In this document: positions 1 through 64,000 of the stretch, piece after piece
How the letters are laid out: every line of letters starts with the position of its first letter
Position numbering within the stretch: position 1 is the stretch's first letter
NCBI GenBank assembly: GCA_020439745.1
Contig: JAGQSC010000025.1
Span: 1-64,000 of the forward strand
Direction: 5' to 3'
DNA length: 64,000 nucleotides
Source: Acidobacteriota bacterium
GTDB lineage: Bacteria > Acidobacteriota > Holophagae > Acanthopleuribacterales > Acanthopleuribacteraceae
Notes under the pieces: generated by a model
Databases searched by the model: none
What the model saw: only the letters and a program-made list of their open reading frames with translations
Told to the model about the DNA's origin: nothing
Made by a program: the position numbers and the translations under genes

Positions 1-19
1 AAACTCAAAAAGAGCAGTT

Positions 20-131
20 TTGACCCGCCACTTCAAGCATGAACTGCTTCCGTCGGGCTACGCCCTCCTCCACCAGTTCATGCTGAACCACATTAAGTGG
101 AATTTACAGAAACGATGTTACACCCCCCATC
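20..131. mobile_element. Possible insertion-sequence end remnant
   Basis: This non-coding-looking stretch contains a partly self-complementary segment around 36-90 and ends in a run (about 102-131) that reminds me of the terminal inverted repeats of IS256/mutator-type elements. This rests on memory of family ends only. No transposase is visible because the element, if real, would lie to the left of the window. The next gene ends immediately after it at 134. It could equally be an unrelated intergenic repeat. Confidence 0.2.
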
Positions 132-133
132 CG

Positions 134-388
134 TCAAAGGAAGTAATGTGCAATTGCCCAAATAATCCAGAAGGCGACAAGACCATAAATAGACATGATA
201 AAGAGTTGTTTTAATGTTTTGTCTTTCATCCCACTGCTCATACCCATTCTGCCTACGAACAAAAAGACAAAGAATATTGAAATCAAAATGAAATTAAACA
301 TCAGTAAGGGCCTGTCCCAAGGATTTTCTTGATGTCTAATGTTAGTTGAAGAATGGGTTGAATCGCGTATGTTGCTGGCAAAAGTCAC
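134..388 (-). CDS. Small two-helix membrane protein, function unknown
   Basis: I do not recognise this 84-residue ORF. It has two hydrophobic helices, about residues 30-48 and 62-82, joined by a short charged loop (GMKDKTLKQ). That pattern fits a small inner-membrane protein with its loop in the cytoplasm. The listed start is GTG with no clear ribosome site. An internal ATG at 301, just before the first helix, is an alternative start giving about 55 residues. The gene stands alone, directly next to a possible IS end, so it may also be a remnant. Confidence 0.45.
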   Translation of the reverse strand: MTFASNIRDSTHSSTNIRHQENPWDRPLLMFNFILISIFFVFLFVGRMGMSSGMKDKTLKQLFIMSIYGLVAFWIIWAIAHYFL

Positions 389-529
389 TTAAACCGAACT
401 CGGGTTGTAATTGGCCTAATGGTACGATTTAGAAGCACGCTGAACGCAGAACCGTTGGTACAAGCCCGTCTTTTGATTGGTCGGTTTGCTGCAAGGTTTG
501 AATGGATAGCCTAATTTGCCTCTAGCAAT

Positions 530-907
530 TCACAGGTCACCACTTGAGCGCGAATCACAAAGTTGTCGTTGCGGTGGGGTTTGCCTGAGTTGCCGTTGGG
601 GGTCCACAGCACTATACACACCGCCGTTTTGGGCTACCAAGACGAAATCCGAATAGGATTTACACCCGAAATCCTCGAAGAGACTGACCTCGCGCACACC
701 TTCGAACCGTAACCTGATAGTGCAGGTTTCCTTATTGCTTTTCTTTCGAACCTGGAGACACAGTTCGGCGGTGGTAGGTCTGTTTACCTGTTCCGAATAC
801 TCTTCGTAATGGATCGCAAACGACTTGATCACCCCATCTGGGAGGAGGTATTCGCTCAAGATTTGGTCGATCAAAGCAGTTCGTGATCCCTTAAAGCGTC
901 TATCCAT
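530..907 (-). CDS. Hypothetical protein, second gene of an immunity-like pair
   Basis: This is a 125-residue soluble protein that I cannot assign. The first 90 residues alternate hydrophobic strands and charged turns (CTIRLRFEGVREVSLFEDFG), an alpha/beta layout common in small polymorphic-toxin immunity proteins. The last 25 residues are low-complexity, with two PQRQL repeats, and may be a read-through tail. Its ATG lies inside the 3' end of the upstream gene (37-nt overlap), implying translational coupling. The SUKH-type gene at 1310, transcribed divergently, supports an immunity role; this is inference. Confidence 0.5.
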   Translation of the reverse strand: MDRRFKGSRTALIDQILSEYLLPDGVIKSFAIHYEEYSEQVNRPTTAELCLQVRKKSNKETCTIRLRFEGVREVSLFEDFGCKSYSDFVLVAQNGGVYSAVDPQRQLRQTPPQRQLCDSRSSGDL

Positions 908-1257
908 ATCGCCTCACCGCATTCAGTGAAGTATGACCTCAAGATTTGGGCTACTTCCGGGTGAGCAAGATCATCTGCCTCGACATAATGACTCAGCTTG
1001 GTGGATTCGCTTAGCGACATCATTATGGGCTCTGTTTTCCAAGCTGGATGACAGCACCCGTAGCCATCAAATGAGATTCGAACAAGATACAGTTGGTTAG
1101 CTTCATCCATTTCAAAATCTGCAAACACGCTAGCTTCCTGTAATGAGAAACAGTACTTGCAGGGGCGGGTCGGCATAGGAGAAGCGGAACGAACTTGCAC
1201 GATACTTCCTCGATAACTAGGGGTCTTATGGTTGGTTTTGGCAGTGAAGTCTACCAT
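871..1257 (-). CDS. Hypothetical protein, first gene of an immunity-like pair
   Basis: This 128-residue acidic, soluble protein has four conserved-looking cysteines (CKYC near residue 33 and CC near residue 71) and a mixed alpha/beta composition. I recognise no family. It overlaps the following gene (530-907) by 37 nt in another frame and is divergent from the SUKH-family gene at 1310. Its size and setting fit contact-dependent or polymorphic toxin immunity genes that remain after loss of the toxin. No toxin gene is visible in the window. Confidence 0.5.
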   Translation of the reverse strand: MVDFTAKTNHKTPSYRGSIVQVRSASPMPTRPCKYCFSLQEASVFADFEMDEANQLYLVRISFDGYGCCHPAWKTEPIMMSLSESTKLSHYVEADDLAHPEVAQILRSYFTECGEAIWIDALRDHELL

Positions 1258-1309
1258 TTTGGCTTCGATGGTTCATAATTGATCGGGCGACATTTTGAAG
1301 GTTAATAAT

Positions 1310-1765
1310 ATGTATGATGACCTGCAAGAAATGATTCGACAATCGCCATCTGCCAGCTTCGGCAATATTGAGAACGGTGTCTCCGTAACTTGGATTAGAA
1401 AAGCAGAAGCGTTTCTGGGATTCTCGTTACCTCCTAGCTACACATGGTGGCTTCGCAATTATGGAGGGGGCGAGGTTGGTGGAGAGGAGATTTACAGCAT
1501 CTACGAAATGGATTTTGATCAGGCGGTTGGCGGAGATATTGTTTTTAACGCGATTGCCAATATGCGAAGTAATGGTTGCGGTTTTGACCGGTTATACATT
1601 TGTAGGACGGGTGTCGACGAGTACTTTTTCTTTGAAACCAAATCTAGAACAGACGTGAATGAGTTTCCAGTATTTATAGGCGACCACAGGAGCCAACAAA
1701 CCGAACACTATGCAAAGAATTTTGCTGAATTTCTCATGAAGCGCATTCGTTTTTTTGACCATTGA
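1310..1765 (+). CDS. SMI1/KNR4 (SUKH) family immunity-type protein
   Basis: This protein of about 151 residues has the SUKH hallmark of an N-terminal helix followed by LGFSLPPSYTWWLRNYGGG, then an aromatic, acidic mid-section and a C-terminal FAEFLMKRI helix. SUKH proteins typically neutralise nuclease or deaminase toxins of contact-dependent and type VI systems. I chose ATG 1310 because GAAGG lies about 8 nt upstream; an in-frame TTG at 1295 is less likely. It is divergent from the two small genes at 530-1257. No cognate toxin is present, so it looks like an orphan immunity gene. Confidence 0.8.
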   Translation: MYDDLQEMIRQSPSASFGNIENGVSVTWIRKAEAFLGFSLPPSYTWWLRNYGGGEVGGEEIYSIYEMDFDQAVGGDIVFNAIANMRSNGCGFDRLYICRTGVDEYFFFETKSRTDVNEFPVFIGDHRSQQTEHYAKNFAEFLMKRIRFFDH

Positions 1766-1805
1766 GTTTCCTTGATGTTTCAATCGGTGACGGATAAGGA
1801 CAGCG

Positions 1806-1912
1806 ATAAATACCTGTAGTGCCCTTTCAGGGCACGCAATGCCGGGGGGCGTTCCCCAGGGCGATGCCCTGGGCTGCCATGTATGGCCCTTTCAGGGCTT
1901 TGAAGGCGACTC
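1806..1912. repeat. Dispersed hairpin repeat, family D (GGGCACGC/CCAGGGC type)
   Basis: This segment of short nested inverted repeats (CCCTTTCAGGG, CCCAGGGC-GATGCCCTGGG) is shared in diverged form with 15441-15640 and 23056-23096. It lies in the 530-bp gene-free space 1766-2295 and contains no credible ORF. Confidence 0.7.
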
Positions 1913-1934
1913 TGAGATAACCCTTACATTTGTT

Positions 1935-2148
1935 GCTTTTTGATCTGTGTCATCTGCGTAATCTGTGGTTTGTTTTTCTGGGTTTGCGCCGGTGCATCAC
2001 TGGCGATCCCAGGGAGGGTTGGTTAGCGGTGGCTTTTTTCAGTCGCCCGACGCTTTGCTTTGGGCTCTTGTCGGTCTTCTTGGCTACCCACCCCTCCCGT
2101 TGGTCGGGGTGGGCTGCCGGGTCAGTCGGCCTGCGGCCTCTGTGGGGG
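1935..2148. repeat. Dispersed repeat, family A, copy 1
   Basis: About 210 bp is nearly identical to 4046-4253 and partly matched at 43171-43277. It starts with a GATCTGTGTCATCTGCGTAATC module and continues through CAGTCGCCCGACGCTTTGC. It ends in a strong inverted repeat (CCACCCC... GGGGTGGGCTG) and CGGCCTGCGGCC. ORFs can be read on both strands here, but they arise from the repeat and are not genes. The remaining bases, 2149-2295, show nothing I recognise. Confidence 0.8.
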
Positions 2149-2295
2149 GCCAACCATGGGAAGAGGTAACAACGCAAAACGAGGAATGGATGGCTGGGAT
2201 CGGCGTCGATTGACGTGATAACTATTGTTCCAAGTTTTCTGCAGTCAATTATTTCCTTTGAAGGAGTATTTTGCGATTTACAAGACGGCGCTCGG

Positions 2296-2751
2296 TCACC
2301 CGTGCCATGGAGCCAAGCGCCAGGCGAAAGGTGCCAATGCCATGGAGGTGAGTATGAGGACGCCGAAAGTGAAAGGAAAACATTCCCGAAGCGATACCCG
2401 TAGCGTAATGACTGATCGAATGGCCGCTTCGACTTCTCGCCTTAACTCATGGTCGGTTCTGGCTAAATGATGATAATGAGCTAAGAGTTTAGGGGCGTGA
2501 AGCCCTTTTAATCCTTGGTACAAAACAAGGAATAAAATGAGTCCAATCCAGCCCTGAAGCGAAACGTCTTGCCATGTGATGTCTTGAAAGGTCTCAATCG
2601 TCATGTTGGTCCGCATGGCGATAAAGGCCAGCATAAAAACACCGCTGTTCACTGTCATTTTCTCAAACCATCGTGTAACTTCTGGCGCTTCAATGAACCG
2701 ACGAAACGGGGGCTTGCTGGGTATACCGTTTAGTTGGGAGTATGTATCCAT
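2296..2751 (-). CDS. Membrane protein of unknown function, downstream of fic
   Basis: The protein of about 151 residues has three hydrophobic segments, roughly MTVNSGVFMLAFIAM, GWIGLILFLVLYQGL and FPFTFGVLILTSMALAPF, with a charged helical stretch (HLARTDHELRREVEAAIRS) between the last two. I chose ATG 2751 because GAGGTG lies 5-6 nt upstream; the longer start at 2778 lacks this. It overlaps the 3' end of the Fic gene by 22 nt, so the two are probably co-expressed. I recognise no family. It may be a target or partner of the Fic enzyme, which is inference. Confidence 0.65.
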   Translation of the reverse strand: MDTYSQLNGIPSKPPFRRFIEAPEVTRWFEKMTVNSGVFMLAFIAMRTNMTIETFQDITWQDVSLQGWIGLILFLVLYQGLKGLHAPKLLAHYHHLARTDHELRREVEAAIRSVITLRVSLRECFPFTFGVLILTSMALAPFAWRLAPWHG

Positions 2752-3776
2752 TTTGCACCTCGCCCCTTGCCAATGCACCTGATCTTGCCCTGGTCACGTA
2801 ACTTCTTGAGCACGACTCGGATCATATCTCGGCTTACGGTCGGACAGTCCCTCTCTAGATCTGAGACGGAGAAGGGCCTTATCTTAGCGTTGATTGCGTC
2901 TTCTACCCGGCTGGTCTTCGACCCTTTGCCGCGTTGGATGGTGTCGACGCGTTCTTCAAATTCACCATAGGCCCTGATGAGAACGCCCCAGAAATATCTA
3001 AGCCACGGATAAACATCATGCTTGCCATCGTGCCATCCTAAAGAGCTGATCTCCAATGAATCATAATAGCCTTGCTTGGTCTCTTCAAAGATGCGCTCTA
3101 AGCTAATGTACCTGCCCACGTTGTAGTTTGCATGATAAAGCAAGAGTAGCGTAAGCAAGCGCGAAACGCGTCCGTTGCCATCTGAAAATGGGTGGATACA
3201 CAGAAAATCCAGGATCATCAATGGAACAGATATCAGTGGGTCGATACGTCCTTTGGCGTCTTGATAACCCTTGAAGAGATCGTTCATGTGTTGAGGCGTC
3301 ATGTAAGCACTCACCGGTGTGAATCGCACCCTCATGATTTCACCCTGCTTGTCGCGTTCCACAATTTGGTTATCCGTCATTTTCCATTGCCCACCTGGCG
3401 AAGGTAGGTATCGATAGAGCATGCTATGAAGCTGAAGAATGACGTTGACCGTTGCCTGCATATCAGCTGCTGATTCATGGATCATAGCCAGCGCATCGCG
3501 ATAACCCGCTATTTCCTGTTCGGTCCGGTTGTTGGGTGCTGCATCTTTGAGCACGAGATCCCGAAGTCGCTTGCGCGGGGCCTCGATACCTTCAAGTCGA
3601 TTGGATGATTCCGTTGACTCGACAATGGACCGACTCTTCAACGTTCTGAGCGTTTCCGGAGACTGCCGTGCGAACAGCGTTTGGATTCCTGACGAACGGG
3701 CAATCGAAGTCAAAGATTGGGTATCTTCGACGGATAGTTTGATGGAGCTGAGAAACTTCAACGAAAAGGATTTCAT
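2730..3776 (-). CDS. Fic family protein with winged-helix C-terminus
   Basis: Fic proteins transfer AMP (or related groups) from nucleotides to target hydroxyls. This 348-residue protein carries the active-site motif HPFSDGNGRVSRLL near residue 195. It also has an N-terminal inhibitory motif, SSNRLEG near residue 57, matching (S/T)xxxE(G/N), which marks a class II self-inhibited Fic protein. The last 65 residues (VEDAINAKIRPFSVSDLERD...) look like a winged-helix DNA-binding domain, common in this Fic subfamily. The catalytic motif is intact. The gene precedes and overlaps a membrane protein gene. ATTACC-type repeats sit just upstream at 3809-3859. Confidence 0.9.
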   Translation of the reverse strand: MKSFSLKFLSSIKLSVEDTQSLTSIARSSGIQTLFARQSPETLRTLKSRSIVESTESSNRLEGIEAPRKRLRDLVLKDAAPNNRTEQEIAGYRDALAMIHESAADMQATVNVILQLHSMLYRYLPSPGGQWKMTDNQIVERDKQGEIMRVRFTPVSAYMTPQHMNDLFKGYQDAKGRIDPLISVPLMILDFLCIHPFSDGNGRVSRLLTLLLLYHANYNVGRYISLERIFEETKQGYYDSLEISSLGWHDGKHDVYPWLRYFWGVLIRAYGEFEERVDTIQRGKGSKTSRVEDAINAKIRPFSVSDLERDCPTVSRDMIRVVLKKLRDQGKIRCIGKGRGAKWIHTPN

Positions 3777-3808
3777 ATCTTTCTACGGCAAATGATTAGT
3801 GACCTGTT

Positions 3809-3859
3809 AAATGGGTAATAAAGATGCAAATTACCCTATTCTATGTGCCAATTACCTAT
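3809..3859 (-). promoter_or_regulatory. Putative operator repeats upstream of fic
   Basis: Three copies of an ATTACC(C/T) element lie within 50 bp, 33 to 83 bp upstream of the fic ATG. One reads GGGTAAT (3813-3819) and faces two copies reading AATTACC (3829-3835 and 3850-3856). The first two form an inverted pair, GGGTAAT-N11-ATTACCC. Binding by the winged-helix domain of the Fic protein itself is a plausible autoregulatory model, not shown by the sequence. Confidence 0.5.
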
Positions 3860-4045
3860 TTATCAATCCAAATAGGACTTCTTGCATGAGGTCTTTTGTT
3901 CTCAACAAATAACAAGGGATTGGGAGCGTGAGCACTCAGTGTGTCGACAAGGACTAACGACCCACGAATGGCTTGGTCCACACAACCCCTTGTGGGGTTG
4001 AAGCATACAGATACGCTGAGAGGACCCCGCCGTTTGTTGCACTTT

Positions 4046-4253
4046 TTGATCTGTGTCATATGCGTAATCGGTGGTTTGATTTTCTGGGTTTGTGCCGGTT
4101 CATCACTGGCGATCCCAGGGAGGGTTGGTTAGCGGTGACTTTATTCAGTCGCCCGACGCTTTGCTATGGGCTCTTGTCATTTTTCTTGGTTACCCACCCC
4201 TCCCGTTGGTCGGGGTGGGCTGCCCGGTCATTCGGCCTGTTGCCTCTGTGGAA
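4046..4253. repeat. Dispersed repeat, family A, copy 2
   Basis: This is a near copy of 1935-2148 with scattered substitutions, in the same orientation. It lies in the 1.1-kb gene-free interval 3777-4899. An apparent 151-codon frame runs across it and into the next repeat, but it is built from repeat sequence and is not counted as a gene. Confidence 0.8.
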
Positions 4254-4315
4254 GACTCGGGGACAGCGTGTGAAACCATCCCATGTTCGTTTTGCAGTCA
4301 AATGGATAGAAACGT

Positions 4316-4404
4316 CACCCCTGCCGGGGTTTGGGTTGTTTTTTTGGGGTCACCTGGGGTTGAAACCCCAGGCTAAGTTCGCGCAACCCCTTTCGGGGTT
4401 TAGG
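4316..4404. repeat. Dispersed hairpin repeat, family B, copy 1
   Basis: The unit is CACCCCTGCCGGGGT, a short AT-rich spacer, ACCTGGGGTTGAAACCCCAGG, then CAACCCCTTTCGGGGTT: three small perfect hairpins in a row. It recurs at 12966-13051, 14021-14105 and 23989-24072. Confidence 0.85.
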
Positions 4405-4768
4405 CCGTTGAAGATAGCTTTAAGTTAAGGTGGCGGTGTGCCTAGCACGGTTGCTATGAGCCGATTCGCTGTCCAGTTGGTTTGAGGAGATATTGTTCTG
4501 AAGAAAGGGTCGCCCTGACGGGCTAAGTTTCTAGGTTGACGTGACCCAAGGTTCCTCGCATGGCTCGTCACCTTGGGCTGTGGACGTTTGCCCTGCCGGG
4601 CAATCTAGGTCGAGTCTTAGGCCTTGGTGCGCCATTTCCAGCCCATTTAGGAATGGCTGACGCACGTTTATGGACTGCGCCATTGTTCTTCTTAATCTGT
4701 TTAATCGGTGGTTCTTTCCTTTGTTTCTTCACGAATCACGTGGGAGCCTGCCTGGCTAGCCTTGCTTC
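4405..4768. other. Gene-free interval with short inverted repeats
   Basis: No convincing gene is present. I see short self-complementary modules, CGCCCTGACGGGCTAAG near 4510 and TGCCCTGCCGGGCAAT near 4590, flanking a CAAGGTTCC/CACCTTGGG segment, and a partial TTAATCTGTTTAATCGGTGG module at about 4691-4710. They resemble, but do not match, the other repeat families here. The hip control region follows. Confidence 0.5.
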
Positions 4769-4884
4769 ATTCCCGATCGGTAATGTTCGGGGTCGATACC
4801 TCCCAAAGCCGCGTGTTTGTTCCTGATCGGGAATATTTGGTTGATGTTTTGCGGCAACTAGCGTTAATATTACTGATCGGGAAT
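4769..4884 (+). promoter_or_regulatory. hipBA promoter with three operators spaced exactly 50 bp
   Basis: Three imperfect palindromes of the form TTCCyGATCGGGAA begin at 4769, 4819 and 4869, an exact 50-bp period (the 20-bp blocks at 4771, 4821 and 4871 align position by position). A sigma70-like promoter, TTGATG (4841-4846), 18-bp spacer, TAATAT (4865-4870), lies between operators 2 and 3. Operator 3 covers the expected transcription start, 16 bp before the hipB ATG. HipB proteins of other bacteria bind several spaced palindromic operators and repress their own operon, so this is very probably the autoregulatory region. Confidence 0.85.
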
Positions 4885-4899
4885 ATTGAGAGGCGCAGT

Positions 4900-5112
4900 A
4901 TGGACTCAAAGCAAATCGGTCACATCGTCCGCGAGACGCGTAAAAGACTCGGCGTGACACAACAAGTTCTGGCGATGACGTCCGGTAGCGGCCTGCGCTT
5001 CATCATCGATTTGGAAAAGGGGAAACCCACCTGTCAGATCGGGAAGGTGCTGACCGTACTGCAAACGCTCGGCATCAAGCTGGACCTCATCCCTCCAAGC
5101 GGAGGCGCATGA
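4900..5112 (+). CDS. hipB: HipB-type antitoxin, Cro/C1 helix-turn-helix
   Basis: This 70-residue DNA-binding antitoxin has a single Cro/C1-type HTH (IGHIVRETRKRLGVTQQVLAM...GLRFIIDLEKGK) and a short C-terminal strand (TLGIKLDLI), the usual HipB layout. An upstream in-frame extension exists, but it runs through the operators, so the ATG at 4900 is the sensible start. The stop codon TGA (5110-5112) lies 1 nt before the hipA ATG. HipB normally neutralises HipA kinase and, with it, represses the operon through operators like those at 4769-4884. Confidence 0.9.
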   Translation: MDSKQIGHIVRETRKRLGVTQQVLAMTSGSGLRFIIDLEKGKPTCQIGKVLTVLQTLGIKLDLIPPSGGA

Positions 5113-5113
5113 T

Positions 5114-6340
5114 ATGGCTCGCACGCTCGAGGTTTACCTGCATCAGGAGCGAGTGGGCCAGTTGATCCAGGACGATCATGGTCAGATGGTGTTCGACTAT
5201 GCCGAAAGCTGGTTGACGAATCCCCAGGCGGTGGCGCTTTCTCACTCCCTGCCATTGAGGCCGGAACGTTACACGCGCAATGAATGCCGGGGCTTCTTTA
5301 GCGGGATCCTGCCCGAAGCGGGCAAGCGCGAAATGGTTGCCCGCAATCTCGGCATCAGTGCCCGCAATGATTTTGCCATGCTGGAACAGATCGGCGGCGA
5401 ATGTGCCGGTGCGGTGACGTTCATGCCGGAAGGAGAACCGCTCCCCGCACGCGACGACCACTACCGCGAACTTACCGAACAGGAACTTGCGCGCATCCTT
5501 CAGGAACTGCCGCACAGACCACTCATGGCCGGCGAGCAAGGCGTACGCCTTTCCCTTGCCGGAGCGCAGGACAAAATCGCCGTGCATGTGTCGGACGAGA
5601 GAATCTCCATACCGCTTGGAGGCGCACCCAGCACGCATATCCTGAAACCCGCCATCGAGCGTTTTGAAGGACTGGTGTTTAACGAGTCCTTTTGCATGCA
5701 GCTTGCCGCTGCCGTAAAGATTCCTTCCGCCCGTGTCAGTGTTCACCAGGTGCAAGGCATCGACTACCTGCTGGTGGCGCGTTACGACCGCACCCATGAC
5801 GAGACAGGCACGGTGCATCGCCTGCATCAGGAAGATTTTTGCCAGGCACTTGGGTTTGTCTCTGAGACCAAATATCAAGCCGAAGGTGGTCCTGGCCTCA
5901 AGGATTGTATGAAGCTGCTGAGGGCGGTATCGTCCATACCCGTCATCGACTTGCAGCGACTGCTGGACGCGGTGATTTTCAATTTCCTGATCGGCAACAA
6001 CGACGCGCACGGCAAGAACTTCTCGCTTCTGTATGATGGCGAAGCGATCCGGCTGGCACCGCTCTACGATGTGCTCAGTACCGCCTTTTACCCTGAGCTA
6101 TCACGGAAAATGGCGATGAAGATTGGCGGTGAGTATCAAGCTGAGAACATTTTTCCCCGTCATTTTGAGACACTCGCCGAGGATGCCGGTCTCGGTAAGG
6201 CCCTGGTCAGGAACCGTGTAGGGGATCTGGCCAAATTGGTCATGGCCTCCCTGGAGGAGTTAGAGATCAAGAATCCGGTGGCAGAAAAGTTGGCGGAACT
6301 GATTACCGAACGCTGTCGGACGGTGCTGATACGGTTTTAG
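5114..6340 (+). CDS. hipA: HipA family serine/threonine kinase toxin
   Basis: HipA kinases phosphorylate targets such as glutamyl-tRNA synthetase to halt translation and induce dormancy. This 408-residue protein has the N-terminal HipA domain (residues 1-105, GFFSGILPE) and the regulatory Ser loop RLSLAGAQDKIAV near residue 145. It also has the catalytic loop NNDAHGKNFSLL near residue 295 and the metal-binding segment LAPLYDVLST. All key residues are present, so it should be active. The gene follows hipB with a 1-nt gap. A 307-codon antisense frame lies over it but has no supporting features. Confidence 0.93.
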   Translation: MARTLEVYLHQERVGQLIQDDHGQMVFDYAESWLTNPQAVALSHSLPLRPERYTRNECRGFFSGILPEAGKREMVARNLGISARNDFAMLEQIGGECAGAVTFMPEGEPLPARDDHYRELTEQELARILQELPHRPLMAGEQGVRLSLAGAQDKIAVHVSDERISIPLGGAPSTHILKPAIERFEGLVFNESFCMQLAAAVKIPSARVSVHQVQGIDYLLVARYDRTHDETGTVHRLHQEDFCQALGFVSETKYQAEGGPGLKDCMKLLRAVSSIPVIDLQRLLDAVIFNFLIGNNDAHGKNFSLLYDGEAIRLAPLYDVLSTAFYPELSRKMAMKIGGEYQAENIFPRHFETLAEDAGLGKALVRNRVGDLAKLVMASLEELEIKNPVAEKLAELITERCRTVLIRF

Positions 6341-6398
6341 AAATAGAGGTTTCATCCTGTTAGGGCATAGCGCGCTCAATGCGCCAGCCATGACCATG

Positions 6399-6432
6399 AG
6401 AACCACGAATGAACACGAATGCACACGAATAG
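6399..6432. repeat. Dispersed short repeat, family E, copy 1
   Basis: The sequence is a run of ACGAATGAACACGAATGC-type heptamer-like steps (CACGAAT repeated three times at 7-10 bp spacing). It is related to copies at 15396-15430, 16150-16180, 16388-16412 and 23018-23051. Similar CACGAAT runs are known as dispersed intergenic repeats in many environmental bacterial genomes, to my recollection. Confidence 0.7.
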
Positions 6433-6589
6433 GGAATCGCAACCAAGGTGAGTCCGGCTTACAGCTGGAGGTGTTTTGTGATCAAAAAGGACACCGCGGC
6501 CAAGATGGCTGACCACGTCAAAAGACGAGACTCATTCTCAGCTTGTGCCGGTTAATCACCGGCTATCCCAGGCAGCGGCAGCGATTCGG

Positions 6590-6712
6590 TTCGCGAAGCT
6601 CACTTCGTGTCGCGTCGCTCGAATTCCTATCTCGGCGTAGGGGGAAAAGCCTCAAAGCGCAGCCTCACTTGCTTCGCTCGTGTCGGGAGCGCACTGCATA
6701 GCCTTCGGCCCT
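6590..6712 (+). repeat. Dispersed repeat, family C, copy 1
   Basis: The unit reads TTCGCGAAGCTCACTTCGTG, then TCGCGTCGCTC, about 45 variable bases, GCTCACTTGCTTCGCTCGTG, and ends GCCTTCGGCC. Six copies occur in the window (6590, 8944 reversed, 14116, 22751 reversed, 24088, 43824). The gap 6341-6724 holds only this and the family E copy. Confidence 0.8.
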
Positions 6713-6724
6713 TGAGGTGGGTCG

Positions 6725-8863
6725 TTAGGTTTCAGTTACTCGGCGGGTTTTGGCGGTGCGTTCGATGAGGGTTCTTACCTGTGGATGGGCGTCCAGCAAC
6801 CCTTCGAAGTGGCGTTTGCTGAGCGTAAGGAACAACGTCGGCAGACGGGTCCTAATCGAGGCGGAACGCACCGCGTCGTCCATCAGCGCCAGCTCCCCAA
6901 AAAACGCGCCGCTATCCAAGACCACCTCAGCGTCGTCGGTGCTCACTTCCACCTGACCATTGACGATGATGTAGAACTTGTCGCCGTAATCGCCCTTCTC
7001 GAACAGGGTTCGGTCCTTGGGGTAGTACTCCGATACCAACAGCTCAGCGATCTGCCGCAACGGTTCCAGGTCCAGTTCGGCAAACAGCGGGATCTGTTTC
7101 AGGCGGTGGGGTTCGCACTCGGCGCGGAAGCCGTCGTGACTCAAAGTGAAGCCCGTCTGCTTACGCCACAACTCGGCATACAGCCCGTCCTGGTCCACCA
7201 ACTCTTCGTGGGTGCCGCGCTGCACCAACCGTCCCCGGCTCAGCACCAAAATCAAATCGGCCTGTGTGACGGTATGCAGCCGGTGCGTAATCGAGATCAG
7301 CGTTCGATCCTCGGCGATCTTGCGGATGGTGTCCATGACCGCCTTTTCCTTGCCCGGATCCAAGGCTGACGTAGCCTCATCGAGAATGAGGACTGCGGGA
7401 TCCCGTAACAATGCCCGGGCGATGGCCACCCGTTGCCGTTGGCCGCCCGATAACTGTCCGCCGCGTTCGCCGACCCTAGTCTCAATGCCTTCCGGCATGG
7501 CCATGATCGATTGATGGATCTCCGCTTTCCTGGCCGCAGCCACGATCTCGTCGTCGCTGGCTTCCAGTCGACCCATGCGGATGTTGTCGCGCAACGACGT
7601 ACTAAACAGCACCGACTCCTGCGGCACCACGCTCACCTGGTCGCGCAACGATGCCTTGGCTGTGTCGCGAAGGTCCACACCGTCCCACAAAATGGCGCCG
7701 TGATGGGGATCATGGAACCGCAGCAAAAGTTTGAGCAACGTGCTTTTGCCCGATCCACTGGGTCCCACGATGGCCACCGATTGACCTGGCTTGATCTGAA
7801 ACGACAAGTCGTCTACGGCAGTCTTGCCGTCCCGGTAGCGGAACGTGACGTGATCGAATGTGAGTGACTGTTTCAGGCGCGGCAACGCAGGTTTCTCGGT
7901 GTCATCGAGATCCAAATGGTCGGTGGCCAGGAATTCCTGGACGCGCTTCATGGCGCCGACACCCTGGAACATGTCCGGGAGTACGGCCGATAGGTGGCTG
8001 ATGCCGCCCACCATGTTCTGTAACAAGGCCAGAAACGCGACCAGCGTACCTACTGTGAGTTCACCACGGATGACCAGGTACCCGCCAAGTGCCACAATCG
8101 CCACCTGCAACAGGGTGGCGCTCTGGCTGCCCAGCCGGTTGACCAGTGCGGCCAGCTTGTTGGCTCGTTGGGCTTTGGCATCCAAGGCATCGATCTCGGC
8201 TGCGAATTCCTTTTGTCGGAAGCGCCAGAGGTTGAAGGAATGGATCACGTTCAGCGTGCCCAGCGTCTCCTGGACAAATGCGCTCACCGTGCCGTCCTGG
8301 CCCTTGCGTTCGTAACTGGCTTTCTCCGCTTTGCGCGCGACCCGTTTCGGCGCGATGGCGCTCAGAACCATGCCCGACAGGGTAAGTAGGGCCAGACGCC
8401 AATCAATGACAAAGAGGAGGATGAGGCTGGCGATCACGTTGAACGCGCTGAAGATGAAGATGTAGAAGGCGTGGATGACCACTTTTTCAACCGCGGCGAG
8501 GTCGCCTGAGAATCGTGACAGTAGTTCCCCAGACTGGATGCGGTTCTCGGTCGGCAGGAAATGCAGGGTCCGGTACATGTCGATGCGGAGCCGGTTGACA
8601 GCTTTCATGCCTACCTTGGAAGCCTGGATGTCCTGCGCCACGGAAAACAGCGCTTGAACCAGCCACCAAATCACCAATACGGTGACGAGGTTTAGGAAGA
8701 AGCGGGCGTCCTGATTGGGGATGGCGCGGTCGAAGACTAATTGGAACGACATGGGAAGCGCCAGCCGGAAACTCATCTGCACGGCGATCGCGAAGAACAC
8801 GAACAGCACCGCAGGCCAATTGGGGCGCAACAGGGCGAATACGTTTTTGATGAGGTGTTTCAA
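6725..8863 (-). CDS. ABC transporter (permease-ATPase) with C-terminal cNMP-binding domain
   Basis: This 712-residue half-transporter is of the exporter (MsbA/lipid-drug) type. Residues 1-310 hold six membrane helices. The ATPase domain follows, with Walker A GPSGSGKSTLL, signature LSGGQRQRVAIARAL, Walker B VLILDEATSALD and the switch histidine in SITHRL. The last 125 residues form a cyclic-nucleotide-binding fold (IPLFAELDLEPLRQIAELL...FFGELALMDD...RTRLPTLFLTLSK). The fused sensor suggests export gated by a nucleotide or other ligand. The typical phosphate-binding RSA appears as VRSASI, so cNMP binding is plausible. The substrate is unknown. It stands alone between repeat clusters. Confidence 0.92.
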   Translation of the reverse strand: MKHLIKNVFALLRPNWPAVLFVFFAIAVQMSFRLALPMSFQLVFDRAIPNQDARFFLNLVTVLVIWWLVQALFSVAQDIQASKVGMKAVNRLRIDMYRTLHFLPTENRIQSGELLSRFSGDLAAVEKVVIHAFYIFIFSAFNVIASLILLFVIDWRLALLTLSGMVLSAIAPKRVARKAEKASYERKGQDGTVSAFVQETLGTLNVIHSFNLWRFRQKEFAAEIDALDAKAQRANKLAALVNRLGSQSATLLQVAIVALGGYLVIRGELTVGTLVAFLALLQNMVGGISHLSAVLPDMFQGVGAMKRVQEFLATDHLDLDDTEKPALPRLKQSLTFDHVTFRYRDGKTAVDDLSFQIKPGQSVAIVGPSGSGKSTLLKLLLRFHDPHHGAILWDGVDLRDTAKASLRDQVSVVPQESVLFSTSLRDNIRMGRLEASDDEIVAAARKAEIHQSIMAMPEGIETRVGERGGQLSGGQRQRVAIARALLRDPAVLILDEATSALDPGKEKAVMDTIRKIAEDRTLISITHRLHTVTQADLILVLSRGRLVQRGTHEELVDQDGLYAELWRKQTGFTLSHDGFRAECEPHRLKQIPLFAELDLEPLRQIAELLVSEYYPKDRTLFEKGDYGDKFYIIVNGQVEVSTDDAEVVLDSGAFFGELALMDDAVRSASIRTRLPTLFLTLSKRHFEGLLDAHPQVRTLIERTAKTRRVTET

Positions 8864-8943
8864 GTGACAGCCTGTAAGGAGATTCCAAGGGGCATTGTCA
8901 GGGGTCGTGCGTCAATAATCAAATGTTAATTGACGGATTGTGT

Positions 8944-9066
8944 GGGCCGAAGGCTTTGGCGTGCGCTTGCGACATGAGCGTAGCGAGTGAGCCAGCGCTG
9001 TGAGGAAATGCCCACTTCACCGGATACGATTGTCGAGCGACGCGACACGAAGTGAGCTTCGCGAAC
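8944..9066 (-). repeat. Dispersed repeat, family C, copy 2 (inverted)
   Basis: Here the family C unit appears on the opposite strand (GGCCGAAGGC ... GCGACATGAGCGTAGCGAGTG ... AAGTGAGCTTCGCGAA). It fills the gap between the ABC transporter gene and the next coding region. Confidence 0.8.
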
Positions 9067-9226
9067 CCAGCTTTCAGCTACCAGTTGCCGGCAGCCAGAG
9101 CGCCAGACACCATCACCATCAAAGCAAGATAGAATCAAACCCCAGATTACGACATGGTAAGGCAACTGTAGAACGACGACGACACACAAGGAACATGACC
9201 CATGTCTAAAGTGACGCCATTTTTTG

Positions 9227-9664
9227 ATGTTCAACGATCAACTGGAGGATGCGATTGCCTTCTACACCGCCACGTTTCCCGACTCCATGATCATCAAACA
9301 CGCACGCAGCGATAAGGGCGGCCCCATCACCTCCGCTGAATTCGTGGTGGGTGGTCAGACGTTTATGGGTTTTAACGGCGGGCCGTACTTCAGTTTTTCG
9401 CAAGGGTTTTCGCTGTTTGTCGACTGCGAGGACCAGGCGGAAGTGGACGCATACTGGGACAAGCTCATCCAGGCCGGTGCCGTCCCATCCCAGTGCGGCT
9501 GGATCACGGATCCCTTTGGCGTCACCTGGCAGATCGTGCCGCGACGGTTCATGGAATTGATCAACGACGACAATTCCAAGAAGGTGCAGGCCGTCATGGA
9601 CGCGATGATGACGATGGTCAAGCTGGACGTGGCAGCCCTTGAAAAGGCGTACCACCAAGTATGA
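9227..9664 (+). CDS. PhnB-like VOC family protein, N-terminus probably frameshifted
   Basis: The protein resembles PhnB/3-demethylubiquinone methyltransferase-like VOC proteins. It has paired beta-alpha-beta-beta-beta units, with MFNDQLEDAIAFYTATFPDS at the start and ITDPFGVTWQIVPRRF near the end of the second unit. The function is unknown. Family members begin with xxKITPFLMFN. Here MSKVTPFF is encoded from 9202, right after a plausible ribosome site, but one extra base after TTTTTT puts it out of frame with MFNDQ. Either the gene has a 1-nt insertion, a sequencing error exists, or translation starts at ATG 9227. See findings. Confidence 0.8.
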   Translation: MFNDQLEDAIAFYTATFPDSMIIKHARSDKGGPITSAEFVVGGQTFMGFNGGPYFSFSQGFSLFVDCEDQAEVDAYWDKLIQAGAVPSQCGWITDPFGVTWQIVPRRFMELINDDNSKKVQAVMDAMMTMVKLDVAALEKAYHQV

Positions 9665-9774
9665 CGATCGCCGCGTGATCTCGTTCGTCTGAGACCGCAG
9701 TTGGCGTGCATCTCAGTTTGCATCAGATGGATTAAGATGGTTTCCACGTCACCATCCGGGTACGGAGCCAACGA

Positions 9775-10755
9775 ATGATCTACGAGTCATATTCAAGTAT
9801 GCCATTCCGGCAGGTAGTAGAAAACATAGTCGATATATGGATCCTTGTGTTTAGTGTGTTTATCATCAGGCTTTTCATTTCCAGATACAGGAACAGGGCT
9901 GAGCCAGGAGAGCACGCCGGGCAATTAGGAGTTTCTGAAACCACTGACATCAACAACCCGGTTGGCACCATTGATGAACATCTGGACAAGTTGAATGCGT
10001 GGCGTCTTCCTGCGATTGCGCTGACGCCCACGTCTGAACGTGGTTCGAGCCGCATCGGTGGGTTGCCTTCACTCCCGGACGATGTGACGTGGCCGCATTG
10101 GAAAGGTGAGCCGTTGGCGTTTTTGTGCCAGTTGAACCTTGCTGAGATTCCGCAGGACTGCAACCGACAGGGTCTTCCCGCGTCAGGCATGCTTTACTTC
10201 TTTTATTGCCAGGAACAAGAGACCTGGGGATTTGACCCAAAAGACGAGGGCAGTTGGCAGGTGATCTACAGCGCCACGCCATCAGCCACGCCGCGTGCGG
10301 CACCACGTGGGCTGAAGGTGACTTATCCCGAAAAAGTGGTCAGTTTCGGTGCCGTACAGACCTATCCCGATTGGCAGGATGACCGGGTGGACGCGTTGAA
10401 TCTCAGCGACCACCAGATGGATCTGTATATGGACATGTGTAGTGGTGTTTTTGCCGAGAGCCCGGCCCATCATCTATTCGGGTACCCGTCCCCCGTGCAG
10501 GGAAATTATATGGACTTGCAATGCCAACTGGCGTCGAACGGATTGTATTTGGGTGGTCCCGAAGGCTATGAGAGCCCGCAGGCCAAGGCCCTTGAAGCGG
10601 GCCGTTCCGATTGGATCTTGCTGCTGCAGTGGGATACCGATGACGATGTGGAGATGATGTGGGGCGACGCCGGCATGCTCTACTTCTGGATCCGCAAACA
10701 AGACCTCGCGTCAGGTCGTTTCGACAAATGCTGGATGGTCCTCCAATGCGCGTGA
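9775..10755 (+). CDS. DUF1963 (YwqG-like) protein with N-terminal membrane anchor
   Basis: The 326-residue protein begins with one hydrophobic helix (about residues 14-32), then has a DUF1963/YwqG-type domain from about residue 85. Recognisable segments are SSRIGGLPSLPDDVTWP, PLAFLCQLNLAEIP, GMLYFFY, HHLFGYPSPVQG, and the closing LLLQWDTDD...WGDAGMLYFWIRKQDLASGRFD. The domain is widespread but has no established enzymatic role. The added membrane anchor is less usual for this family. It stands alone on the plus strand. Confidence 0.85.
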   Translation: MIYESYSSMPFRQVVENIVDIWILVFSVFIIRLFISRYRNRAEPGEHAGQLGVSETTDINNPVGTIDEHLDKLNAWRLPAIALTPTSERGSSRIGGLPSLPDDVTWPHWKGEPLAFLCQLNLAEIPQDCNRQGLPASGMLYFFYCQEQETWGFDPKDEGSWQVIYSATPSATPRAAPRGLKVTYPEKVVSFGAVQTYPDWQDDRVDALNLSDHQMDLYMDMCSGVFAESPAHHLFGYPSPVQGNYMDLQCQLASNGLYLGGPEGYESPQAKALEAGRSDWILLLQWDTDDDVEMMWGDAGMLYFWIRKQDLASGRFDKCWMVLQCA

Positions 10756-10835
10756 GCGCGTTGACATTGACTCATTTTGGCACTTGTGGGTGGGATGCCT
10801 GAATTTGAGGACATTGTTGATTTTTCTCGCCGGAG

Positions 10836-11150
10836 TCAAGGAGGCCGTTCTTGCGAGCGCTGTTCTTGTTGTATCTTGAGCTGTCGTAACTTCCAGATTT
10901 CATATCCCTCGAAGAATAGCCTTAGCGGTGGGTGTCCTACGGTTAGTAAAGCCAAAGCAATTACGTTGATGTATATGGGTAACCTGTTTTCTTGGAGCAT
11001 GTACAAAATCAGGAGGATCCAAATCAACGAGAAAAACCAATACATGACTTTGGCTTTGTAGAATTTTCGCCTAGTCACTGATGGGATTTTGTCTGACACA
11101 TCTGTCCCTTTCAACATGGTTCCACATAGCTTATGCGCATAGCGGCGCAC
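10836..11150 (-). CDS. Small membrane protein, function unknown
   Basis: This 104-residue ORF has two membrane helices (about VMYWFFSLIWILLILYML and YINVIALALLTVG) and a charged, glutamine-rich C-terminal tail (LRQLKIQQEQRSQERPP). That suggests an N-in, C-in topology with a cytoplasmic tail. I recognise no family. The first ATG lacks a clear ribosome site, and the ATG at 11117 is an alternative. It is convergent with the DUF1963 gene and divergent from the phosphatase gene. Confidence 0.5.
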   Translation of the reverse strand: MRRYAHKLCGTMLKGTDVSDKIPSVTRRKFYKAKVMYWFFSLIWILLILYMLQENRLPIYINVIALALLTVGHPPLRLFFEGYEIWKLRQLKIQQEQRSQERPP

Positions 11151-11211
11151 TCAAAATCGACAGGCGTCCTGTTATTGATTTACGTACGCAACACGGATTT
11201 GTGAGAAAGTT

Positions 11212-11865
11212 GTGTGTGAAAATTTGGTTGGAGCTTGGACGTTGAGTGGCGTGAATTCGAGTGTGGCGTTGGAAATTCGAGATGGTGAATTACGCCAGGA
11301 TCGGGCCGCGTGGTTCCCTACCCAACGGGGATGGGTAGCAGTTGTGGCTGATGGTGCTGGCGGAACAGGGGAAGGTGGTCGTTGTGCCGACCTTGTTGTT
11401 TCTGCCGCACGAGACTTGGCTGACGGAAAGTACACTTCCGTGTTGGAAGCGTTTTCAGCGATGGAAGATGCAGCGTTTCAAATGGGTTCGCTAACCACGG
11501 CGATCATTGTCAAACTGGAAGGCCGAAGTATCTCCGGTGCCAGCGTTGGGGACTCCGTTGCCTGGGTGATACGCGGCGATTTAGTCGACGATCTGACACA
11601 GAATCAGAAGCGGAAGCCGCTCGTTGGGGATGGCTCTCGTCCTGTTGAGTTTCATAGGTCACACTTAAATGGTCGGTTAATGTTGGCGACGGATGGGCTT
11701 GTGAACTACTCAGCTTCTAAGGAGATTGCCGCAGCCTGTTGGGTGGGCGATGTGTCGGAAGCTGCGTCGACTGTGGTGGAATTGCCGCGACTGCCAAGTG
11801 ACACCTTCCCGGACGATGTTGCCGTCATCGTAGTGGATCAAATCGATCGAAATAGTGGCGACTAG
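11212..11865 (+). CDS. PP2C-like protein phosphatase
   Basis: PP2C-type enzymes are metal-dependent Ser/Thr phosphatases. This 217-residue protein is small for the family but keeps the metal-binding motifs: VADGAGGTGEGG (residues 45-56), SGASVGDSVAW in mid-protein, MLATDGL and the terminal FPDDVAVIVV. The N-terminal strand carries QDRAAWFP where RxxNED is typical, so the first metal-site contact is altered. I took the GTG at 11212 as start. It could counter the Ser/Thr kinases encoded elsewhere in the window, but nothing local links them. Confidence 0.8.
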   Translation: MCENLVGAWTLSGVNSSVALEIRDGELRQDRAAWFPTQRGWVAVVADGAGGTGEGGRCADLVVSAARDLADGKYTSVLEAFSAMEDAAFQMGSLTTAIIVKLEGRSISGASVGDSVAWVIRGDLVDDLTQNQKRKPLVGDGSRPVEFHRSHLNGRLMLATDGLVNYSASKEIAAACWVGDVSEAASTVVELPRLPSDTFPDDVAVIVVDQIDRNSGD

Positions 11866-11971
11866 GTTCGTTCAAGACACTGAAAAATTTTCATGGTTCT
11901 TCCTTTTGTTTGCTGGGTTTTGTTGCGAGAGAACCTCAATCATCTAGGACCCACAGGTTAACCTTTGTCAC

Positions 11972-12018
11972 TTGACAAACTTGGATTTGAGTCTATACTG
12001 AACCACATGGTTCAGTAT
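11972..12018 (+). promoter_or_regulatory. Promoter and ArsR-type operator covering the start codon
   Basis: A good sigma70-like promoter, TTGACA (11972-11977), 16-bp spacer, TATACT (11994-11999), leads directly into the gene. A perfect palindrome with 11-bp arms and a 2-bp centre (ATACTGAACCA-CA-TGGTTCAGTAT, 11995-12018) overlaps the -10 box and contains the ATG at 12007. With transcription expected to begin about 12005-12007, the mRNA should be leaderless. The palindrome is the obvious autorepressor site for the ArsR-type protein. Confidence 0.88.
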
Positions 12019-12354
12019 CAGTCGATTCAACTGGATGGCGCGTTCACGGCGCTGTCCGATGCGACACGCCGGGGCATTCTCGCTTGGCTAGGGCGGGCCG
12101 ATGCTTCGATCACCGAATTGGCCGCCAAGTTCCAAATGACCCTTACTGGGATGAAGAAGCATATCGGGATCCTGGAGCGCTCGGGGCTGGTGTCCACGGA
12201 GAAGGTGGGCCGCGTGCGGACCTGCACGCTGGGTCCGCGCCGGCTGGAAGAGGCGGCTGCTTGGATTGAGGATTACCGGCAACTTTGGCAGGCGCGATTC
12301 GACGAACTAGACCAGATTGTTGCGGAACTGAATCAAGACTCATCCCGGGAATAA
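12007..12354 (+). CDS. ArsR-family transcriptional regulator, leaderless
   Basis: This winged-helix regulator of about 115 residues is of the ArsR type that accompanies AHSA1/SRPBCC proteins. FTALSDATRRGILAWLGR leads into the recognition helix segment MTLTGMKKHIGILERSGLV and the wing VGRVRTCTLGP. No metal-binding cysteine pair is visible, so it probably senses something other than metal. The ATG at 12007 is preferred over the upstream TTG because it sits at the expected transcription start, inside the operator palindrome. The SRPBCC gene follows 17 nt downstream. Confidence 0.9.
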   Translation: MVQYQSIQLDGAFTALSDATRRGILAWLGRADASITELAAKFQMTLTGMKKHIGILERSGLVSTEKVGRVRTCTLGPRRLEEAAAWIEDYRQLWQARFDELDQIVAELNQDSSRE

Positions 12355-12371
12355 AGAAAGTGAGACCCTTT

Positions 12372-12848
12372 ATGAAGAACCCCACGACCATCGAACGAAC
12401 GTCTGAACTTGAACTAGTCATAACGCGCACCTTTAACGGTCCAGCGCGGACCGTGTTCGAGGCCTGGACCAAGCCCGAGTTGATCCAACGCTGGTGGACG
12501 CCGAAATCGTTTGGCATCACCTTTGTTTCCTGCGAGGCCGATGTGCGTACGGGGGGTTCGTACCGCTTTGTGTTCAGTCACCCATCCTTTGATCAGCCGA
12601 TGGCGTTCTTCGGCAAGTACCTGGAAGTGACGCCTTACTCGCGCATTGTGTGGACCAATGAGGAGAGCGATGAGGGCGCAATCAGCACCCTGACCCTAGA
12701 GGAAAAGGACAACCAGACATTGCTTGGCCTGCACGAACGCTATCCCTCCAAGGAAGCTTTGGATGAAGCCATTGCGTCCGGTAGCTCAAGCGGTGCACCT
12801 GCACAGTTTGAACAGTTAGACGAGGTGCTTGCTGCACTGGTGGGTTGA
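12372..12848 (+). CDS. SRPBCC (AHSA1-type) protein, partner of ArsR
   Basis: The 158-residue protein has the START-like fold signature of the AHSA1 family: LELVITRTFNGPARTVFEAWTKPELIQRWWTP, then GGSYRFVF, FFGKYLEVTPYSRIVWTNE and a C-terminal helix (APAQFEQLDEVLAALV). Members bind hydrophobic ligands or act in unknown reactions and are often encoded with an ArsR repressor, as here. I used the ATG at 12372; the in-frame extension upstream overlaps arsR. A second ArsR/SRPBCC module lies at 14415-15382 in the opposite gene order. Confidence 0.9.
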   Translation: MKNPTTIERTSELELVITRTFNGPARTVFEAWTKPELIQRWWTPKSFGITFVSCEADVRTGGSYRFVFSHPSFDQPMAFFGKYLEVTPYSRIVWTNEESDEGAISTLTLEEKDNQTLLGLHERYPSKEALDEAIASGSSSGAPAQFEQLDEVLAALVG

Positions 12849-12965
12849 GGAGAAGATTGAATGCACGAGTGATGACACGCAGCCAATGTGAGTCCGGCTT
12901 CCAGCCGGAGATGTTTGGTTCCTGAAACACCTCAGCCAGGATGGCTGACTCACACCGGTAGGATC

Positions 12966-13051
12966 ACCCCTGCCGGGGTTCGGGATATGTTTTTTATGGG
13001 TCACCTGGGGTTGAAACCCCAGGCTAAATACACGTCACCCCTTCGGGGTCT
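12966..13051 (+). repeat. Dispersed hairpin repeat, family B, copy 2
   Basis: This is the same three-hairpin unit as 4316-4404 (ACCCCTGCCGGGGTTCGGG, ACCTGGGGTTGAAACCCCAGG, CACCCCTTCGGGGT). It lies in the 320-bp gap after the SRPBCC gene, which otherwise holds a TCCGGCTTCCAGCCGGA hairpin near 12895 that recurs near 6450 as a diverged form. Confidence 0.85.
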
Positions 13052-13171
13052 AGAAATAGATGTCCGAGGACGATGGAAAAAAATTCACGAATTACTATTT
13101 GCGTGAGGGTTCCGAGGAGTTTTTAGAAGTTATAGTTGGTAGTGGTGCATAACGATGAAAAGGAGGGAGCT

Positions 13172-13963
13172 TTGCAGGTTAAGTTGGAAACTTGCCAGCA
13201 TCGAACGAAAGTCTATCTTTTTCTGGGTGTGATCTTGGCTCTACTTGGGTGTAACAAAGGTTACGTCGTCACAAAAAGGGGCGTAACCTGGGAGATTTGG
13301 AGCACTCGAAGTGGGACTGAAATCATAAATATTGAAGCCGCCGATCCAAGTTCGTTTGAAGTCCTAACATGGGAAGTTTCTGAAAGTGTTTATAACTTTG
13401 CGCGTGACAAAGGCCATGTCTACTATCGGGGCGAAGTGATATTGGGCGCGGACCCGAGCTCATTTCGTCCGCATAAACGTAATTATTTCGTTGATTCAAA
13501 GCGCGTGTTTCTCAAGCAGTGGAATGATTTTCATGAGCTGATTGGCTGTTCACCGCAGACGATGAGGATTATTGATGATTTCTGGATAGTGGATGAAAAA
13601 TATGTTTATTTTGCCGGCCATCGATTAGAGCCGACGGACATCCGAAGTTTCTTTGTGTATCCGGACTCCGGATGGGCATGTGATGACATTGATTGTTACT
13701 ACGAAAATGTAAAAGTGACCGTGGACCGTGAATCGTTTGAGTCTCTACCCGATGCTCGCAGCGTGATGGCAAAAGACAGGAACAATGTGTACTGGTGTGG
13801 ATGGGTGGTTGAAGGTTGCGATCACGATTCCTTCCAGGCGATCGATAATTGGTCAGGAAAAGACAAGAATAACCATTTCCGCTTTCGCTCGACTTGGGCG
13901 AATCGATCAGAAGCAGGTTCATTGGAGGTTGAGATCACACCCTTGGATTCGATTTCTCAATGA
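13172..13963 (+). CDS. DKNYY-type lipoprotein
   Basis: A secreted lipoprotein of about 263 residues. The N-terminus has a hydrophobic signal with the lipobox LALLGC. The body consists of short repeats of the DKNYY family (DKGHVYYRG, DSKRVFLK, DEKYVYFAG, DKNNVYWCG), each followed by a D-x-x-SF pattern (DPSSFEV, DPSSFRP, DIRSFFV). The repeats probably build a beta-rich extracytoplasmic domain, and the role is unknown. I favour the TTG at 13172 because AAGGAGG ends 5 nt before it. An upstream in-frame start would lengthen the signal peptide unnaturally. Confidence 0.75.
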   Translation: MQVKLETCQHRTKVYLFLGVILALLGCNKGYVVTKRGVTWEIWSTRSGTEIINIEAADPSSFEVLTWEVSESVYNFARDKGHVYYRGEVILGADPSSFRPHKRNYFVDSKRVFLKQWNDFHELIGCSPQTMRIIDDFWIVDEKYVYFAGHRLEPTDIRSFFVYPDSGWACDDIDCYYENVKVTVDRESFESLPDARSVMAKDRNNVYWCGWVVEGCDHDSFQAIDNWSGKDKNNHFRFRSTWANRSEAGSLEVEITPLDSISQ

Positions 13964-14020
13964 GTCCTTGTGTCGAGGGCCGGTTTGTAATGGATGGACG
14001 TTTGGTTTAAGAGTCAGACA

Positions 14021-14105
14021 TCACCCCTGCCGGGGTTCGGGTGTTTCATTTTTGGGTTACCTGGGGTTGAAACCCCAGGCTAAGTAGAAATCACCCCTTT
14101 GGGGT
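14021..14105 (+). repeat. Dispersed hairpin repeat, family B, copy 3
   Basis: A further copy of the three-hairpin unit, directly followed by a family C copy. The B-C pairing recurs at 23989-24210, so the two units can travel or be retained together. Confidence 0.85.
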
Positions 14106-14115
14106 GGGAACTGGG

Positions 14116-14237
14116 TTCGCGAAGCTCACTGCGTGTCGCGTCGCTCTGCGAGCCTAAATGTTTAGCGGGTATTGCTTCACAGCGCTGGCTCACGCGCTTC
14201 GCTCATGTCGCAGGCGCCCGCCACAGGCTTTTGGCCG
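14116..14237 (+). repeat. Dispersed repeat, family C, copy 3
   Basis: The family C unit (TTCGCGAAGCTCACTGCGTG ... GGCTCACGCGCTTCGCTCATG ... GGCTTTTGGCCG) is followed by a short TAATCTGTGGAATCTGCGTC module at about 14281 that is related to the first part of family A. Confidence 0.8.
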
Positions 14238-14349
14238 TCCCCAAATAGCGCGAACTAGACTCAATCGTTTTCTGTCTCCTAATCTGTGGAATCTGCGTCA
14301 TCGGTGGTTACTTCATCTTCCTCGCGTCGGAAACATGATCAAAAATGGG

Positions 14350-14378
14350 TTGCGCCTGTTTTAGCCAGGAATTATATT
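14350..14378 (+). promoter_or_regulatory. Putative sigma70-like promoter of the second SRPBCC-ArsR module
   Basis: TTGCGC (14350-14355) is separated by exactly 17 bp from TATATT (14373-14378). The gene starts 36 bp later with ACAGGAGG ahead of its ATG, giving a leader of about 30 nt. Confidence 0.6.
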
Positions 14379-14414
14379 AGTGAAAACTTAAATGTGTGGT
14401 GACAGGAGGACGGT

Positions 14415-15050
14415 ATGGATTTTAGTAAGGCGTTTGGCGCGAGTTTTCGTGAAGTGGTGGATGGTGAACGGGAAGGAATGCCCACCCATATTGTGCGTAT
14501 GAGCCGCACCTATCCCACCAACCCATCGGATCTTTGGAGCGCGCTCACGGAGAAGGACCGCATAAAGCGTTGGTTTGCCGTAGTGAACGGCGACTTTAAG
14601 CTGGGTGGCAGGTTCTCAATTGAGGGCAACGCCGAGGGATCCATTACCGTTTGCGATCCGCCACATGCACTCCGCGTCACCTGGGAATACGGTGGTAGCA
14701 CCAGTTGGGTGGCCGTTCACTTGAAGGCCGACAATCAGGGCACGCTGCTCACCCTGGAACACGAGAACCCCACCGACGAAGCCAGCGAAGCCCATTGGGT
14801 TAAGTACGGGCCAGGAGCGACTGGGCTCGGTTGGGAACTGGCGCTGATGGGGTTGGAGATGCACTTCTTGTATCCGGACGAGGAGATTTGCGAGGCCGGA
14901 ATGGCTTGGGCCGGCGGTGAAGAAGCCAAAGCCGTGATGATCCAGTGGGCAAATGCCTGGGGTGAGGCCCATATCAAGTCGGGCGCGCCCGCGGAAGCTG
15001 CCCACCAAACGACGCAGCGAATCGTCGCGTTCTACACCGGTGGAAGTTGA
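14415..15050 (+). CDS. SRPBCC (AHSA1-type) protein
   Basis: The 211-residue protein carries AHSA1-type motifs (RMSRTYPTNPSDLWSALTEKDRIKRWF, GGRFSIEGNAEGSI, HALRVTWEYGG) and a longer C-terminal part with LGWELALMGLEMHF. ACAGGAGG sits 5 nt before the ATG. Its stop codon overlaps the ATG of the following ArsR gene (TGATG), so the two are co-translated. The order, SRPBCC first, is the reverse of the module at 12007-12848. Confidence 0.9.
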   Translation: MDFSKAFGASFREVVDGEREGMPTHIVRMSRTYPTNPSDLWSALTEKDRIKRWFAVVNGDFKLGGRFSIEGNAEGSITVCDPPHALRVTWEYGGSTSWVAVHLKADNQGTLLTLEHENPTDEASEAHWVKYGPGATGLGWELALMGLEMHFLYPDEEICEAGMAWAGGEEAKAVMIQWANAWGEAHIKSGAPAEAAHQTTQRIVAFYTGGS

Positions 15051-15382
15051 TGCATGCCTTTGACGTGCTGGCTGACCCCGTGCGTCGACGCGCTCTGGAA
15101 TTGATTGCGCAGCACGAGCAGGCATCGGGCGACATTGTGACCGTGATTCAGGCGGAGTTTGGCATTACCCAGTCTGCCGTGTCGCAACATCTGCGCGTGT
15201 TGCGTGAGTCCGGTTTTGCAGTGGTCCGAAAAGACGGTGCCAAACGGTGTTACTCCCTGGACCTAAAGGGATTTCGCGATGTCGAATCCTGGTTGAACCA
15301 AATCCAACATTTCTGGGACACGCGACTGGAGGCTCTGGCCACGGAAGTGGCCCGCGGTAAGCGGAAGAGAAAAGGGGAGTAG
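15050..15382 (+). CDS. ArsR-family regulator, partner of SRPBCC protein
   Basis: This 110-residue winged-helix repressor has FDVLADPVRRRALELIAQHEQ at the N-terminus, then the HTH FGITQSAVSQHLRVLRESGF, the wing VRKDGAKRCYSLD and the ESWLNQIQHFW tail typical of AHSA1-linked ArsR proteins. No metal ligands are apparent. The ATG at 15050 overlaps the upstream stop by one base. A TTG one codon earlier is possible. Confidence 0.9.
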   Translation: MHAFDVLADPVRRRALELIAQHEQASGDIVTVIQAEFGITQSAVSQHLRVLRESGFAVVRKDGAKRCYSLDLKGFRDVESWLNQIQHFWDTRLEALATEVARGKRKRKGE

Positions 15383-15395
15383 GGACGGGCATACG

Positions 15396-15660
15396 AAAGA
15401 ACTACGAATGAACACCAATGGACACGAAGATTGGGGGCGAAAATGGCCCTGGCGGGGCCATAGATGACAGCCCAGGGCATCGCCCTGGGTCAAGAGTCCA
15501 AAGATATCCCAAGCCCTGAAGGGGCGTGATAGGAAGTACAGTGACCGATCCGTAAATTGCCGATGTGGTGCCCCAACAGGGCACCCGGAGTCGACAGGAA
15601 CCGTAACCCAGGGCGCTGCCCTGGGCTGCCATGTTCAGGCCTGTCCAGGCCTGAAAAGAG
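15396..15660. repeat. Repeat cluster: family E copy plus family D array
   Basis: An ACTACGAATGAACACCAATGGACACGAAG run (family E) is followed by GGCCCTGGCGGGGCC and CCCAGGGCATCGCCCTGGG hairpins, then further diverged hairpins (GTGCCCCAACAGGGCACC, CCCAGGGCGCTGCCCTGGG, CAGGCCTGTCCAGGCCTG). No gene is seen in 15383-15755. Confidence 0.75.
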
Positions 15661-15755
15661 CTTCGGGGTTAGGGATCTTGGACCCAGCGATTACATCCCG
15701 GAAAAAAACTGGAACCTGTGGGGGGCCTCCCTTTCAGGGGCTCAAGTACAGGCCG

Positions 15756-16118
15756 TCAATCGCCGTTTCGCGACCAGACCGCGCATTGGATCTGATTGGC
15801 GTCGAGGAACGCTTTCAAATCAGCTGCTTGGTCTCCACTGAAGCGTTCCGCCAGAGCGGTCATCAGTTCGCGATCGGTACCTAGAACACCCTGCAGTTTG
15901 GTTACTTCTTCTGCGGACAGCGTCCAGTACCACTCGTATTCGCGGTAACCGAAATACTTCTCGACCGCGTCGCCGCGATCCAAACCGTGGATCTCGAGGG
16001 TACCGTCGCCCTTCAGCTCCGCTGTTAGCAGCCGGCGATCGCCCGGTTCGTTGATGTCGCGAAGTGTAATCGAAGTCAAGGCTTGTCCCCTATGAAGTAA
16101 CTCGTTCTTCACCGTCAC
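15756..16118 (-). CDS. Conserved-looking hypothetical protein
   Basis: This 120-residue soluble protein starts with ITLRDINEPGDRRLLTAELKGDGTLEIHGLDRGDAVEKYFGYREYEWYWTL, which reads as an antiparallel beta-sheet. It continues with a helical C-terminal half (EEVTKLQGVLGTDRELMTALAERFSGDQAADLKAFLDAN). I do not recognise the family by name. Good codon structure and a sensible fold pattern argue that it is real. It stands alone, with repeats on both sides. Confidence 0.65.
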   Translation of the reverse strand: MTVKNELLHRGQALTSITLRDINEPGDRRLLTAELKGDGTLEIHGLDRGDAVEKYFGYREYEWYWTLSAEEVTKLQGVLGTDRELMTALAERFSGDQAADLKAFLDANQIQCAVWSRNGD

Positions 16119-16149
16119 TTCCGTTGGACATATTCTATTTCTTAATCAG

Positions 16150-16412
16150 GGAAATTCGTGTCTATTCGTGCGCATTCGTGGCTCAGAAACTCATCGACGC
16201 TTCGACCCAGAGCGGTTTCGCGCTATTTCGCGTGGGTTTTCGCGCCTTTCGCGGTTGCCTCCTGTGTTATTTCATCCAACCAGAAGATGAAATCTTGAGG
16301 TACGAAAAAACCAAACCACCGATTACTCAGAGTGCGCAGATTACTACGTGCTAGGGCGTGGGCGCTCCGTGCGTCGACTCGGACGTAGAAACCACGAAAG
16401 AACACCAATGAA
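16150..16412. repeat. Family E copies flanking a gene-free interval
   Basis: A reversed family E run (ATTCGTGTCTATTCGTGCGC, about 16150-16180) and a forward one (AACCACGAAAGAACACCAAT, about 16388-16412) bracket about 200 bp. The middle holds a reversed ACCGATTACTCAGAGTGCGC module related to family A's first part. No gene is seen in 16119-16444. Confidence 0.6.
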
Positions 16413-16444
16413 CCTGAACTTAATAGGGTGAATGGGGTTATGGT

Positions 16445-18094
16445 TTAGTTTTCTGGGTTTAGGTGGATGAGTTGGTCGGCTTTGACGTTGTCGCGGCGCA
16501 CCACGCGTCCGTTTGACCAAGTGGCTTTGACGTTCACTTGATCAATGGGGCCCAATCCCACGTGGCAGCGCGGATCGCTGGCCGAGACGTAGGAACTGCC
16601 ACGGGTCAGGTCGATGCGTCGGTGCCAATCTTCGGCGCTCAGTTCGATGCAGATTGCGTTTGGTGCATCGATCATCAGCCAATGTCCCGCATGAACCGAA
16701 TCATTGCGCAGATAGGTGGGTGCCGCATCCATATTGGAGATGATCAGGTCCAGGTCACCGTCGCCATCCAAATCACCACTCACCAAGCCGCGACTGGAGA
16801 GTCGCACCGCCAGACCAGGTCCGGCCTCGCTGCTTTTGTCCACAAATCCCTTCGGCCCACCCAACAGGACTAGGTTGAGCTGGTTAAAGCTGGTTTTCGA
16901 TTCAGGGGCATGGTCGGCCTGCGGGTAGATGTGACCATTGGCGATGAACATATCCAGATACCCATCCAGGTCGAAATCTGCCAGTACCGTACCCCAGGAG
17001 AGGGGTTTGTAGCTGGGTTCCCAGACGCCGGCTTCCACGGTGATGTCTGCAAACGAGCCGCCGCCCAGGTTACGGTAGAGCGCCGAGTGGTCGTCGCCAA
17101 AATTGGTGACGAACAGGTCGGTCCAGCCGTCCCGATCCACGTCGCCGGAGGCCAGTCCCATCCCGGCCTGGGCCATCCCATTCTTGTCCAACGATGCGCC
17201 GCTCCACAGGCCTGTTTCCTCGAACTGACCCTGGCCGTCGTTGATGTAGAGGTAGTTCGGGTTTGAGTCGTTGGCCACGTAGAGGTCCAGGTCCAAGTCG
17301 TGGTCCAGGTCCAAGGCCAGCACCGCGAAGCTGTAATACAGACCCACATCGCTGAGGCCCGCCTCTTCGGTTGCGTCTGCGAACTGGCCCTTGCCAATGT
17401 TTTCGAAATAGCGATTGGCCTTGCCCTCCAAGCCAAACGGGCCCACCATCACTTTGTCGCCCTTCCAAGACAGTCCGCGCTGTGCATGGCGCACATCGTC
17501 CAGGTTGCAGTCCACGTAGGCGGCCACAAATAGGTCCTGATCGCCATCGTTATCAGCATCAAAGAACACTGCGCCTGTGGACCAGCCGTCGATGCCCGGT
17601 GGGTTTTCCGCACGCGTGAACTGCCCGTTCCCCTGATTCAGAAACAACACGTCCTGGCCGAAGTTGGTGATGAACAGGTCTGGGTCACCATCGCCGTCAG
17701 GATCGCCCACAGCTACGCCACAGCCCCAACCCTCATCGCCGACGGCGGCTTCATCGGTCACGTCCTCAAAGCTGCCGTCACCTCGGTTGCGGTACAGGCG
17801 GTTGGCGCCTTTCTCGATCACCTCGCTGCCTTCCAGTCGCCATCCATTGACCAGGTAAAGGTCCATGTCGCCGTCACCGTCGTAATCCAGTAGGGCCAAA
17901 CCCGAACCGCCCGACTCCAATAGATGGGGCTTGTCCTCTCGACCACACCATGTGGGGTGAACCAGTCCCGATTCAGCCGCGATATCGACGAAATGGAGGG
18001 GAGGTGCCGCGGTTTTAGGTTCGCGGCACCCCAGTAACAGCGCGAGGCTCAGGGAGACAAGGCTGCATGGGCCAATTCGGTGAATTGTTTCCAT
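16445..18094 (-). CDS. FG-GAP/VCBS repeat lipoprotein with ASPIC/UnbV domain
   Basis: This 549-residue exported protein (lipobox LALLLGC) is of the CRTAC1-like group. Multiple FG-GAP repeats with calcium-binding DxDxDGxxD loops (DYDGDGDMDLYLVN, DPDGDGDPDLFITN, DADNDGDQDLFVA, DVDRDGWTDLFV, DLDGDGDLDLIIS) predict a beta-propeller. The C-terminal about 80 residues (IELSAEDWHRRIDLTRGSSY...VNVKATWSNGR) are an ASPIC/UnbV domain. The role is probably surface binding or adhesion. The enzymatic function is unknown. Its start overlaps the end of the upstream gene (18049-18516) by 46 nt, so the two form a unit. Confidence 0.92.
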   Translation of the reverse strand: METIHRIGPCSLVSLSLALLLGCREPKTAAPPLHFVDIAAESGLVHPTWCGREDKPHLLESGGSGLALLDYDGDGDMDLYLVNGWRLEGSEVIEKGANRLYRNRGDGSFEDVTDEAAVGDEGWGCGVAVGDPDGDGDPDLFITNFGQDVLFLNQGNGQFTRAENPPGIDGWSTGAVFFDADNDGDQDLFVAAYVDCNLDDVRHAQRGLSWKGDKVMVGPFGLEGKANRYFENIGKGQFADATEEAGLSDVGLYYSFAVLALDLDHDLDLDLYVANDSNPNYLYINDGQGQFEETGLWSGASLDKNGMAQAGMGLASGDVDRDGWTDLFVTNFGDDHSALYRNLGGGSFADITVEAGVWEPSYKPLSWGTVLADFDLDGYLDMFIANGHIYPQADHAPESKTSFNQLNLVLLGGPKGFVDKSSEAGPGLAVRLSSRGLVSGDLDGDGDLDLIISNMDAAPTYLRNDSVHAGHWLMIDAPNAICIELSAEDWHRRIDLTRGSSYVSASDPRCHVGLGPIDQVNVKATWSNGRVVRRDNVKADQLIHLNPEN

Positions 18095-18516
18095 GCTTTT
18101 TCCCGATCCTCAGCCGATTTTGCCTGCTTGTAGGCAGCGACCGTGTTGAGCACGGCGGTTTTGGTTTCGCGTTTAATGATCACAAAGCCCGGTTCGTAGG
18201 TACCCTTGGCTTCGCCATCGGAATGATGGTGATGACCGCCGTCGAGGAGCTTCTTGCGAATACCGCCGATGGCGTTATCGCCTTCGGTGCCAAATAGCGC
18301 CATTTCGGCTGCCGCCTTATCGAACTGTCCGCTGTTGTGATAGGCCTGTGCACCGTGGAAATGGCCATCGAGAATGGCCGCCACAATGCTGTATTCCGCC
18401 TGTTTGGTGGCGAGTATGGTGTCGGCAATGGCATCGTAGGCTTCCACCATGCTCTTTGGCGTGGTTTGCGCTAGCGCCACTCCGGCTATGAGTAACATGG
18501 CAAATCGTCTCATCAA
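18049..18516 (-). CDS. Exported helical protein with His-rich motif
   Basis: The 155-residue protein has a signal peptide (MMRRFAMLLIAGVALAQ) and a mostly helical mature part with the motif DGGHHHHSDGEAKGTYEPGF near the middle. Conserved-looking histidines earlier (ILDGHFHGAQAYH) suggest metal binding. I recognise no family by name. It overlaps the FG-GAP lipoprotein gene downstream by 46 nt, which suggests a shared export-related or surface function. Confidence 0.7.
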   Translation of the reverse strand: MMRRFAMLLIAGVALAQTTPKSMVEAYDAIADTILATKQAEYSIVAAILDGHFHGAQAYHNSGQFDKAAAEMALFGTEGDNAIGGIRKKLLDGGHHHHSDGEAKGTYEPGFVIIKRETKTAVLNTVAAYKQAKSAEDREKAWKQFTELAHAALSP

Positions 18517-18727
18517 AGGTGCCTCCTTCGATTGGGGTGCCCCTATTCTACCTGTTCAGACATGTAAACGGTGTAAATGATCACAAATTCTTGTATTTGG
18601 CGCGCTGCAGGGCTCAATACGTCCAGCCAGGCGACTGGCAAGAGGGGGAATGGTCAGCCATTTTTTGCAGTTTTGGTTATGACAAAAAGACAAATGCCTA
18701 GGCTGATGGCCAAGTGCATAAGCTTGA

Positions 18728-20563
18728 CTAATGATCCATTTCGATGTGGATGGCGGGGCCTGCGCCTTCGGGTTCGCGCATGCGATCGATGAGGGCTGCC
18801 ACGCGATCACTGGGTTTGGCGCACAAGGGTGTGAGCGACAGGGTCACGAACAGGTTGAGCAGCATGCCGAAGACGCCGATGCCTTGGGGACTAATACCCC
18901 TTTCAAAGACACCAAAGGTCCAGGTGGCCATGCCGCCATAAACAGTTGCCAGGATGTAGAAGGCGGTGAAGGCAATCCCGGCAACCATGCCGCACACGGC
19001 TGGGACGGTGCCCACCCGTTTGGCGAAAATGCCCAGCACAATGGCTGGGAAAAAACTGGCTGCCGCCAGGCCAAAGGCAAAGGCCACCACCTGGCTCACG
19101 AATCCGGGCGGGTAGACACCGAACAGTCCAGCGATCACCACCGCTACACCGATCACAGCCCGACCCACCAGCAATCGTTTTCGTTCGTCGGCCTCAGGAT
19201 TCAGGACGCGGTAGTAGAGGTCGTGGGCCACACTGGATGAAATCACCAGCAAGAGCCCGCTGGCAGTGGAAAGCGCCGCCGCCAATCCACCAGCCGCAAT
19301 CAGGGCGATGATCCAACTGGCCAGTTCCGCCATTTCTGGGGTGGCCAGCACAATGATGTCGCGGTCGGGCCCGGAAAGGCCCTTGGCGCGTAGGGTTGTG
19401 CGTCCATCTCCTCCGGAAGAGCCGCCGGTCGCAAGCCAGACTTGATGTTGTTCGCGCAGATGTGTGAGTTCGGTAACAGGCAAGGTACCTGCGCGGAAGA
19501 TCTCATTATCGTCGCCCGCGCTGTAACGGACGATGCCATCACCATCATCCAACCACAACACCAGTCCGGTTTTCTCCCAGTTGGAGAACCACTGTGGCAG
19601 GGTGGCGGCGGTTGTTCCGTTGAGGCTTTGGATCATGTAGTAGCGGGCAAAGGCCGCTGTCGCCGGTGCCGTCAAATAGAGCATGGCGATGAAGAACAGC
19701 GCCCAAAAAGCGCTCCAACGTGCGGCTTTGACGGATTTCACCGTGTAGAAACGGACGATCACGTGGGGCAGCCCCGCCGTACCGATCATCAAGGCCAGGG
19801 CCACACAGAACACATTCACCTTGTCCCATGACCCCACGAAGGCTTCGGTGTAGGAGGCAAAACCCAGATCCGCGTGGATCTGATTGAGCTTCTCGAGCAG
19901 ATGTAACCGTCCGCCGTCATTCAGCGTGGCACCCAGTCCCACTTGGGGCAGGGGATGTCCGGTTAATTTGATGCTGATGGCGATGGCTGGAATCAGGAAT
20001 GCGGTGATTAAAACCCAATACTGGGCAACCTGGGTCCAGGTGATACCTTTCATGCCGCCCAGCGTGGCGTAGATGAAGACGATGGCCATGCCGATGATCA
20101 CGCCCACATTGATGTCCACTTCCAAGAAGCGGCTGAAGACAATGCCGACACCGCGCATCTGACCGGCCACATAGGTGAAGCTGATGAAGATGGCGCAGAA
20201 CACGGCCACGATACGGGCTAAGTTGGAGTCGTAACGGTCACCGACGAAGTCGGGCACGGTGTAATGGCCGAACTTGCGCAGGTAGGGTGCCAAAAGCAGG
20301 GCTAAAAGCACGAAGCCGCCCGTCCAACCCATCAGATAGACGCCACCGGCGTAGCCCATGGTGGAGATGAGTCCGGCCATGGAGATGAAGGATGCGGCAC
20401 TCATCCAATCCGAAGCCGTGGCCATGCCATTGGCGGGGGCGGGTACACCCTGGCCTGCCACATAGAAACCCTTGGTATCGCGTACCCGGCTCAGCCAGGC
20501 GATGCCGAGGTACAGGGCAAAGGTGACGCCGACAAATAGATAGGTCCAGCTTTGCACGCCCAT
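18728..20563 (-). CDS. Sodium:solute symporter (SSS family), acetate/carboxylate type
   Basis: This 611-residue membrane transporter has about 13 helices and SSS family signatures such as GTPA/ANGMATASDWMSAASFISMAGLI, VPDFVGDRYDSN and GLAAALSTASGLLLVISSS. About 100 residues of soluble sequence are inserted between helices 8 and 9 (GDGIVRYSAGDDNEIFRAG...), as in the VC2705-like subfamily. Members with a small DUF4212 partner are thought to take up acetate or other short carboxylates with sodium. The DUF4212 gene precedes it with a 1-nt gap (TGAGATG). Confidence 0.92.
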   Translation of the reverse strand: MGVQSWTYLFVGVTFALYLGIAWLSRVRDTKGFYVAGQGVPAPANGMATASDWMSAASFISMAGLISTMGYAGGVYLMGWTGGFVLLALLLAPYLRKFGHYTVPDFVGDRYDSNLARIVAVFCAIFISFTYVAGQMRGVGIVFSRFLEVDINVGVIIGMAIVFIYATLGGMKGITWTQVAQYWVLITAFLIPAIAISIKLTGHPLPQVGLGATLNDGGRLHLLEKLNQIHADLGFASYTEAFVGSWDKVNVFCVALALMIGTAGLPHVIVRFYTVKSVKAARWSAFWALFFIAMLYLTAPATAAFARYYMIQSLNGTTAATLPQWFSNWEKTGLVLWLDDGDGIVRYSAGDDNEIFRAGTLPVTELTHLREQHQVWLATGGSSGGDGRTTLRAKGLSGPDRDIIVLATPEMAELASWIIALIAAGGLAAALSTASGLLLVISSSVAHDLYYRVLNPEADERKRLLVGRAVIGVAVVIAGLFGVYPPGFVSQVVAFAFGLAAASFFPAIVLGIFAKRVGTVPAVCGMVAGIAFTAFYILATVYGGMATWTFGVFERGISPQGIGVFGMLLNLFVTLSLTPLCAKPSDRVAALIDRMREPEGAGPAIHIEMDH

Positions 20564-20564
20564 C

Positions 20565-20912
20565 TCAGTCCTCGCGTTTCAGTTGATCGAGTTCGCGGTG
20601 GTGACGGGCATCCATCACGTTCATCACCAGGCAGTAGACGAGGATGAGTAGCACAAAGACGATGATGCTGCCTTGTTGGGCAAACCAGAAACCCAGCGGA
20701 TAGCCGTAAAACTGATAGGCATTCAACGAATCGGCAAAGAGCACACCACATCCCAGGCCAGCCGCTGCCCAGACAAATAAAAGGCATGCCATGAGGATAA
20801 GGTTACGGCGCCAGTAGCGACGCAACAGGGCTTGAGCGGCAGGTGTATTGAGATCGGGCCCGTCCCCATCGCGATCAATGTCGGGCGATGGGGAGGGATT
20901 CGAGTTGGTCAT
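20565..20912 (-). CDS. DUF4212 small subunit of sodium:solute symporter
   Basis: This 115-residue protein has two membrane helices (NLILMACLLFVWAAAGLGCGVLF and GFWFAQQGSIIVFVLLILVYCLVMNVMD) and the family signature YWRRNL...YPLGFWFAQQGSI. The N-terminus is extended by a polar, Asp/Pro-rich stretch. It forms the usual small-large gene pair with the symporter and presumably stabilises it in the membrane. Confidence 0.92.
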   Translation of the reverse strand: MTNSNPSPSPDIDRDGDGPDLNTPAAQALLRRYWRRNLILMACLLFVWAAAGLGCGVLFADSLNAYQFYGYPLGFWFAQQGSIIVFVLLILVYCLVMNVMDARHHRELDQLKRED

Positions 20913-20969
20913 GATGAACCCTCTTCGTGTGTTAAGTAGCCATTGAGTTTGGGGCCATCTTAAACCGAA

Positions 20970-22664
20970 TCAGGGACAGGGGCCAAAGAAGTCCAAAATG
21001 AACAGCACATCGCGCACGTCCACCATACCGTCGCCAAACGTGCCATCGCCGTGGTCTGGCCACAGATCGAAGATACCAGGTCCTTGTCTCCAGTGGGATG
21101 CGGTGGTCAGCAGATCGTCGTTGTCCACAAAGCCATCGCCGTAAGTGCCGTTGCCGTTGTCGGGAAAAACGTCGCCCGGGCAGGGGTCGGTACCCAAGAT
21201 GGTGAAATCGAATTCGGTCTGGTCGCTGCCGGTGTGGAGGTCGCCGTCATGGGCCACGATTCTGAGACGGGCCATGGTGGTGTTGATGTCGGGCACCGTC
21301 CACAGGTAACTGCCGTTGTCGGGTATCCCCGTGGCAATGACCGTGTCGAAATTGGTGCCACCATCGAGCGACAGCCAAAGGTCTACTTCTGTGACGGCGA
21401 TATTGTCATCAGAAATCCAGCGTAGCTCCACTGACTCATCAACCATGAAGACGTCGCCGTTGGGCCGTGTCTTCAAGTAGACGGTGGGATTCTCGCCGCC
21501 TAATGGCACGGGGAGATGCATCACGATGCAGTGAAACACGCCAGCCGCGGTGACAATATCCTGAGCATTCACTTGGACAATTGTTTTTCCGGGCATGGCA
21601 GCCTGCCACACGGCGAGGGCCTCGCTGTTATGCGCCATCACCTGACTCTGCGTGTAGGACGGCAGCAGAATGAGGTCGTTGCACATCACCACGTTGGTAT
21701 AGGTGTAGTGGGTGCCACCCACGGAGCGTGCGGGTGTGCGGTGCACCGTATAACCCGCCATGGCCAGATCGGTGGCGGCCGCATCGCAAATAAGGTCCTG
21801 GGTGGAACCGACGTCAAATGGCCAATCGCTGATGATGATTTCGAAGTCGCCGATGGCCTGCATCCACATATCGATGTGCTGGGTGGAGTCCACAAAGGTG
21901 GGGAAAGGATCATAGAACTGGGTATCCAGGTTCTGATAGTCCATCCAGAGCTGATGGATTTCTCCTTCAGTCAGACCCGGATTCTCGTTGTTGATGAGCC
22001 GCGTGGTGTGCGCAATGCCGGTGGCGTGCAGGTGGTAGTTGCCACCGCCGTGGACCAACGGTATCTCGTAGCGCGCGTGGTTCTTCACCGATGCGAAGAA
22101 GCTGGGCAGCATATCGTCGTTGGGACGAGGCCGGTTGTAGGTGTGGTCCACGATGACGCGCACGCCGCCCTCGTAGACGTAGCGGGGCCCGTAGTCGCGC
22201 ATCCAGATCGAATCGGTAGTGACAATCAGTGTGTGGACGCGGTTTAGGTCGGCACCCGCGGTGCCCATCCGCGTCATGATCGTGGAGGCCTCGGAGCTGT
22301 CATCGGCCATCACGTACACGTCCGCATCGCCAATGGTGGTGATGTTGGCGGCTAGCTCATCAAGAATGGATTTCCAGGAGGTCGACCCCTCGTAGGCCAT
22401 CAGGATGCCGTCCATGGGGTCATACTCCGCGGGTGTATGAATGGCTCCGGTAGGAGGTGCTCTGAACAACTTTTCCAGGGAAACCCGGATGGGCATCAGT
22501 TGCTGCTCAGCCCGGGTAGCATAGCGCGGTAGGGGAGACCCTTCGGGAACTACTTGGGCCAGCAGCGGAAATGCCAAGCATCCTAGAATCAGGTGGCGAA
22601 GGGCGAGCGGTGGCCCAGCTTTCCGTAACACATTGCACCCCATTGGTATCGTCCCCAGTAACAC
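20970..22664 (-). CDS. Secreted agmatine-deiminase-like enzyme with C-terminal dockerin-like repeats
   Basis: This 564-residue protein has a signal peptide (ALRHLILGCLAFPLLAQ). Residues about 60-390 match the agmatine/peptidyl-arginine deiminase family: WMRDYGPRYVYEGG, GGGNYHLHATG, STQHIDMWM and the catalytic Cys in GVFHCIVMHLP. These enzymes hydrolyse a guanidine to urea-type product plus ammonia. After it come an Ig/Fn-like domain and two near-identical calcium-binding-type loops, DNGNGTYGDGFVDNDDL and DHGDGTFGDGMVDVRDVL, resembling a dockerin or type I EF-hand pair. A secreted version with such a tail is unusual. It stands alone. Confidence 0.88.
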   Translation of the reverse strand: MLLGTIPMGCNVLRKAGPPLALRHLILGCLAFPLLAQVVPEGSPLPRYATRAEQQLMPIRVSLEKLFRAPPTGAIHTPAEYDPMDGILMAYEGSTSWKSILDELAANITTIGDADVYVMADDSSEASTIMTRMGTAGADLNRVHTLIVTTDSIWMRDYGPRYVYEGGVRVIVDHTYNRPRPNDDMLPSFFASVKNHARYEIPLVHGGGNYHLHATGIAHTTRLINNENPGLTEGEIHQLWMDYQNLDTQFYDPFPTFVDSTQHIDMWMQAIGDFEIIISDWPFDVGSTQDLICDAAATDLAMAGYTVHRTPARSVGGTHYTYTNVVMCNDLILLPSYTQSQVMAHNSEALAVWQAAMPGKTIVQVNAQDIVTAAGVFHCIVMHLPVPLGGENPTVYLKTRPNGDVFMVDESVELRWISDDNIAVTEVDLWLSLDGGTNFDTVIATGIPDNGSYLWTVPDINTTMARLRIVAHDGDLHTGSDQTEFDFTILGTDPCPGDVFPDNGNGTYGDGFVDNDDLLTTASHWRQGPGIFDLWPDHGDGTFGDGMVDVRDVLFILDFFGPCP

Positions 22665-22750
22665 AGATTCGCGGGCATGTTATCACAGAGCTTGTGGCGT
22701 GTGTCTCAGTAGACAATGAGGTGTATGACCGCGATCACGAGTCATTCAAG

Positions 22751-22867
22751 GGTCGAAGGCTATGCGCTTGCGACATGAGCGAGGCGAGTGAGACAGCGCT
22801 GTGAGGGTGTATCCAACACATCAGGAGCGTTAGTAGAGCGACGCGACACGAAGTGAGCTTCGCGAAT
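22751..22867 (-). repeat. Dispersed repeat, family C, copy 4 (inverted)
   Basis: The reverse-orientation family C unit (TCGAAGGC ... GCGACATGAGCGAGGCGAGTG ... GACACGAAGTGAGCTTCGCG) is followed by a CGCCGACTTGTAGTCGGC hairpin at about 22911-22928. Confidence 0.8.
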
Positions 22868-23017
22868 CCAATAGCCAGCTTCCCGCACCCAGCCGCCTGC
22901 CCCTGGGATCGCCGACTTGTAGTCGGCAACAGCGCCCAACAAACCCATGAAAATACAAACCACCAGATTACGACGACGATGAAGAGCGAGTGCGCTCAAT
23001 GCGTCGGCCAGGACTGA

Positions 23018-23096
23018 AAAACCACGAATGCACACCAATCATCACGAATAAGAGGGCCGAATATGGCCCTGGCGGGGCCATATATGACAGCTGGTT
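23018..23096. repeat. Family E and D repeat cluster
   Basis: An AAAACCACGAATGCACACCA run (family E) is followed by GGCCCTGGCGGGGCCATATATGACAGC, which matches the family D unit at 15443-15470 (differing at one base in the ATATATGAC part). The toxin-antitoxin promoter begins at its end. Confidence 0.75.
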
Positions 23097-23123
23097 GCGG
23101 TTGAGTATTACTTTGGTTATACT
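23095..23123 (+). promoter_or_regulatory. Promoter of the CopG/MazF-like pair; leaderless
   Basis: TTGCGG (23095-23100), 17-bp spacer, TATACT (23118-23123). The antitoxin's GTG at 23130 lies 7 nt after the -10 box, where transcription should begin, so the transcript is probably leaderless. The same layout (TTGCGG, 17 bp, TGTACT, then ATG) is preserved in the decayed copy at 24236-24273. Confidence 0.7.
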
Positions 23124-23129
23124 CTGGGT

Positions 23130-23366
23130 GTGAAGACCGCAATCTCTATTCCAGACAGTGTATTTGAGGCTGCCGACGAACTTGCTGACCGCCTAGGGTT
23201 GAGCCGAAGTGCGTTGTATGCGCAGGCTGTGCTCGAGTTCCTAGAACGGCATCGATCGGACAGCGTCACCGAGAAACTGAACGAAATTTATGGTGAAAAC
23301 CCGTCGGGTATGGATCCGGTACTTCACAGAATGCAACTCGCGTCGCTTCCGAGCGAAGAATGGTAG
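23130..23366 (+). CDS. CopG-type ribbon-helix-helix antitoxin
   Basis: The 78-residue antitoxin has an N-terminal ribbon-helix-helix (TAISIPDSVFEAADELADRLGLSRSALYAQAVLEFLERH) that should bind DNA as a dimer, and a C-terminal toxin-binding tail. Its last 7 nt overlap the toxin's ATG. The GTG start aligns with the N-terminus of the decayed paralogue at 24271, which begins with ATG. Confidence 0.9.
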   Translation: MKTAISIPDSVFEAADELADRLGLSRSALYAQAVLEFLERHRSDSVTEKLNEIYGENPSGMDPVLHRMQLASLPSEEW

Positions 23367-23707
23367 TTCCTCAACGCGGCGAGATTTGGTGGGCTGACCT
23401 GTCGGATCCCGTTGGTTCTGAGCCGGGATATCGCAGGCCAGTGCTGGTCATCCAGAGCAACTCATTTAACGCGAGCGAATTGAAGACGACCATCGTGGCT
23501 GCCATCACGAGTAATCTTCGACTTGGCAATGCGCCGGGCAATGTACAGCTTTCCAAAACGGCAAGTGGGCTTAAAAGACCGTCGGTGGTCAACGTGACTC
23601 AGTTGCTCGCGATAGATCGATCCTTGCTTACCGAGCGGGTGGGTCGGATACCAGTGTCCAGCATGAACTTAGTCACAGATGGTCTACGGCTAGTACTAGC
23701 GTTGTAG
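23360..23707 (+). CDS. MazF/PemK-type endoribonuclease toxin
   Basis: The 115-residue protein has the PemK/MazF fold signature: QRGEIWWADLSDPVGSEPGYRRPVLVIQSNSFN, TTIVAAITSNL and the late PSVVNVTQLLAIDRSLLTERVGRI. The Arg and the Thr/Ser region (RRPVLV, AAITSN) expected at the active site are present. MazF toxins cut mRNA at short motifs until the antitoxin binds. The ATG lies inside the antitoxin gene, which gives translational coupling. Confidence 0.92.
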   Translation: MVVPQRGEIWWADLSDPVGSEPGYRRPVLVIQSNSFNASELKTTIVAAITSNLRLGNAPGNVQLSKTASGLKRPSVVNVTQLLAIDRSLLTERVGRIPVSSMNLVTDGLRLVLAL

Positions 23708-23988
23708 TTACGGTTGAATTACAAGGGAGTAGGCAGGTAGCGCCTCACGAAGCGTGGTACACCTTATTTCGGTGAGTGGGGAGTCAATCGGCGGGCTCAA
23801 GGGGTTCTTCCATGTTTGAAAGTGGAAGTCGTGATTCCAGCCCTCGATCATCCAGCAGCTGCGGGTATAGCCAATTCTTCGCTCAAAGCGGTACCAGCCC
23901 TCCGCATGCGGAGGTCAGGCACCGCGCTCCAAAACCTCCGACCCTAAAACTCGATCTATCTTTCCGGCGACTACCAACATTTCATGTC

Positions 23989-24072
23989 ACCCCGTCCGGG
24001 GTTCGGGTGTCTTTATTGGTTTACCTGGGGTTGAAACCCCAGGCTAGGGTCGCCTAACCCCTTTCGGGGTTG
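23989..24072 (+). repeat. Dispersed hairpin repeat, family B, copy 4
   Basis: The three-hairpin family B unit occurs here directly before a family C copy, as at 14021-14237. The rest of the 560-bp gap 23708-24270 shows nothing else recognisable except a CCCTCCGCATGCGGAGG hairpin near 23899. Confidence 0.85.
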
Positions 24073-24087
24073 AAGAAGGGAGCTAGA

Positions 24088-24210
24088 TTCGCGAAGCTCA
24101 CTGCGTGTCGCGTCGCTCTATTGGCAACCGAGTTTATCGAGACTGTGTGTAAAAGCGCTGGCTCACTCGCTTTGCTCATGTCGCAAGCGCACTCCAAAGG
24201 CCTTCGGCCG
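24088..24210 (+). repeat. Dispersed repeat, family C, copy 5
   Basis: The family C unit (TTCGCGAAGCTCACTGCGTG ... GCTCACTCGCTTTGCTCATG ... GGCCTTCGGCCG) lies 25 bp before the promoter of the decayed antitoxin copy. Confidence 0.8.
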
Positions 24211-24235
24211 TAACTTACGAGAAGGTCTTGAATGT

Positions 24236-24450
24236 TTGCGGTGGGATATTATGTTGGTTGTACTCTGGACATGAAGACTGCTATTTCTATTCCAGATTCC
24301 GTTTCTGAGGCTGCCGACGAACTCGCCGACCGCGTGGGGTTAAGCCGAAGTGCCCTGTATGGGGCAGGCTATGCTTGTGTTCCTGGAACGGCATTGATCG
24401 GACGGCGTCATCGAGAAACTGAACGAAGTCTGTGCCTGAACCCTAACAAG
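24236..24450 (+). pseudogene. Decayed duplicate of the CopG antitoxin with its promoter
   Basis: From 24236 the sequence repeats the promoter and first part of the antitoxin gene at 23095-23300. TTGCGG-17-TGTACT is followed by ATG at 24271 and KTAISIPDSVSEAADELADR-like codons. After the SALY codons (about 24360) a 1-nt G insertion shifts the frame. Reading past it in the original frame, a TGA replaces the Arg codon after ERH. Similarity ends near 24435 and no toxin sequence follows. It is a partial duplication about 1.14 kb downstream of the intact pair. Confidence 0.85.
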
Positions 24451-24482
24451 TCGCTCAGGTCCCTGATGGATGACTGAGCCTC

Positions 24483-24779
24483 CTAGGGCAGCACAAATTC
24501 TTTCGCTATGACCAGGTTGGTGTTGGCGCTGGCACTCATGCGCAGATGCTTGGGTTTTTCGTACTCGGGATCGCGATACCAAGCCAACGCATCTTCTTCT
24601 GATGCAAACTTCAAAACCACGTACACGCCGCGCTTCTGGCCTTCAAGAGGCTGCGCATCGTAGTCAGCCACAATGACTTCAGCATTGTATTTGCTGATGA
24701 GTGGCATCACCGCTGGCACGTAACCGGCGTATGCTTCCGCATCTGTGATGTCGTAGCTGGCGATGACATAAACAGCCAT
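24483..24779 (-). CDS. DUF1330 family protein
   Basis: This 98-residue protein has a ferredoxin-like alpha/beta fold of the DUF1330 type: MAVYVIASYDITDAEAYAGYV, VIVADYDAQPLEGQKRGVYVVLKF and ALAWYRDPEYEKPKHLRMSAS. The family function is unknown. The ATG at 24779 has GGAGGT 6 nt upstream, so it is chosen over the upstream in-frame start. It stands alone. The 290-bp gap on its far side (24780-25067) shows nothing recognisable. Confidence 0.9.
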   Translation of the reverse strand: MAVYVIASYDITDAEAYAGYVPAVMPLISKYNAEVIVADYDAQPLEGQKRGVYVVLKFASEEDALAWYRDPEYEKPKHLRMSASANTNLVIAKEFVLP

Positions 24780-25067
24780 TTGAACCTCCGGGTAAACTTT
24801 AGCGGAAAAGTTCAATTATAGCGTTTCAAGGTCACATCATCTGCGACATCTTCGGTTGGGCCTTACGTGAGTTGCGCTTCCAGAGGAGGTGTATAAAGGC
24901 GAGAAGCCGGACCCACTTGGACCAACTCACGCTCCAGAATAGGCGCTAGCTAATCAATCAGGGAGGCGTCATTGATGTTACTCGTGAGCAAGAGTTCGGT
25001 GGCGGAAATGGCCAACCCCACCAGCATCCCAGTATCGTGGTGGTCAGGTTGCCATCTATGCAAATGG

Positions 25068-25481
25068 TTAGCTGAGCTTGCTTTCTACGTGTCTTTTGAA
25101 CTGATCGAGGATGTTTTGCCAGCCTTGTCGTTGTTGCTCTGCTGCATGGATATCTTCAGGATCAAAGGTCTCAATCACGCGGACGCCGCGGTTCGTTTCT
25201 TTGAAGTCAATGGTGACCGTGCGACGGTCATCCATGACGTACTCTATGAGTTGCCGCGGGTTGATTTTGGTAAAGGTGCCTTCGAAGTCGAATCCCATGG
25301 ACCCGTCTTTTGCTTCCATTCGGTAGTTGAAGCGACCGCCGACCCTCAAATCTATGGTCGCATTGGGGCAGCACCAAGAATCCAACGCGAAATTCCATTG
25401 AGTGATGTCATCGGGTGTGACCCATGCATCCCAAACCACAGCAAGTGGCGCATGGACTTCCGCTTCAATGGTGATCTTCAT
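25068..25481 (-). CDS. SRPBCC (AHSA1-type) protein, stand-alone
   Basis: The 137-residue protein reads ITIEAEVHAPLAVVWDAWVTPDDITQWNFA, GGRFNYRMEAKDGSMGFDFEGTFTKINPRQLIEY and ends RQGWQNILDQFKRHVES, the full AHSA1 pattern. The ATG at 25481 follows GAGGCCC-type sequence; the longer frame upstream lacks family similarity. Unlike the two modules at 12 and 14 kb, it has no ArsR neighbour. Confidence 0.9.
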   Translation of the reverse strand: MKITIEAEVHAPLAVVWDAWVTPDDITQWNFALDSWCCPNATIDLRVGGRFNYRMEAKDGSMGFDFEGTFTKINPRQLIEYVMDDRRTVTIDFKETNRGVRVIETFDPEDIHAAEQQRQGWQNILDQFKRHVESKLS

Positions 25482-25681
25482 ATGGGCCTCCTCGATAGCT
25501 GAAGGCTGTGTTCGGTGGGTGACGTGACGGATGAAGCATAAACGATAGATGATGCAATGGATATCGATTACTGAGACAATGTGGCCCTGCAACCTGAATC
25601 CCGATGTTCGTCTAGCCGTTAGGTAATCGACCTGCGAAGGTGGGTCTCGTAAGCGCGGTGACCGGAAGGCATGGTGATCAC

Positions 25682-26443
25682 ATGTTTATGGGTTTGAAGG
25701 CAATCTGTGTCACTTGCCTGCTGTTTTCTGTAGCGGAAGCGGCAGAAATTAAGGTGATGATCTCAGGTGGATTTTCACCGGCTTTTCAAAGTCTTGTGGG
25801 TGAATTCGAACGAACCACCAAGCACCAGGTGGTTGTGTCTCGGGGTGCATCCATGGGTGACGCGCCTACGTCCATTCCAAGTAGGGTGCGGCGAGGTGAA
25901 CCCGTAGACGTCTTCATCATGGTCGGTGATGCGTTGGACGACCTAGAAAAGCAGGGTCATGTGGTGTCGGGAAGTCGCGTTGATCTGGCTCGTTCGCGGC
26001 TTGGCATGGCTGTACGGGAGGGTGCGACCAAACCGAACATCGCGACTGTTGACGAATTCAAGCAAACCCTGCTTGAAGCGAAGTCGGTGGCTGTCTCCAC
26101 CAGTGCCAGCGGCCGATACTTCACCACTGAACTGTTCCCGAGGCTGGGAATCGCCGACCAGATGCGGGAAAAGACCCTCATCATCGGGGTCACGGGTGGG
26201 GCTGTGGCACGGGGTGAAGCCGACATCGCCATGCAGCAAATCAGCGAGTTGCTGCCGATATCCGGACTTGAATTCGTGGGCCCATTGCCCGAAGAAGTTC
26301 AGAAAGTCACCATCTACGCCGCCGGCATCGCCACGGGCGCTAGGGCACCTAAGGCAGCCAGAGACCTGATTCTTTTCCTGTCTTCGCCAGAGGCGGCGTC
26401 TGCCATCGCAAGAACGGCGCTGGAACCGGTTGCACCACAATAA
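25682..26443 (+). CDS. ModA-like periplasmic substrate-binding protein
   Basis: A type 2 periplasmic binding protein of about 253 residues, with signal peptide (MGLKAICVTCLLFSVAEA). It has the ModA-like pattern IKVMISGGFSPAFQSLVGEFERTTKHQVVVSRGAS, GEPVDVFIMVGDALDDL, SGRYFTTELFPRLGI and GEADIAMQQISEL. Such proteins bind molybdate/tungstate or other small anions. No permease or ATPase gene is adjacent, so it is an orphan, and the ligand is uncertain. The start is ATG 25682 or 25688. Confidence 0.85.
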   Translation: MFMGLKAICVTCLLFSVAEAAEIKVMISGGFSPAFQSLVGEFERTTKHQVVVSRGASMGDAPTSIPSRVRRGEPVDVFIMVGDALDDLEKQGHVVSGSRVDLARSRLGMAVREGATKPNIATVDEFKQTLLEAKSVAVSTSASGRYFTTELFPRLGIADQMREKTLIIGVTGGAVARGEADIAMQQISELLPISGLEFVGPLPEEVQKVTIYAAGIATGARAPKAARDLILFLSSPEAASAIARTALEPVAPQ

Positions 26444-26528
26444 TGATCTCCTGCACTCTCTGGCTGGTTTGCTGTGCCCCTATCAAAAAGGTGAATCTTA
26501 ACGGGAACGCAGGTAGGCCCCTGTCAAG

Positions 26529-26563
26529 GAGACAAGCGAACTCGTGGCCGGTTCGCTTGTCTC
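26529..26563. terminator. Perfect 13-bp inverted repeat between convergent genes
   Basis: GAGACAAGCGAAC (26529-26541) pairs perfectly with GTTCGCTTGTCTC (26551-26563) across a 9-nt loop. It lies between the convergent ModA-like and metallo-beta-lactamase genes. There is no T-tract on either side, so it may act as a bidirectional transcription-end or RNA-stability hairpin rather than a classical intrinsic terminator. Confidence 0.6.
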
Positions 26564-26579
26564 GGTCAAGGCTCAAGTG

Positions 26580-27557
26580 TCAATCGTCCCAACGGACGTA
26601 TTCGAGCATTTTTGCTGCGTGACTGTGAGACCAAACGTCCACGCCTGCGAGGCGATTCACCCACCGGGCATTAATCTCTTGGGCGCTGTCTTCGATGACT
26701 TTGTCCAGGAAAACTTTGAATAGCAGGTATTTGTTGTCCCAGCCTACTTCTTTGGCAGCCTCCGCCATCACCGCCATCATGTTGGTGTTTGCATGCACCC
26801 GTGCAACGGTCTCGTAGAGATCTTGCACATACGCTTTGGTGGTCAGTACATCCTGTCTGTCGCCGATAGATGTGAGATGGCCTCCTACGAATACATCGAA
26901 ATCATAGGCGAGAATCTGGTCAAAGACCTGGAGATATTGGTGAACATTAGTACTTAGATCAAGGTTCTTGAACGGCACATAGCCAGGGGCCAAGACGTCA
27001 ATCACCATTAAGAATTTGTCGTCAGGAATTGATATGAAGAGGTCACCTTCATGGGCGTGATAGCTCAAGGGTGAGGTTAGGTGAATGCGTTTCCCACCGA
27101 TCTGCAGCACATAAGCGGCTTGGAAGGTCTTGGTTGGAATCAGGCGGCGTGGGTCCTTTTGTTCCCGAAGAAATGCGGCAACGCCCTCAAGCGCAACAAT
27201 TTCTAGATTTTTGATTCCAGACAGGTGCTGTGATCCGCCTATATGATCGGAATGGGCATGACTGTAAATGAGAATCACTATGGGTTGATCGGTCACTTCT
27301 TGAACGGCTCTGACGATGTGTTGGCCATAACTCTCTGGGGCATCAATGAGCACGACGCCTGACTGCGTGACGACCGCGGCCGATTGCCAAATGCCGTCGG
27401 TCAACACGTAGATGTCCGACTTGACTTTCTTGATGGCATACCCCTTTTCAGGGTCAATCGGAATCGAGCGATCCAATGTCGTCTGCAGCACAGGCGCGTA
27501 TTGGTCGAGGGGTCTATCGTTAAGGGTAAGTATCATGACTAAAGCTAAGAAGTTCAT
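26580..27557 (-). CDS. Metallo-beta-lactamase-fold hydrolase
   Basis: The 325-residue protein has the metal-binding motif SHAHSDHIGGSQHL near residue 100, a further HAHEGD near residue 170 and FVGGHLTSIGD near residue 225. It starts with a hydrophobic stretch (MNFLALVMILTL), a possible short signal peptide. Family members hydrolyse varied esters, lactams and thioesters, and the substrate here is unknown. It is divergent from a LysR regulator across 133 bp that holds two inverted repeats, so it is the likely target of that regulator. Confidence 0.88.
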   Translation of the reverse strand: MNFLALVMILTLNDRPLDQYAPVLQTTLDRSIPIDPEKGYAIKKVKSDIYVLTDGIWQSAAVVTQSGVVLIDAPESYGQHIVRAVQEVTDQPIVILIYSHAHSDHIGGSQHLSGIKNLEIVALEGVAAFLREQKDPRRLIPTKTFQAAYVLQIGGKRIHLTSPLSYHAHEGDLFISIPDDKFLMVIDVLAPGYVPFKNLDLSTNVHQYLQVFDQILAYDFDVFVGGHLTSIGDRQDVLTTKAYVQDLYETVARVHANTNMMAVMAEAAKEVGWDNKYLLFKVFLDKVIEDSAQEINARWVNRLAGVDVWSHSHAAKMLEYVRWDD

Positions 27558-27617
27558 AAGGGTCTCCTATCAATGGCCAATTGGATGACCAGTTGTATGC
27601 AACCCACAAGATAGTTT

Positions 27618-27673
27618 CTCATTTTGGTCATGAGTAGATGTAATATGTAGAATCATATTCTCAAATTTGAGAA
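27618..27673. promoter_or_regulatory. LysR-type binding sites in divergent promoter region
   Basis: There are two inverted repeats of the T-N11-A type. One is CTCAT-N7-ATGAG (27618-27634), the other a perfect 16-bp palindrome TTCTCAAATTTGAGAA (27658-27673). The second ends 17 bp before the lysR ATG. The placement between two divergent genes fits recognition and activation sites of the adjacent LysR protein. Confidence 0.65.
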
Positions 27674-27690
27674 AATACGTGGGTGAAGCG

Positions 27691-28572
27691 ATGGATCTTA
27701 ATGCTATTCGTATGTTTTCAGTTGTGGCTACGAAAGGAAGTTTCACGCGTGCAGCACGGGTTTTAGACATTCCCGTCGCAACCGTGAGTCGGCGTGTCGC
27801 GATGCTTGAGATTCAGTTGAACGTCCGGTTGTTGGAGCGTTCAACACGTCGGTTACGACTGACGACAGCGGGTAAGATCCTTCACGAGTATGTCAAACGG
27901 GGTGTTGATGAGTTCGAAGCGGGCCTTCTGGCTCTACAAGAACAGCAGCACCAAATGGCGGGACTCATTCGTGTGTCAATCCCATTGGGATTTTTGCCAA
28001 TGTGGACATTACTGCGTGAGTTTCAGGCGGAATTCCCCAATGTTGAAATGAGTGTATTTGCCACCGAGCGAAGAGTCGATTTCATCGAAGATGGGATCGA
28101 TGTGGCACTTAGGATTGGTGATCGAAAAAGCGCCAGCGCGATTGCGAGGAATCTAGGCGCCTATCGACACAAGTTAGTGGCAGCGCCCGCCCTTTTGGAA
28201 CGGTATCAAGTGCGTCAACCAGAAGACTTGAAAAAGGTCCCATGTATTGCCTGGGGCCAACAGGACCGAGACATAGTTTGGCTCTTGGGAACACAAGCGA
28301 TTGCCGTCACACCCAAGTTAAGAGTCAACGACTACCTTCATCTCCGATCGATGGTCGTGACAGGTGGCTGGGTGACCGAGTTGCCGCCGTTTTTGTGCAG
28401 CGATGAATTGGTTGAGGTGCTGCCTGAGAACCCGTTACCAGAACAGCGGCTGAGTCTGCTTTACCCCAGTAACAGGAACTTATCGCGCATCACCCGCGTG
28501 TTCATCGATTTCATTGCGCGCAATCTTCATGCAGCTTTGGAAGAAGGCAGTTCCTTGTCTCGCCTGGAATGA
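27691..28572 (+). CDS. LysR-family transcriptional regulator
   Basis: This regulator of about 293 residues has an N-terminal winged HTH (LNAIRMFSVVATKGSFTRAARVLDIPVATVSRRVAMLEIQLNVRLLERSTRRLRLT) and a C-terminal effector domain (GLIRVSIPLGF...RRVDFIEDGIDVALRIGD). It resembles the DNA-binding and sensor layout of the AaeR/DsdC-like group, and the effector is unknown. The ATG at 27691 fits the usual MDLNAI start. It is divergent from the metallo-beta-lactamase-fold gene, with palindromic sites between them. Confidence 0.93.
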   Translation: MDLNAIRMFSVVATKGSFTRAARVLDIPVATVSRRVAMLEIQLNVRLLERSTRRLRLTTAGKILHEYVKRGVDEFEAGLLALQEQQHQMAGLIRVSIPLGFLPMWTLLREFQAEFPNVEMSVFATERRVDFIEDGIDVALRIGDRKSASAIARNLGAYRHKLVAAPALLERYQVRQPEDLKKVPCIAWGQQDRDIVWLLGTQAIAVTPKLRVNDYLHLRSMVVTGGWVTELPPFLCSDELVEVLPENPLPEQRLSLLYPSNRNLSRITRVFIDFIARNLHAALEEGSSLSRLE

Positions 28573-28624
28573 ACGCACCTTGGGGCAAGAGTCCTCGGCC
28601 GTCGTCAAGAGGTGTGTATGTGGC

Positions 28625-29602
28625 TTATTCTGAAACGCCACGGACGACGATTTTTCCACCGGCTTTGTTGGCATCCATCAATTCGTGCGCCTTTCGCAGA
28701 TCCTCAAATTCGAAGACTGGGCCCACCTTGATGTCAAAAGCGCCTTGCTCGAACAGGTTCACGTAGCGCTGCAGGTCCGCAGGCTTCAGATCCGCAGCTT
28801 CGCCACTGTAGGACGTCAACTTCACGCCTGTGGGAATGTCGCCCATGGGGTGAAAATCAGGCAACACCCACTCGCCGCCCAGGATACCGGTCATGCACAC
28901 AATGCCGCCGCGACCCACGCAGCGCATGGAATCCAGTAGGGTTTTCGTGCCGATCAACTCCAGCACACGGTCATAAGGCTTGAACTTCTGTTTTTGCATC
29001 TGCACGTGGATCTGTCCATCGTCGATCCAGACGTCGTCAGCACCCGCGGATTTGAGCTCGGCGTTCCTTTTCGGCGATCGTGTCGTGGTGCCCACCCGCA
29101 ACCCACTTTTTTGGGCAATGGCCAAGGCAGCCATGCCAATGGACGATGTGCCCCCTCGAATCAACAGCGACTCGGCCCGATCGATTTCAAGCCCCACCTG
29201 TAGCGAGCCAAGCGTGGTTTGCAGCATCTCCGGTAGCGCCGCCAACCTGTCCCACGAAAGCTGCGTTTGGATGGGAAATACACATCCATGAGGCACCGAC
29301 GTGTATGCCGCATAGGAACCATCAAACTGACGGCCCATGCCTCCCATGATCGCCGCCACTTTGGTACCTTTAGTCAGGTCTAAACCACCCGCGTCAATAG
29401 TCTCACCCACGCATTCGATGCCCAATACCCTCGGAAATTTCACGGTAGGGGAGTCGCCACGACGGGTGAACCATTCGGACCGGTTCAACCCAAAGGCACG
29501 CACGCGGATTAGCGCCCAACCCTTCTTGGGCTCAGGAATGGGGAGGTCTTCCAAATGGAATTGTTCTGGTCCACCTGCTTCACGAATGACCCATGCCTTC
29601 AT
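28625..29602 (-). CDS. Zinc-independent quinone oxidoreductase (MDR family)
   Basis: This 325-residue medium-chain dehydrogenase/reductase is of the QOR type. It has MKAWVIREAGGPEQFHLEDLPIPEPKKGWALIRVRAFGLNRSEW, the NADPH-binding region LLIRGGTSSIGMAALAIAQKSGLRVG and the closing GKIVVRG. The cysteine and histidine ligands of zinc alcohol dehydrogenases are absent, so it should reduce quinones or enones with NADPH. The ATG at 29602 begins the family-typical MKA motif. It is convergent with the LysR gene. Confidence 0.9.
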   Translation of the reverse strand: MKAWVIREAGGPEQFHLEDLPIPEPKKGWALIRVRAFGLNRSEWFTRRGDSPTVKFPRVLGIECVGETIDAGGLDLTKGTKVAAIMGGMGRQFDGSYAAYTSVPHGCVFPIQTQLSWDRLAALPEMLQTTLGSLQVGLEIDRAESLLIRGGTSSIGMAALAIAQKSGLRVGTTTRSPKRNAELKSAGADDVWIDDGQIHVQMQKQKFKPYDRVLELIGTKTLLDSMRCVGRGGIVCMTGILGGEWVLPDFHPMGDIPTGVKLTSYSGEAADLKPADLQRYVNLFEQGAFDIKVGPVFEFEDLRKAHELMDANKAGGKIVVRGVSE

Positions 29603-29636
29603 GAGAATGTTCCTGCCTTGTTGAGAATGATTAAGC

Positions 29637-30767
29637 CTAGTCTGAAAGTCTCGAATCACCAAACGTTCCGTTCGTCACGTGATGGTTCACCAGACATCCG
29701 ATGATCAGGGTGAGTGGCCCTGCGTAAAACCTGGCTTCTCCGGTAGGAAAGAACAGAAAATGGAGACACGTATAGAACACGCAAGCGTATACCAGACCAG
29801 CTGCATGGTTTTTCAAGGGCACCCACGAAACACGCATCACCCCGAGAAAGATCACGAGGGCAATCGAAAGCTTGATCTCCAGAGCCAACACGCCGTGAGC
29901 CACAGCTCGTAGGTACTCCGTCCATCCAAACGAATCGCCATGACTCACGGGATAGGGTGTCATGTGAATGAATGCGTGGTGAAAATAGACAGACCAACCA
30001 GGTGACCCGCTAAGCGTTTGTAGTACCCAGAACACACCCAAGCTGGACAGCATCGAAAGGCCAGCATTCAAACGACAGCCTGGGCGATAGCCGACTGAAA
30101 CAAGAATCAACATTGAGGCAAGTATCATGTCTGGTCGCAAAAGTGGTAGCAGAGGTGCCAGCAAAAAAAGTCCAGATTTTCGTCTCGAATAGAACCAGGC
30201 GATCAAGGCCCAACCCAGAAAGGCAGCCGCGTCGGGCGTGGCCAGGTGCAATACCGGGATTACCCCCGAAAAGAGCAGTCCGAGGACAAAGGCGAACTGC
30301 ATATGGGCGTCGACTTTGCTTGCGAACGTCACCCCAAGTAACATCATCCCGGCCACGCCCATGAGCCAGGAGGCGAGGTACAGCGAACGCACGGGGTGAA
30401 GTCCGATCTGATGGAGCAGGGAGGCAAAACCAATGTACGCAAATCGGTTTTGATGAAGTTGGATGGCTTCCCTGAATGCCTGGTCGTCTTGATAAGTCGT
30501 GGATCGGATGGGACCGGCAATCAATTGATAGAAGGTCTGCCCGTCGACGCTTTCCTTGATGCGTTCATATGTGGCGCCCCTCAGTTCAGTTTCTGGTGTT
30601 CCTGAAAGACGTAGCAAACATGCGGTATAGGCGACAGAGTCCCAGTTGTTGACGGGCCGAAGACTTGTGAAAACAGCAATCAGTGCCAGAATAACGACAC
30701 AGCTGATCCGTTGCAGCAGATGGGCTGTCCTGGTCTTGTGAAGCGTTGATGTTTGTTTGTGATGCAT
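29637..30767 (-). CDS. Polytopic membrane protein, possible GT-C type
   Basis: The 376-residue protein has about nine membrane helices. An early loop contains NWDSVAYTACLLRLSGTPETELRG, placed like the acidic motif after helix 1 in GT-C glycosyltransferases (dolichol-phosphate-sugar users). A late LLRPDM and SHGDSFGW follow. No clear family can be named. The terminal FFPTGEARFYAGPLTLIIGCLVNHH ends in a short cytoplasmic tail. It lies upstream of the quinone oxidoreductase on the same strand with a 34-nt gap, so co-transcription is possible. Confidence 0.7.
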   Translation of the reverse strand: MHHKQTSTLHKTRTAHLLQRISCVVILALIAVFTSLRPVNNWDSVAYTACLLRLSGTPETELRGATYERIKESVDGQTFYQLIAGPIRSTTYQDDQAFREAIQLHQNRFAYIGFASLLHQIGLHPVRSLYLASWLMGVAGMMLLGVTFASKVDAHMQFAFVLGLLFSGVIPVLHLATPDAAAFLGWALIAWFYSRRKSGLFLLAPLLPLLRPDMILASMLILVSVGYRPGCRLNAGLSMLSSLGVFWVLQTLSGSPGWSVYFHHAFIHMTPYPVSHGDSFGWTEYLRAVAHGVLALEIKLSIALVIFLGVMRVSWVPLKNHAAGLVYACVFYTCLHFLFFPTGEARFYAGPLTLIIGCLVNHHVTNGTFGDSRLSD

Positions 30768-30829
30768 GCGTTAAATGTCTTTGAGTCTGACCATTCTAAT
30801 GGGTAAACCCTGCTGTTTTCAGGAAGCAG

Positions 30830-31822
30830 CTAGTTCCGGGCCGATCGTACCTGGTCGGGCGTTACACCGGTCCAGTTGCGAAACGCGCGAAAGAAACTGT
30901 TGGGGTCGTCAAATCCCAGGAGGAACGCTATTTCGGCACCACTGAGTGTTGATCGTTCCAGATAGTGCCGGGCTAACTGTTCTCGGGTACTGGCCAACAC
31001 GATTTGAAAGCGGGTTTCCTCCTGTTGGAGATGTCTTTGCATAGAGCGGATGCTGGTACCCAGTTTCTTGGCGACCGCACCCATTGACACCAGTCCAGAA
31101 GGGATAAGCTCCAGCAAGGATGCCTTGACCCGATCAGTCATGGATGGGCTTTGTGTAAGCTTAACTAGCGTTCGATTTAGTTCTGGTTCGAATGTGGCCC
31201 AAATGGGCTCGTTTGCAGTCAAGAAAGGTCTCGCCGCATCGTCTCTTTTGAAAGAAATGCTGGCGCTTTTTCCCAGGCTGATGGTTATCCCGAACCAGTC
31301 AGTATAGGTATCTTCCGGCGAAAGTCGCACGGGTGCTGTAACTGCAGAAGGACAGATTCTAGTCCGGGTACCCATCCTGGCCAGCTGTACAAAGAAAACT
31401 AGCTCCATGGCCAAAAGCGATGCAGGTGGCTCTGCCGTTTTGTCCAGCCATTCCAATGTCATGTGGGTGTCACAGGCCGATTGATTGATGTCCAGGTGCA
31501 TAGGTGCAATGAGTGGCTTGAACTTGGCAATGCGGGAAAGCGCTACATTCAAGTTTGGACTGCACATTGCCGCGAATATGGGCGCATCAAACGATTCGGT
31601 GGAGATGGCTTCTCCAACCTTCAGGGGAAATAGTGGGTCACCTGATTCTGAAACTAATGCTTCCCACAATTTAAAGTACTGAGCCGTAGTAAGGCTCGCT
31701 TTATCCCGAACGAACAGATCTTCGGGCAATTGAGCTCGTTTAAGTACCGACACAGGACTGATGCCCACGTCGGACAACAGCACCCGCCAGCCGGGATTCA
31801 CAGCGTAGGTATTCGTACGCAT
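30830..31822 (-). CDS. AraC-family transcriptional regulator
   Basis: The 330-residue regulator has an N-terminal arabinose-binding-like domain (Arabinose_bd, residues about 15-200, as in OruR/ArgR-type regulators) and a C-terminal AraC double HTH (MGAVAKKLGTSIRSMQRHLQQEETRFQIVLASTREQLARHYLERSTLSGAEIAFLLGFDDPNSFFRAFRNWTGVTP). The ATG at 31822 is chosen because AGGAGG sits 5 nt upstream; the frame extends further but without family similarity. It is divergent from the dehydrogenase gene at 32046, its probable target. Confidence 0.92.
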   Translation of the reverse strand: MRTNTYAVNPGWRVLLSDVGISPVSVLKRAQLPEDLFVRDKASLTTAQYFKLWEALVSESGDPLFPLKVGEAISTESFDAPIFAAMCSPNLNVALSRIAKFKPLIAPMHLDINQSACDTHMTLEWLDKTAEPPASLLAMELVFFVQLARMGTRTRICPSAVTAPVRLSPEDTYTDWFGITISLGKSASISFKRDDAARPFLTANEPIWATFEPELNRTLVKLTQSPSMTDRVKASLLELIPSGLVSMGAVAKKLGTSIRSMQRHLQQEETRFQIVLASTREQLARHYLERSTLSGAEIAFLLGFDDPNSFFRAFRNWTGVTPDQVRSARN

Positions 31823-32045
31823 GGCTCCTCCTGCAACGAAATCTGGCATGAATCTAACGCAACGTGGCACAAAACGCACTCGCAATTCACGCCAAGGCCG
31901 CTGAAAATGGCGCCCTCTTGGAGTTGGCGCGTTTGGCTGTAATTTTGGCACCTCTTGCTAGTGAACTGTCGTGCAAATCAGGCTAAGTTGAATTGAAGAC
32001 AGCGGATTGACTGCATGTCCAAACATTGAATCTAGGGAGTTCATC

Positions 32046-32864
32046 ATGAGCCAAAAGAAAGTCATACTCATTACAGGGGCCAGTTCGGGTATGGGTAAAG
32101 AAACGGCTCGTGACCTTATCCGCGCAGGCCACACGGTGTATGCAGCAGCTAGGAACTTGGCCAACATGCAGGACTTGTCGGAAGCAGGAGGGCACGCCTT
32201 GTCATTGGATATCGCCAAAGAGGGAGAGGCAGCGCAAGTGGTTGCACGCGTAATCGAAGAACAGGGTCGAATTGATGTTTTATGGAACAATGCTGGATTT
32301 GGTTTGTATGGACCCGTGGAACAGGTTGAGTTGGACCAAGCCCGGTACCAATTCGAAGTGAACCTGTTTGGTTTGGCGGCCGTGACAAAAGCTGCGCTGC
32401 CCACCATGCGGGCGAAACGCTCTGGATTGATCATCAACACCTCTTCGATGGGTGGGAAAATCTACACGCCGTTAGGGGCGTGGTATCACGCCACGAAGCA
32501 TGCTCTGGAAGGGTGGAGTGACTGCCTTCGACTGGAGCTCAAAGAGTTTGGTATTAAGGTGGTTATTCTTGAACCAGGCCTGATTGAAACGGGTTTCGCT
32601 GCTGGCGTGAAGCATCACTTCGCGGATGAAGCAGTGAGTGGACCGTACCAACGGATGGTGCAGGCACTGCTCAAGACAGCCGAAAGCGGTGCCATGAAGG
32701 GATCGGATCCGTCCGTTATTTCGAAAGCCGTTCGCAAGATCATTCGAGCTAAAAGACCCAGAACCCGGTACCTGGTGGGCGCTATGGCCAAGCCTTTGGT
32801 CTATATTCGCAATCTTTTGGGTGATAGGGCATACGACAAAATCATCCTGTCTCAAGTGAAATAA
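32046..32864 (+). CDS. Short-chain dehydrogenase/reductase
   Basis: This 272-residue SDR has the cofactor motif TGASSGMGKETARDL, the NNAG motif (LWNNAGFGLYG) and the catalytic Ser-Tyr-Lys set (INTSSMGGK, WYHATKHALEGW with the Tyr in the YHATK form). The C-terminal part is of the classical fatty-ester/ketone reductase type. The substrate is unknown. It is divergent from the AraC regulator and convergent with the cytochrome operon. Confidence 0.92.
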   Translation: MSQKKVILITGASSGMGKETARDLIRAGHTVYAAARNLANMQDLSEAGGHALSLDIAKEGEAAQVVARVIEEQGRIDVLWNNAGFGLYGPVEQVELDQARYQFEVNLFGLAAVTKAALPTMRAKRSGLIINTSSMGGKIYTPLGAWYHATKHALEGWSDCLRLELKEFGIKVVILEPGLIETGFAAGVKHHFADEAVSGPYQRMVQALLKTAESGAMKGSDPSVISKAVRKIIRAKRPRTRYLVGAMAKPLVYIRNLLGDRAYDKIILSQVK

Positions 32865-32934
32865 ACCAGAAAAGACGATTTTTGCGCACCAACTATGATT
32901 GGATCGGATATGGGAACCCGACACAGGTCTTGGC

Positions 32935-33564
32935 CTATCGCTTGTGAACTACTAATGGTGGTTGACTGGGTTGGTGTAGCTGATTGATTTGCTCCTTGAA
33001 GTTCTGCACGTCATGACCTAATGCATCGCCCCAGACGACGTGTCGTTCCAGGGCTTCCCGATAGTTGGCATGTCGCGATAGGATCTGCTGGGTAACTGCG
33101 TAGGCGTCCTCAGTTTGACCTAGTGCCGCCAAGGACTTGGCCAAACTGAGCCGCGAGCGATCGTCATCCGGGCTATGACCTAAATAGATTTCAAACCAGC
33201 GAACTGCTTCGTCATGTTTCTTTGCCTGTGAATAAAGGTTTGCCAGTAAGCGTTCTGCGTAGGGGTATTGTTCTCTTTGTGCCACCAGTTGCTTGATCTG
33301 GGCCATCGCGTCGTTCAGTTTGTTCTGGCTCAAAGCCCGATCAATTTCCTCCCAACTTGGGTTGGCGCTCGCGACGCCGTGGGTTACAAGTGCATGCTTC
33401 TGCTGTTTATGGACCATCAGAAACGCGACGAGCAACACCACACAGCCCACGATTCCCCCAAGCAACCAAAAGACGTGTACCGAGCGCCTGGCCGGAACGC
33501 CGCAGTTGGCGCAATAAGTGAACCCTTGGGTGCGTGCGCCGCATTTGCGGCAAGTGCCGCTCAA
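32935..33564 (-). CDS. Zinc-ribbon, membrane-anchored TPR protein of the cytochrome operon
   Basis: The 209-residue protein starts with a zinc ribbon (CRKCGARTQGFTYCANCG, residues 5-22) and has one membrane helix (VFWLLGGIVGCVVLLVAFLMV). It continues with two to three TPR-like helical hairpins (YPYAERLLANLYSQAKKHDEAVRWFEIYLGHSPDDDRSRLSLAKSL...). With the ribbon in the cytoplasm, the TPR part would face the periplasm. It is the last gene of the operon, overlapping the upstream flavoprotein gene by 4 nt. A chaperone or assembly role for the cytochromes, as TPR proteins of cytochrome maturation play, is inference. Confidence 0.8.
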   Translation of the reverse strand: MSGTCRKCGARTQGFTYCANCGVPARRSVHVFWLLGGIVGCVVLLVAFLMVHKQQKHALVTHGVASANPSWEEIDRALSQNKLNDAMAQIKQLVAQREQYPYAERLLANLYSQAKKHDEAVRWFEIYLGHSPDDDRSRLSLAKSLAALGQTEDAYAVTQQILSRHANYREALERHVVWGDALGHDVQNFKEQINQLHQPSQPPLVVHKR

Positions 33565-34877
33565 GTTGTTGCCACCATTTCCCGGCTTTTCCCACCAAAG
33601 GCGATACCTATGTCGTGTAACAACTTGAATGGGGGCACTCCGCCTGCAAAGACAAACACATAATCATTGGGTAGGTGATGCACGGTTTCGCCTTGCACCA
33701 CGTCGACAAAATCGGGACCAATCTCCCGTATGTCTGAATCGAACAGCGTCTCTATTTCGCCTTTCTCCAACATGTCGAACAGACGCTCTTCGTTGCGTTT
33801 TTTGATGCGGAAAAACTTGGATTTCCGGTAGGAAATCGTGACCGTGTTGCCCGGTTGTTTGGCCAAACCCATGGCGGCTTCCACTGCGCTGTCGCCACCG
33901 CCGACCACGAGGAGGTGGTTGCTCTTGTAGTGCACCGCATCCATCAACTGGTACATCACCTTGGATTGATCCTCGCCAGGCACACCCAGTTTTCGTGGCG
34001 TGCCTCTGCGGCCCAACGCTAAGACGACATAGGTGGACGTGAGAACGTCCGTAGCTGTTTGGATCACGAATCCGCCGCTGCCCTTTGTGGTGATGCCGAT
34101 CAACTGTTGGCCCGTTCTCAGGTTTAGTTGGTTCTTCGTTATTGCAGATTGCCAGATGCTAAGCAGCTCCTCTTTTTCATACTCTGATTTGCGCAACATA
34201 CCGTAGCCAGGAATTTCGACGGGTTGGGTGAGGACGAGTTTCTTGCGGGGATACTGCAAAATCGTGCCGCCGGGTTCCTGTTGGTCCAAAACTACGTAGT
34301 TCAGTCCGCGTTGCGAGGCTGTGAGACCGGCACTCATGCCAGCGGGTCCCGCACCGATCACCACTAGGTCGAATTCACAATCGTTTTCTGGTGCTTCGGG
34401 TAAAGATTGAACGCAAGTCGTACCTTGTTGAATGGCGTTCTTGATCAATGCCAGACCACCGAGCTCACCCACCACGAAAAGGCCTGGGACACTGCTCTCG
34501 AAAGTGGGTGTCAGGATTGGGATGTCCGGGCGCGATTTGAGGTCGCCTAGCCCCACTTTCAGCGCCTCCACCGGGCAGGCCTCGGCACATAGTCCGTGCC
34601 CCACACACCGATACCCATTGATAATGGTGGCCTTTCCGCCGACAAGACCCAACACGCCCCCTTCCGGACATGCTCGGATACAAGAGCCACAGCCTATACA
34701 GGCCACATCGTCAATCAGCGGGTATTGGGCCTTTGGTTTATCAATTCCCAGCGATACGGCTTCCCTTTTGTTGACGAGGTTGGTGCGCTGTTTGCGGATA
34801 CTCTGTAGGGCATAAGGCAACACAACCAGCGTGACGAATAGGGCTGTGCCCATCCAAATCACAACGGACTCGCTCAT
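33561..34877 (-). CDS. Membrane-anchored FAD/NAD(P) oxidoreductase with two ferredoxin clusters
   Basis: The 438-residue protein has an N-terminal membrane helix (VVIWMGTALFVTLVVLPYAL) and a 2[4Fe-4S] ferredoxin domain (CIGCGSCIRACP at 60-71; CVGHGLCAEACP at 91-102). A thioredoxin-reductase-like flavoprotein follows, with FAD motif VVIGAGPAGMSAG at 172-184 and NAD(P) motif LVVGGGDSAVEAAMG. The second cluster has His94 where the second Cys is expected. The protein probably moves electrons between NAD(P)H, FAD and iron-sulfur clusters at the inner membrane. It is 12 nt downstream of the barrel gene within the cytochrome operon. Confidence 0.88.
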   Translation of the reverse strand: MSESVVIWMGTALFVTLVVLPYALQSIRKQRTNLVNKREAVSLGIDKPKAQYPLIDDVACIGCGSCIRACPEGGVLGLVGGKATIINGYRCVGHGLCAEACPVEALKVGLGDLKSRPDIPILTPTFESSVPGLFVVGELGGLALIKNAIQQGTTCVQSLPEAPENDCEFDLVVIGAGPAGMSAGLTASQRGLNYVVLDQQEPGGTILQYPRKKLVLTQPVEIPGYGMLRKSEYEKEELLSIWQSAITKNQLNLRTGQQLIGITTKGSGGFVIQTATDVLTSTYVVLALGRRGTPRKLGVPGEDQSKVMYQLMDAVHYKSNHLLVVGGGDSAVEAAMGLAKQPGNTVTISYRKSKFFRIKKRNEERLFDMLEKGEIETLFDSDIREIGPDFVDVVQGETVHHLPNDYVFVFAGGVPPFKLLHDIGIAFGGKSREMVATT

Positions 34878-34889
34878 GGGTTGGTGCTC

Positions 34890-36479
34890 CTAAAACCTGT
34901 AACCGAATTCAGCAAACAACTTAAGTCCTTTGGATTCGTCACCTTGGTTTTGTTCCACTTGGAGATTGCCAAAAAAGTGTTTCCCAAAATAAGCGCTTCC
35001 CTCGAGACCAATCCAAGTATTAGTGCGGTCTTCCAGAGTGCTCTGGATCTCGTATGACGAATAGCTATAGGTGGCAGCCAAGCTGTGGCCGCTGTGGAAA
35101 CGTTTCCCCAGTCTTACGGATGGGTTGAAGCCCTGAGTCAATCCGTTGTCAAAGCCAGATGCCCTGATATTTAAGGTGAGGCCGTCGACAAAAAATCGAC
35201 CAAAATAAGTGTTCAAGTAGTAGGACGTGGCATCGGTGTCATCGCCTTCCTTACTGCGCACACCATAGCTCGCCATGATTCGGGCGGTTGCCGTGAGCTT
35301 CATTTGAACGTTAGCCCTCAATCCACGTCGAAATAGGTCGTCGAAGAACCGCTCGTCTTCTGTGATCAACTCGTAGGTGCGGTAGTTGCGGCGCGTATCG
35401 TAACTCAACCCTAGATTTAGACGATCAGTAGGGCGGTATTGTGCACTCACGTATAGATTAGTCCACTGGGTGGTCTTTCCTGTTGCTTCTTCGCGCCAAT
35501 CTCGATTGATATCCACTTCGGCCGATTGGTACACGGTGAGCTTGTTACCGCGATAGCCCAGATTGAAGTGCAGATACTCGCGATTGATTTCGCCATCGGT
35601 GTATTCGCCCACCGCGGCAATAGCAGCTTGCCATGGTGATGCGTGCTTGGCGGACCATCCCGAATATTGGAATGCCACACCCACTTTTTGTATGCTGGTG
35701 GTCACATCGGAGTACTGCCAAGTAGGTTGCGTGCCACCCAGTATGCTCAGTTGGCTTTTGCCGAAGTGCAGGTTGAACTGGCCACCATCTAGAGGTCCCA
35801 CACCTGAGATTCCGCGTGGAATGATACGCCCCAAACCAAAGCTGATGCGCGACGATTCCGCTTCTCGCTGTATCGATGCCTCGTAGACGCGGTTGTACCA
35901 AACCGTATCGTCCGATCCAGTTCTAAATGGTTGATCGCGTTGCGTGTAGCGTGTACGCGTGCGGACCCTTAACGCATAGTTGCCGCCCCAAAGTTCTTCA
36001 CCCCTAAAACTCACACGCAAGCCCGGTTGCGTGAAGTCACGCTGGTTATCGGTATCGTCCATAAATTCGTAATACTGAACCGAAATAGAGCCACGAATGG
36101 CTCGGTTGGTATTGCGTTCGCGGCTTGGGGATTGCTTCACTGATTTGGTCACAGGCACAGTCTCCTGTGTCTGCGGTTCTTCACGAACAACTTGTTTGCG
36201 CAAGTGCGCCTGATCACCTAACTGAAGTGTGTTCTGGCGTGCGTCGATTCGACAGGACGAACGTTTTTCAGAGACGGATATCACTTCCGAGTTTGCCAAC
36301 CACTGTCCGTCGCGATAGAAGGCAAACCGGTCTCCCACGGCTACACCGGAATTGGATCCTGCGTCCACGTAGACGAGGTCTGCGCTGATGTAAGTGATCT
36401 TTGCGGTCACGTCTTGGGCGTAGATGCAGAGGCCAGAGAGAAGAACCCACAAAACGCGCATGTGCAGTTTACCGATCAT
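34890..36479 (-). CDS. Outer-membrane beta-barrel protein, cytochrome-associated
   Basis: The protein of about 529 residues has a signal peptide (MRVLWVLLSGLCIYAQ), an SH3-like beta domain of about 70 residues (ITYISADLVYVDAGSNSGVAVGDRFAFYRDGQ), a charged linker and then about 380 residues of alternating amphipathic strands. It ends in an aromatic C-terminal strand (LKLFAEFGYRF) typical of outer-membrane proteins inserted by BamA. The start is ATG 36479 (GGGAGAAG upstream) or 36461. The frame extends 143 codons further, but that part lies over the cytochrome gene. Its place between multihaem genes suggests the porin-like sheath of an electron conduit. Confidence 0.82.
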   Translation of the reverse strand: MIGKLHMRVLWVLLSGLCIYAQDVTAKITYISADLVYVDAGSNSGVAVGDRFAFYRDGQWLANSEVISVSEKRSSCRIDARQNTLQLGDQAHLRKQVVREEPQTQETVPVTKSVKQSPSRERNTNRAIRGSISVQYYEFMDDTDNQRDFTQPGLRVSFRGEELWGGNYALRVRTRTRYTQRDQPFRTGSDDTVWYNRVYEASIQREAESSRISFGLGRIIPRGISGVGPLDGGQFNLHFGKSQLSILGGTQPTWQYSDVTTSIQKVGVAFQYSGWSAKHASPWQAAIAAVGEYTDGEINREYLHFNLGYRGNKLTVYQSAEVDINRDWREEATGKTTQWTNLYVSAQYRPTDRLNLGLSYDTRRNYRTYELITEDERFFDDLFRRGLRANVQMKLTATARIMASYGVRSKEGDDTDATSYYLNTYFGRFFVDGLTLNIRASGFDNGLTQGFNPSVRLGKRFHSGHSLAATYSYSSYEIQSTLEDRTNTWIGLEGSAYFGKHFFGNLQVEQNQGDESKGLKLFAEFGYRF

Positions 36480-38775
36480 CTTCTTCTCCCGTGGGGTGGC
36501 AGGTGTAGCAAGCCATGGAGTCGTACACGTAACCGTTGACTTCATCGTGCTCGTCATCCATTTCACCGCGAGGGTGAGCATGGCAGTCAATGCAACTGAA
36601 TATCTGGTAATTGGATGGGTTGATGTGACAGTCCACACAGGTGTCCCACTCGTTGCGATGTGGTCCTGTGTATAGGGGGAACATGTGCACGAAATTTGCC
36701 TGCTCCCAGTCCTGAGTATTGTGGCAGTCTTCGCACGTTGTGGGGAACTGAGCAGCCACATGGTTGGGGTCTGTGGCATTATCGTAATCCGAACGGTGGC
36801 AGGCGACGCAGTCACTGGGCGTGTTGTTGTAGCCCGATGCGTGGCATTCGAGACAATCCAGTGGCACGTGGGCACCCGTAAGTGGGAACTGAGTTTGGTT
36901 GTGATCAAACGTGGCAGGTGACCAGGCTGTGGTGTTGTGGCAGATGAGACAATCGGTGCTGAATTGGTTGGTCACGTGATTGGGATCGGGCACGCTTTCA
37001 TAGTCAGAGATGTGGCATGCATAGCAATCGGTAGGCGTGTTGTTGTAGCCCGATACGTGGCATTCGAGACAATCCAGTGGCACGTGGGCACCCGTAAGTG
37101 GGAACTGTGTTTGGTTGTGATCAAATGTGGCAGGTGACCATGCATCCGTGTTGTGACAGATGAGGCAGTCGGTGCTGAACTGATTCGCCACGTGATTGGG
37201 ATCGGGCACGCTTTCGTAATCAGAGGTGTGGCATGCATAGCAATCGGTAGGCGTGTTGTTGTAGCCCGATGCGTGACATTCCAGGCAATCGAGCGGTACG
37301 TGGGCTCCCGTGAGCGGGAACTGAGTTTGGTTGTGGTCGAACGTGGCAGGTGACCATGCATCCGTGTTGTGGCAGATGAGACAATCGGTGCTGAACTGAT
37401 TCGCCACGTGATTGGGATCGGGCACGCTTTCGTAGTCCGTGGCGTGACAGGCGTAACAGTCAATGGGTGTGTTGTTGTAGCCATCTGCGTGGCATTCCTG
37501 GCAGTCGAGCGGCATATGTGCGCCGGTAAGCGGGAACTGGGTCTGGTTGTGATCGAGGTTGGCGGGTGACCAGGCCGAGGTGTTGTGACAGATGAGACAG
37601 TCTGTACTGAACTGGCTGGCCACATGGTTGGGGTCAGGTACGTTTTCGTAGTCCTGGCTGTGACAGGAATAGCAATCAGCGGGGGTATTGTTGTAGCCAT
37701 CTGCGTGGCATTCCTGGCAGTCGAGCGGCATATGTGCGCCGGTAAGCGGGAACTGGGTCTGGTTGTGATCGAAGTTGGCGGGTGACCAAGCCGAGGTGTT
37801 GTGGCAGACGAGGCAGTCGGTGCTGAATTGGTTGGCCACATGGTTGGGGTCGGTCACGGTGTTGTAGTCAGCTGTGTGGCAGGAATAGCAGTCAGTGGGT
37901 GTCTGTGAATAGCCGTCCGCGTGACACTCAATGCATTCCAGCGGTGTGTGCGCACCCGTAAGCGGGAATTGTGTTTGGTTGTGATCGAACACGGCAGGAG
38001 ACCATGCCGATGTGTTGTGGCAAATGAGACAGTCAGTGCTGAACTGGTTCACCAAGTGATTGGGTTCAACAACCGCATTGTAGTCGGTGTCATGACATGC
38101 AAAGCAGTCCGTGGGTGTCCCTTGAAAAGTGGACTCATGACAGGCAATGCAATCCAGACCCGAATGACCCTGATTGAGGTCAAAGCCTGGTGGGTGCTGA
38201 TAGTTTGTTTGTTGCCAGTCGTTTGCGGTGACCGCATGGCAAACTTCGCAGGTGCGATCAAACCCTGCCAAGACATGGCTGGGGCTGCGTGTGTTGGCGA
38301 AATCGGGTGCGTGGCATCCCTCGCAGGCGTCGGACGTGAAGCCAAACTCCAATCTAGTTTGTTGGCTATGGCAGGCTTCGCAGTCCAGGCGTGCATGTTC
38401 ACCTAACAATGGAAACAAGGTTTGTTGGTGTCGCTGAATCATGTTCATGCGACTTTCCCAACTGGTGTCTACATGGCAGGCCTCACAATCAATGCCGAAC
38501 TGACTGCGATGGATGTCGGTGTGGCAACTGGCGCAATCTGTCTTGGCCTCACTGAAGTCCAATGAGGTGTGACAGGCTTTGCAAGTCGTTTGTTGGTGGG
38601 CAATGGAAAGGGGGAAGGCTGTTTTTTGGTGGTCAAAATCCATGGACGATCGCATGGTGACCCAATCTTGGGTGGTGTGGCACGATTCACAGGCCAGCGA
38701 AAGCTCTTTGTGCGGTGACTGTTGGCTCCAACACGATGGTCCGGCAACGATCAACAATGTGACAATTGCTTTCAC
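36469..38775 (-). CDS. Giant multihaem c-type cytochrome, 31 CxxCH motifs, 72-residue repeats
   Basis: The 768-residue exported protein has a signal peptide (MKAIVTLLIVAGPSCWSQ) and 31 CxxCH haem-attachment motifs by my count. The central part is six consecutive 72-residue units, each with three CxxCH (patterns DCLICHNTxAWSPA, LDCxECHADGYNNTP and DCYACHxxDYESVPDPNH). The unit also contains DHNQTQFPLTGAH, the distal His pattern of doubled-CxxCH cytochromes. The GTG start overlaps the previous stop by one base (TAGTG) and has AGGAGG upstream. It should be a long, wire-like periplasmic or surface electron carrier, which is inference. Confidence 0.93.
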   Translation of the reverse strand: MKAIVTLLIVAGPSCWSQQSPHKELSLACESCHTTQDWVTMRSSMDFDHQKTAFPLSIAHQQTTCKACHTSLDFSEAKTDCASCHTDIHRSQFGIDCEACHVDTSWESRMNMIQRHQQTLFPLLGEHARLDCEACHSQQTRLEFGFTSDACEGCHAPDFANTRSPSHVLAGFDRTCEVCHAVTANDWQQTNYQHPPGFDLNQGHSGLDCIACHESTFQGTPTDCFACHDTDYNAVVEPNHLVNQFSTDCLICHNTSAWSPAVFDHNQTQFPLTGAHTPLECIECHADGYSQTPTDCYSCHTADYNTVTDPNHVANQFSTDCLVCHNTSAWSPANFDHNQTQFPLTGAHMPLDCQECHADGYNNTPADCYSCHSQDYENVPDPNHVASQFSTDCLICHNTSAWSPANLDHNQTQFPLTGAHMPLDCQECHADGYNNTPIDCYACHATDYESVPDPNHVANQFSTDCLICHNTDAWSPATFDHNQTQFPLTGAHVPLDCLECHASGYNNTPTDCYACHTSDYESVPDPNHVANQFSTDCLICHNTDAWSPATFDHNQTQFPLTGAHVPLDCLECHVSGYNNTPTDCYACHISDYESVPDPNHVTNQFSTDCLICHNTTAWSPATFDHNQTQFPLTGAHVPLDCLECHASGYNNTPSDCVACHRSDYDNATDPNHVAAQFPTTCEDCHNTQDWEQANFVHMFPLYTGPHRNEWDTCVDCHINPSNYQIFSCIDCHAHPRGEMDDEHDEVNGYVYDSMACYTCHPTGEEDDR
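36766..38061 (-). repeat. Six tandem 216-bp units inside the cytochrome gene
   Basis: Exactly 6 x 216 bp lie between the AsnHis codons at 38061 and 36763. Each unit encodes 72 residues beginning NHxxNQFSTDCL and ending xxDP. Units 3-5 are the most alike, while the outermost ones have diverged. A partial unit precedes (TPTDCFACHDTDYNAVVEP) and another follows (NHVAAQFPTTCEDCHNTQDW). The repeats make open antisense frames with the same period, which are not genes. Copy number could vary between strains or be misassembled. Confidence 0.95.
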
Positions 38776-40580
38776 TAGTTCCTCCTGTTAGGTCCGTGAC
38801 AGAACTCGCATTCAGCAGCCAACGGCCTGTAGCGAACAAACACGCCCTCGGTATCTTGGACGCGGACATGGCATTGGTCACAGTCAATATTGGCGTGCGC
38901 TCCCTCTAAAGGAAAGCGACTATCGCGATCATGAAAAAATCTTAATGTTTGCCACTGTGTGGACTCGTGGCAGGCATTACATGACCGAGCGAACTGATTT
39001 CGGTGCGGATCGTCATGGCAACTGTCACATGTGTCGTCGATGGTTTGGAACACCATGGCACCTGCCACAGTGGGCAAATGGCATGCTTTACAATCGACGT
39101 CATTATGGGCACCCACCAACGGAAATCGGGTGACTGCGTGATCGAAATGGGATTGCGGCCAGGATGTAACTGAATGACAACTTTCACAGGTCGCGCCCCG
39201 GATTGATCCTTCATGGGGATCGCGATGACAATCCTGGCAAAGTGCCTGCTCGAAACGAAATTTCTGGGTCTTTTGGCCGTGCATGAGGATGGGCGTGTGG
39301 CATTCGCTGCAGGGTGTGGCCAGGTGTCCGCCTTCCAAAGGGAATAGGGTTTGAGCATGGTCTTGGGTGCCGAAATGGGCGGGCACGAATCCGGTCACTT
39401 GATGGCATTCTTCACAAGCCCCTTGTTGGGGACGATGCTTGAATTGGCCGACATGGGTGTCTTTATGGCAGTTGGTACAGTTCTCGAAAGAGATGTTGGT
39501 GATTGCGCGCCCATCAGGGTGACAGGACCGGCAAACTACGTCGCGATGTTTGCCAAGGAGGGGGTATCGCGTTTGGTTGTGATCAAATGCCGGGGTTCGA
39601 TGCCAACCTGAAGTCTGGTGGCAGTCTTCACAATGGGGGCCTAACCGAGCACCATGGATATCGCTGTGGCAGTCCGAACACGCTTGATGGGGGATACCTT
39701 TGTACTTCACGTAGGGTCTATTTCGGTCCGAAGGCACAATCTGTTTGTGGCATGTATCACATTTCACCGAGATGTGTTTGCCCGTAAGTGCGAAGGCTGC
39801 TTTTTGGTGATCAAAATAGGATGCAGGCCTAAAGGCTTCGACGTCATGGCACCCCGAACAGTCTCCTTTAAGTTGGCCTTGATGGGCGTCCTCATGGCAA
39901 GCATTGCAGGTCGCATGATCCATGGGCTTGTAGCGGATGGGTTGCTCATCGCCCTCATGGCACTGGGAACAGGTCAAGTCGCGATGGGCGCCTTCCAACA
40001 CGAATGCGGCCCGTTGGTGATCAAACAGCGTGGCCGGTTTCCAGTTAATCTCTTCATGGCAGGAGGAACAATCGTCGCCCAGCTGGCCCTGATGAGGGTC
40101 TGTATGACACGAACTGCAAGCCGTAGTAAGACCCAGGAAGGTTCGCGTCAGGTCTTTGCCCTTCTGTATTAGGATTTCGGGGTATTGAACGTGCTTTGGG
40201 TCGTGGCAGGTACGGCAGTCTGGTTTTTTGTGTGCGCCTATGAGCGAAAAACCGGTGTCCTTGTGATCGAACGCTGTAGTGCCTTGGGGCCAATGCACCA
40301 TGTCGAAGTCGCGCCCATGATGATCACTGTGACAGGTTTCGCAACGTTGGTAGCTTGGTTTCGCGTGAAGTCCTTTTTGTGCTTGAACGCGGTCTGCCAG
40401 TAGTTCGTGACATGTCAGACACTTTTCTCGAAAGGATTTGGTGCCGAATTCGTGACACTGAACACAGTTGGCGACGCCTTCAAGATGTTCGTGTTTTTGG
40501 TGCAGTTTGCCCGGTGATAACTGCCCAAACGCGGCGCCGAACCACAGGAAAACCAGGAACGGTCGCATTACGCTTTCCAT
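38775..40580 (-). CDS. Multihaem c-type cytochrome, 23 CxxCH motifs
   Basis: The 601-residue exported protein (signal peptide MRPFLVFLWFGAAFGQ) has 23 CxxCH motifs by my count. They are arranged in the doubled-CxxCH/cytochrome c3-like pattern with distal histidines in FDHQRAAFVLEGAH, FDHQKAAFALTGKH, FDHNQTRYPLLGKH and FDHAVTRFPLVGAH. Unlike its neighbour, the repeats have diverged strongly. It follows the b-type membrane gene with a 13-nt overlap and precedes the 31-haem gene with a 1-nt overlap. It probably accepts electrons from the inner-membrane protein. Confidence 0.93.
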   Translation of the reverse strand: MESVMRPFLVFLWFGAAFGQLSPGKLHQKHEHLEGVANCVQCHEFGTKSFREKCLTCHELLADRVQAQKGLHAKPSYQRCETCHSDHHGRDFDMVHWPQGTTAFDHKDTGFSLIGAHKKPDCRTCHDPKHVQYPEILIQKGKDLTRTFLGLTTACSSCHTDPHQGQLGDDCSSCHEEINWKPATLFDHQRAAFVLEGAHRDLTCSQCHEGDEQPIRYKPMDHATCNACHEDAHQGQLKGDCSGCHDVEAFRPASYFDHQKAAFALTGKHISVKCDTCHKQIVPSDRNRPYVKYKGIPHQACSDCHSDIHGARLGPHCEDCHQTSGWHRTPAFDHNQTRYPLLGKHRDVVCRSCHPDGRAITNISFENCTNCHKDTHVGQFKHRPQQGACEECHQVTGFVPAHFGTQDHAQTLFPLEGGHLATPCSECHTPILMHGQKTQKFRFEQALCQDCHRDPHEGSIRGATCESCHSVTSWPQSHFDHAVTRFPLVGAHNDVDCKACHLPTVAGAMVFQTIDDTCDSCHDDPHRNQFARSCNACHESTQWQTLRFFHDRDSRFPLEGAHANIDCDQCHVRVQDTEGVFVRYRPLAAECEFCHGPNRRN

Positions 40581-41458
40581 GCAATTCCAAAGGCCAGCGC
40601 GATGCCGATGTGTATCAGCATGATGGTGTACATAACGGTAGCAAACGGCCTGTGGAACACGTGCCAGTGGTGAAAGAGCGATAACACGGTACGCAAACTG
40701 GCAGCCCTGCGTTTGAGCGTAGCGTAAGTATGGGCCTTAACCATGATGTCGCGTTGGTCTAATTCAGAATAGCCCTGTTGTTTGAGCAACAGGCGTGCCC
40801 TTTTGGTGCGCCCGGATCGTGTGATTCGTTCTCGGATCATCCAAAAGATGAATGGTATTTGGTGGCTAGGAGGATGTGGACCCAGCATGAGGCTGACCAA
40901 CCAATCAATCTGCTCAGCGTTCAACTGTTGCTCGAGCGTGGTACTCTCTGCTCGAAGGTTTTTGGTCAGCTCTTCGGCGGTATAGGCATCGCCCATAATG
41001 TTTCGTGGGATTTGTACGTACAGGTAACGGCCAAACACGCCGCTCAACGCAACCGCTACCATGGACCAGAAACTCACCGCCACAAGCCCATCCAACTTGA
41101 AGGAGGTATGCATAACCACGAGAAGCGGACCCACAATCCCGAAGAAGATGTGAAGATCCAGCCAGGTCTTTAGACGGCCCGCCTTACCCATGAGACGCGT
41201 GCGTTTACGCAGGGTGTATGACAGCATGGCGATCATCATGGCGGCACCCAAAATGCCGTACCATAAACCCCATGCCCCGGCTGGCCTCAAAAGACGGTAG
41301 TCGGGATGGTGAGGGCGCGATGCCAGTGGCGTCAAATAATAATCGAATCCCCGAATGAATGCCGCAACGATGATGGCTACCGACAGCACATATAAGAAGA
41401 TTAGGATCCGAGAAAACAGGCGTTTGGATGTCACATTCAACCTCATTGACTCCCGCAC
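40568..41458 (-). CDS. Ferric-reductase-like di-haem b membrane protein
   Basis: The 296-residue protein has five predicted membrane helices (about 14-34, 62-80, 101-118, 126-145, 272-290). It carries two H-X13-H pairs, His103/His117 and His269/His283, on separate helices. This is the pattern of ferric reductase/NOX-type haem b pairs that carry electrons across the membrane. A soluble charged segment (150-260) separates the helices. It is the first gene of the six-gene operon. A role as the quinol-to-periplasm or cytosol-to-periplasm gate to the cytochromes is inference. Confidence 0.82.
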   Translation of the reverse strand: MRESMRLNVTSKRLFSRILIFLYVLSVAIIVAAFIRGFDYYLTPLASRPHHPDYRLLRPAGAWGLWYGILGAAMMIAMLSYTLRKRTRLMGKAGRLKTWLDLHIFFGIVGPLLVVMHTSFKLDGLVAVSFWSMVAVALSGVFGRYLYVQIPRNIMGDAYTAEELTKNLRAESTTLEQQLNAEQIDWLVSLMLGPHPPSHQIPFIFWMIRERITRSGRTKRARLLLKQQGYSELDQRDIMVKAHTYATLKRRAASLRTVLSLFHHWHVFHRPFATVMYTIMLIHIGIALAFGIAWKA

Positions 41459-41671
41459 CTAACCTAATTTCGGAGTCGTGAGTCTGTCAATCTAATTTGA
41501 CCTTTTGTGATCTGGACTACACGCTCGGATTTTGCAGGAAGCGCTATGGAAATATTGCTTCGATGCGTTAGTCATTTAATCTCGCGAAACAGGCAATCCG
41601 AAAGAATTGACGGGTGTTTTTCCGCGATACGTGAGACAATCGCGACTTGGTGTACATCGGTCTGCGCCACA

Positions 41672-41704
41672 CACGAGACTCAACTCGTGATTTTATTTTT
41701 TTTT
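41672..41704 (+). terminator. Intrinsic terminator in the leader of the DEAD-box gene
   Basis: CACGAG (41672-41677), 6-nt loop, CTCGTG (41684-41689), followed by a 14-nt T-rich run (ATTTTATTTTTTTTT). It lies about 60-95 bp upstream of the helicase coding start on the same strand, with no clear gene between 41459 and it. It may end transcripts from a leader promoter (attenuation) or finish a small RNA. Confidence 0.75.
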
Positions 41705-41766
41705 AAGCCGAGACCAAGCGAGTACACACACTCAATGTAGGCCCAAAAAAGAGGAGCATTTTTATT

Positions 41767-43056
41767 ATTAATTCTTTCGATAGGCTCGGTCTGTCAGCGG
41801 AGATCCTCCGCGCTGTTGCCGAGCAAAAATACACACAACCCACACCGATCCAGGCACAAGCGATCCCTGTTGTTCTCAGCGGCCGCGATCTGATGGCGGG
41901 TGCTCAAACGGGTACCGGAAAAACGGCGGGATTTACACTGCCTATCCTACAAAGCCTGTCCAGTCGCCGGTCGGGCGAGAAAAGGTCCATCCGATGTCTT
42001 GTTCTTGCACCCACGCGGGAACTGGCGGCACAGATTGGTGCCAGCATGTCTAGCTACGGCAAATACCTGCCGTTTCGGTCGGCCGTTGTGTTTGGGGGCG
42101 TGAATATTAACCGCCAAACTCAAATCATCAAATCTGGCGTGGATATTTTGGTCGCGACACCTGGGCGCCTTTTGGACCATATGGGTCGTGGCAATATAGA
42201 CCTGAAGCATCTCGAAGTCTTGGTGTTGGACGAGGCGGATCGCATGTTGGATATGGGCTTCATCCATGACATCAAACGCATCATGGCCGTACTGCCCAAA
42301 GAACGCCAGACCCTGCTTTTCTCCGCCACCTTTTCTGATGGCATCAAGAAATTGGCCCAAGGACTATTGCGCAACCCTGAAACGGTTCAGGTGGCCACTC
42401 AAAACAAGTCGGCTGAGGGCGTGCAACAAAGTGTTTGTCTGGTGGAAAAAGCGCACAAACGTGAGTTTTTGCAACAGATGATTACCACCAAGGATTGGCA
42501 GCAAGTGTTGGTGTTTACGCGCACGAAGCGCATGGCCAACCAATTGGCGAAGTTTCTCAATGCCGGTGGCATTCAGTCTTTGGCCATCCATGGCAACAAA
42601 AGTCAATCGGCCAGGACTTCGGCGCTCTCCAGTTTTAAAGGCGGCAAAACACGCGTGCTGGTTGCTACCGATATTGCTGCGCGCGGTCTGGACATCAAGG
42701 AGCTGCCTTACGTGGTGAACTTCGAGCTGCCAGACGAGCCCGAAGCCTATGTGCATCGCGTGGGCAGAACGGGAAGAGCAGGGCAGCGAGGGTTGGCAAT
42801 CTCCTTGGTAAGTGTTGATGAGCAGTCAAAATTGCGTGACATTGAGCGGCTCACCAAGCAACAGATCGCACGAGAAACGATGCCCAACAAACACAACCGG
42901 CGGGATGTGACATCGACCATCAGCAACAAGACCTTAACGCCACCTGTGACCGAAGCTCGACGGCAGTCCATGCAAAAGGTTCGTCCGTTGCGTTCCATGC
43001 CTCAACAATCGGTCTCCAAAGCGAGTTCTGGATTTGCCTTCAGCGTTTTTGACTGA
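41767..43056 (+). CDS. DEAD-box RNA helicase with apparent AUU start codon
   Basis: DEAD-box proteins unwind RNA with ATP. From 41767 the frame reads [19 protein letters not shown], then the Q motif [61 protein letters not shown] and [10 protein letters not shown], a complete core of about 429 residues like RhlE. No ATG, GTG or TTG exists in frame before the Met in DLMAGAQ (41893), which would remove the Q motif. ATT at 41767 lies 10 nt after GAGGAG (41751-41756) and aligns with the family's MxSF start. AUU initiation, as in infC, is therefore likely. Confidence 0.9.
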
Positions 43057-43170
43057 ATCAGATCTTTGAGGATACCGATTTGCGCAATCGAAGTTGGACT
43101 TGATTGAGGCTGGAATGATTGTGTTTAGGCCGATCTCCTCAACTTTTTTGGCTTCGTTCAAGCAGCGTTA

Positions 43171-43277
43171 TTCAGTCGCCCGCCGCTTCGCTTTGGGCTC
43201 TGATCTTTCATTTCGGTTACCCACCCCTCCCTGCGGTCGGGGTGGGCTGCTTGTCAATCGGCCTGCGGCCTCTGAGC
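43171..43277 (+). repeat. Dispersed repeat, family A, partial copy 3
   Basis: TTCAGTCGCCCGCCGCTTCGC, GGTTACCCACCCCTCCCTGC, GGTCGGGGTGGGCTGC and CGGCCTGCGGCCTC match the second half of the copies at 1935-2148 and 4046-4253. The AT-rich first half is absent. Confidence 0.8.
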
Positions 43278-43426
43278 CATGATCTTTAGGTCGGATCTGT
43301 AAACACGCATCTGCAAATTCTGGATTTTGCAAGTGCAAACGGTGATTTGAACTTGGTGGCTTCGCATCTTGGTGCCATACTTTGTAGCCAATCTCGTATT
43401 GACCTTCGTTCGAAAAGGAATAACCC

Positions 43427-43798
43427 ATGGTCCTTGCAACTAATATGGTGATTGGTGTGGTGGCGGCATTGCACCTGTACTTCTTAGTGTTGGAAATGTT
43501 TTTCTGGGATAAGCCTTTGGGTATGCGAGCTTTTGGGCTTACCAAAGAAAAGGCAGAAGTTTCCAAAGTGTTGGCCGCCAACCAGGGTTTGTACAATGGC
43601 TTCCTGGCCGCAGGTCTGATCTGGGGTCTGACCAAAGGGCCAGCCGGGTTCGAGATCAAAGTGTTTTTCCTGGCATGCGTGTTGGTGGCAGGCATTTATG
43701 GGGCACTTACTGCCAGTCGTAAGATCCTATACGTTCAAGCCTTGCCGGCAGCCATCGCGTTGAGCCTGCTTTGGGGATTTCATAGCTTAATAACCTAG
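43427..43798 (+). CDS. DUF1304 membrane protein
   Basis: The 123-residue protein has four membrane helices and family signatures: GVVAALHLYFLVLEMFFWDKP, GLTKEKAEVSKVLAANQGLYNGFLAAGLIWG and VFFLACVLVAGIYGALTASRKILYVQALPA. The family has no known function. It stands alone between two repeat copies. Confidence 0.92.
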   Translation: MVLATNMVIGVVAALHLYFLVLEMFFWDKPLGMRAFGLTKEKAEVSKVLAANQGLYNGFLAAGLIWGLTKGPAGFEIKVFFLACVLVAGIYGALTASRKILYVQALPAAIALSLLWGFHSLIT

Positions 43799-43823
43799 GC
43801 CGCATTCTGAGTTGGAATACGGC

Positions 43824-43949
43824 ATTCGCGAAGCTCACTTGGTGTCGCGTCACTCGATGGGCAACCGAGTTTGTGGGAACTGTGCTTAAAAGCGCTGCCT
43901 CATTCGCGTTGCTCATGTCGGAAGCGCACGCCACAGGCCTTCGGCCGCT
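43824..43949 (+). repeat. Dispersed repeat, family C, copy 6
   Basis: The family C unit (ATTCGCGAAGCTCACTTGGTG ... GCCTCATTCGCGTTGCTCATG ... GGCCTTCGGCCG) is the only copy outside the first 25 kb. Its core shares the GGGCAACCGAGTTTGTGGGA-like stretch with copy 5. Confidence 0.8.
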
Positions 43950-43967
43950 GAGCAAGCAGAATCGGTG

Positions 43968-44618
43968 TTACCGAGGGGTTCCGACTTCGTCTTGTTCGAC
44001 GATTTCGGTTTCGGCGGCGGCCAGGCGTTCCAGTTTTTGGTAGCTATCTGTGGTCAGGACGTGTTGGGCGTAGTCGTGGGCGGGGCCGGACAGTGGGACT
44101 CCGTAGGTATGGAATCTGGAAACCACCGGCATGTACATGGCATCGGCGATCGAAAACGCCCCGAACAGCCATGGCCCACTGGAACCGAAACGTGTCTTGG
44201 CGTCCGACCAGAGTTCGGTCACGCGTTGAATATCGCGTTGGATGGGCGCGTCAATGGAGACGGTACGACGGGCGCGAATGTTGACCGGTAAACCCGCACG
44301 CAGTGCAGAGAATCCTGCGTGCATTTCTGACGATATGGCTCGTGCGAGTGCGCGCGCTTCGCTATTTTCGGGCAGCAACTTGCCGTTGTGGCGTTCATTG
44401 ACATATTCACAAATCGCCAGTGACTCCCAAAGGGTGATTGCGCCATCGATCAGAATGGGGACTCGTCCATTGGGTGCGAATTGGGCCACTTCCGATTTGA
44501 AGTTGGGTGTGTCCAGCAGAATACGTGTCCATTCAAAAGGAATCCCTGCTTCGGTCAACAGATACCACGGGCGCAGTGTCCAAGACGAATAATTGAGGTT
44601 TCCACCAATCAGATGCAT
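43968..44618 (-). CDS. Glutathione S-transferase family protein
   Basis: The 216-residue protein has an N-terminal thioredoxin fold (LIGGNLNYSSWTLRPWYLLTEAGIPFEWTRILLD, NGRVPILIDGAITLWESLAICEYV, with the conserved cis-Pro and glutamate-serine pair) and an alpha-helical C-terminal domain. The N-terminal SSWTLRP site indicates a Ser-type enzyme like the YfcF group. I take the ATG at 44618, since the frame upstream has no family similarity. It is on the same strand as the amidohydrolase, 79 bp downstream of its end. Confidence 0.9.
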   Translation of the reverse strand: MHLIGGNLNYSSWTLRPWYLLTEAGIPFEWTRILLDTPNFKSEVAQFAPNGRVPILIDGAITLWESLAICEYVNERHNGKLLPENSEARALARAISSEMHAGFSALRAGLPVNIRARRTVSIDAPIQRDIQRVTELWSDAKTRFGSSGPWLFGAFSIADAMYMPVVSRFHTYGVPLSGPAHDYAQHVLTTDSYQKLERLAAAETEIVEQDEVGTPR

Positions 44619-44697
44619 GTCCGTACTCCAACGCGAAAGATGCCGTGATTGTGGCACAAGCTGCGGTCGACAAACATAGACAACAGACACAGTGACA

Positions 44698-46062
44698 TCA
44701 GGGTTTTGGTGAAAATGGCTGCAACACCGAACCAGACACGCGCGTCCCTCGCTTATACACCGCACGAATCGATCGGGAATGTCGAATATCTTCGAGCGGG
44801 TTTCGGTCAAGAACGATGAAATCGGCTTGCTTGCCCACAACGAGGTCGCCCACTTGTTCCGCGATGCCTAAGATTTCAGCGCCTTGCGCAGTTGCCATAT
44901 TCAGGATGTGTGCAGGTGGGATGCCTGCCTTTTGATACAACTCGAGCTCGTAATGATAGATGTGGCCAGGTGTCATCCATGCGTTACCGACATCGGTTCC
45001 AACTCCGATTTTGATGTCGGCATTGTGAAACCCAAGCAAGAACTTGAAAACACCTTGCAAGTATATGGTTTCCAGTAAGATGTCCTCTCCTGGACTCAAA
45101 TCGTCACCGTATTGAGAGTGGCGGTTTCGCCAACCCTCGCCCCACCAACCAGGCAGATCAGCAGCTGGCGCAAGATCGGTTCGATACCTGGCCAACATCG
45201 ATGCATCCTTTCCTATGGCGGCAGCTTCGGTGATGGCGAGGGTGGGAACCACTGAGACGCCCATTTTGCGCATCTTAAGGGTTCTTTGACTGAAAAATGG
45301 TCGTGTTGGGGCTGCCGCATAGGCTTCGTACCACACCTGATCCGATACCTCTTCTGCATTGGGAAGATCAATCCACTCGTCCATCGGTGTGCCGTAACCC
45401 GAATGGACCAACATATCCACACCCATTTCGGTGGCTTGGGTCCAGGTGGTAGCGCCCATATGGCCAATCACCTTCAAGCCGAGTTGGTGGGCCCGATTAA
45501 TTCCTGCTTCAAATAGGTCGGGTGGTACGTGTTTGTACAGTTTGATGAAGTCCACACCCGACATGGCTTGCTGCTCAATCTCTGCCTCCATCTCTTCGCG
45601 ATTCGAGATGATGGCTGCCCATGGTTTCAGGTCTTCGGAAGAGGGAGGTGAATCGATGATGCGGCCCGCAGTGAACATGCGTGGCCCGCGTCGTACACCT
45701 TGTTCCAACTCCGTGCGGAGTCTCACGCCGGCTTCTGGTCTGGCACCGGGATTAAGAATAGTGGTGATGCCAAACTCAAGGAGTCGGTCCAGAATCGCTT
45801 GGTGATATCGGCCATCTGCCGGGAAATGCACGTGCAGATCCATGAACCCAGGTATGAGGTAGGTGCCCGTCAATTGATGGTTTGGAACCTGACTCGGGTG
45901 ATCACAGACGCTTGTGTCGTGTATCGCCGAGATCAGACCATTTGTAACCTCCATGCACTGGTGGGATATGAGGCGACCGACCTGGCAATCGACGATGGTG
46001 ACATCCGTGTAGACATCAACCTGAGGACTTTGCAGCAAACAAGACATCAACCAGAGCACCAT
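44698..46062 (-). CDS. Amidohydrolase family metal-dependent hydrolase
   Basis: The 454-residue protein has GLISAIHDTSV, the metal motif MDLHVHF near residue 75, DFIKLYKH (candidate carboxylated Lys), KVIGHMG, DMLVHSGYG, GVGTDVGN and the closing GKQADFIVLDRNPLEDI. This is the full imidazolonepropionase/prolidase-like amidohydrolase set. The first 12 residues are hydrophobic (MVLWLMSCLLQS) and may be an export signal or lipobox, so a periplasmic location is possible. The substrate is unknown. Confidence 0.9.
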   Translation of the reverse strand: MVLWLMSCLLQSPQVDVYTDVTIVDCQVGRLISHQCMEVTNGLISAIHDTSVCDHPSQVPNHQLTGTYLIPGFMDLHVHFPADGRYHQAILDRLLEFGITTILNPGARPEAGVRLRTELEQGVRRGPRMFTAGRIIDSPPSSEDLKPWAAIISNREEMEAEIEQQAMSGVDFIKLYKHVPPDLFEAGINRAHQLGLKVIGHMGATTWTQATEMGVDMLVHSGYGTPMDEWIDLPNAEEVSDQVWYEAYAAAPTRPFFSQRTLKMRKMGVSVVPTLAITEAAAIGKDASMLARYRTDLAPAADLPGWWGEGWRNRHSQYGDDLSPGEDILLETIYLQGVFKFLLGFHNADIKIGVGTDVGNAWMTPGHIYHYELELYQKAGIPPAHILNMATAQGAEILGIAEQVGDLVVGKQADFIVLDRNPLEDIRHSRSIRAVYKRGTRVSGSVLQPFSPKP

Positions 46063-46374
46063 GATTCACCTCAGTGCATTCTATCCCGGCAAAGTCGCCT
46101 GAATTGACAATCCACAAGCGAGTGCCTACATTTGTTTGTAAGTTGGTCAACCAACCAAACATTTTGTTCCGGCGTCTGAGGAAGCGGTTTCTTGAGCGGC
46201 TACGCACCACTCAGATCTTTCACTCTAAGCGGTTCAAACATTTGGAACCCGCAGCCCAAAGCAACATTCAACTTGCCATATAAAAAACTGGGTTGAGATT
46301 GCGAACCACGGCAGAGTCGCCCAAATAGGGGCTTGTCCCGTCTAAACACTGATTTCTGACTACTGACAGCTGTA

Positions 46375-46463
46375 TGGTGCCCGAGGCCGGACTCGAACCG
46401 GCACGGAGGGGTTACCTCCGCGGGATTTTAAGTCCCGTGTGTCTACCATTTCACCACTCGGGC
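46375..46463 (-). tRNA. tRNA-Leu (UAA)
   Basis: On the minus strand the sequence begins GCCCGAGTGGTG, has the anticodon loop CTTAAAA within GGGACTTAAAATCCC, a long variable arm (CGGAGGTAACCTCCG), the T loop GGTTCGAGTCC, acceptor CTCGGGC and an encoded CCA. The class II length (89 nt) and anticodon TAA give leucine. It is the last of a three-tRNA cluster. Confidence 0.95.
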
Positions 46464-46467
46464 TGGA

Positions 46468-46541
46468 TGGAGGCGGCGACCGGAGTCGAACCGGTGATGG
46501 AAGTTTTGCAGACTTCTGCCTTACCACTTGGCGACGCCGCC
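46468..46541 (-). tRNA. tRNA-Cys (GCA)
   Basis: On the minus strand it starts GGCGGCGTCGCCAAGTGGTA, has the anticodon stem-loop GAAGTCTGCAAAACTTC (anticodon GCA), T loop GGTTCGACTCC, acceptor CGCCGCC, discriminator T and encoded CCA. It lies 4 nt upstream of the tRNA-Leu, consistent with one precursor. Confidence 0.95.
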
Positions 46542-46606
46542 AATTCAGAACCCCGTTCTATCGCAAAAAACGAAACAACGCAAGTTCAACAAAACCAACC
46601 AGAAAA

Positions 46607-46682
46607 TGGAGCGGGTGATGGGAGTCGAACCCACGACTTCAACCTTGGCAAGGTTGCACTCTAGCCACTGAGTTACACCCGC
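46607..46682 (-). tRNA. tRNA-Gly (GCC)
   Basis: On the minus strand it starts GCGGGTGTAACTCAGTGGCT, has the anticodon stem-loop CAACCTTGCCAAGGTTG (anticodon GCC), T loop GGTTCGACTCC, acceptor CACCCGC, discriminator T and encoded CCA. It is first in the Gly-Cys-Leu cluster. Confidence 0.95.
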
Positions 46683-46903
46683 TCAGTCCTTGCGTCACAA
46701 GCCCTAGAGTATATGGAGCGGCTCGCGCGGTGTCAAGCCCAAATTGACCGAGCAAAAGCCGGGTGGCTGCACGCTCTTTGGCAAGTCCCAGCAGCTTATG
46801 ACATTTAGCGGTCTCTCTTTGCCTTTCTCCTTGTAAATGATTATGATAAGCGCAGTTTTAGGTGACGCGAACAGCTTGAGTCAGGAGGCAGTGGGGCCGG
46901 ACT

Positions 46904-49120
46904 ATGGTGCAGATTAATTTCACCGGCAAGGAAATCCTCACCAAGATCGTCTACTACGGTCCCGCCTTGTGTGGGAAGACCACCAACCTGCAGGTCTTGC
47001 ACAAGATGACGGATCCCGATCGTAAGACCAAACTGTTTTCCATCAACACGGATCAAGATAGGACGCTGTTCTTTGATCTCTTACCTCTGAGTTTGGGGCG
47101 CATTTACGGCTATCGCATCAAGCTTCAGATTTATACCGTTCCCGGCCAGGTACACTACGCCAGTACGCGACGAGCCGTATTGGCGGGGGCGGATGGGGTT
47201 GTGTTTATCGCCGATTCTGAACGCGGCAAGATGGAAGACAACATGCAGTCTTTTCAGGACCTTGCCACAAATCTGCCCTACAACGGCCTGGACATGGAGA
47301 CCATTCCCCTTGTGGTTCAGTACAACAAACGGGACCTCTCGGATGTCTATTCTTATGTGGAGATGGAGAAAGCGCTGAACTCGGTCAAGGCGCCCAGTTT
47401 CGAAGCGGTCGCCATTAACGGCAAGGGCGTATTGGATACGTTTGTGGCGATTGCCAAACGCATGATCAATAACGTGGTGGCTCGCTATCGATTGGACCGG
47501 GGCAACAAAGGTAAGGTGGACTTCGGTGATCGGCTGGCACGCGCCTTGGAAGAGTTCCGGCAAAGGGATTCTGAGGACACCAATCCTGTTGATCTCAGCA
47601 GACTTCAATTGAAGTTTGGGCATCCGACGGGTTCCAAGGTTCCCGATTTGGGCGATCCGCAAGATGAGAAAATTGCCCAGCACGGTGCCATGACCAATGC
47701 CGACCTGATTGAACGGGCTGTGGCGGCCAACATGGAATTGGCCAACCTGTACGTGAAGTTGGATGAAACCAAACGTGAACGGGACGAGCGTATCAAACAG
47801 CTTGAGGCCGTCAATAGGATCGGGGAGACGGTTACGTCGATGTTGGACATCGATCGTCTTTTGAACACTTTGTGCAAGATTCTCGGTGACCATGCAGGTG
47901 ATTGCATATGCATTGCGTTGGTGGAAGGCAAACCGCCTGAACTGAAGCCTCGTACGGCTTACCGGCTAAAAACCGACCCCATCTTCTTGGTCCGGTCGGA
48001 AAAGGGTAAAAGTCTGGCCCATTTGCTGGCGCATCAGCGCAAGATTTCTATTGTCAATGCCGAAACCAATCCGGAATGGTTCGATTTGGTTCGGCAAAAG
48101 TTCTCCACCATTGAAGGGGTGATTTCGATTCCGCTGATGAGTCACCGCCGTTTGCTTGGGTTGGTGAACGTGATCACGACAGAATCAAAGCGCGGCTTTG
48201 AAGAACACGATCTGGCCTTTTATTCCGCGACTTCCAAGTTCATGGCATCCGCCATTGAGAACGCTCGTCTTTATGGCATGGTTTCTGGCCTCAATCGCAG
48301 TTTGGAACGCCGTGTGAGCGAAATCAATGTCCTCAACAGCAAATTGGAAGAAAACATTCAAGACCGCACCCAGGAATTGCAGTTTGCCAATCGCGCCTTG
48401 CAGAGGGCCAACGAAGAGCTGAAGCTTCTGGATAAGACAAAAGACCAATTCATGTCTCTGTTGACCCAGGAACTGCGCAATCCCATGGGTGCGATCTGTA
48501 ATCAATTGAAAGATTTGGCTAAAGCAGAATGGCCCTCCGAGCAAAAATCCTCGCTTGTGGATGTGTATCGCAACGCAGAGACGGTGAATCTGACGGTTTC
48601 CAAAGTGATCCGCCTATTTAATTTGGAGCAAGGCAAGACGCAACTCAGCAGGCGGCCTGTAAAAGTGGCCGATCTGATGACATCGGCGCTCAAGGCCGAT
48701 CGCGCGTCGATCAAGGCCAAAGGGATCCGCATTCTCACTCGATTGGACGACAACCAGACCATCGAAGCGGATGCGTCTCTGTTGCAGGAAGCGTTTCGGC
48801 ACTTGACGCAAAACGCCGTTCGCTACTCACCGGACTCAAGTGCTTTGAAAATTTGGATGGATACGCGACCTGGAAAAGTGTTGCTTTATATCCGCGACCA
48901 GGGACCTGGTATCCCCGAAGAGCGACGAGGCCAGGTATTTAACAAATACCAGATTGTTCAGGGCGAAGCGTATATGGAAGAAGGACTGGGTTTGGGATTG
49001 CCCATAGCGAAAACCATTATCGAACGCCACGGTGGGGCCATCGACCTGTTGGAACCGCCGCCCGGGACCAAGGACCAGAGTGGCTTATTGGTGCGGATTA
49101 CGTTGCCTCTGGCACCGTGA
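46904..49120 (+). CDS. MglA-type GTPase fused to GAF and HATPase domains, phospho-His missing
   Basis: The 738-residue protein begins with an MglA/Ras-like GTPase (Walker A GPALCGKTTN at 19-28, VPGQ, NKRD). A coiled segment and a GAF domain (about 300-455) follow, then a long coiled coil and a histidine-kinase-like end. The H-box position reads MSLLTQELRNPMGAI, with Gln522 in place of the phosphorylated His. The ATPase boxes are intact (LTQNAVRYSP, DQGPGIP, GLGLGLPIAK). It may sense a ligand and GTP and use the ATPase part for something other than His phosphorylation, or act as a regulator of other kinases. Confidence 0.93.
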   Translation: MVQINFTGKEILTKIVYYGPALCGKTTNLQVLHKMTDPDRKTKLFSINTDQDRTLFFDLLPLSLGRIYGYRIKLQIYTVPGQVHYASTRRAVLAGADGVVFIADSERGKMEDNMQSFQDLATNLPYNGLDMETIPLVVQYNKRDLSDVYSYVEMEKALNSVKAPSFEAVAINGKGVLDTFVAIAKRMINNVVARYRLDRGNKGKVDFGDRLARALEEFRQRDSEDTNPVDLSRLQLKFGHPTGSKVPDLGDPQDEKIAQHGAMTNADLIERAVAANMELANLYVKLDETKRERDERIKQLEAVNRIGETVTSMLDIDRLLNTLCKILGDHAGDCICIALVEGKPPELKPRTAYRLKTDPIFLVRSEKGKSLAHLLAHQRKISIVNAETNPEWFDLVRQKFSTIEGVISIPLMSHRRLLGLVNVITTESKRGFEEHDLAFYSATSKFMASAIENARLYGMVSGLNRSLERRVSEINVLNSKLEENIQDRTQELQFANRALQRANEELKLLDKTKDQFMSLLTQELRNPMGAICNQLKDLAKAEWPSEQKSSLVDVYRNAETVNLTVSKVIRLFNLEQGKTQLSRRPVKVADLMTSALKADRASIKAKGIRILTRLDDNQTIEADASLLQEAFRHLTQNAVRYSPDSSALKIWMDTRPGKVLLYIRDQGPGIPEERRGQVFNKYQIVQGEAYMEEGLGLGLPIAKTIIERHGGAIDLLEPPPGTKDQSGLLVRITLPLAP

Positions 49121-49185
49121 ACTGAGGAGAACAAAAGTTATAATACATCCATGTAATTTAGATGAGTCGGGATTGAGGAGGAGTT

Positions 49186-50619
49186 GTGGCGCAAGCGCGT
49201 GATCAATGGGGCAGCAGACTGGGATTTGTATTGGCGGCATCGGGTTCTGCCGTTGGACTAGGAAATCTATGGAAATTCCCCTATATAGCCTGGGACAACC
49301 ATGGCGGTGCATTTGTGCTGGTGTACCTCGCCTGCATTATGGTCGTCGGCATGCCCGTCATGATGTCGGAAATCATCATTGGGCGTCGCGCGCAAACCAG
49401 CCCGGTACCGGCATTTGGCGAACTTGGTCATCCGCGTTGGGCGTTTGTAGGCTGGCTTGGTGTGGCATCTGGAATCATGATTCTGTCGTTTTACTGCGTG
49501 ATTGCCGGTTGGTCCATTTCATCCTTCGTACAATGCATCAAATGGTCGGTGAGTGGATACGATGCGCCTGCAAATGACGCTTTTGGTATTTTTCTGGCCA
49601 AAGGCCCGCTGCAGTTGTTTTTGACGGCAACATTCATGGCTATCACCGCCTGGATTGTGTCTCGTGGGATCTCGGGTGGGATCGAAAAAGCAACCAAAAT
49701 CCTAATGCCCGTATTGTTGGGGATCATGATTCTCTTGGTACTGAATTCTGTTTCGTTGTCGGGATTTGGTGAAGCCTTGAGATTCCTGTTCAATCCCGAT
49801 TTCTCGGAGTTTGAACGTCACGGCGTCTTGGAGGCCTTAGGCCACGCGTTTTTCACCTTGTCATTGGGTATGGGTGCCATGATCACATACGGTTCCTATA
49901 TGAAGAAATCGGAATCGATTACCAAAGCTTCTGCAGCTATTGTGGCGTTGGACACCGTGATTGCCCTTGCGGCCTGCGTCATTATGTACACGGTTATCTT
50001 CTCGTTTCCGGAAATGAAGTCGCAGATTGGTCGTTCATCGGTGGGCATGCTGTTTGTGACCCTCCCGCAGATGTTCTACACCAAAATGGGGTTGGGCGTC
50101 CTTTTGGGCCCTGTCTTTTATATCCTGGTTGCTTTCGCGGCGTTGTCTTCCACCATATCGTTGCTGGAAGTTGTGGTCGCGCTTTTGGTGGATAAGTTGA
50201 ATTGGACGCGCGTTAAGTCAACCGCTGTGGCCAGCGGGTTTATTTTCTTCTTCAGTATTTTCTGCGCGCTGTCGCTGGGCGCATCTTCTTGGGCCTCGAC
50301 CTTCGAATTTTTTGGTACGAGTGACACGGGACTGGGCGCTGCCTTGAATAATCGCTTTTTTGCGGACAAACAGGGATTTCTTGCGCTGTTTGACCATTTC
50401 TCGGCGAACTGGATGCTGCCCGTAGGTGGATTGTTCATTACGTTGTTTGCCGGTTGGGTCTTATCTCGAAAGACCAGTGCTGAGGAGTTAGACATGGTGG
50501 GTCCCGATGGGTCTACGCATTGGATCTTCAGAACGTGGTTGTTCTTTGTACGCTTCGTGGCGCCTTTAGGCATCGGTTGGATCATTGTAAGGGTGATCAT
50601 GGGTGAGGACTTCTCCTGA
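49186..50619 (+). CDS. Sodium:neurotransmitter symporter (NSS) family transporter
   Basis: The 477-residue protein has 11-12 membrane helices and the NSS signature near the start: WGSRLGFVLAASGSAVGLGNLWKFPYIAWDNHGGAFVLVYL, with the sodium and substrate-binding loop of LeuT-type transporters. It probably imports an amino acid with sodium. The GTG start has GAGGAGGAG upstream. mqnA follows 3 nt after its stop. Confidence 0.93.
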   Translation: MAQARDQWGSRLGFVLAASGSAVGLGNLWKFPYIAWDNHGGAFVLVYLACIMVVGMPVMMSEIIIGRRAQTSPVPAFGELGHPRWAFVGWLGVASGIMILSFYCVIAGWSISSFVQCIKWSVSGYDAPANDAFGIFLAKGPLQLFLTATFMAITAWIVSRGISGGIEKATKILMPVLLGIMILLVLNSVSLSGFGEALRFLFNPDFSEFERHGVLEALGHAFFTLSLGMGAMITYGSYMKKSESITKASAAIVALDTVIALAACVIMYTVIFSFPEMKSQIGRSSVGMLFVTLPQMFYTKMGLGVLLGPVFYILVAFAALSSTISLLEVVVALLVDKLNWTRVKSTAVASGFIFFFSIFCALSLGASSWASTFEFFGTSDTGLGAALNNRFFADKQGFLALFDHFSANWMLPVGGLFITLFAGWVLSRKTSAEELDMVGPDGSTHWIFRTWLFFVRFVAPLGIGWIIVRVIMGEDFS

Positions 50620-50622
50620 TCC

Positions 50623-51426
50623 TTGCGCGCCTCACTCTCCATCATTGACTATCTGAATGCGCTTCCCTTGAATCTGGCGTTTAAGGAAGGCGCCTATGAG
50701 GGCGAAATCGGTTTACATTTCGATTTTCCCTCGCAGTGTGCTGACAATTTGGCTGCAAACCGTGTGGATGGGGGTCTGATTTCATCGATTGAGTATCAAC
50801 GCATCCCCGGTTTGAGCGTGGTGCCTGGGATATGCATTGCTGCACGTGAACATGTGAAGTCGGTGGTGATTCTTGCTAAGAAACAGTTGCGCGATGTGAA
50901 GGTCGTCGCTGTCGACCGTTTTTCGAGATCATCGGTGACCTTACTTGAAGTGTTGTTTTGGCGTGATTTCGGTCTTCGTCCCACCATTGTGCCCATGACG
51001 CCTCACGCCGAACACATGTTGCAAGTGGCGGATGCCGCACTGATTATTGGCGATGCCGCACTTCGGCTGACGACGATTGAGGACACACAGGTCCATGATT
51101 TGGCCGAATGGTGGTTTCGCGGGACGGGATTACCCTTCGTTTTCGCCTTTTGGGCGCTGCGTTCCTTTGAGCACCAGCAGTGGCTGGCACGTCGCCTTCA
51201 GGATGCAAAGGCCTATGGCATGCAGCATGTATGGGAAAGATTGGAACAGGCGTCGGTTCGGTGGTGCCTACCCACTCAAGAAATAGAAACCTATCTGGGT
51301 GAAACGATCCGCTATGACATGGGCGAAGAAGAATTGGCCAGCCTGGACCGATTCTATCGCTATGCCGATGAATGTGGCTTGTTGGTGGACCCCGACTCGC
51401 TCAGACTTGTGGAAACTGACGGATGA
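50623..51426 (+). CDS. mqnA: Chorismate dehydratase MqnA (futalosine menaquinone pathway)
   Basis: MqnA removes water from chorismate to give 3-[(1-carboxyvinyl)oxy]benzoate, the first step of the futalosine route to menaquinone. The 267-residue protein shows the family pattern LSIIDYLNALPLNLAF, FDFPSQCADNLAANRVDGGLISSIEYQRIPGL, VAVDRFSRSSVTLLEVL, ALIIGDAAL and DLAEWWFRGTGLPFVFAFWAL. The TTG start is 3 nt after the transporter's stop, so the two are co-transcribed. It implies that menaquinone is the membrane quinone here, relevant to the cytochrome operon. Confidence 0.92.
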   Translation: MRASLSIIDYLNALPLNLAFKEGAYEGEIGLHFDFPSQCADNLAANRVDGGLISSIEYQRIPGLSVVPGICIAAREHVKSVVILAKKQLRDVKVVAVDRFSRSSVTLLEVLFWRDFGLRPTIVPMTPHAEHMLQVADAALIIGDAALRLTTIEDTQVHDLAEWWFRGTGLPFVFAFWALRSFEHQQWLARRLQDAKAYGMQHVWERLEQASVRWCLPTQEIETYLGETIRYDMGEEELASLDRFYRYADECGLLVDPDSLRLVETDG

Positions 51427-51901
51427 TGTTTGGTATTTCACCATCGTAACGTGGGGATTCCAACCACAGGTCCTTCAGATTAGTCGGTGCGGAAGTGAGG
51501 CCGTCAAATAGTTCACTCATGCAGACATGAAGCGGCAGTGCCCCATGAATCGACCCGAGTAACTGAGCCCTCAATTGCGAACCACAGTACATGAATGCGT
51601 GTTGCCATGCCCGCTTAAGCGCATGGGGTTGTATGCTGGGCGATTTCGACAAGTCGTGGACGATGGCTAGCAGTTGATTCCCACGTGATACGACATCGCC
51701 GATTGGCAACGGTTGGGCTTCGTTCAACTCGGTCCAAAATCGGATGGGGTGTTCTGAGGGCTGATGCACCTCTGGGGGTGCCGATAAGACGGTGAACGTG
51801 TCCTCTTCCACGAGATATGTCGTGTCTTTGGGTGCTGTGTCCCAATGAAACCAAACGCCGTGAATGCGAACCTTGGGCGGGGGAACAAGCTCTAGTGACA
51901 T
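51401..51901 (-). CDS. Hypothetical protein
   Basis: This 166-residue soluble protein has a beta-rich first half (KVRIHGVWFHWDTAPKDTTYLVEEDTFTVLSAPP) and a helical second half (HALKRAWQHAFMYCGSQLRAQLLGSIHGALPLHVCMSELFDGL). I recognise no family. It overlaps the 3' end of mqnA by 26 nt on the opposite strand. Directly upstream of its ATG is a strong hairpin followed by seven U residues (51902-51930), and no Shine-Dalgarno sequence is apparent. Confidence 0.6.
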   Translation of the reverse strand: MSLELVPPPKVRIHGVWFHWDTAPKDTTYLVEEDTFTVLSAPPEVHQPSEHPIRFWTELNEAQPLPIGDVVSRGNQLLAIVHDLSKSPSIQPHALKRAWQHAFMYCGSQLRAQLLGSIHGALPLHVCMSELFDGLTSAPTNLKDLWLESPRYDGEIPNIIRQFPQV

Positions 51902-51930
51902 AAAAAAATTAGCCCCGTTGCCGGGGCTAA
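51902..51930 (-). terminator. Intrinsic terminator reading on the minus strand
   Basis: TTAGCCCCG and CGGGGCTAA form a 9-bp stem with a 4-nt loop. On the minus strand it is followed by TTTTTTT at 51908-51902. It should end transcription from the PilZ gene at 52082-52762. The next gene's ATG begins immediately after the T run, at 51901. The 150 bp between it and the PilZ gene are AT-rich without visible features. Confidence 0.85.
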
Positions 51931-52081
51931 CCCTTCGTAGAGGATACGTTAAGACGATCTAATATATAAATCAATCCATTGATTTCAACCTCAATTTAGG
52001 TTGGAAATAATTATATGTCAAGCAAAATGATAGTAATATTCTAAAAAAGTTTGTCCGTAGTCATACTATCAGATTGATGTG

Positions 52082-52762
52082 TTATCGATGAATGAGGTTG
52101 TGTTGTTGGAGAAACTGATGAAATGCGCTGGTCCCTGAGATGGCTTTTGCCCCGATGCGGAATCCAGTTCGCGGAGAGACGACCAACTCGCGATAGACAG
52201 ACTTCACTCGCAAAGGGATTAGGCCTCCGGCTGGATCTTCGATGGTCAAGTCGATTACTTCACAATCGGGAAAATCAGGTGGGGCAAGGATGCTTACGCC
52301 TCGGGAACCAATATCGAATGTTTGACATTTGTAGACGCATCCATCCACTGTGGCGCGAACAGGCAGTTGGAACTGGATGCGATTAAATATTCGGGAGCGC
52401 AGGGGGTGGTTACCCATACCGTCCGTTTTGGTTTGTTTGGCTTGCACGATCTGGGCTAACTCTTTGAAGAAGACAGGTGCATTGGGCGCGGCAAGGTTGA
52501 TATGTAAACCGAGCCTTAAGTAGCGCAACGAGCCGCGATGCACGTAGCGCCTTTGGCGTTCTTCCACTTCAAACAAAGCCTCGGTGCCACTGTCCAGTCG
52601 GCATTTCAGATGAAAGACGGTGCCCAACGGAATATCTCTGGTGGTGATAATGGTGATGCCCTCAGGACTGATGTCGTGCGTCTGGGCTTCGAACAGTTCT
52701 CCCTGGATCTGACATAGCACCTTAACAGCCTGTTGGTATCTTAAAAATCTGCGCCTTTCCAT
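52082..52762 (-). CDS. Tandem PilZ domain protein (c-di-GMP effector candidate)
   Basis: The 226-residue protein consists of two PilZ-like domains. The first has ERRRFLRYQ and HDISPEGI; the second has RIFNRIQFQLPVRA and TFDIGSRGVSI. The RxxxR and (D/N)xSxxG motifs for cyclic di-GMP are close to consensus in the first domain, while in the second the motif reads DIGSRG. It has no output domain, so it should act by contact with a partner. It is a monocistronic gene followed by a terminator. Confidence 0.88.
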   Translation of the reverse strand: MERRRFLRYQQAVKVLCQIQGELFEAQTHDISPEGITIITTRDIPLGTVFHLKCRLDSGTEALFEVEERQRRYVHRGSLRYLRLGLHINLAAPNAPVFFKELAQIVQAKQTKTDGMGNHPLRSRIFNRIQFQLPVRATVDGCVYKCQTFDIGSRGVSILAPPDFPDCEVIDLTIEDPAGGLIPLRVKSVYRELVVSPRTGFRIGAKAISGTSAFHQFLQQHNLIHR

Positions 52763-52846
52763 AAGCTCATCCTACACCCAATGAGGTTTGCCATTAAAGA
52801 ATATTGCTGTGTTTTTGAGTAGAATAGGGCGTGTGGGAGGTGAGGC

Positions 52847-53494
52847 ATGTGGCTCGTGTGTTATGTGATGATGCAAGCATCACCGGAATGGCAGATGGGG
52901 TTCGATATATCCCATCTCGAAGGCGAGGTGGATTGGGTCAATGTAGATATCGGTGGGCATTCGTTTTGTTTCGTGAAAAGCACAGAGGGTGATGATTTTG
53001 TGGATCCCATGGCGGCTGAGAATATGAAGCAGGCACGGGATAAGGGTTTGAAGGTCGGCGCCTATCATTTCTATCGCAACAACGACGAACCCGATGTACA
53101 GGCCAATAACTTCATTGCCAATAGCCCTTTATTGCCTGGCGATTTGGCTCCTGTTGTCGACGTGGAGACGATGTCGCATGAGCCGCATAAGGATTGGCTT
53201 GACGATTTGCGAACATTTGTGTCGATTCTAGAATCCCACTACGGCGTAAAGCCAATTATCTACACCAGCCCCCGATTCTGGAACACGCATGGTAGTGATG
53301 AATTTGGAGATCTGCTCTTGTGGGTAGCTGAATATGGTGTGGAACAGCCACTGATCCCTCAAGGGTTTGAGCAGTGGACCTTTTGGCAACATACGGAGGA
53401 TACCCCAATGAAGGGTGTTCCCAAGCCCGTCGACTTGAATTATTTCGTCGGGGGATCCCTGGAAAGACTGACTATCCCAACGTCTCAAGATTAA
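52847..53494 (+). CDS. GH25 family lysozyme-like hydrolase
   Basis: The 215-residue protein has the glycosyl hydrolase 25 pattern: GFDISHLEGEVDWVNVD at the start, FVKSTEGDDFVDP, VGAYHFYRNNDEP, PVVDVETMS (catalytic acid region) and the late WTFWQHTEDTPMKGVPKPVDLNYFVG. Such enzymes cut the MurNAc-GlcNAc bond in peptidoglycan. A short hydrophobic start (MWLVCYVMMQAS) may be an export signal. It is convergent and overlaps the thioesterase gene's 3' end by 23 nt. Confidence 0.9.
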   Translation: MWLVCYVMMQASPEWQMGFDISHLEGEVDWVNVDIGGHSFCFVKSTEGDDFVDPMAAENMKQARDKGLKVGAYHFYRNNDEPDVQANNFIANSPLLPGDLAPVVDVETMSHEPHKDWLDDLRTFVSILESHYGVKPIIYTSPRFWNTHGSDEFGDLLLWVAEYGVEQPLIPQGFEQWTFWQHTEDTPMKGVPKPVDLNYFVGGSLERLTIPTSQD

Positions 53495-53906
53495 TCGTGG
53501 TACACGCTTCCCACACTTCCCGTAGTTTGGGCGGAGGAGCGACCACCTTTCGTTGTTCCAGATGGAACCAGGCACCCCATGAAATGATGTCGGCTACCAA
53601 TACTTCGTCCCGATGAAGCCGATTGACCAGGGTGAATTTGGATCCATCGACGCTGAGTCCGCCTACGTACAACGACACGGCAATCTCATCGAGCAGGTTC
53701 ACCTCGCGAACATATCGAGTCTCATCTTTGAATACGATGGGACCCATCTTCCACTCCCTGAATTTGGCAGGCGTGGCACCTTGGCTGGCCATATAGGCGA
53801 TGCGGGTTTGCATGGCAAGATCCATATAGGCAGTGTTGCGCATGTGGCCATTGGCGTCGAGGTCGGACCATCGCACTTTGAAATTCATCACATAGGGTTC
53901 TGTCAT
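53472..53906 (-). CDS. Acyl-CoA thioesterase-like (4HBT hotdog) protein
   Basis: The 144-residue hotdog-fold protein has VRWSDLDANGHMRNTAYMDLAMQTRIAYM, with the catalytic Asp typical of 4-hydroxybenzoyl-CoA thioesterases (WSDLDANGH). The second strand region reads FKDETRYVREVNLLDEIAV. It hydrolyses CoA thioesters of unknown acyl chain. The ATG at 53906 overlaps the radical SAM gene's last 4 nt, and the longer frame upstream lies over that gene. Confidence 0.9.
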   Translation of the reverse strand: MTEPYVMNFKVRWSDLDANGHMRNTAYMDLAMQTRIAYMASQGATPAKFREWKMGPIVFKDETRYVREVNLLDEIAVSLYVGGLSVDGSKFTLVNRLHRDEVLVADIISWGAWFHLEQRKVVAPPPKLREVWEACTTINLETLG

Positions 53907-54976
53907 GTAAATAGCTCCAATTGAGAGGTGTTTTGATCCGGGCGGCGGAAATGGTCGCAGGACAATTCCATGCGCTTCTTGTTCAGGCCCAGTTTTTGGC
54001 AAATCAGGTTCATGCGCTGATGAATCAAGTCCGCATAGCTACCCGTTCCTTTCATACGTTCATGAAACTCGCTTGTGTTCAATGGACCGCTTCGAACTTG
54101 AGAAATGAGACTCAAAACGTGTTTTTTGCGATCGGGCACCCAGTGTTCGAGCCAAGCTTCGAAAAGTGGCTTCACTTCGAGTGGTAACCTGATCATGATG
54201 GGCGCGGCAAACTGGGCGCCGCGCTGAGCGGCTTGAGTGACAATGCGTTCTAACTCCCAGTCGGTTAACCCTGGAATAATGGGCGCCACCATCACACCCA
54301 CAGGAACCCCAACTTGAGCCAATCTCTGGATGGCGTCCAATCGACGGAACGGCGCGGACGCCCGCGGTTCCATACTCCGCGCGGTTTGGCCATCTAGGGT
54401 GGTCACCGAAATGCCCACCGAGACCAGATTCAATTTGGCCAATTCGACGAGTAGATCGAGGTCCCTAACCACGTTTGCTGATTTTGTCGTGATCATTACT
54501 GGATGTTGATAGGTCAGCATCACGCCCAGCAACTCACGTGTGATCCTTTCCTGTCGCTCAATAGGTTGATACGGATCTGTATTGGCGCCTAGCGCTATGA
54601 CCTGGGGCTTATAAGATGCTCGATTGAAATAGGCGCGTAATAATTCGGGCCCCTTCCTTTTGGCGAACAGCTTGGTCTCGAAGTCCTGTCCTGGGGAGAG
54701 ACCCCAATAGGCATGGCTAGGTCTTGCGTAGCAATAAACACATCCGTGTTCACACCCTTTGTAGGGATTGATGGATGATTCAAAGGGCACGTCGGGAGAT
54801 TGGTTGTGGGCCACGATCGACTTGGCACGATCCTCGGTGACGGTCGTTTGCAGCGTTGGGGCATCCTCGTCGCGGTACCACCCGTCGTCAAATACCTCGC
54901 TGTGTACCTGTTGAAATCGGTTGTGGGGATTGTAAATGGCCCCTCGACCCTTTTTGGCTCGTGGATCGCTGGTCAT
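53903..54976 (-). CDS. Radical SAM protein of the PA0069/SPL-like group
   Basis: The 357-residue protein has the radical SAM cluster motif GCEHGCVYCYARP (CxxxCxxC) near residue 75, an N-terminal GRGAIYNPHNRF and the SAM-binding strand VISVTTLD region. It matches the PA0069 family of radical SAM proteins related to spore photoproduct lyase, whose reaction is unknown. It overlaps by 4 nt both the upstream regulator (54973) and the downstream thioesterase, so the three genes form one transcription unit. Confidence 0.92.
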   Translation of the reverse strand: MTSDPRAKKGRGAIYNPHNRFQQVHSEVFDDGWYRDEDAPTLQTTVTEDRAKSIVAHNQSPDVPFESSINPYKGCEHGCVYCYARPSHAYWGLSPGQDFETKLFAKRKGPELLRAYFNRASYKPQVIALGANTDPYQPIERQERITRELLGVMLTYQHPVMITTKSANVVRDLDLLVELAKLNLVSVGISVTTLDGQTARSMEPRASAPFRRLDAIQRLAQVGVPVGVMVAPIIPGLTDWELERIVTQAAQRGAQFAAPIMIRLPLEVKPLFEAWLEHWVPDRKKHVLSLISQVRSGPLNTSEFHERMKGTGSYADLIHQRMNLICQKLGLNKKRMELSCDHFRRPDQNTSQLELFT

Positions 54977-57111
54977 GGGTCGGGTCCCAGGAATGGGTCG
55001 TGAACAAAGGGTAGCGGGTCGGGGTGTCCCCCCGTGGCGGCTCTACGATAGATATCTAGATATTGCTGTTTGGTGTTGGTCCAAGATTCTGAAGTGCTTA
55101 AATCACGGGCACGAATGATCTTGTCCAATGCCATGTCGGGCCTGCCTTGCAGGTAATCCAATGCGGCTTCATAGTGCAATAACCGGGTTTGCAGAACAGC
55201 CTGTTCTGCTGCGTTTGTGTTGAGCGCGCGACGCAGATGTTCGGAGGCTCGTACCAGATCGCCGGCTTGCAAGCTCACTTCGCACAGGCCAATGAGGGCA
55301 TAAACCAGGCCTTGTTCGTCATGGACGGCCAAGCATCCTTGAACTGCCTGTTGGTATCTTTGGTTCGCTTGTTCCCAATGCCTCTGTACCAGAGATAGGT
55401 ACCCCGCATTGAGTTGCTGATTGACGAGGTTGTAGCTGTCTTGGGTCTGGGTGTAGCCCTCGATGGACCGTTGAATAAGTTGCTCAGACTCATCGAATCG
55501 CTTGAGCATGATCAATGTACCGCCCAATAGGCCACTAGCCATGGCTTCGCCGCGTTTGTCGCCCAATCGCCTGCGAATTTCGAGCGCAGCTTGGTAGTGT
55601 GTTTCCGCTTTTTTGTAGTCCTGAACCAGGTAATAGTGGTCTCCCAAAGAGAGGTAGATACTGGATTCAATGGCCTCGTTGGCAAGTGCCCGAGCGATGG
55701 GCAGCGCGTCCTCCAGGTATCCAAGCGACTCGGAGGGAAGATGCCTGAGTTGGGCGACCGTTGAAAGGTGCCTGAGCGTTGAAACCTCCCCTCGTGGATC
55801 ACGGCGTTCGCGATACAGCTGCAAGGCCTGGCCCAATTGATCGGCCGCTTCATCGTAGGACCCTCCGGCGTAGGACATAATGCCCAATACTTGCAGTGAC
55901 TTGGCGCGTCCAAGCTCGTTGAGATCAGGCTCCTTGAGTAGGTTCGAGAATGTGGCATGGGCGGAATCGAAGTCGCGTTTTTCGTAAAACAATTCGCCTA
56001 AAGCCAGACGGGCCAGATGCTGTTGATGGTGACTGGGTGCTTTGAGAATCAGGTCATTCAAAATCGCAAACGATGCCTCGAATCGCGACAGATTGATTTG
56101 ACCACAGGCAAGATAGTAACCGCCCCACCAAAAATCGGGATCTTGTGTGTGTACCACTTCGAAAAACGAAATAGACGGCTCAATGGAACCCCATAAATAT
56201 TGCTCCAAACCCTCAGCAAAGACTTTGCGCACGTAGGGCTCACTGAAGGCATATTCGTTGAATGGTTTGGTATGCAATTGCATTTTTCGGGCGATAACAT
56301 CCGCAATCGCGCCCGCATGGTAAGGTGGATCGAATGGTTCTACTTCAATCGTGTCCAGTTGGGCACCGTCCAGAAAGTGGAGCTGGAGGGCCATTTGCCC
56401 CCCGCGTTTGAGAATAGTGCCCGATACCAAGAGCGGTTCTCCAAGAGACCGTTGAATCTCTTGGTGACTGGATGGGTCCAACGGTAAATCAACCAGGTTG
56501 AGTCGACGTGCCTCGGCAACCACCACCACGGGGTCTGTGACATCGATAGCAGGCTGTAGGTGGGATCTGAGGATGTCCAGGAAACCTAGACCCATCCAAT
56601 CCAACGCGGGATCGCCACTCAGGTTCTTGAATGGCAGTAGGGCAATAGCGTGGCGGTTTAAAGAATCGTCTTTTTCCCGACCCGGGATCAGCTTCCATGT
56701 AACGAGCAGGAGTATGAATGCGGCCAAGGGATAAGTCCATTTGGGAAACCTGGTTCGTGTGTTGGCTTTGGATTGGACCATTAGTGGCAAGGGTGCCGTG
56801 ACGCTCACGACCTGCAAGTCCAACACATAACCCGCCTTAGGGATGGTGCGTACCCAGTCCCGTTGTCCACCCGCTGTTTCCAGTGCAGATCTCAGTTCTG
56901 CCATCACCTGGGGCAAAGCTCGATCGTCCACATGTGTGCCGGGCCACACCTTTTCAAGGAATTCCTCCTGTGAAACCACACGGGTAGCCCGGTCAAGCAA
57001 CAACGTGAGGGTATCGGCCACTTTCTGACGAAGAACTGATGAACCTTGTGGACCGGTGAGTTCGCGTTTGTTGGCGTCGAATTCGAGACTCTCAAATTGG
57101 TAATTGGCCAT
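54973..57111 (-). CDS. CadC-like winged-helix regulator with membrane helix and TPR repeats
   Basis: The 712-residue protein has an OmpR-type winged helix (residues 1-100, LLDRATRVVSQEEFLEKVWPGT...ALPQVMAELRSAL) and one membrane helix (about 127-145, FPKWTYPLAAFILLLVTW). A TolB/adenylate-cyclase-like domain follows (HAIALLPFKNLSGDPALDWMGLGFLDILRSHL). At least eight TPR hairpins (about 340-690) complete it. It probably binds DNA from the membrane and responds to a periplasmic protein partner. It is encoded first in the unit with the radical SAM and thioesterase genes. Confidence 0.9.
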   Translation of the reverse strand: MANYQFESLEFDANKRELTGPQGSSVLRQKVADTLTLLLDRATRVVSQEEFLEKVWPGTHVDDRALPQVMAELRSALETAGGQRDWVRTIPKAGYVLDLQVVSVTAPLPLMVQSKANTRTRFPKWTYPLAAFILLLVTWKLIPGREKDDSLNRHAIALLPFKNLSGDPALDWMGLGFLDILRSHLQPAIDVTDPVVVVAEARRLNLVDLPLDPSSHQEIQRSLGEPLLVSGTILKRGGQMALQLHFLDGAQLDTIEVEPFDPPYHAGAIADVIARKMQLHTKPFNEYAFSEPYVRKVFAEGLEQYLWGSIEPSISFFEVVHTQDPDFWWGGYYLACGQINLSRFEASFAILNDLILKAPSHHQQHLARLALGELFYEKRDFDSAHATFSNLLKEPDLNELGRAKSLQVLGIMSYAGGSYDEAADQLGQALQLYRERRDPRGEVSTLRHLSTVAQLRHLPSESLGYLEDALPIARALANEAIESSIYLSLGDHYYLVQDYKKAETHYQAALEIRRRLGDKRGEAMASGLLGGTLIMLKRFDESEQLIQRSIEGYTQTQDSYNLVNQQLNAGYLSLVQRHWEQANQRYQQAVQGCLAVHDEQGLVYALIGLCEVSLQAGDLVRASEHLRRALNTNAAEQAVLQTRLLHYEAALDYLQGRPDMALDKIIRARDLSTSESWTNTKQQYLDIYRRAATGGHPDPLPFVHDPFLGPDP

Positions 57112-57264
57112 GGTGCCTTTATTCTATCTCGATAGCCTAACTTCTGTCTTTTTGAATGCAAGACGCTTGTTTTAAATGATTTGATATTTTTTTGAAGTGC
57201 TTTGGTTGGTTCCGAGTCTGGTCTACAAGCCAAGATGATACGCAGAAAACCAAGGAGGTTTGAT

Positions 57265-58551
57265 ATGAAACGACTTAAGTTTCTTCTCATTGCGGCTACG
57301 GCCATCATGCCGGTAATGGCGGCTGATATTTATGTCCATCCCGAACGTGGGCGGAAAGGCGGCACAAAGGAACAACCCTTTAAGTATCTGGCCGATGCAC
57401 TGGCTAAGGCCGTTCCTGGAGATGTGATTCACCTTGCGGGCGGCACCTACAATGGGAAGGGCAACAGCGGTCACTGGGTGATCAACACGGACAACCTCAC
57501 CATTCTGGGGGGTTACGATGATCAGTTCACAGTGCGTGATCCATTCAAGTATGCCGCTGTTTTGGAATTCAATAATGGTTCCGACAACAAGACCACAAGA
57601 CCGGCTGGACCTGAATTCAAGGCCATTGAAAACGCGGGCCGCAAGCCATTGGCGGGGATCGTGATTGACGGATTGTGGATAGACGGCGGTAACCGCAATA
57701 AGTACCGCGAAGACCCCACAAACCCATCCATGAAGTTAGACTCAAGTCCCGGTGACTTTTTATTGCACATCAAAGTCGCCAAGGGGAGCAAGGCTGTCGT
57801 GAGGAACTGCACCTTTATGAATCCTGGAAAATCGGCCGCGCTGATGGTGCAGGGAGAGGGCGGTAGCAACTTTGAATGCGCCAATAATGTGTTTGTGAAT
57901 GGCGTGTACCACCACATGATTGTGGGTCGCCTGGGTGCTAAGAACGATGCGCGTATGAAAGCTTCCATTCATCACAACAGCTTTCTGTTTGCCTGGCATG
58001 TCAGTGCCAATGGCGAAGGGGTCGTGGTATACCCGTTCACCGAAATCGATTTTCACAACAACATCTTTGCTTTTGGGGAATCGACGGCCATTGTCAATGA
58101 CCGCTACGAGGAGTTAATGGACAACCGAGGTAACAAGACCAAGGGGGTCAATACCACGGTCAAAATAGACAACAACTTGTTCTTTATGTGGAAGAGAGGT
58201 CTCTACGGTTGGGTGGAGACAGGACAGTCAGGTACGCGACGCACCACGCAACCCGACGACTTGTGGGAAGCGTCCATTGACGAGAGTTCAGGGAACGGTA
58301 ACGCCATTGCCGATCCGGGATTTGATTATGACCGCAGCTGGATTGAGCTGTTTGCCAGTCGGTCCGATGTGGCAGATGGCGAAGTAACGATGGATTCGGT
58401 CAACCAATGGCGCCGAATTCTTGGACTGCCGCTGCAGGGTACCAACAATCCCAACCGCCAAGGTTATGCCATGCGTTATCCCCGCGAGGCTGCATTGGCT
58501 TTCCGTTCAAGCAAAGTTGCCGACAGGGGCGCGTCCACCCAGACCATGTAA
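57265..58551 (+). CDS. Secreted right-handed beta-helix protein
   Basis: The 428-residue protein has a signal peptide (MKRLKFLLIAATAIMPVMA) and a parallel beta-helix architecture typical of pectate-lyase-fold proteins: DIYVHPERGRKGGTKEQPFKYLADALAKAVPGDVIHLAGGTY, followed by NNVFVNGVYHHMIVGR and HHNSFLFAWH. The early motif is the DUF1565/pectin-lyase-like start. It may bind or cut a polysaccharide; no catalytic set is clear. AAGGAGGT lies 5 nt before the ATG. A strong terminator follows at 58560. Confidence 0.88.
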   Translation: MKRLKFLLIAATAIMPVMAADIYVHPERGRKGGTKEQPFKYLADALAKAVPGDVIHLAGGTYNGKGNSGHWVINTDNLTILGGYDDQFTVRDPFKYAAVLEFNNGSDNKTTRPAGPEFKAIENAGRKPLAGIVIDGLWIDGGNRNKYREDPTNPSMKLDSSPGDFLLHIKVAKGSKAVVRNCTFMNPGKSAALMVQGEGGSNFECANNVFVNGVYHHMIVGRLGAKNDARMKASIHHNSFLFAWHVSANGEGVVVYPFTEIDFHNNIFAFGESTAIVNDRYEELMDNRGNKTKGVNTTVKIDNNLFFMWKRGLYGWVETGQSGTRRTTQPDDLWEASIDESSGNGNAIADPGFDYDRSWIELFASRSDVADGEVTMDSVNQWRRILGLPLQGTNNPNRQGYAMRYPREAALAFRSSKVADRGASTQTM

Positions 58552-58559
58552 AAGGAGCA

Positions 58560-58590
58560 GGGAGGGACCGTTCGGTTCCTCCCTTTTGTT
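58560..58590 (+). terminator. Intrinsic terminator of the beta-helix gene
   Basis: GGGAGGGACC (58560-58569) pairs with GGTTCCTCCC (58574-58583), with one G-T pair, across the loop GTTC. It is followed by TTTTGTT. It lies 9 bp after the stop codon of the beta-helix gene. Confidence 0.9.
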
Positions 58591-58628
58591 CTGGAGCGAG
58601 GAATCAATGGGTAGGTGTGATCAGGTGT

Positions 58629-60767
58629 TTAAATAGGTCTAAATTGCGGTTTCACCAGCTTGACCGGGATCTCGAATGGACTAGCTACTTGAGATAATTC
58701 AAAGCCGAATCCGGCAACTAGGTCGCAGGCAGATTGACTGGCCCAGATAACACCATCAGGTGTGAGTTGCACCAGTCGATTTGTTTGATCGCGCACCTCT
58801 CCTTTTCCGGTCTGCGGATTGAGCGCCCCACAATGTACGGCGCACGCAATGTCTGACTGTGTGGCGATGAGTTCCTGAGCACATTGGATTGCGCGACCAG
58901 GCCCAGGGAACAGTGCCAGATTGGGATCCATGGACATGCCGCCAAAACGCATCACGTTGGAAGCGAACAAAGCCTGTGGGAGATTGCCGCGAATAGCAAG
59001 ACAAGTAGCAATGCGTAGATCGGGTTCCGTATCAAACTGAAGCGATCCTACAAACGATTCAATGGGATCCAGGATTTCATCTTGATTGCCGACAAAAGGG
59101 AGATGGTCCACGCCAGGTAATTCGAGCAAGGTGGCTTGGGGGATGCGTTCCGCGACGTATCGTCCTTCTTCCACTTTCAGGCACATGTCGCCCGTTCGAT
59201 GGATGACAAGTGTTGGCGCGCTGATGTTGGGGAGTACATGCCTCACGTCGATCTCGGCATTCATTTGCGTCAGTGCGACTGCGGCATTCGGGCTTGCGCC
59301 CATACGCAAGTAAGTCGCCCACCAACGCCGGAATTCGGCGTCGTGTGCCATGGATGGCGCCCTGTCTTCAATGCCAACCGGTCCTCCCCACTCTTTGCGC
59401 ATGAACTCAAAGAATCGGGCCCGCTGCTCCGCGGTAGGCGCCCAAGGGTAGTCGGGTGCCCAAATTCGTTTGGCATAGGTGCCAACCATGACAATACCCA
59501 AGGTCTTTTCAGGGTAGGTGGCTGCGAACAGGGCACAAAGTGGTCCACCTTCCGACACGCCGCATAACGCGGCTCGCTGTGAACCCGCGGCTTCCATCAC
59601 GGCGCGTACGTCGTCCATGCGTTGCTCCATGGTTGGCAACCGGTCCAACGGAACGCGGTCTGACAATCCAGTTCCTCGTTTGTCAAATACAATGAGGCGG
59701 GAGAAACCAGCCAATCGATATAGGAAGCGGGCAAAGTGCCGATCGCGCCAGAAGTACTCCAAATGCGAGACCCAACCCATGACAAACACCAGATCGATGG
59801 GTCCATCGCCGACGACCTGGTAGGCGATGTTCACATCACCACTCTGGGCGTAGCGCACCTCAGGCATTTCCAGAAAACTCAGATCCAACTCAAATTCTGG
59901 TTTGCGGTAGGCAACCCTGGGGTGCTGACTCTCATTCCAGGGTCGATGGAGGCGTGGAACTAGGTTGCGTAAGGCTTCAGCACAATCACTGGCAGAATGG
60001 AACCGGTGTTGAGGGTCCTTTTCCAATTGGTGAAAAACCACTTCCTGCAATTCCGTGGGGATACCCTCTAGGAGGTTGGTCAGCGCCTCCGGTGCCTGAT
60101 GAAGAATCGCGTAAATGGTTTTGATCGGGTTTGCCCGTTGAAAGGGTCTGGTGCCGGTGATCATTTCGTAAAGCACAATTCCCAAGGTGAACAGATCACT
60201 TTCGGGCCCAACGGGCTCGCCCTGAACTTGTTCGGGTGACATGTAGTCCAGAGTACCCTGCGAATGAGGATGACCGACGGTTTCGTGGGAACTGCGGGCC
60301 AAACCGAAATCAAGGATCTTCAATCGACCGTCTGCGAGCAAGAAAATGTTTTCTGGTTTTAGGTCACAATGAACGATTCCTTTTGCATGTGCGGATGCGA
60401 GCCCGTCGGCAATCAAGGCACAGAGCTTTGTCGCTTCGTGCCAAGGGATGCGCGCCACCGTCTCAAGCCTGGACCGAAGTGTTTCACCTTCCAGTAATTC
60501 TGTAACCACATAATGACAGCCAAAATAGTCACCGATATCAAACACGGACAAGATGTTGGGATGGGACAGAGCTGCGATGGCCTTTGCTTCGCGCTGGAAT
60601 TGATCGTGTTTGTCGTTGGCTCGGTAGGGTACCTCTTTGAGGACCTTGATGGCCACGTCACGTTCCAGTCGGGTATCTCGTGCCTTGTAGACGCGTCCCA
60701 TTCCACCGGACCCAATCATGTGGGTCACTTTGTAGGGACCCAGGACAGTACCGATATCGATGGTCAT
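58629..60767 (-). CDS. Ser/Thr kinase fused to alpha/beta hydrolase and decayed cyclase domain
   Basis: Three parts make up the 712 residues. The kinase (1-275) has GSGGMGRVYKA, Lys41, HCDLKPEN (Cys instead of the usual Arg before Asp135) and DFGLA. The alpha/beta hydrolase (about 300-575) has the nucleophile elbow CGVSEGGPL, RTGD and GVDHLPF. The last 120 residues (GPGRAIQCAQEL...AVHCGALNPQTGKGEV...ACDLVAGFGFELSQV) align by eye with class III nucleotidyl cyclases, but the metal-binding aspartates are gone. Hydrolase-cyclase fusions are known; the added kinase and lost cyclase sites are unusual. Confidence 0.88.
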   Translation of the reverse strand: MTIDIGTVLGPYKVTHMIGSGGMGRVYKARDTRLERDVAIKVLKEVPYRANDKHDQFQREAKAIAALSHPNILSVFDIGDYFGCHYVVTELLEGETLRSRLETVARIPWHEATKLCALIADGLASAHAKGIVHCDLKPENIFLLADGRLKILDFGLARSSHETVGHPHSQGTLDYMSPEQVQGEPVGPESDLFTLGIVLYEMITGTRPFQRANPIKTIYAILHQAPEALTNLLEGIPTELQEVVFHQLEKDPQHRFHSASDCAEALRNLVPRLHRPWNESQHPRVAYRKPEFELDLSFLEMPEVRYAQSGDVNIAYQVVGDGPIDLVFVMGWVSHLEYFWRDRHFARFLYRLAGFSRLIVFDKRGTGLSDRVPLDRLPTMEQRMDDVRAVMEAAGSQRAALCGVSEGGPLCALFAATYPEKTLGIVMVGTYAKRIWAPDYPWAPTAEQRARFFEFMRKEWGGPVGIEDRAPSMAHDAEFRRWWATYLRMGASPNAAVALTQMNAEIDVRHVLPNISAPTLVIHRTGDMCLKVEEGRYVAERIPQATLLELPGVDHLPFVGNQDEILDPIESFVGSLQFDTEPDLRIATCLAIRGNLPQALFASNVMRFGGMSMDPNLALFPGPGRAIQCAQELIATQSDIACAVHCGALNPQTGKGEVRDQTNRLVQLTPDGVIWASQSACDLVAGFGFELSQVASPFEIPVKLVKPQFRPI

Positions 60768-62479
60768 GTTTGCATTTGTTGGGCCAACGCCGCAACGCGC
60801 GCGTCCTTATCATTCTTGAACCGAGTGAGGGCGGCCATGAGTGTGCGGTGTCCGGAGGTGGACAGGGCTTGAGCCGCCGACAACCTTCGAGAACCCGATT
60901 TGAATTTCGCCAGCAGGGACGTCTCTTGCAAAATACCTGTCAGATAGGTGAGCGCGTGACCTGATCCGGTCTTGGCCAGTGCGGTCATTACTTGCAAAGC
61001 CATGCGGTCGTCACTCTGGCGTTCAGCCAGATCAATGAGGGATTCGGCGTAGGCACTGTTTTGTGCGTTGCCAATGATGTGCAGGAAGGTACTCAAGGTG
61101 GCGTTGGATGCCTGGTCGATGAGTTTGACGCCTTGGTCCACCAATTCGGGGTCGCTTAGCGCAAACAGGCAGCGATGTGCCTGGTCTGCAACTTTCTCGT
61201 GCATGGGTTGTTCCAACAATTGCTTGAGTGTGGTGGTCATGGATTCCGGCGGCGACGCAGCCAACACAAACAGGAGATTGCGCTGCAAGTACCAGGGCGC
61301 CTGATTGTTCATTGCTGAACGCAAGCTGGATACCAGTTCATCGTGAATGCTACTGCCCATGGCTGAAAGCACGTTGAGCACCGTTCGCCTTTCTTGTTTG
61401 TCTTCCGATTCACCCAGGTGATGAATCAGCGTACGACAGATGATGGTGGGCCGTTCTGTAAAAAGCACTTTGATATTGCGATCTAGCCTGGTGTCGGTGT
61501 TCTTGGCCTTAAACAGTTCAGCCATGAGCTCTGGCGTCAGTCTTTCGCGGAGCCGATCTTCCGATTCTGTGTTTGGGCGCTGGGCCGCGAAGCTTGCAAG
61601 CGTGTAGAAGCCAAACACAATTCCCGGATAGAAGCGCTGGGTCAGATAGCGATCTAACAACAGACAAAGGGAATTCAAGTGCAGGTTGAACGATGCATCG
61701 TCAAGGAGTACTTCCATGTCTTGTGGAATGGTTTTGAATACCGAATGGACCACTTCATCCAAATCTCGTTCGACCACAGCTTCCAAAACGATGCGGTATC
61801 GCGACAGTGCCAAGCGCTGCACATCGGGACTCTTTGAGTGGAAGTGTTTGCGCATGTTTGCCATGAAGTCGACCACTTTCCAGACTTCCTTTTGTTGCAG
61901 TTGTTCGTTTACGCGCGCCCTGAGCGTTGAACCAGAATCCTGTGAAATGAACAGGTCCGGCTCAAACATGTTTGACGTGTGTTGGGGTTCTACCACCGGC
62001 AGTTCAGGCGTTTTTTGCTCGGCAAGTGGTCGGGCCGCGTTGAAACTGTTGTCCAAGCGGCTGGCGTTGATTTGAATGTGTTCCACGCCTGCTGGAACCA
62101 AAATGCGACTGGCGACCGATTCGTCGTTAAACAAGAGGGGGTCGGTCTTGAACAGTTGAACGAATGCTTCCAATTCTCGTTTGTTCAGACCGGCGGTCAT
62201 GGAGACTTCGGCGATTTTGCGCTCCATACAATGACCCACAAACCAATCAATGACCGCTTTGTTCAGGTGCTTGGGCTCCACGTATTGTCCATTCACCATC
62301 AGGAAATGGGCATTCACTTCAAGCGTGAGACCACCGTCTCGTTCAATGAGCGATTGGCAGCCGCTCAAAAGGAACTGAAATTGTCGGATGACCGATGGAT
62401 TCTCCGCCGGGTAGATCTGACTGTAGTCAAAACACGCTTTAGTAAACGCAATGACCCCGTGGTGGGTCTTCTCAATCAC
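60764..62479 (-). CDS. Helical-repeat (HEAT-like) protein, operon partner of the kinase
   Basis: The 571-residue protein is almost entirely helical. It begins with an HD-GYP-associated-like N-terminal segment (VNAHFLMVNGQYVEPKHLNKAVIDWFVGHCMERKI...VSMTAGLNKRELEAFVQLF). Its C-terminal half contains HEAT-like repeats (GSSIHDELVSSLRSAMN, LKQLLEQPMHEKVADQAHRCLFAL, GHRTLMAALTRFKNDKDARVAALAQQMQ). No enzyme motif is visible. Its 3' end overlaps the kinase ATG by 4 nt, so the two are made together; it may be a scaffold or substrate. The family name is unknown to me. Confidence 0.82.
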   Translation of the reverse strand: MIEKTHHGVIAFTKACFDYSQIYPAENPSVIRQFQFLLSGCQSLIERDGGLTLEVNAHFLMVNGQYVEPKHLNKAVIDWFVGHCMERKIAEVSMTAGLNKRELEAFVQLFKTDPLLFNDESVASRILVPAGVEHIQINASRLDNSFNAARPLAEQKTPELPVVEPQHTSNMFEPDLFISQDSGSTLRARVNEQLQQKEVWKVVDFMANMRKHFHSKSPDVQRLALSRYRIVLEAVVERDLDEVVHSVFKTIPQDMEVLLDDASFNLHLNSLCLLLDRYLTQRFYPGIVFGFYTLASFAAQRPNTESEDRLRERLTPELMAELFKAKNTDTRLDRNIKVLFTERPTIICRTLIHHLGESEDKQERRTVLNVLSAMGSSIHDELVSSLRSAMNNQAPWYLQRNLLFVLAASPPESMTTTLKQLLEQPMHEKVADQAHRCLFALSDPELVDQGVKLIDQASNATLSTFLHIIGNAQNSAYAESLIDLAERQSDDRMALQVMTALAKTGSGHALTYLTGILQETSLLAKFKSGSRRLSAAQALSTSGHRTLMAALTRFKNDKDARVAALAQQMQT

Positions 62480-62626
62480 GATGTGCTCCAGTTATGGTGA
62501 CCATTCATCCTAAATCGGGACTTGGGCTGCGTCAATTCATGTTGTTGTCGTAAACACGGACCGGATAAACTTAATCGGGCTGGGCCGTAAGCGTCAGCAG
62601 ATAAAAACAGTCAATAGGTGGCAGGT

Positions 62627-62968
62627 ATGACACTTACACTATATAGACCCACGGGGCCTCAGGAACTGGCTTTGGTCGAAGCCAGCGGGTTTCGCAGGTG
62701 GCCTCCGCGACTTCCTGACCAGCCTATCTTTTACCCAGTGACCAACGAAGCCTATGCCATCCAAATCGCGCGGGATTGGAATGTTCCTGCCAGTGGAAAA
62801 GGGTATGTGACGAAATTCGAAGTGGACGAAGTGTTCATGTCGCAATTTCCCATCCACACGGTAGGCGGTTCGGAGCATCAGGAATGGTGGGTTCCTGCCG
62901 AAAAGCTTGAAGAACTTAACGATCACATCGTTGGCATCATCCAAGTCATTCACTCGTTTGGTTCGTGA
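62627..62968 (+). CDS. Conserved hypothetical protein
   Basis: The 113-residue protein reads MTLTLYRPTGPQELALVEASGFRRWPPRLPDQPIFYPVTNEAYAIQIARDW and continues VTKFEVDEVFMSQFPIHTVGGSEHQEWWVPAEKLEELNDHIVG. I recall near-identical small proteins in many bacteria, sometimes labelled ADP-ribosylation/crystallin-like, but no function is established. ATG 62627 is preferred over GTG 62618. It stands alone. Confidence 0.85.
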   Translation: MTLTLYRPTGPQELALVEASGFRRWPPRLPDQPIFYPVTNEAYAIQIARDWNVPASGKGYVTKFEVDEVFMSQFPIHTVGGSEHQEWWVPAEKLEELNDHIVGIIQVIHSFGS

Positions 62969-63078
62969 TTCGGTTTGAGTGACCAATAGTCCACCGGTCC
63001 TGGGCTTGAGGCTGTTTGCTTTCGTTAAAGACATACGGAATGGGATAATGGTCCAGCGTCACGGGGAAGAGGTGCGTC

Positions 63079-64000
63079 CTGTCTGACCACAATCAACGGA
63101 TCCAGGAGATCGCGGACCGAGCCGCGCAACTTGAGAAGGAAGCGCGAGACGTCTACCTATCTGACCAATGTGCAGGCGATCAGAACCTGAAGTTGGCGGT
63201 GCTGGCTCGACTGAAAGACATGCCTGCACAACGATCCGGTCAACACCTCATTGGCAATCAGGTCGCCTATTTGATTTTCGAACAGGTGCTGGGCGCGGGC
63301 GGTATGGGCGAAGTCTATGTGGCCTTCGACGAACGATTGGAGCGTCGTGTAGCGGTTAAGGCGATTCGATCGAATTTCCGCTTGGATGCGGAGATCCGTG
63401 GCCGGTTTGCTCGCGAAGCCAAGATTCTGTCACAACTCGAGCACCCGAATATTTGCCGGGTCTATGATTATTTCTCAGCGGACGATGCCGATTTCCTCGT
63501 GTTGGAGTGGATTCACGGATCCACTTTGAACGATGCACTGGACAAAGGTTTAAGCTACCCCCGTAAGCTGGAAATTGCTTGCCTGATTGCAGCAGGGCTT
63601 CAAGCTGCTCATGCCAAACAGATCGTGCACCGCGACTTAAAGCCAGGCAATGTGATGATCACCGACAGAGATGAACTGAAGATCCTGGACTTTGGATTGG
63701 CACGACCTGTGGGTGACCCGGCAGACATGAAAAGCCTTCCACCAGCAGACCACGGAAGTGATGCATTTGTCACGACCGTCGGCCAGATTATGGGTACGCC
63801 CATGTTCATGAGCCCGGAACAGGCACACGGTAAGAACATCACCACCGCTAGTGACATGTATTCATTTGGGTTGCTCCTGCAATGGCTGTTCACGGAGTCG
63901 CTTCCTTATGAGCCTGGTATCAGTTCGTTTGAGTTGATTGTGCGGGCAGGAAAGGCCAACACGGTGCCGGTTGAGGGTCTGGATTCCGATTTGACTCGAT
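63079..64000 (+). CDS. Ser/Thr protein kinase, CTG start, truncated by window end
   Basis: The frame is open from 63049 to the window end. It encodes SDHNQRIQEIADRAAQLEKEARDVYLSDQC, the usual N-terminal helix of Acidobacteria-type kinases. The kinase then has GAGGMGEVYVAFD, VAVKAIR, HRDLKPGN, DFGLA and FMSPEQAHG. There is no ATG, GTG or TTG before codon 40. A CTG at 63079 lies 6 nt after GAAGAGG (63066-63072) and gives the expected N-terminus, so a CTG start is likely. All catalytic residues are present. About 307 residues are visible; the C-terminal domains lie outside. Confidence 0.9.
   Translation, partial: MSDHNQRIQEIADRAAQLEKEARDVYLSDQCAGDQNLKLAVLARLKDMPAQRSGQHLIGNQVAYLIFEQVLGAGGMGEVYVAFDERLERRVAVKAIRSNFRLDAEIRGRFAREAKILSQLEHPNICRVYDYFSADDADFLVLEWIHGSTLNDALDKGLSYPRKLEIACLIAAGLQAAHAKQIVHRDLKPGNVMITDRDELKILDFGLARPVGDPADMKSLPPADHGSDAFVTTVGQIMGTPMFMSPEQAHGKNITTASDMYSFGLLLQWLFTESLPYEPGISSFELIVRAGKANTVPVEGLDSDLTR

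Follow-up and report, generated by a model that had tools for sequence, protein, structure and literature searches.

A candidate PCC3-type trans-envelope electron conduit with a predicted cytosolic NAD(P)H module in Acidobacteriota and other phyla

Gene content and setting of the operon

Six genes on the minus strand, here called A to F, occupy positions 32935-41458 of the window, the stretch of 64,000 nucleotides analysed in this study, which is part of contig C6 of a 5.1-Mb acidobacterial assembly (Table 1). An open reading frame check finds these genes, their strand, the overlaps at four junctions (13 nt at A/B, 1 at B/C, 11 at C/D and 4 at E/F) and the single gap (12 nt at D/E) exactly where the original prediction for this DNA had put them, and a recount of CxxCH motifs gives the same total of 54 across the operon, all of them in the two cytochromes. 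The block is self-contained: the gene of a DEAD-box helicase diverges from it at 41893, and a convergent SDR gene ends at 32864. A scan with a sigma-70 model, which is uninformative in Acidobacteriota, gave no promoter-like site for the operon, and a terminator search at the operon gave none that was convincing.

Table 1. Features of the operon, in positions of the window
Feature	Position	Strand	Description
A	40568..41458	-	296 aa; inner-membrane gate of the type of the PCC3 inner-membrane protein, by motifs; two b haems predicted
B	38775..40580	-	601 aa; 23 CxxCH; signal-peptide-like N-terminus; putative periplasm-spanning wire
C	36469..38775	-	768 aa; 31 CxxCH; signal-peptide-like N-terminus; putative outer wire of variable length
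Tandem repeat within C	36796..38064	-	216-bp unit, 5.9 copies; 72 aa, a three-haem module, per unit
D	34890..36479	-	529 aa; modelled outer-membrane barrel; SH3-like domain, residues 25-94; ~22-strand barrel, residues 128-528
E	33561..34877	-	438 aa; N-terminal membrane anchor; ferredoxin; FAD/NAD(P) oxidoreductase, residues 169-427
F	32935..33564	-	209 aa; zinc ribbon and TPR repeats with a single membrane segment; conjectural role in assembly

A second species of the same genus has all six genes, with a B protein 57% identical to that of the window and a C protein with 28 haems; it is the only one of 60 relatives in which the cytochromes are present. Since the congener has the complete set and the unit recurs across phyla (see below), the operon is not a chance effect. 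Cytochrome c assembly proteins and four haem-copper oxidases are encoded by the host genome, and additional cytochrome c7-type matches are found in it on contigs C10, C26, C51, C56 and C63 and at C6:104460-107430.

The inner-membrane gate

Protein A had been described as a di-haem b membrane protein with an H-X13-H motif, and this motif is seen in it twice, as W99-x3-H103-x13-H117 and W265-x3-H269-x13-H283, with S139GxxG143 between the two. All four histidines (H103, H117, H269 and H283) are invariant in 23 homologues from many phyla. Searches of Pfam (0 families), NCBIfam and PDB sequences gave no match for A. In the AlphaFold model the long helices, including those at 96-117, 124-148 and 255-295, fit five membrane passes, which is consistent with placement of the three motifs on TM3, TM4 and TM5 and of a helical domain between TM4 and TM5. 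The model had no significant Foldseek match and was not used to argue for kinship of folds.

The two multihaem cytochromes

B and C are made up of Cytochrome_C7/c3 repeats and are densely packed with haem motifs, at 26 and 25 residues per haem, respectively. In the window, no convincing lipobox is seen at the N-terminus of C. Among homologues, the haem number of B is near-fixed within each phylum: 17 of 23 Acidobacteriota have 23 haems, 23 of 28 Bacteroidota have 20, and 5 of 6 Pseudomonadota have 24. The haem number of C spans 12 to 64, mostly with increments of three. The counts for C equal 1 modulo 3 in 50 cases out of 62 (binomial P about 3e-14, with kinship ignored), and the C proteins of the window and of its congener are one module apart. 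The simplest reading of these haem numbers is that B is fitted to a fixed span, the periplasm, and C is free to lengthen outside; according to published models, 21-27 haems could span the periplasm (PMC10734462). The longest second cytochromes, of 61 and 64 CxxCH, are encoded at L092:1-6990 and L199:1765-6750.

In two acidobacterial loci, L207 and L210, B and C are fused in single gap-free frames with 53 or 51 haems; the first ~600 residues align with B in register, and the remainder aligns with C up to its C-terminal end. Three more (L206, L208 and L209) have the same start and then run off their contigs. The fusions in L207 and L210 indicate that B and C act as end-to-end neighbours.

The barrel and the TPR protein

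The longest open reading frame for D reaches 36908, and the plausible start is at 36479, inside the end of C. D had been proposed as a barrel candidate, with structure prediction set beforehand as the check; the AlphaFold2 model (pLDDT 83.5) is indeed a barrel, with an SH3-like domain at the N-terminus and then about 22 strands. With this model as the query, Foldseek gave 292 matches to PDB folds at E<=1e-3; nearly all of the 50 listed are outer-membrane barrels, and the best among these are FimD and PapC. The domains found in F agree with its description as a zinc-ribbon/TPR protein, and F-like TPR genes adjoin A or E in other phyla. At L186:8671-10179 (Bacteroidota), A and an F-like gene occur without B-E, as either an orphan gate or a remnant.

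Relation to PCC3 and other known systems

PCC3 was described in Proteobacteria in 2017 as a cluster that encodes a porin, a periplasmic cytochrome (median 21 haems), an extracellular one (median 34) and an inner-membrane protein carrying SGxxG and two WX3HX13H motifs; for this last protein, two b haems and action on the quinone pool were proposed (He et al., PMC5566968). Its function is still treated as unverified in later papers (PMC10734462, PMC12442390). A has the size of the PCC3 gate (~300 aa), both WX3HX13H motifs (TM3 and TM5) and SGxxG (TM4); B and C are two many-haem cytochromes with low numbers of residues per haem; and the barrel model of D and its fold matches predict an outer-membrane porin. 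That one cytochrome is periplasmic and the other extracellular is suggested by their fixed and variable lengths and by the B-C fusions. Moreover, a profile of A built only from Acidobacteriota and the window matches an A gene that lies beside 21-24-haem cytochromes in Thiobacillus L097 (142 bits), L109 and L138; homology to proteobacterial PCC3 gates was assessed on these three loci. At the level of sequence, therefore, A-D appear to be of the PCC3 type, fitting every PCC3 feature that was testable.

The operon shares with PCC3 (PMC5566968; Hoover et al. 2023, PMC10734462) the barrel, a first cytochrome of ~21-27 haems and a large second cytochrome with haem-bearing repeats. However, PCC3 was reported as a four-gene proteobacterial cluster, whereas here E and F share the operon, the host belongs to a non-proteobacterial phylum, and the comparison brings out gene fusions that were not reported there. 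The original prediction had regarded the whole arrangement as unfamiliar. This does not hold for the gate, the two large cytochromes and the barrel, which together make up PCC3 (PMC5566968), but does hold for the E partner and the spread beyond Proteobacteria, which are absent from the PCC3 literature examined: the word "ferredoxin" is not mentioned in PMC5566968 or PMC12442390, and no paper linking PCC3 with Acidobacteriota was found in the open-access literature, which is not proof of absence elsewhere.

Other systems are more distant. PCC4 (PMC5566968) also combines a porin with multihaem cytochromes, and its inner-membrane protein has the same histidine motifs; however, its cytochromes have 4, 5 and 10 haems, and the inner-membrane protein was reported as not homologous overall to that of PCC3. 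A verrucomicrobial cluster of a porin and multihaem cytochromes (PMC5615132) is similar in composition and was ruled out as the nearest kin, as its cytochromes have 8 haems. The HmcA family was ruled out for the cytochromes on scores, and so was the MtrA/DmsE decahaem family (TIGR03508; 35.9 and 26.7 bits against a cut-off of 192.2). MtrCAB/MtoAB, Geobacter OmbB-OmaB-OmcB and Ext combine a barrel with two multihaem cytochromes, one periplasmic and one outer, and are expected to do the same job, but we know of no such gate or NAD(P)H module in these units. Two H-x13-H helices are also characteristic of NADPH oxidases and ferric reductases, and in the E-A fusions (see below) an NAD(P)H-flavin module is likewise present on the same chain. 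In contrast to these enzymes, A does not match the ferric reductase/NADPH oxidase (FRD) model of Pfam, the flavin module is of the YpdA/thioredoxin reductase type and comes with a ferredoxin, and A would feed multihaem cytochromes.

It has been proposed for PCC3 that large numbers of haems could hold charge (PMC10734462), and B and C might by analogy be a periplasmic electron store (capacitor), or reduce periplasmic substrates, with the barrel incidental. We consider this highly improbable, as the barrel gene keeps its place beside the cytochrome genes in different phyla and the variable length of C is hard to explain in a fixed periplasm.

The ferredoxin/FAD/NAD(P) partner

E had been predicted to be a membrane-anchored ferredoxin/FAD/NAD(P) protein, and both 4Fe-4S and pyridine-nucleotide oxidoreductase domains are found in it. 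Its N-terminus is a hydrophobic segment followed by RKQR, so that by the positive-inside rule the rest of the protein would be in the cytosol. The two motifs of the dicluster ferredoxin are C60, C63, C66 and C70, and C91, H94, C97 and C101; His94 replaces a Cys in the second motif, as it does in 53 of 91 homologues in a pattern search. In the E proteins of Bacteroidota and Pseudomonadota loci (e.g., L099 and L229), the first motif reads CIGSGAC, with Ser for the second Cys, as compared with CIGCGSC in the window, and the type of cluster may differ between lineages. The FAD/NAD(P) domain is nearest to YpdA/Bdr, and the nearest solved relatives are YpdA/Bdr and thioredoxin reductases; E itself is not YpdA (157 bits against an equivalog cut-off of 339.9). 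A CxxC motif in the FAD part is present in only one of the 91 homologues, and E is thus unlikely to be a disulphide reductase.

The association of E with A was counted from A loci, since a search that starts from E would be biased. E is present in 20 of the 23 A loci of Bacteroidota, often in the order A-(F)-E-B-C-D, and one of the three that lack it is cut by the end of a contig. Of the 6 A loci in Pseudomonadota, 2 have E next to A in divergent orientation, and 2 more have it at a distance of 4-8 kb. Of the 32 Acidobacteriota with A, 21 (probably 22) carry E in the A locus and 3 carry it elsewhere, and no E was found in 7; the last two groups indicate that the conduit can work without E or with another partner. 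In the opposite direction, all 25 acidobacterial genomes with a strong E match carry A, which is found in 32 of 297 overall; by genus, all 23 genera with E fall within the 30 with A out of 167 (hypergeometric P about 2e-22, a value to be taken with caution because the genomes are related).

E and A are encoded in a single reading frame in Planctomycetota (L074, L075, L082, L101, L103, L106, L220 and L221/L077, the last two being two copies of Poly30, whose fusion has 742-744 aa; eight fused genes are counted) and also in L127 (Deltaproteobacteria by title, Myxococcota in the NCBI taxonomy), where the fused gene overlaps B. The planctomycete fusions and that of L127 are on separate branches of the E tree, and two independent fusion events are therefore likely. 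These fusions are the main evidence that E would feed A. In a quick tree, E of the window groups with its congener, then with a Calditrichota sequence (84), then with two other Acidobacteriota and Krumholzibacteria (97*), and stands apart from the main acidobacterial clades; Acidobacteriota require at least 8 label changes on this tree, which suggests horizontal movement or old duplication.

It is also conceivable that E is no donor of the conduit but a regulator, a detoxifying reductase or a separate co-transcribed enzyme, and that A-D are fed by menaquinol. The kinship of E to YpdA/Bdr and thioredoxin reductases would suit such a role, and E is missing from about a third of the acidobacterial A loci, where A-B-C-D persist. 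On the other hand, the fusion of E to A on two branches of the E tree, the strong nesting of E in genomes with A and the near-absence of CxxC from its FAD part make this improbable.

Distribution across phyla

Full-length homologues of A were found in 32 of 297 Acidobacteriota, in about 40 of the 395 genomes from the phylum to which Arenibacter belongs, and in 6 of the 398 from that of Thiobacillus; short A matches of ~190 aa in the Bacteroidota search were left out of the count. A search for synteny, suggested in the original prediction, shows that A-B-C-D synteny recurs in Acidobacteriota, Bacteroidota, Pseudomonadota, Planctomycetota and others. In loci fetched via E, A lies beside such cytochromes in Planctomycetota, Zixibacteria, Eisenbacteria, Gemmatimonadota, Nitrospirota, Ignavibacteriota and Deltaproteobacteria/Myxococcota; in Calditrichota, Krumholzibacteria and Bdellovibrionota there are cytochromes, barrel and E, with no A on the contig examined. 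The presence of the unit in about ten further phylum-level groups beyond Proteobacteria appears to be new. Among the records that have it, Arenibacter sp. F20364, Thermobacterium salinum TK19130 and Planctomycetes bacterium Poly30 are titled as isolates.

Weak matches to A (80-135 bits) beside 10-haem or FHA proteins (L216-L219 and L230-L240) were set aside as other systems. At L216:9426-12484, and also in L217-L219, a weak A homologue is followed by a 10-CxxCH protein with a C7/MtrC-like part and two FHA domains. At L070:9605-15332 (Acidobacteriota; L222 and L223 are similar), a 1061-aa protein that combines FHA, ferredoxin and FAD domains with eight CxxCH motifs has as its neighbour an 840-aa protein with cNMP-binding, ferredoxin and A-like di-haem parts; judging from the domains, the pair looks like a signal-controlled transmembrane electron-transfer system. 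Finally, many acidobacterial loci have between D and A a gene of family G, of ~270 aa and with no Pfam match (e.g., L042:7532-8350 and L062:11884-12693), which is absent from the window.

A possible electron path

The operon is probably a PCC3-type trans-envelope electron conduit with a cytosolic NAD(P)H module of its own. A trans-envelope conduit is what had been proposed for this DNA, and synteny, motifs, the barrel model and gene fusions of two kinds support the proposal well; D is modelled as a barrel, and no related operon was found in which the cytochromes belong to another known pathway. E would be held at the inner membrane by its anchor, with the soluble part on the cytosolic side; it would take electrons from NAD(P)H via FAD and Fe-S clusters and pass them to A, in which two b haems on the two H-x13-H helices would carry them across the inner membrane, in the manner of NADPH oxidases and ferric reductases. 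The 23-haem protein B, a wire whose length is nearly fixed, would bridge the periplasm, and C, a 31-haem wire growing by three-haem modules, would continue through or beyond D to the cell surface; F may help assembly. Cofactor loading, locations, the path itself, its direction (outward is favoured) and the substrate are all what we infer. The E-A fusions favour NAD(P)H over menaquinol as the donor.

The same proteins could also work inward. C and D would then accept electrons from outside the cell, donated by Fe(II), Mn(II), minerals or another cell, and B and A would deliver them to the quinone pool or, via E and with the use of membrane energy, to NAD(P)+. Such a direction, with A acting on quinones, has been proposed for iron oxidisers (PMC5566968, PMC10734462), the PCC3 gate gene was up-regulated in iron-oxidising cells (PMC12442390), the host has four haem-copper oxidases, and some loci are without E. 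We nevertheless regard inward flow as unlikely here, since electrons from such donors would have to move uphill to reach NAD(P)+, and the E-A fusions speak for a direct connection to nicotinamide rather than one to quinone alone.

Outward flow has a cost of its own. In NADPH oxidases, electrons that flow outward from the cytosol dissipate the membrane potential. Transfer from NADPH to most extracellular acceptors would be downhill, and electrons leaving the cytosol via A would likewise dissipate this potential, so that an NADPH-fed route would be more like redox disposal or reductive attack on substrates outside the cell than energy-conserving respiration, which looks less likely on this route unless A also takes electrons from quinol.

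A broader proposal can be made tentatively, as a possibility somewhat short of an even chance: that these operons are widespread envelope-spanning NAD(P)H oxidoreductases, in which cytosolic NAD(P)H is wired directly to the exterior via E-A-B-C-D, bypassing the quinone pool, and the path is carried by one E-A protein in some lineages and by one B-C protein of ~50 haems in others.

Implications

Since 2017, PCC3 has been a gene cluster with no identified cytosolic partner, and E is now proposed as a recurrent one. The E partner, the fusions and the breadth of phyla are unreported in the PCC3 literature examined, and the partner together with the E-A fusions (including that of Poly30, a cultured planctomycete) and the B-C fusions gives an electron path that can be tested. 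If the proposed path is true, many soil and marine bacteria that are not thought to be electroactive could use NAD(P)H directly for electron exchange with their environment, and their redox balance and their part in metal and humic cycling would have to be read differently.
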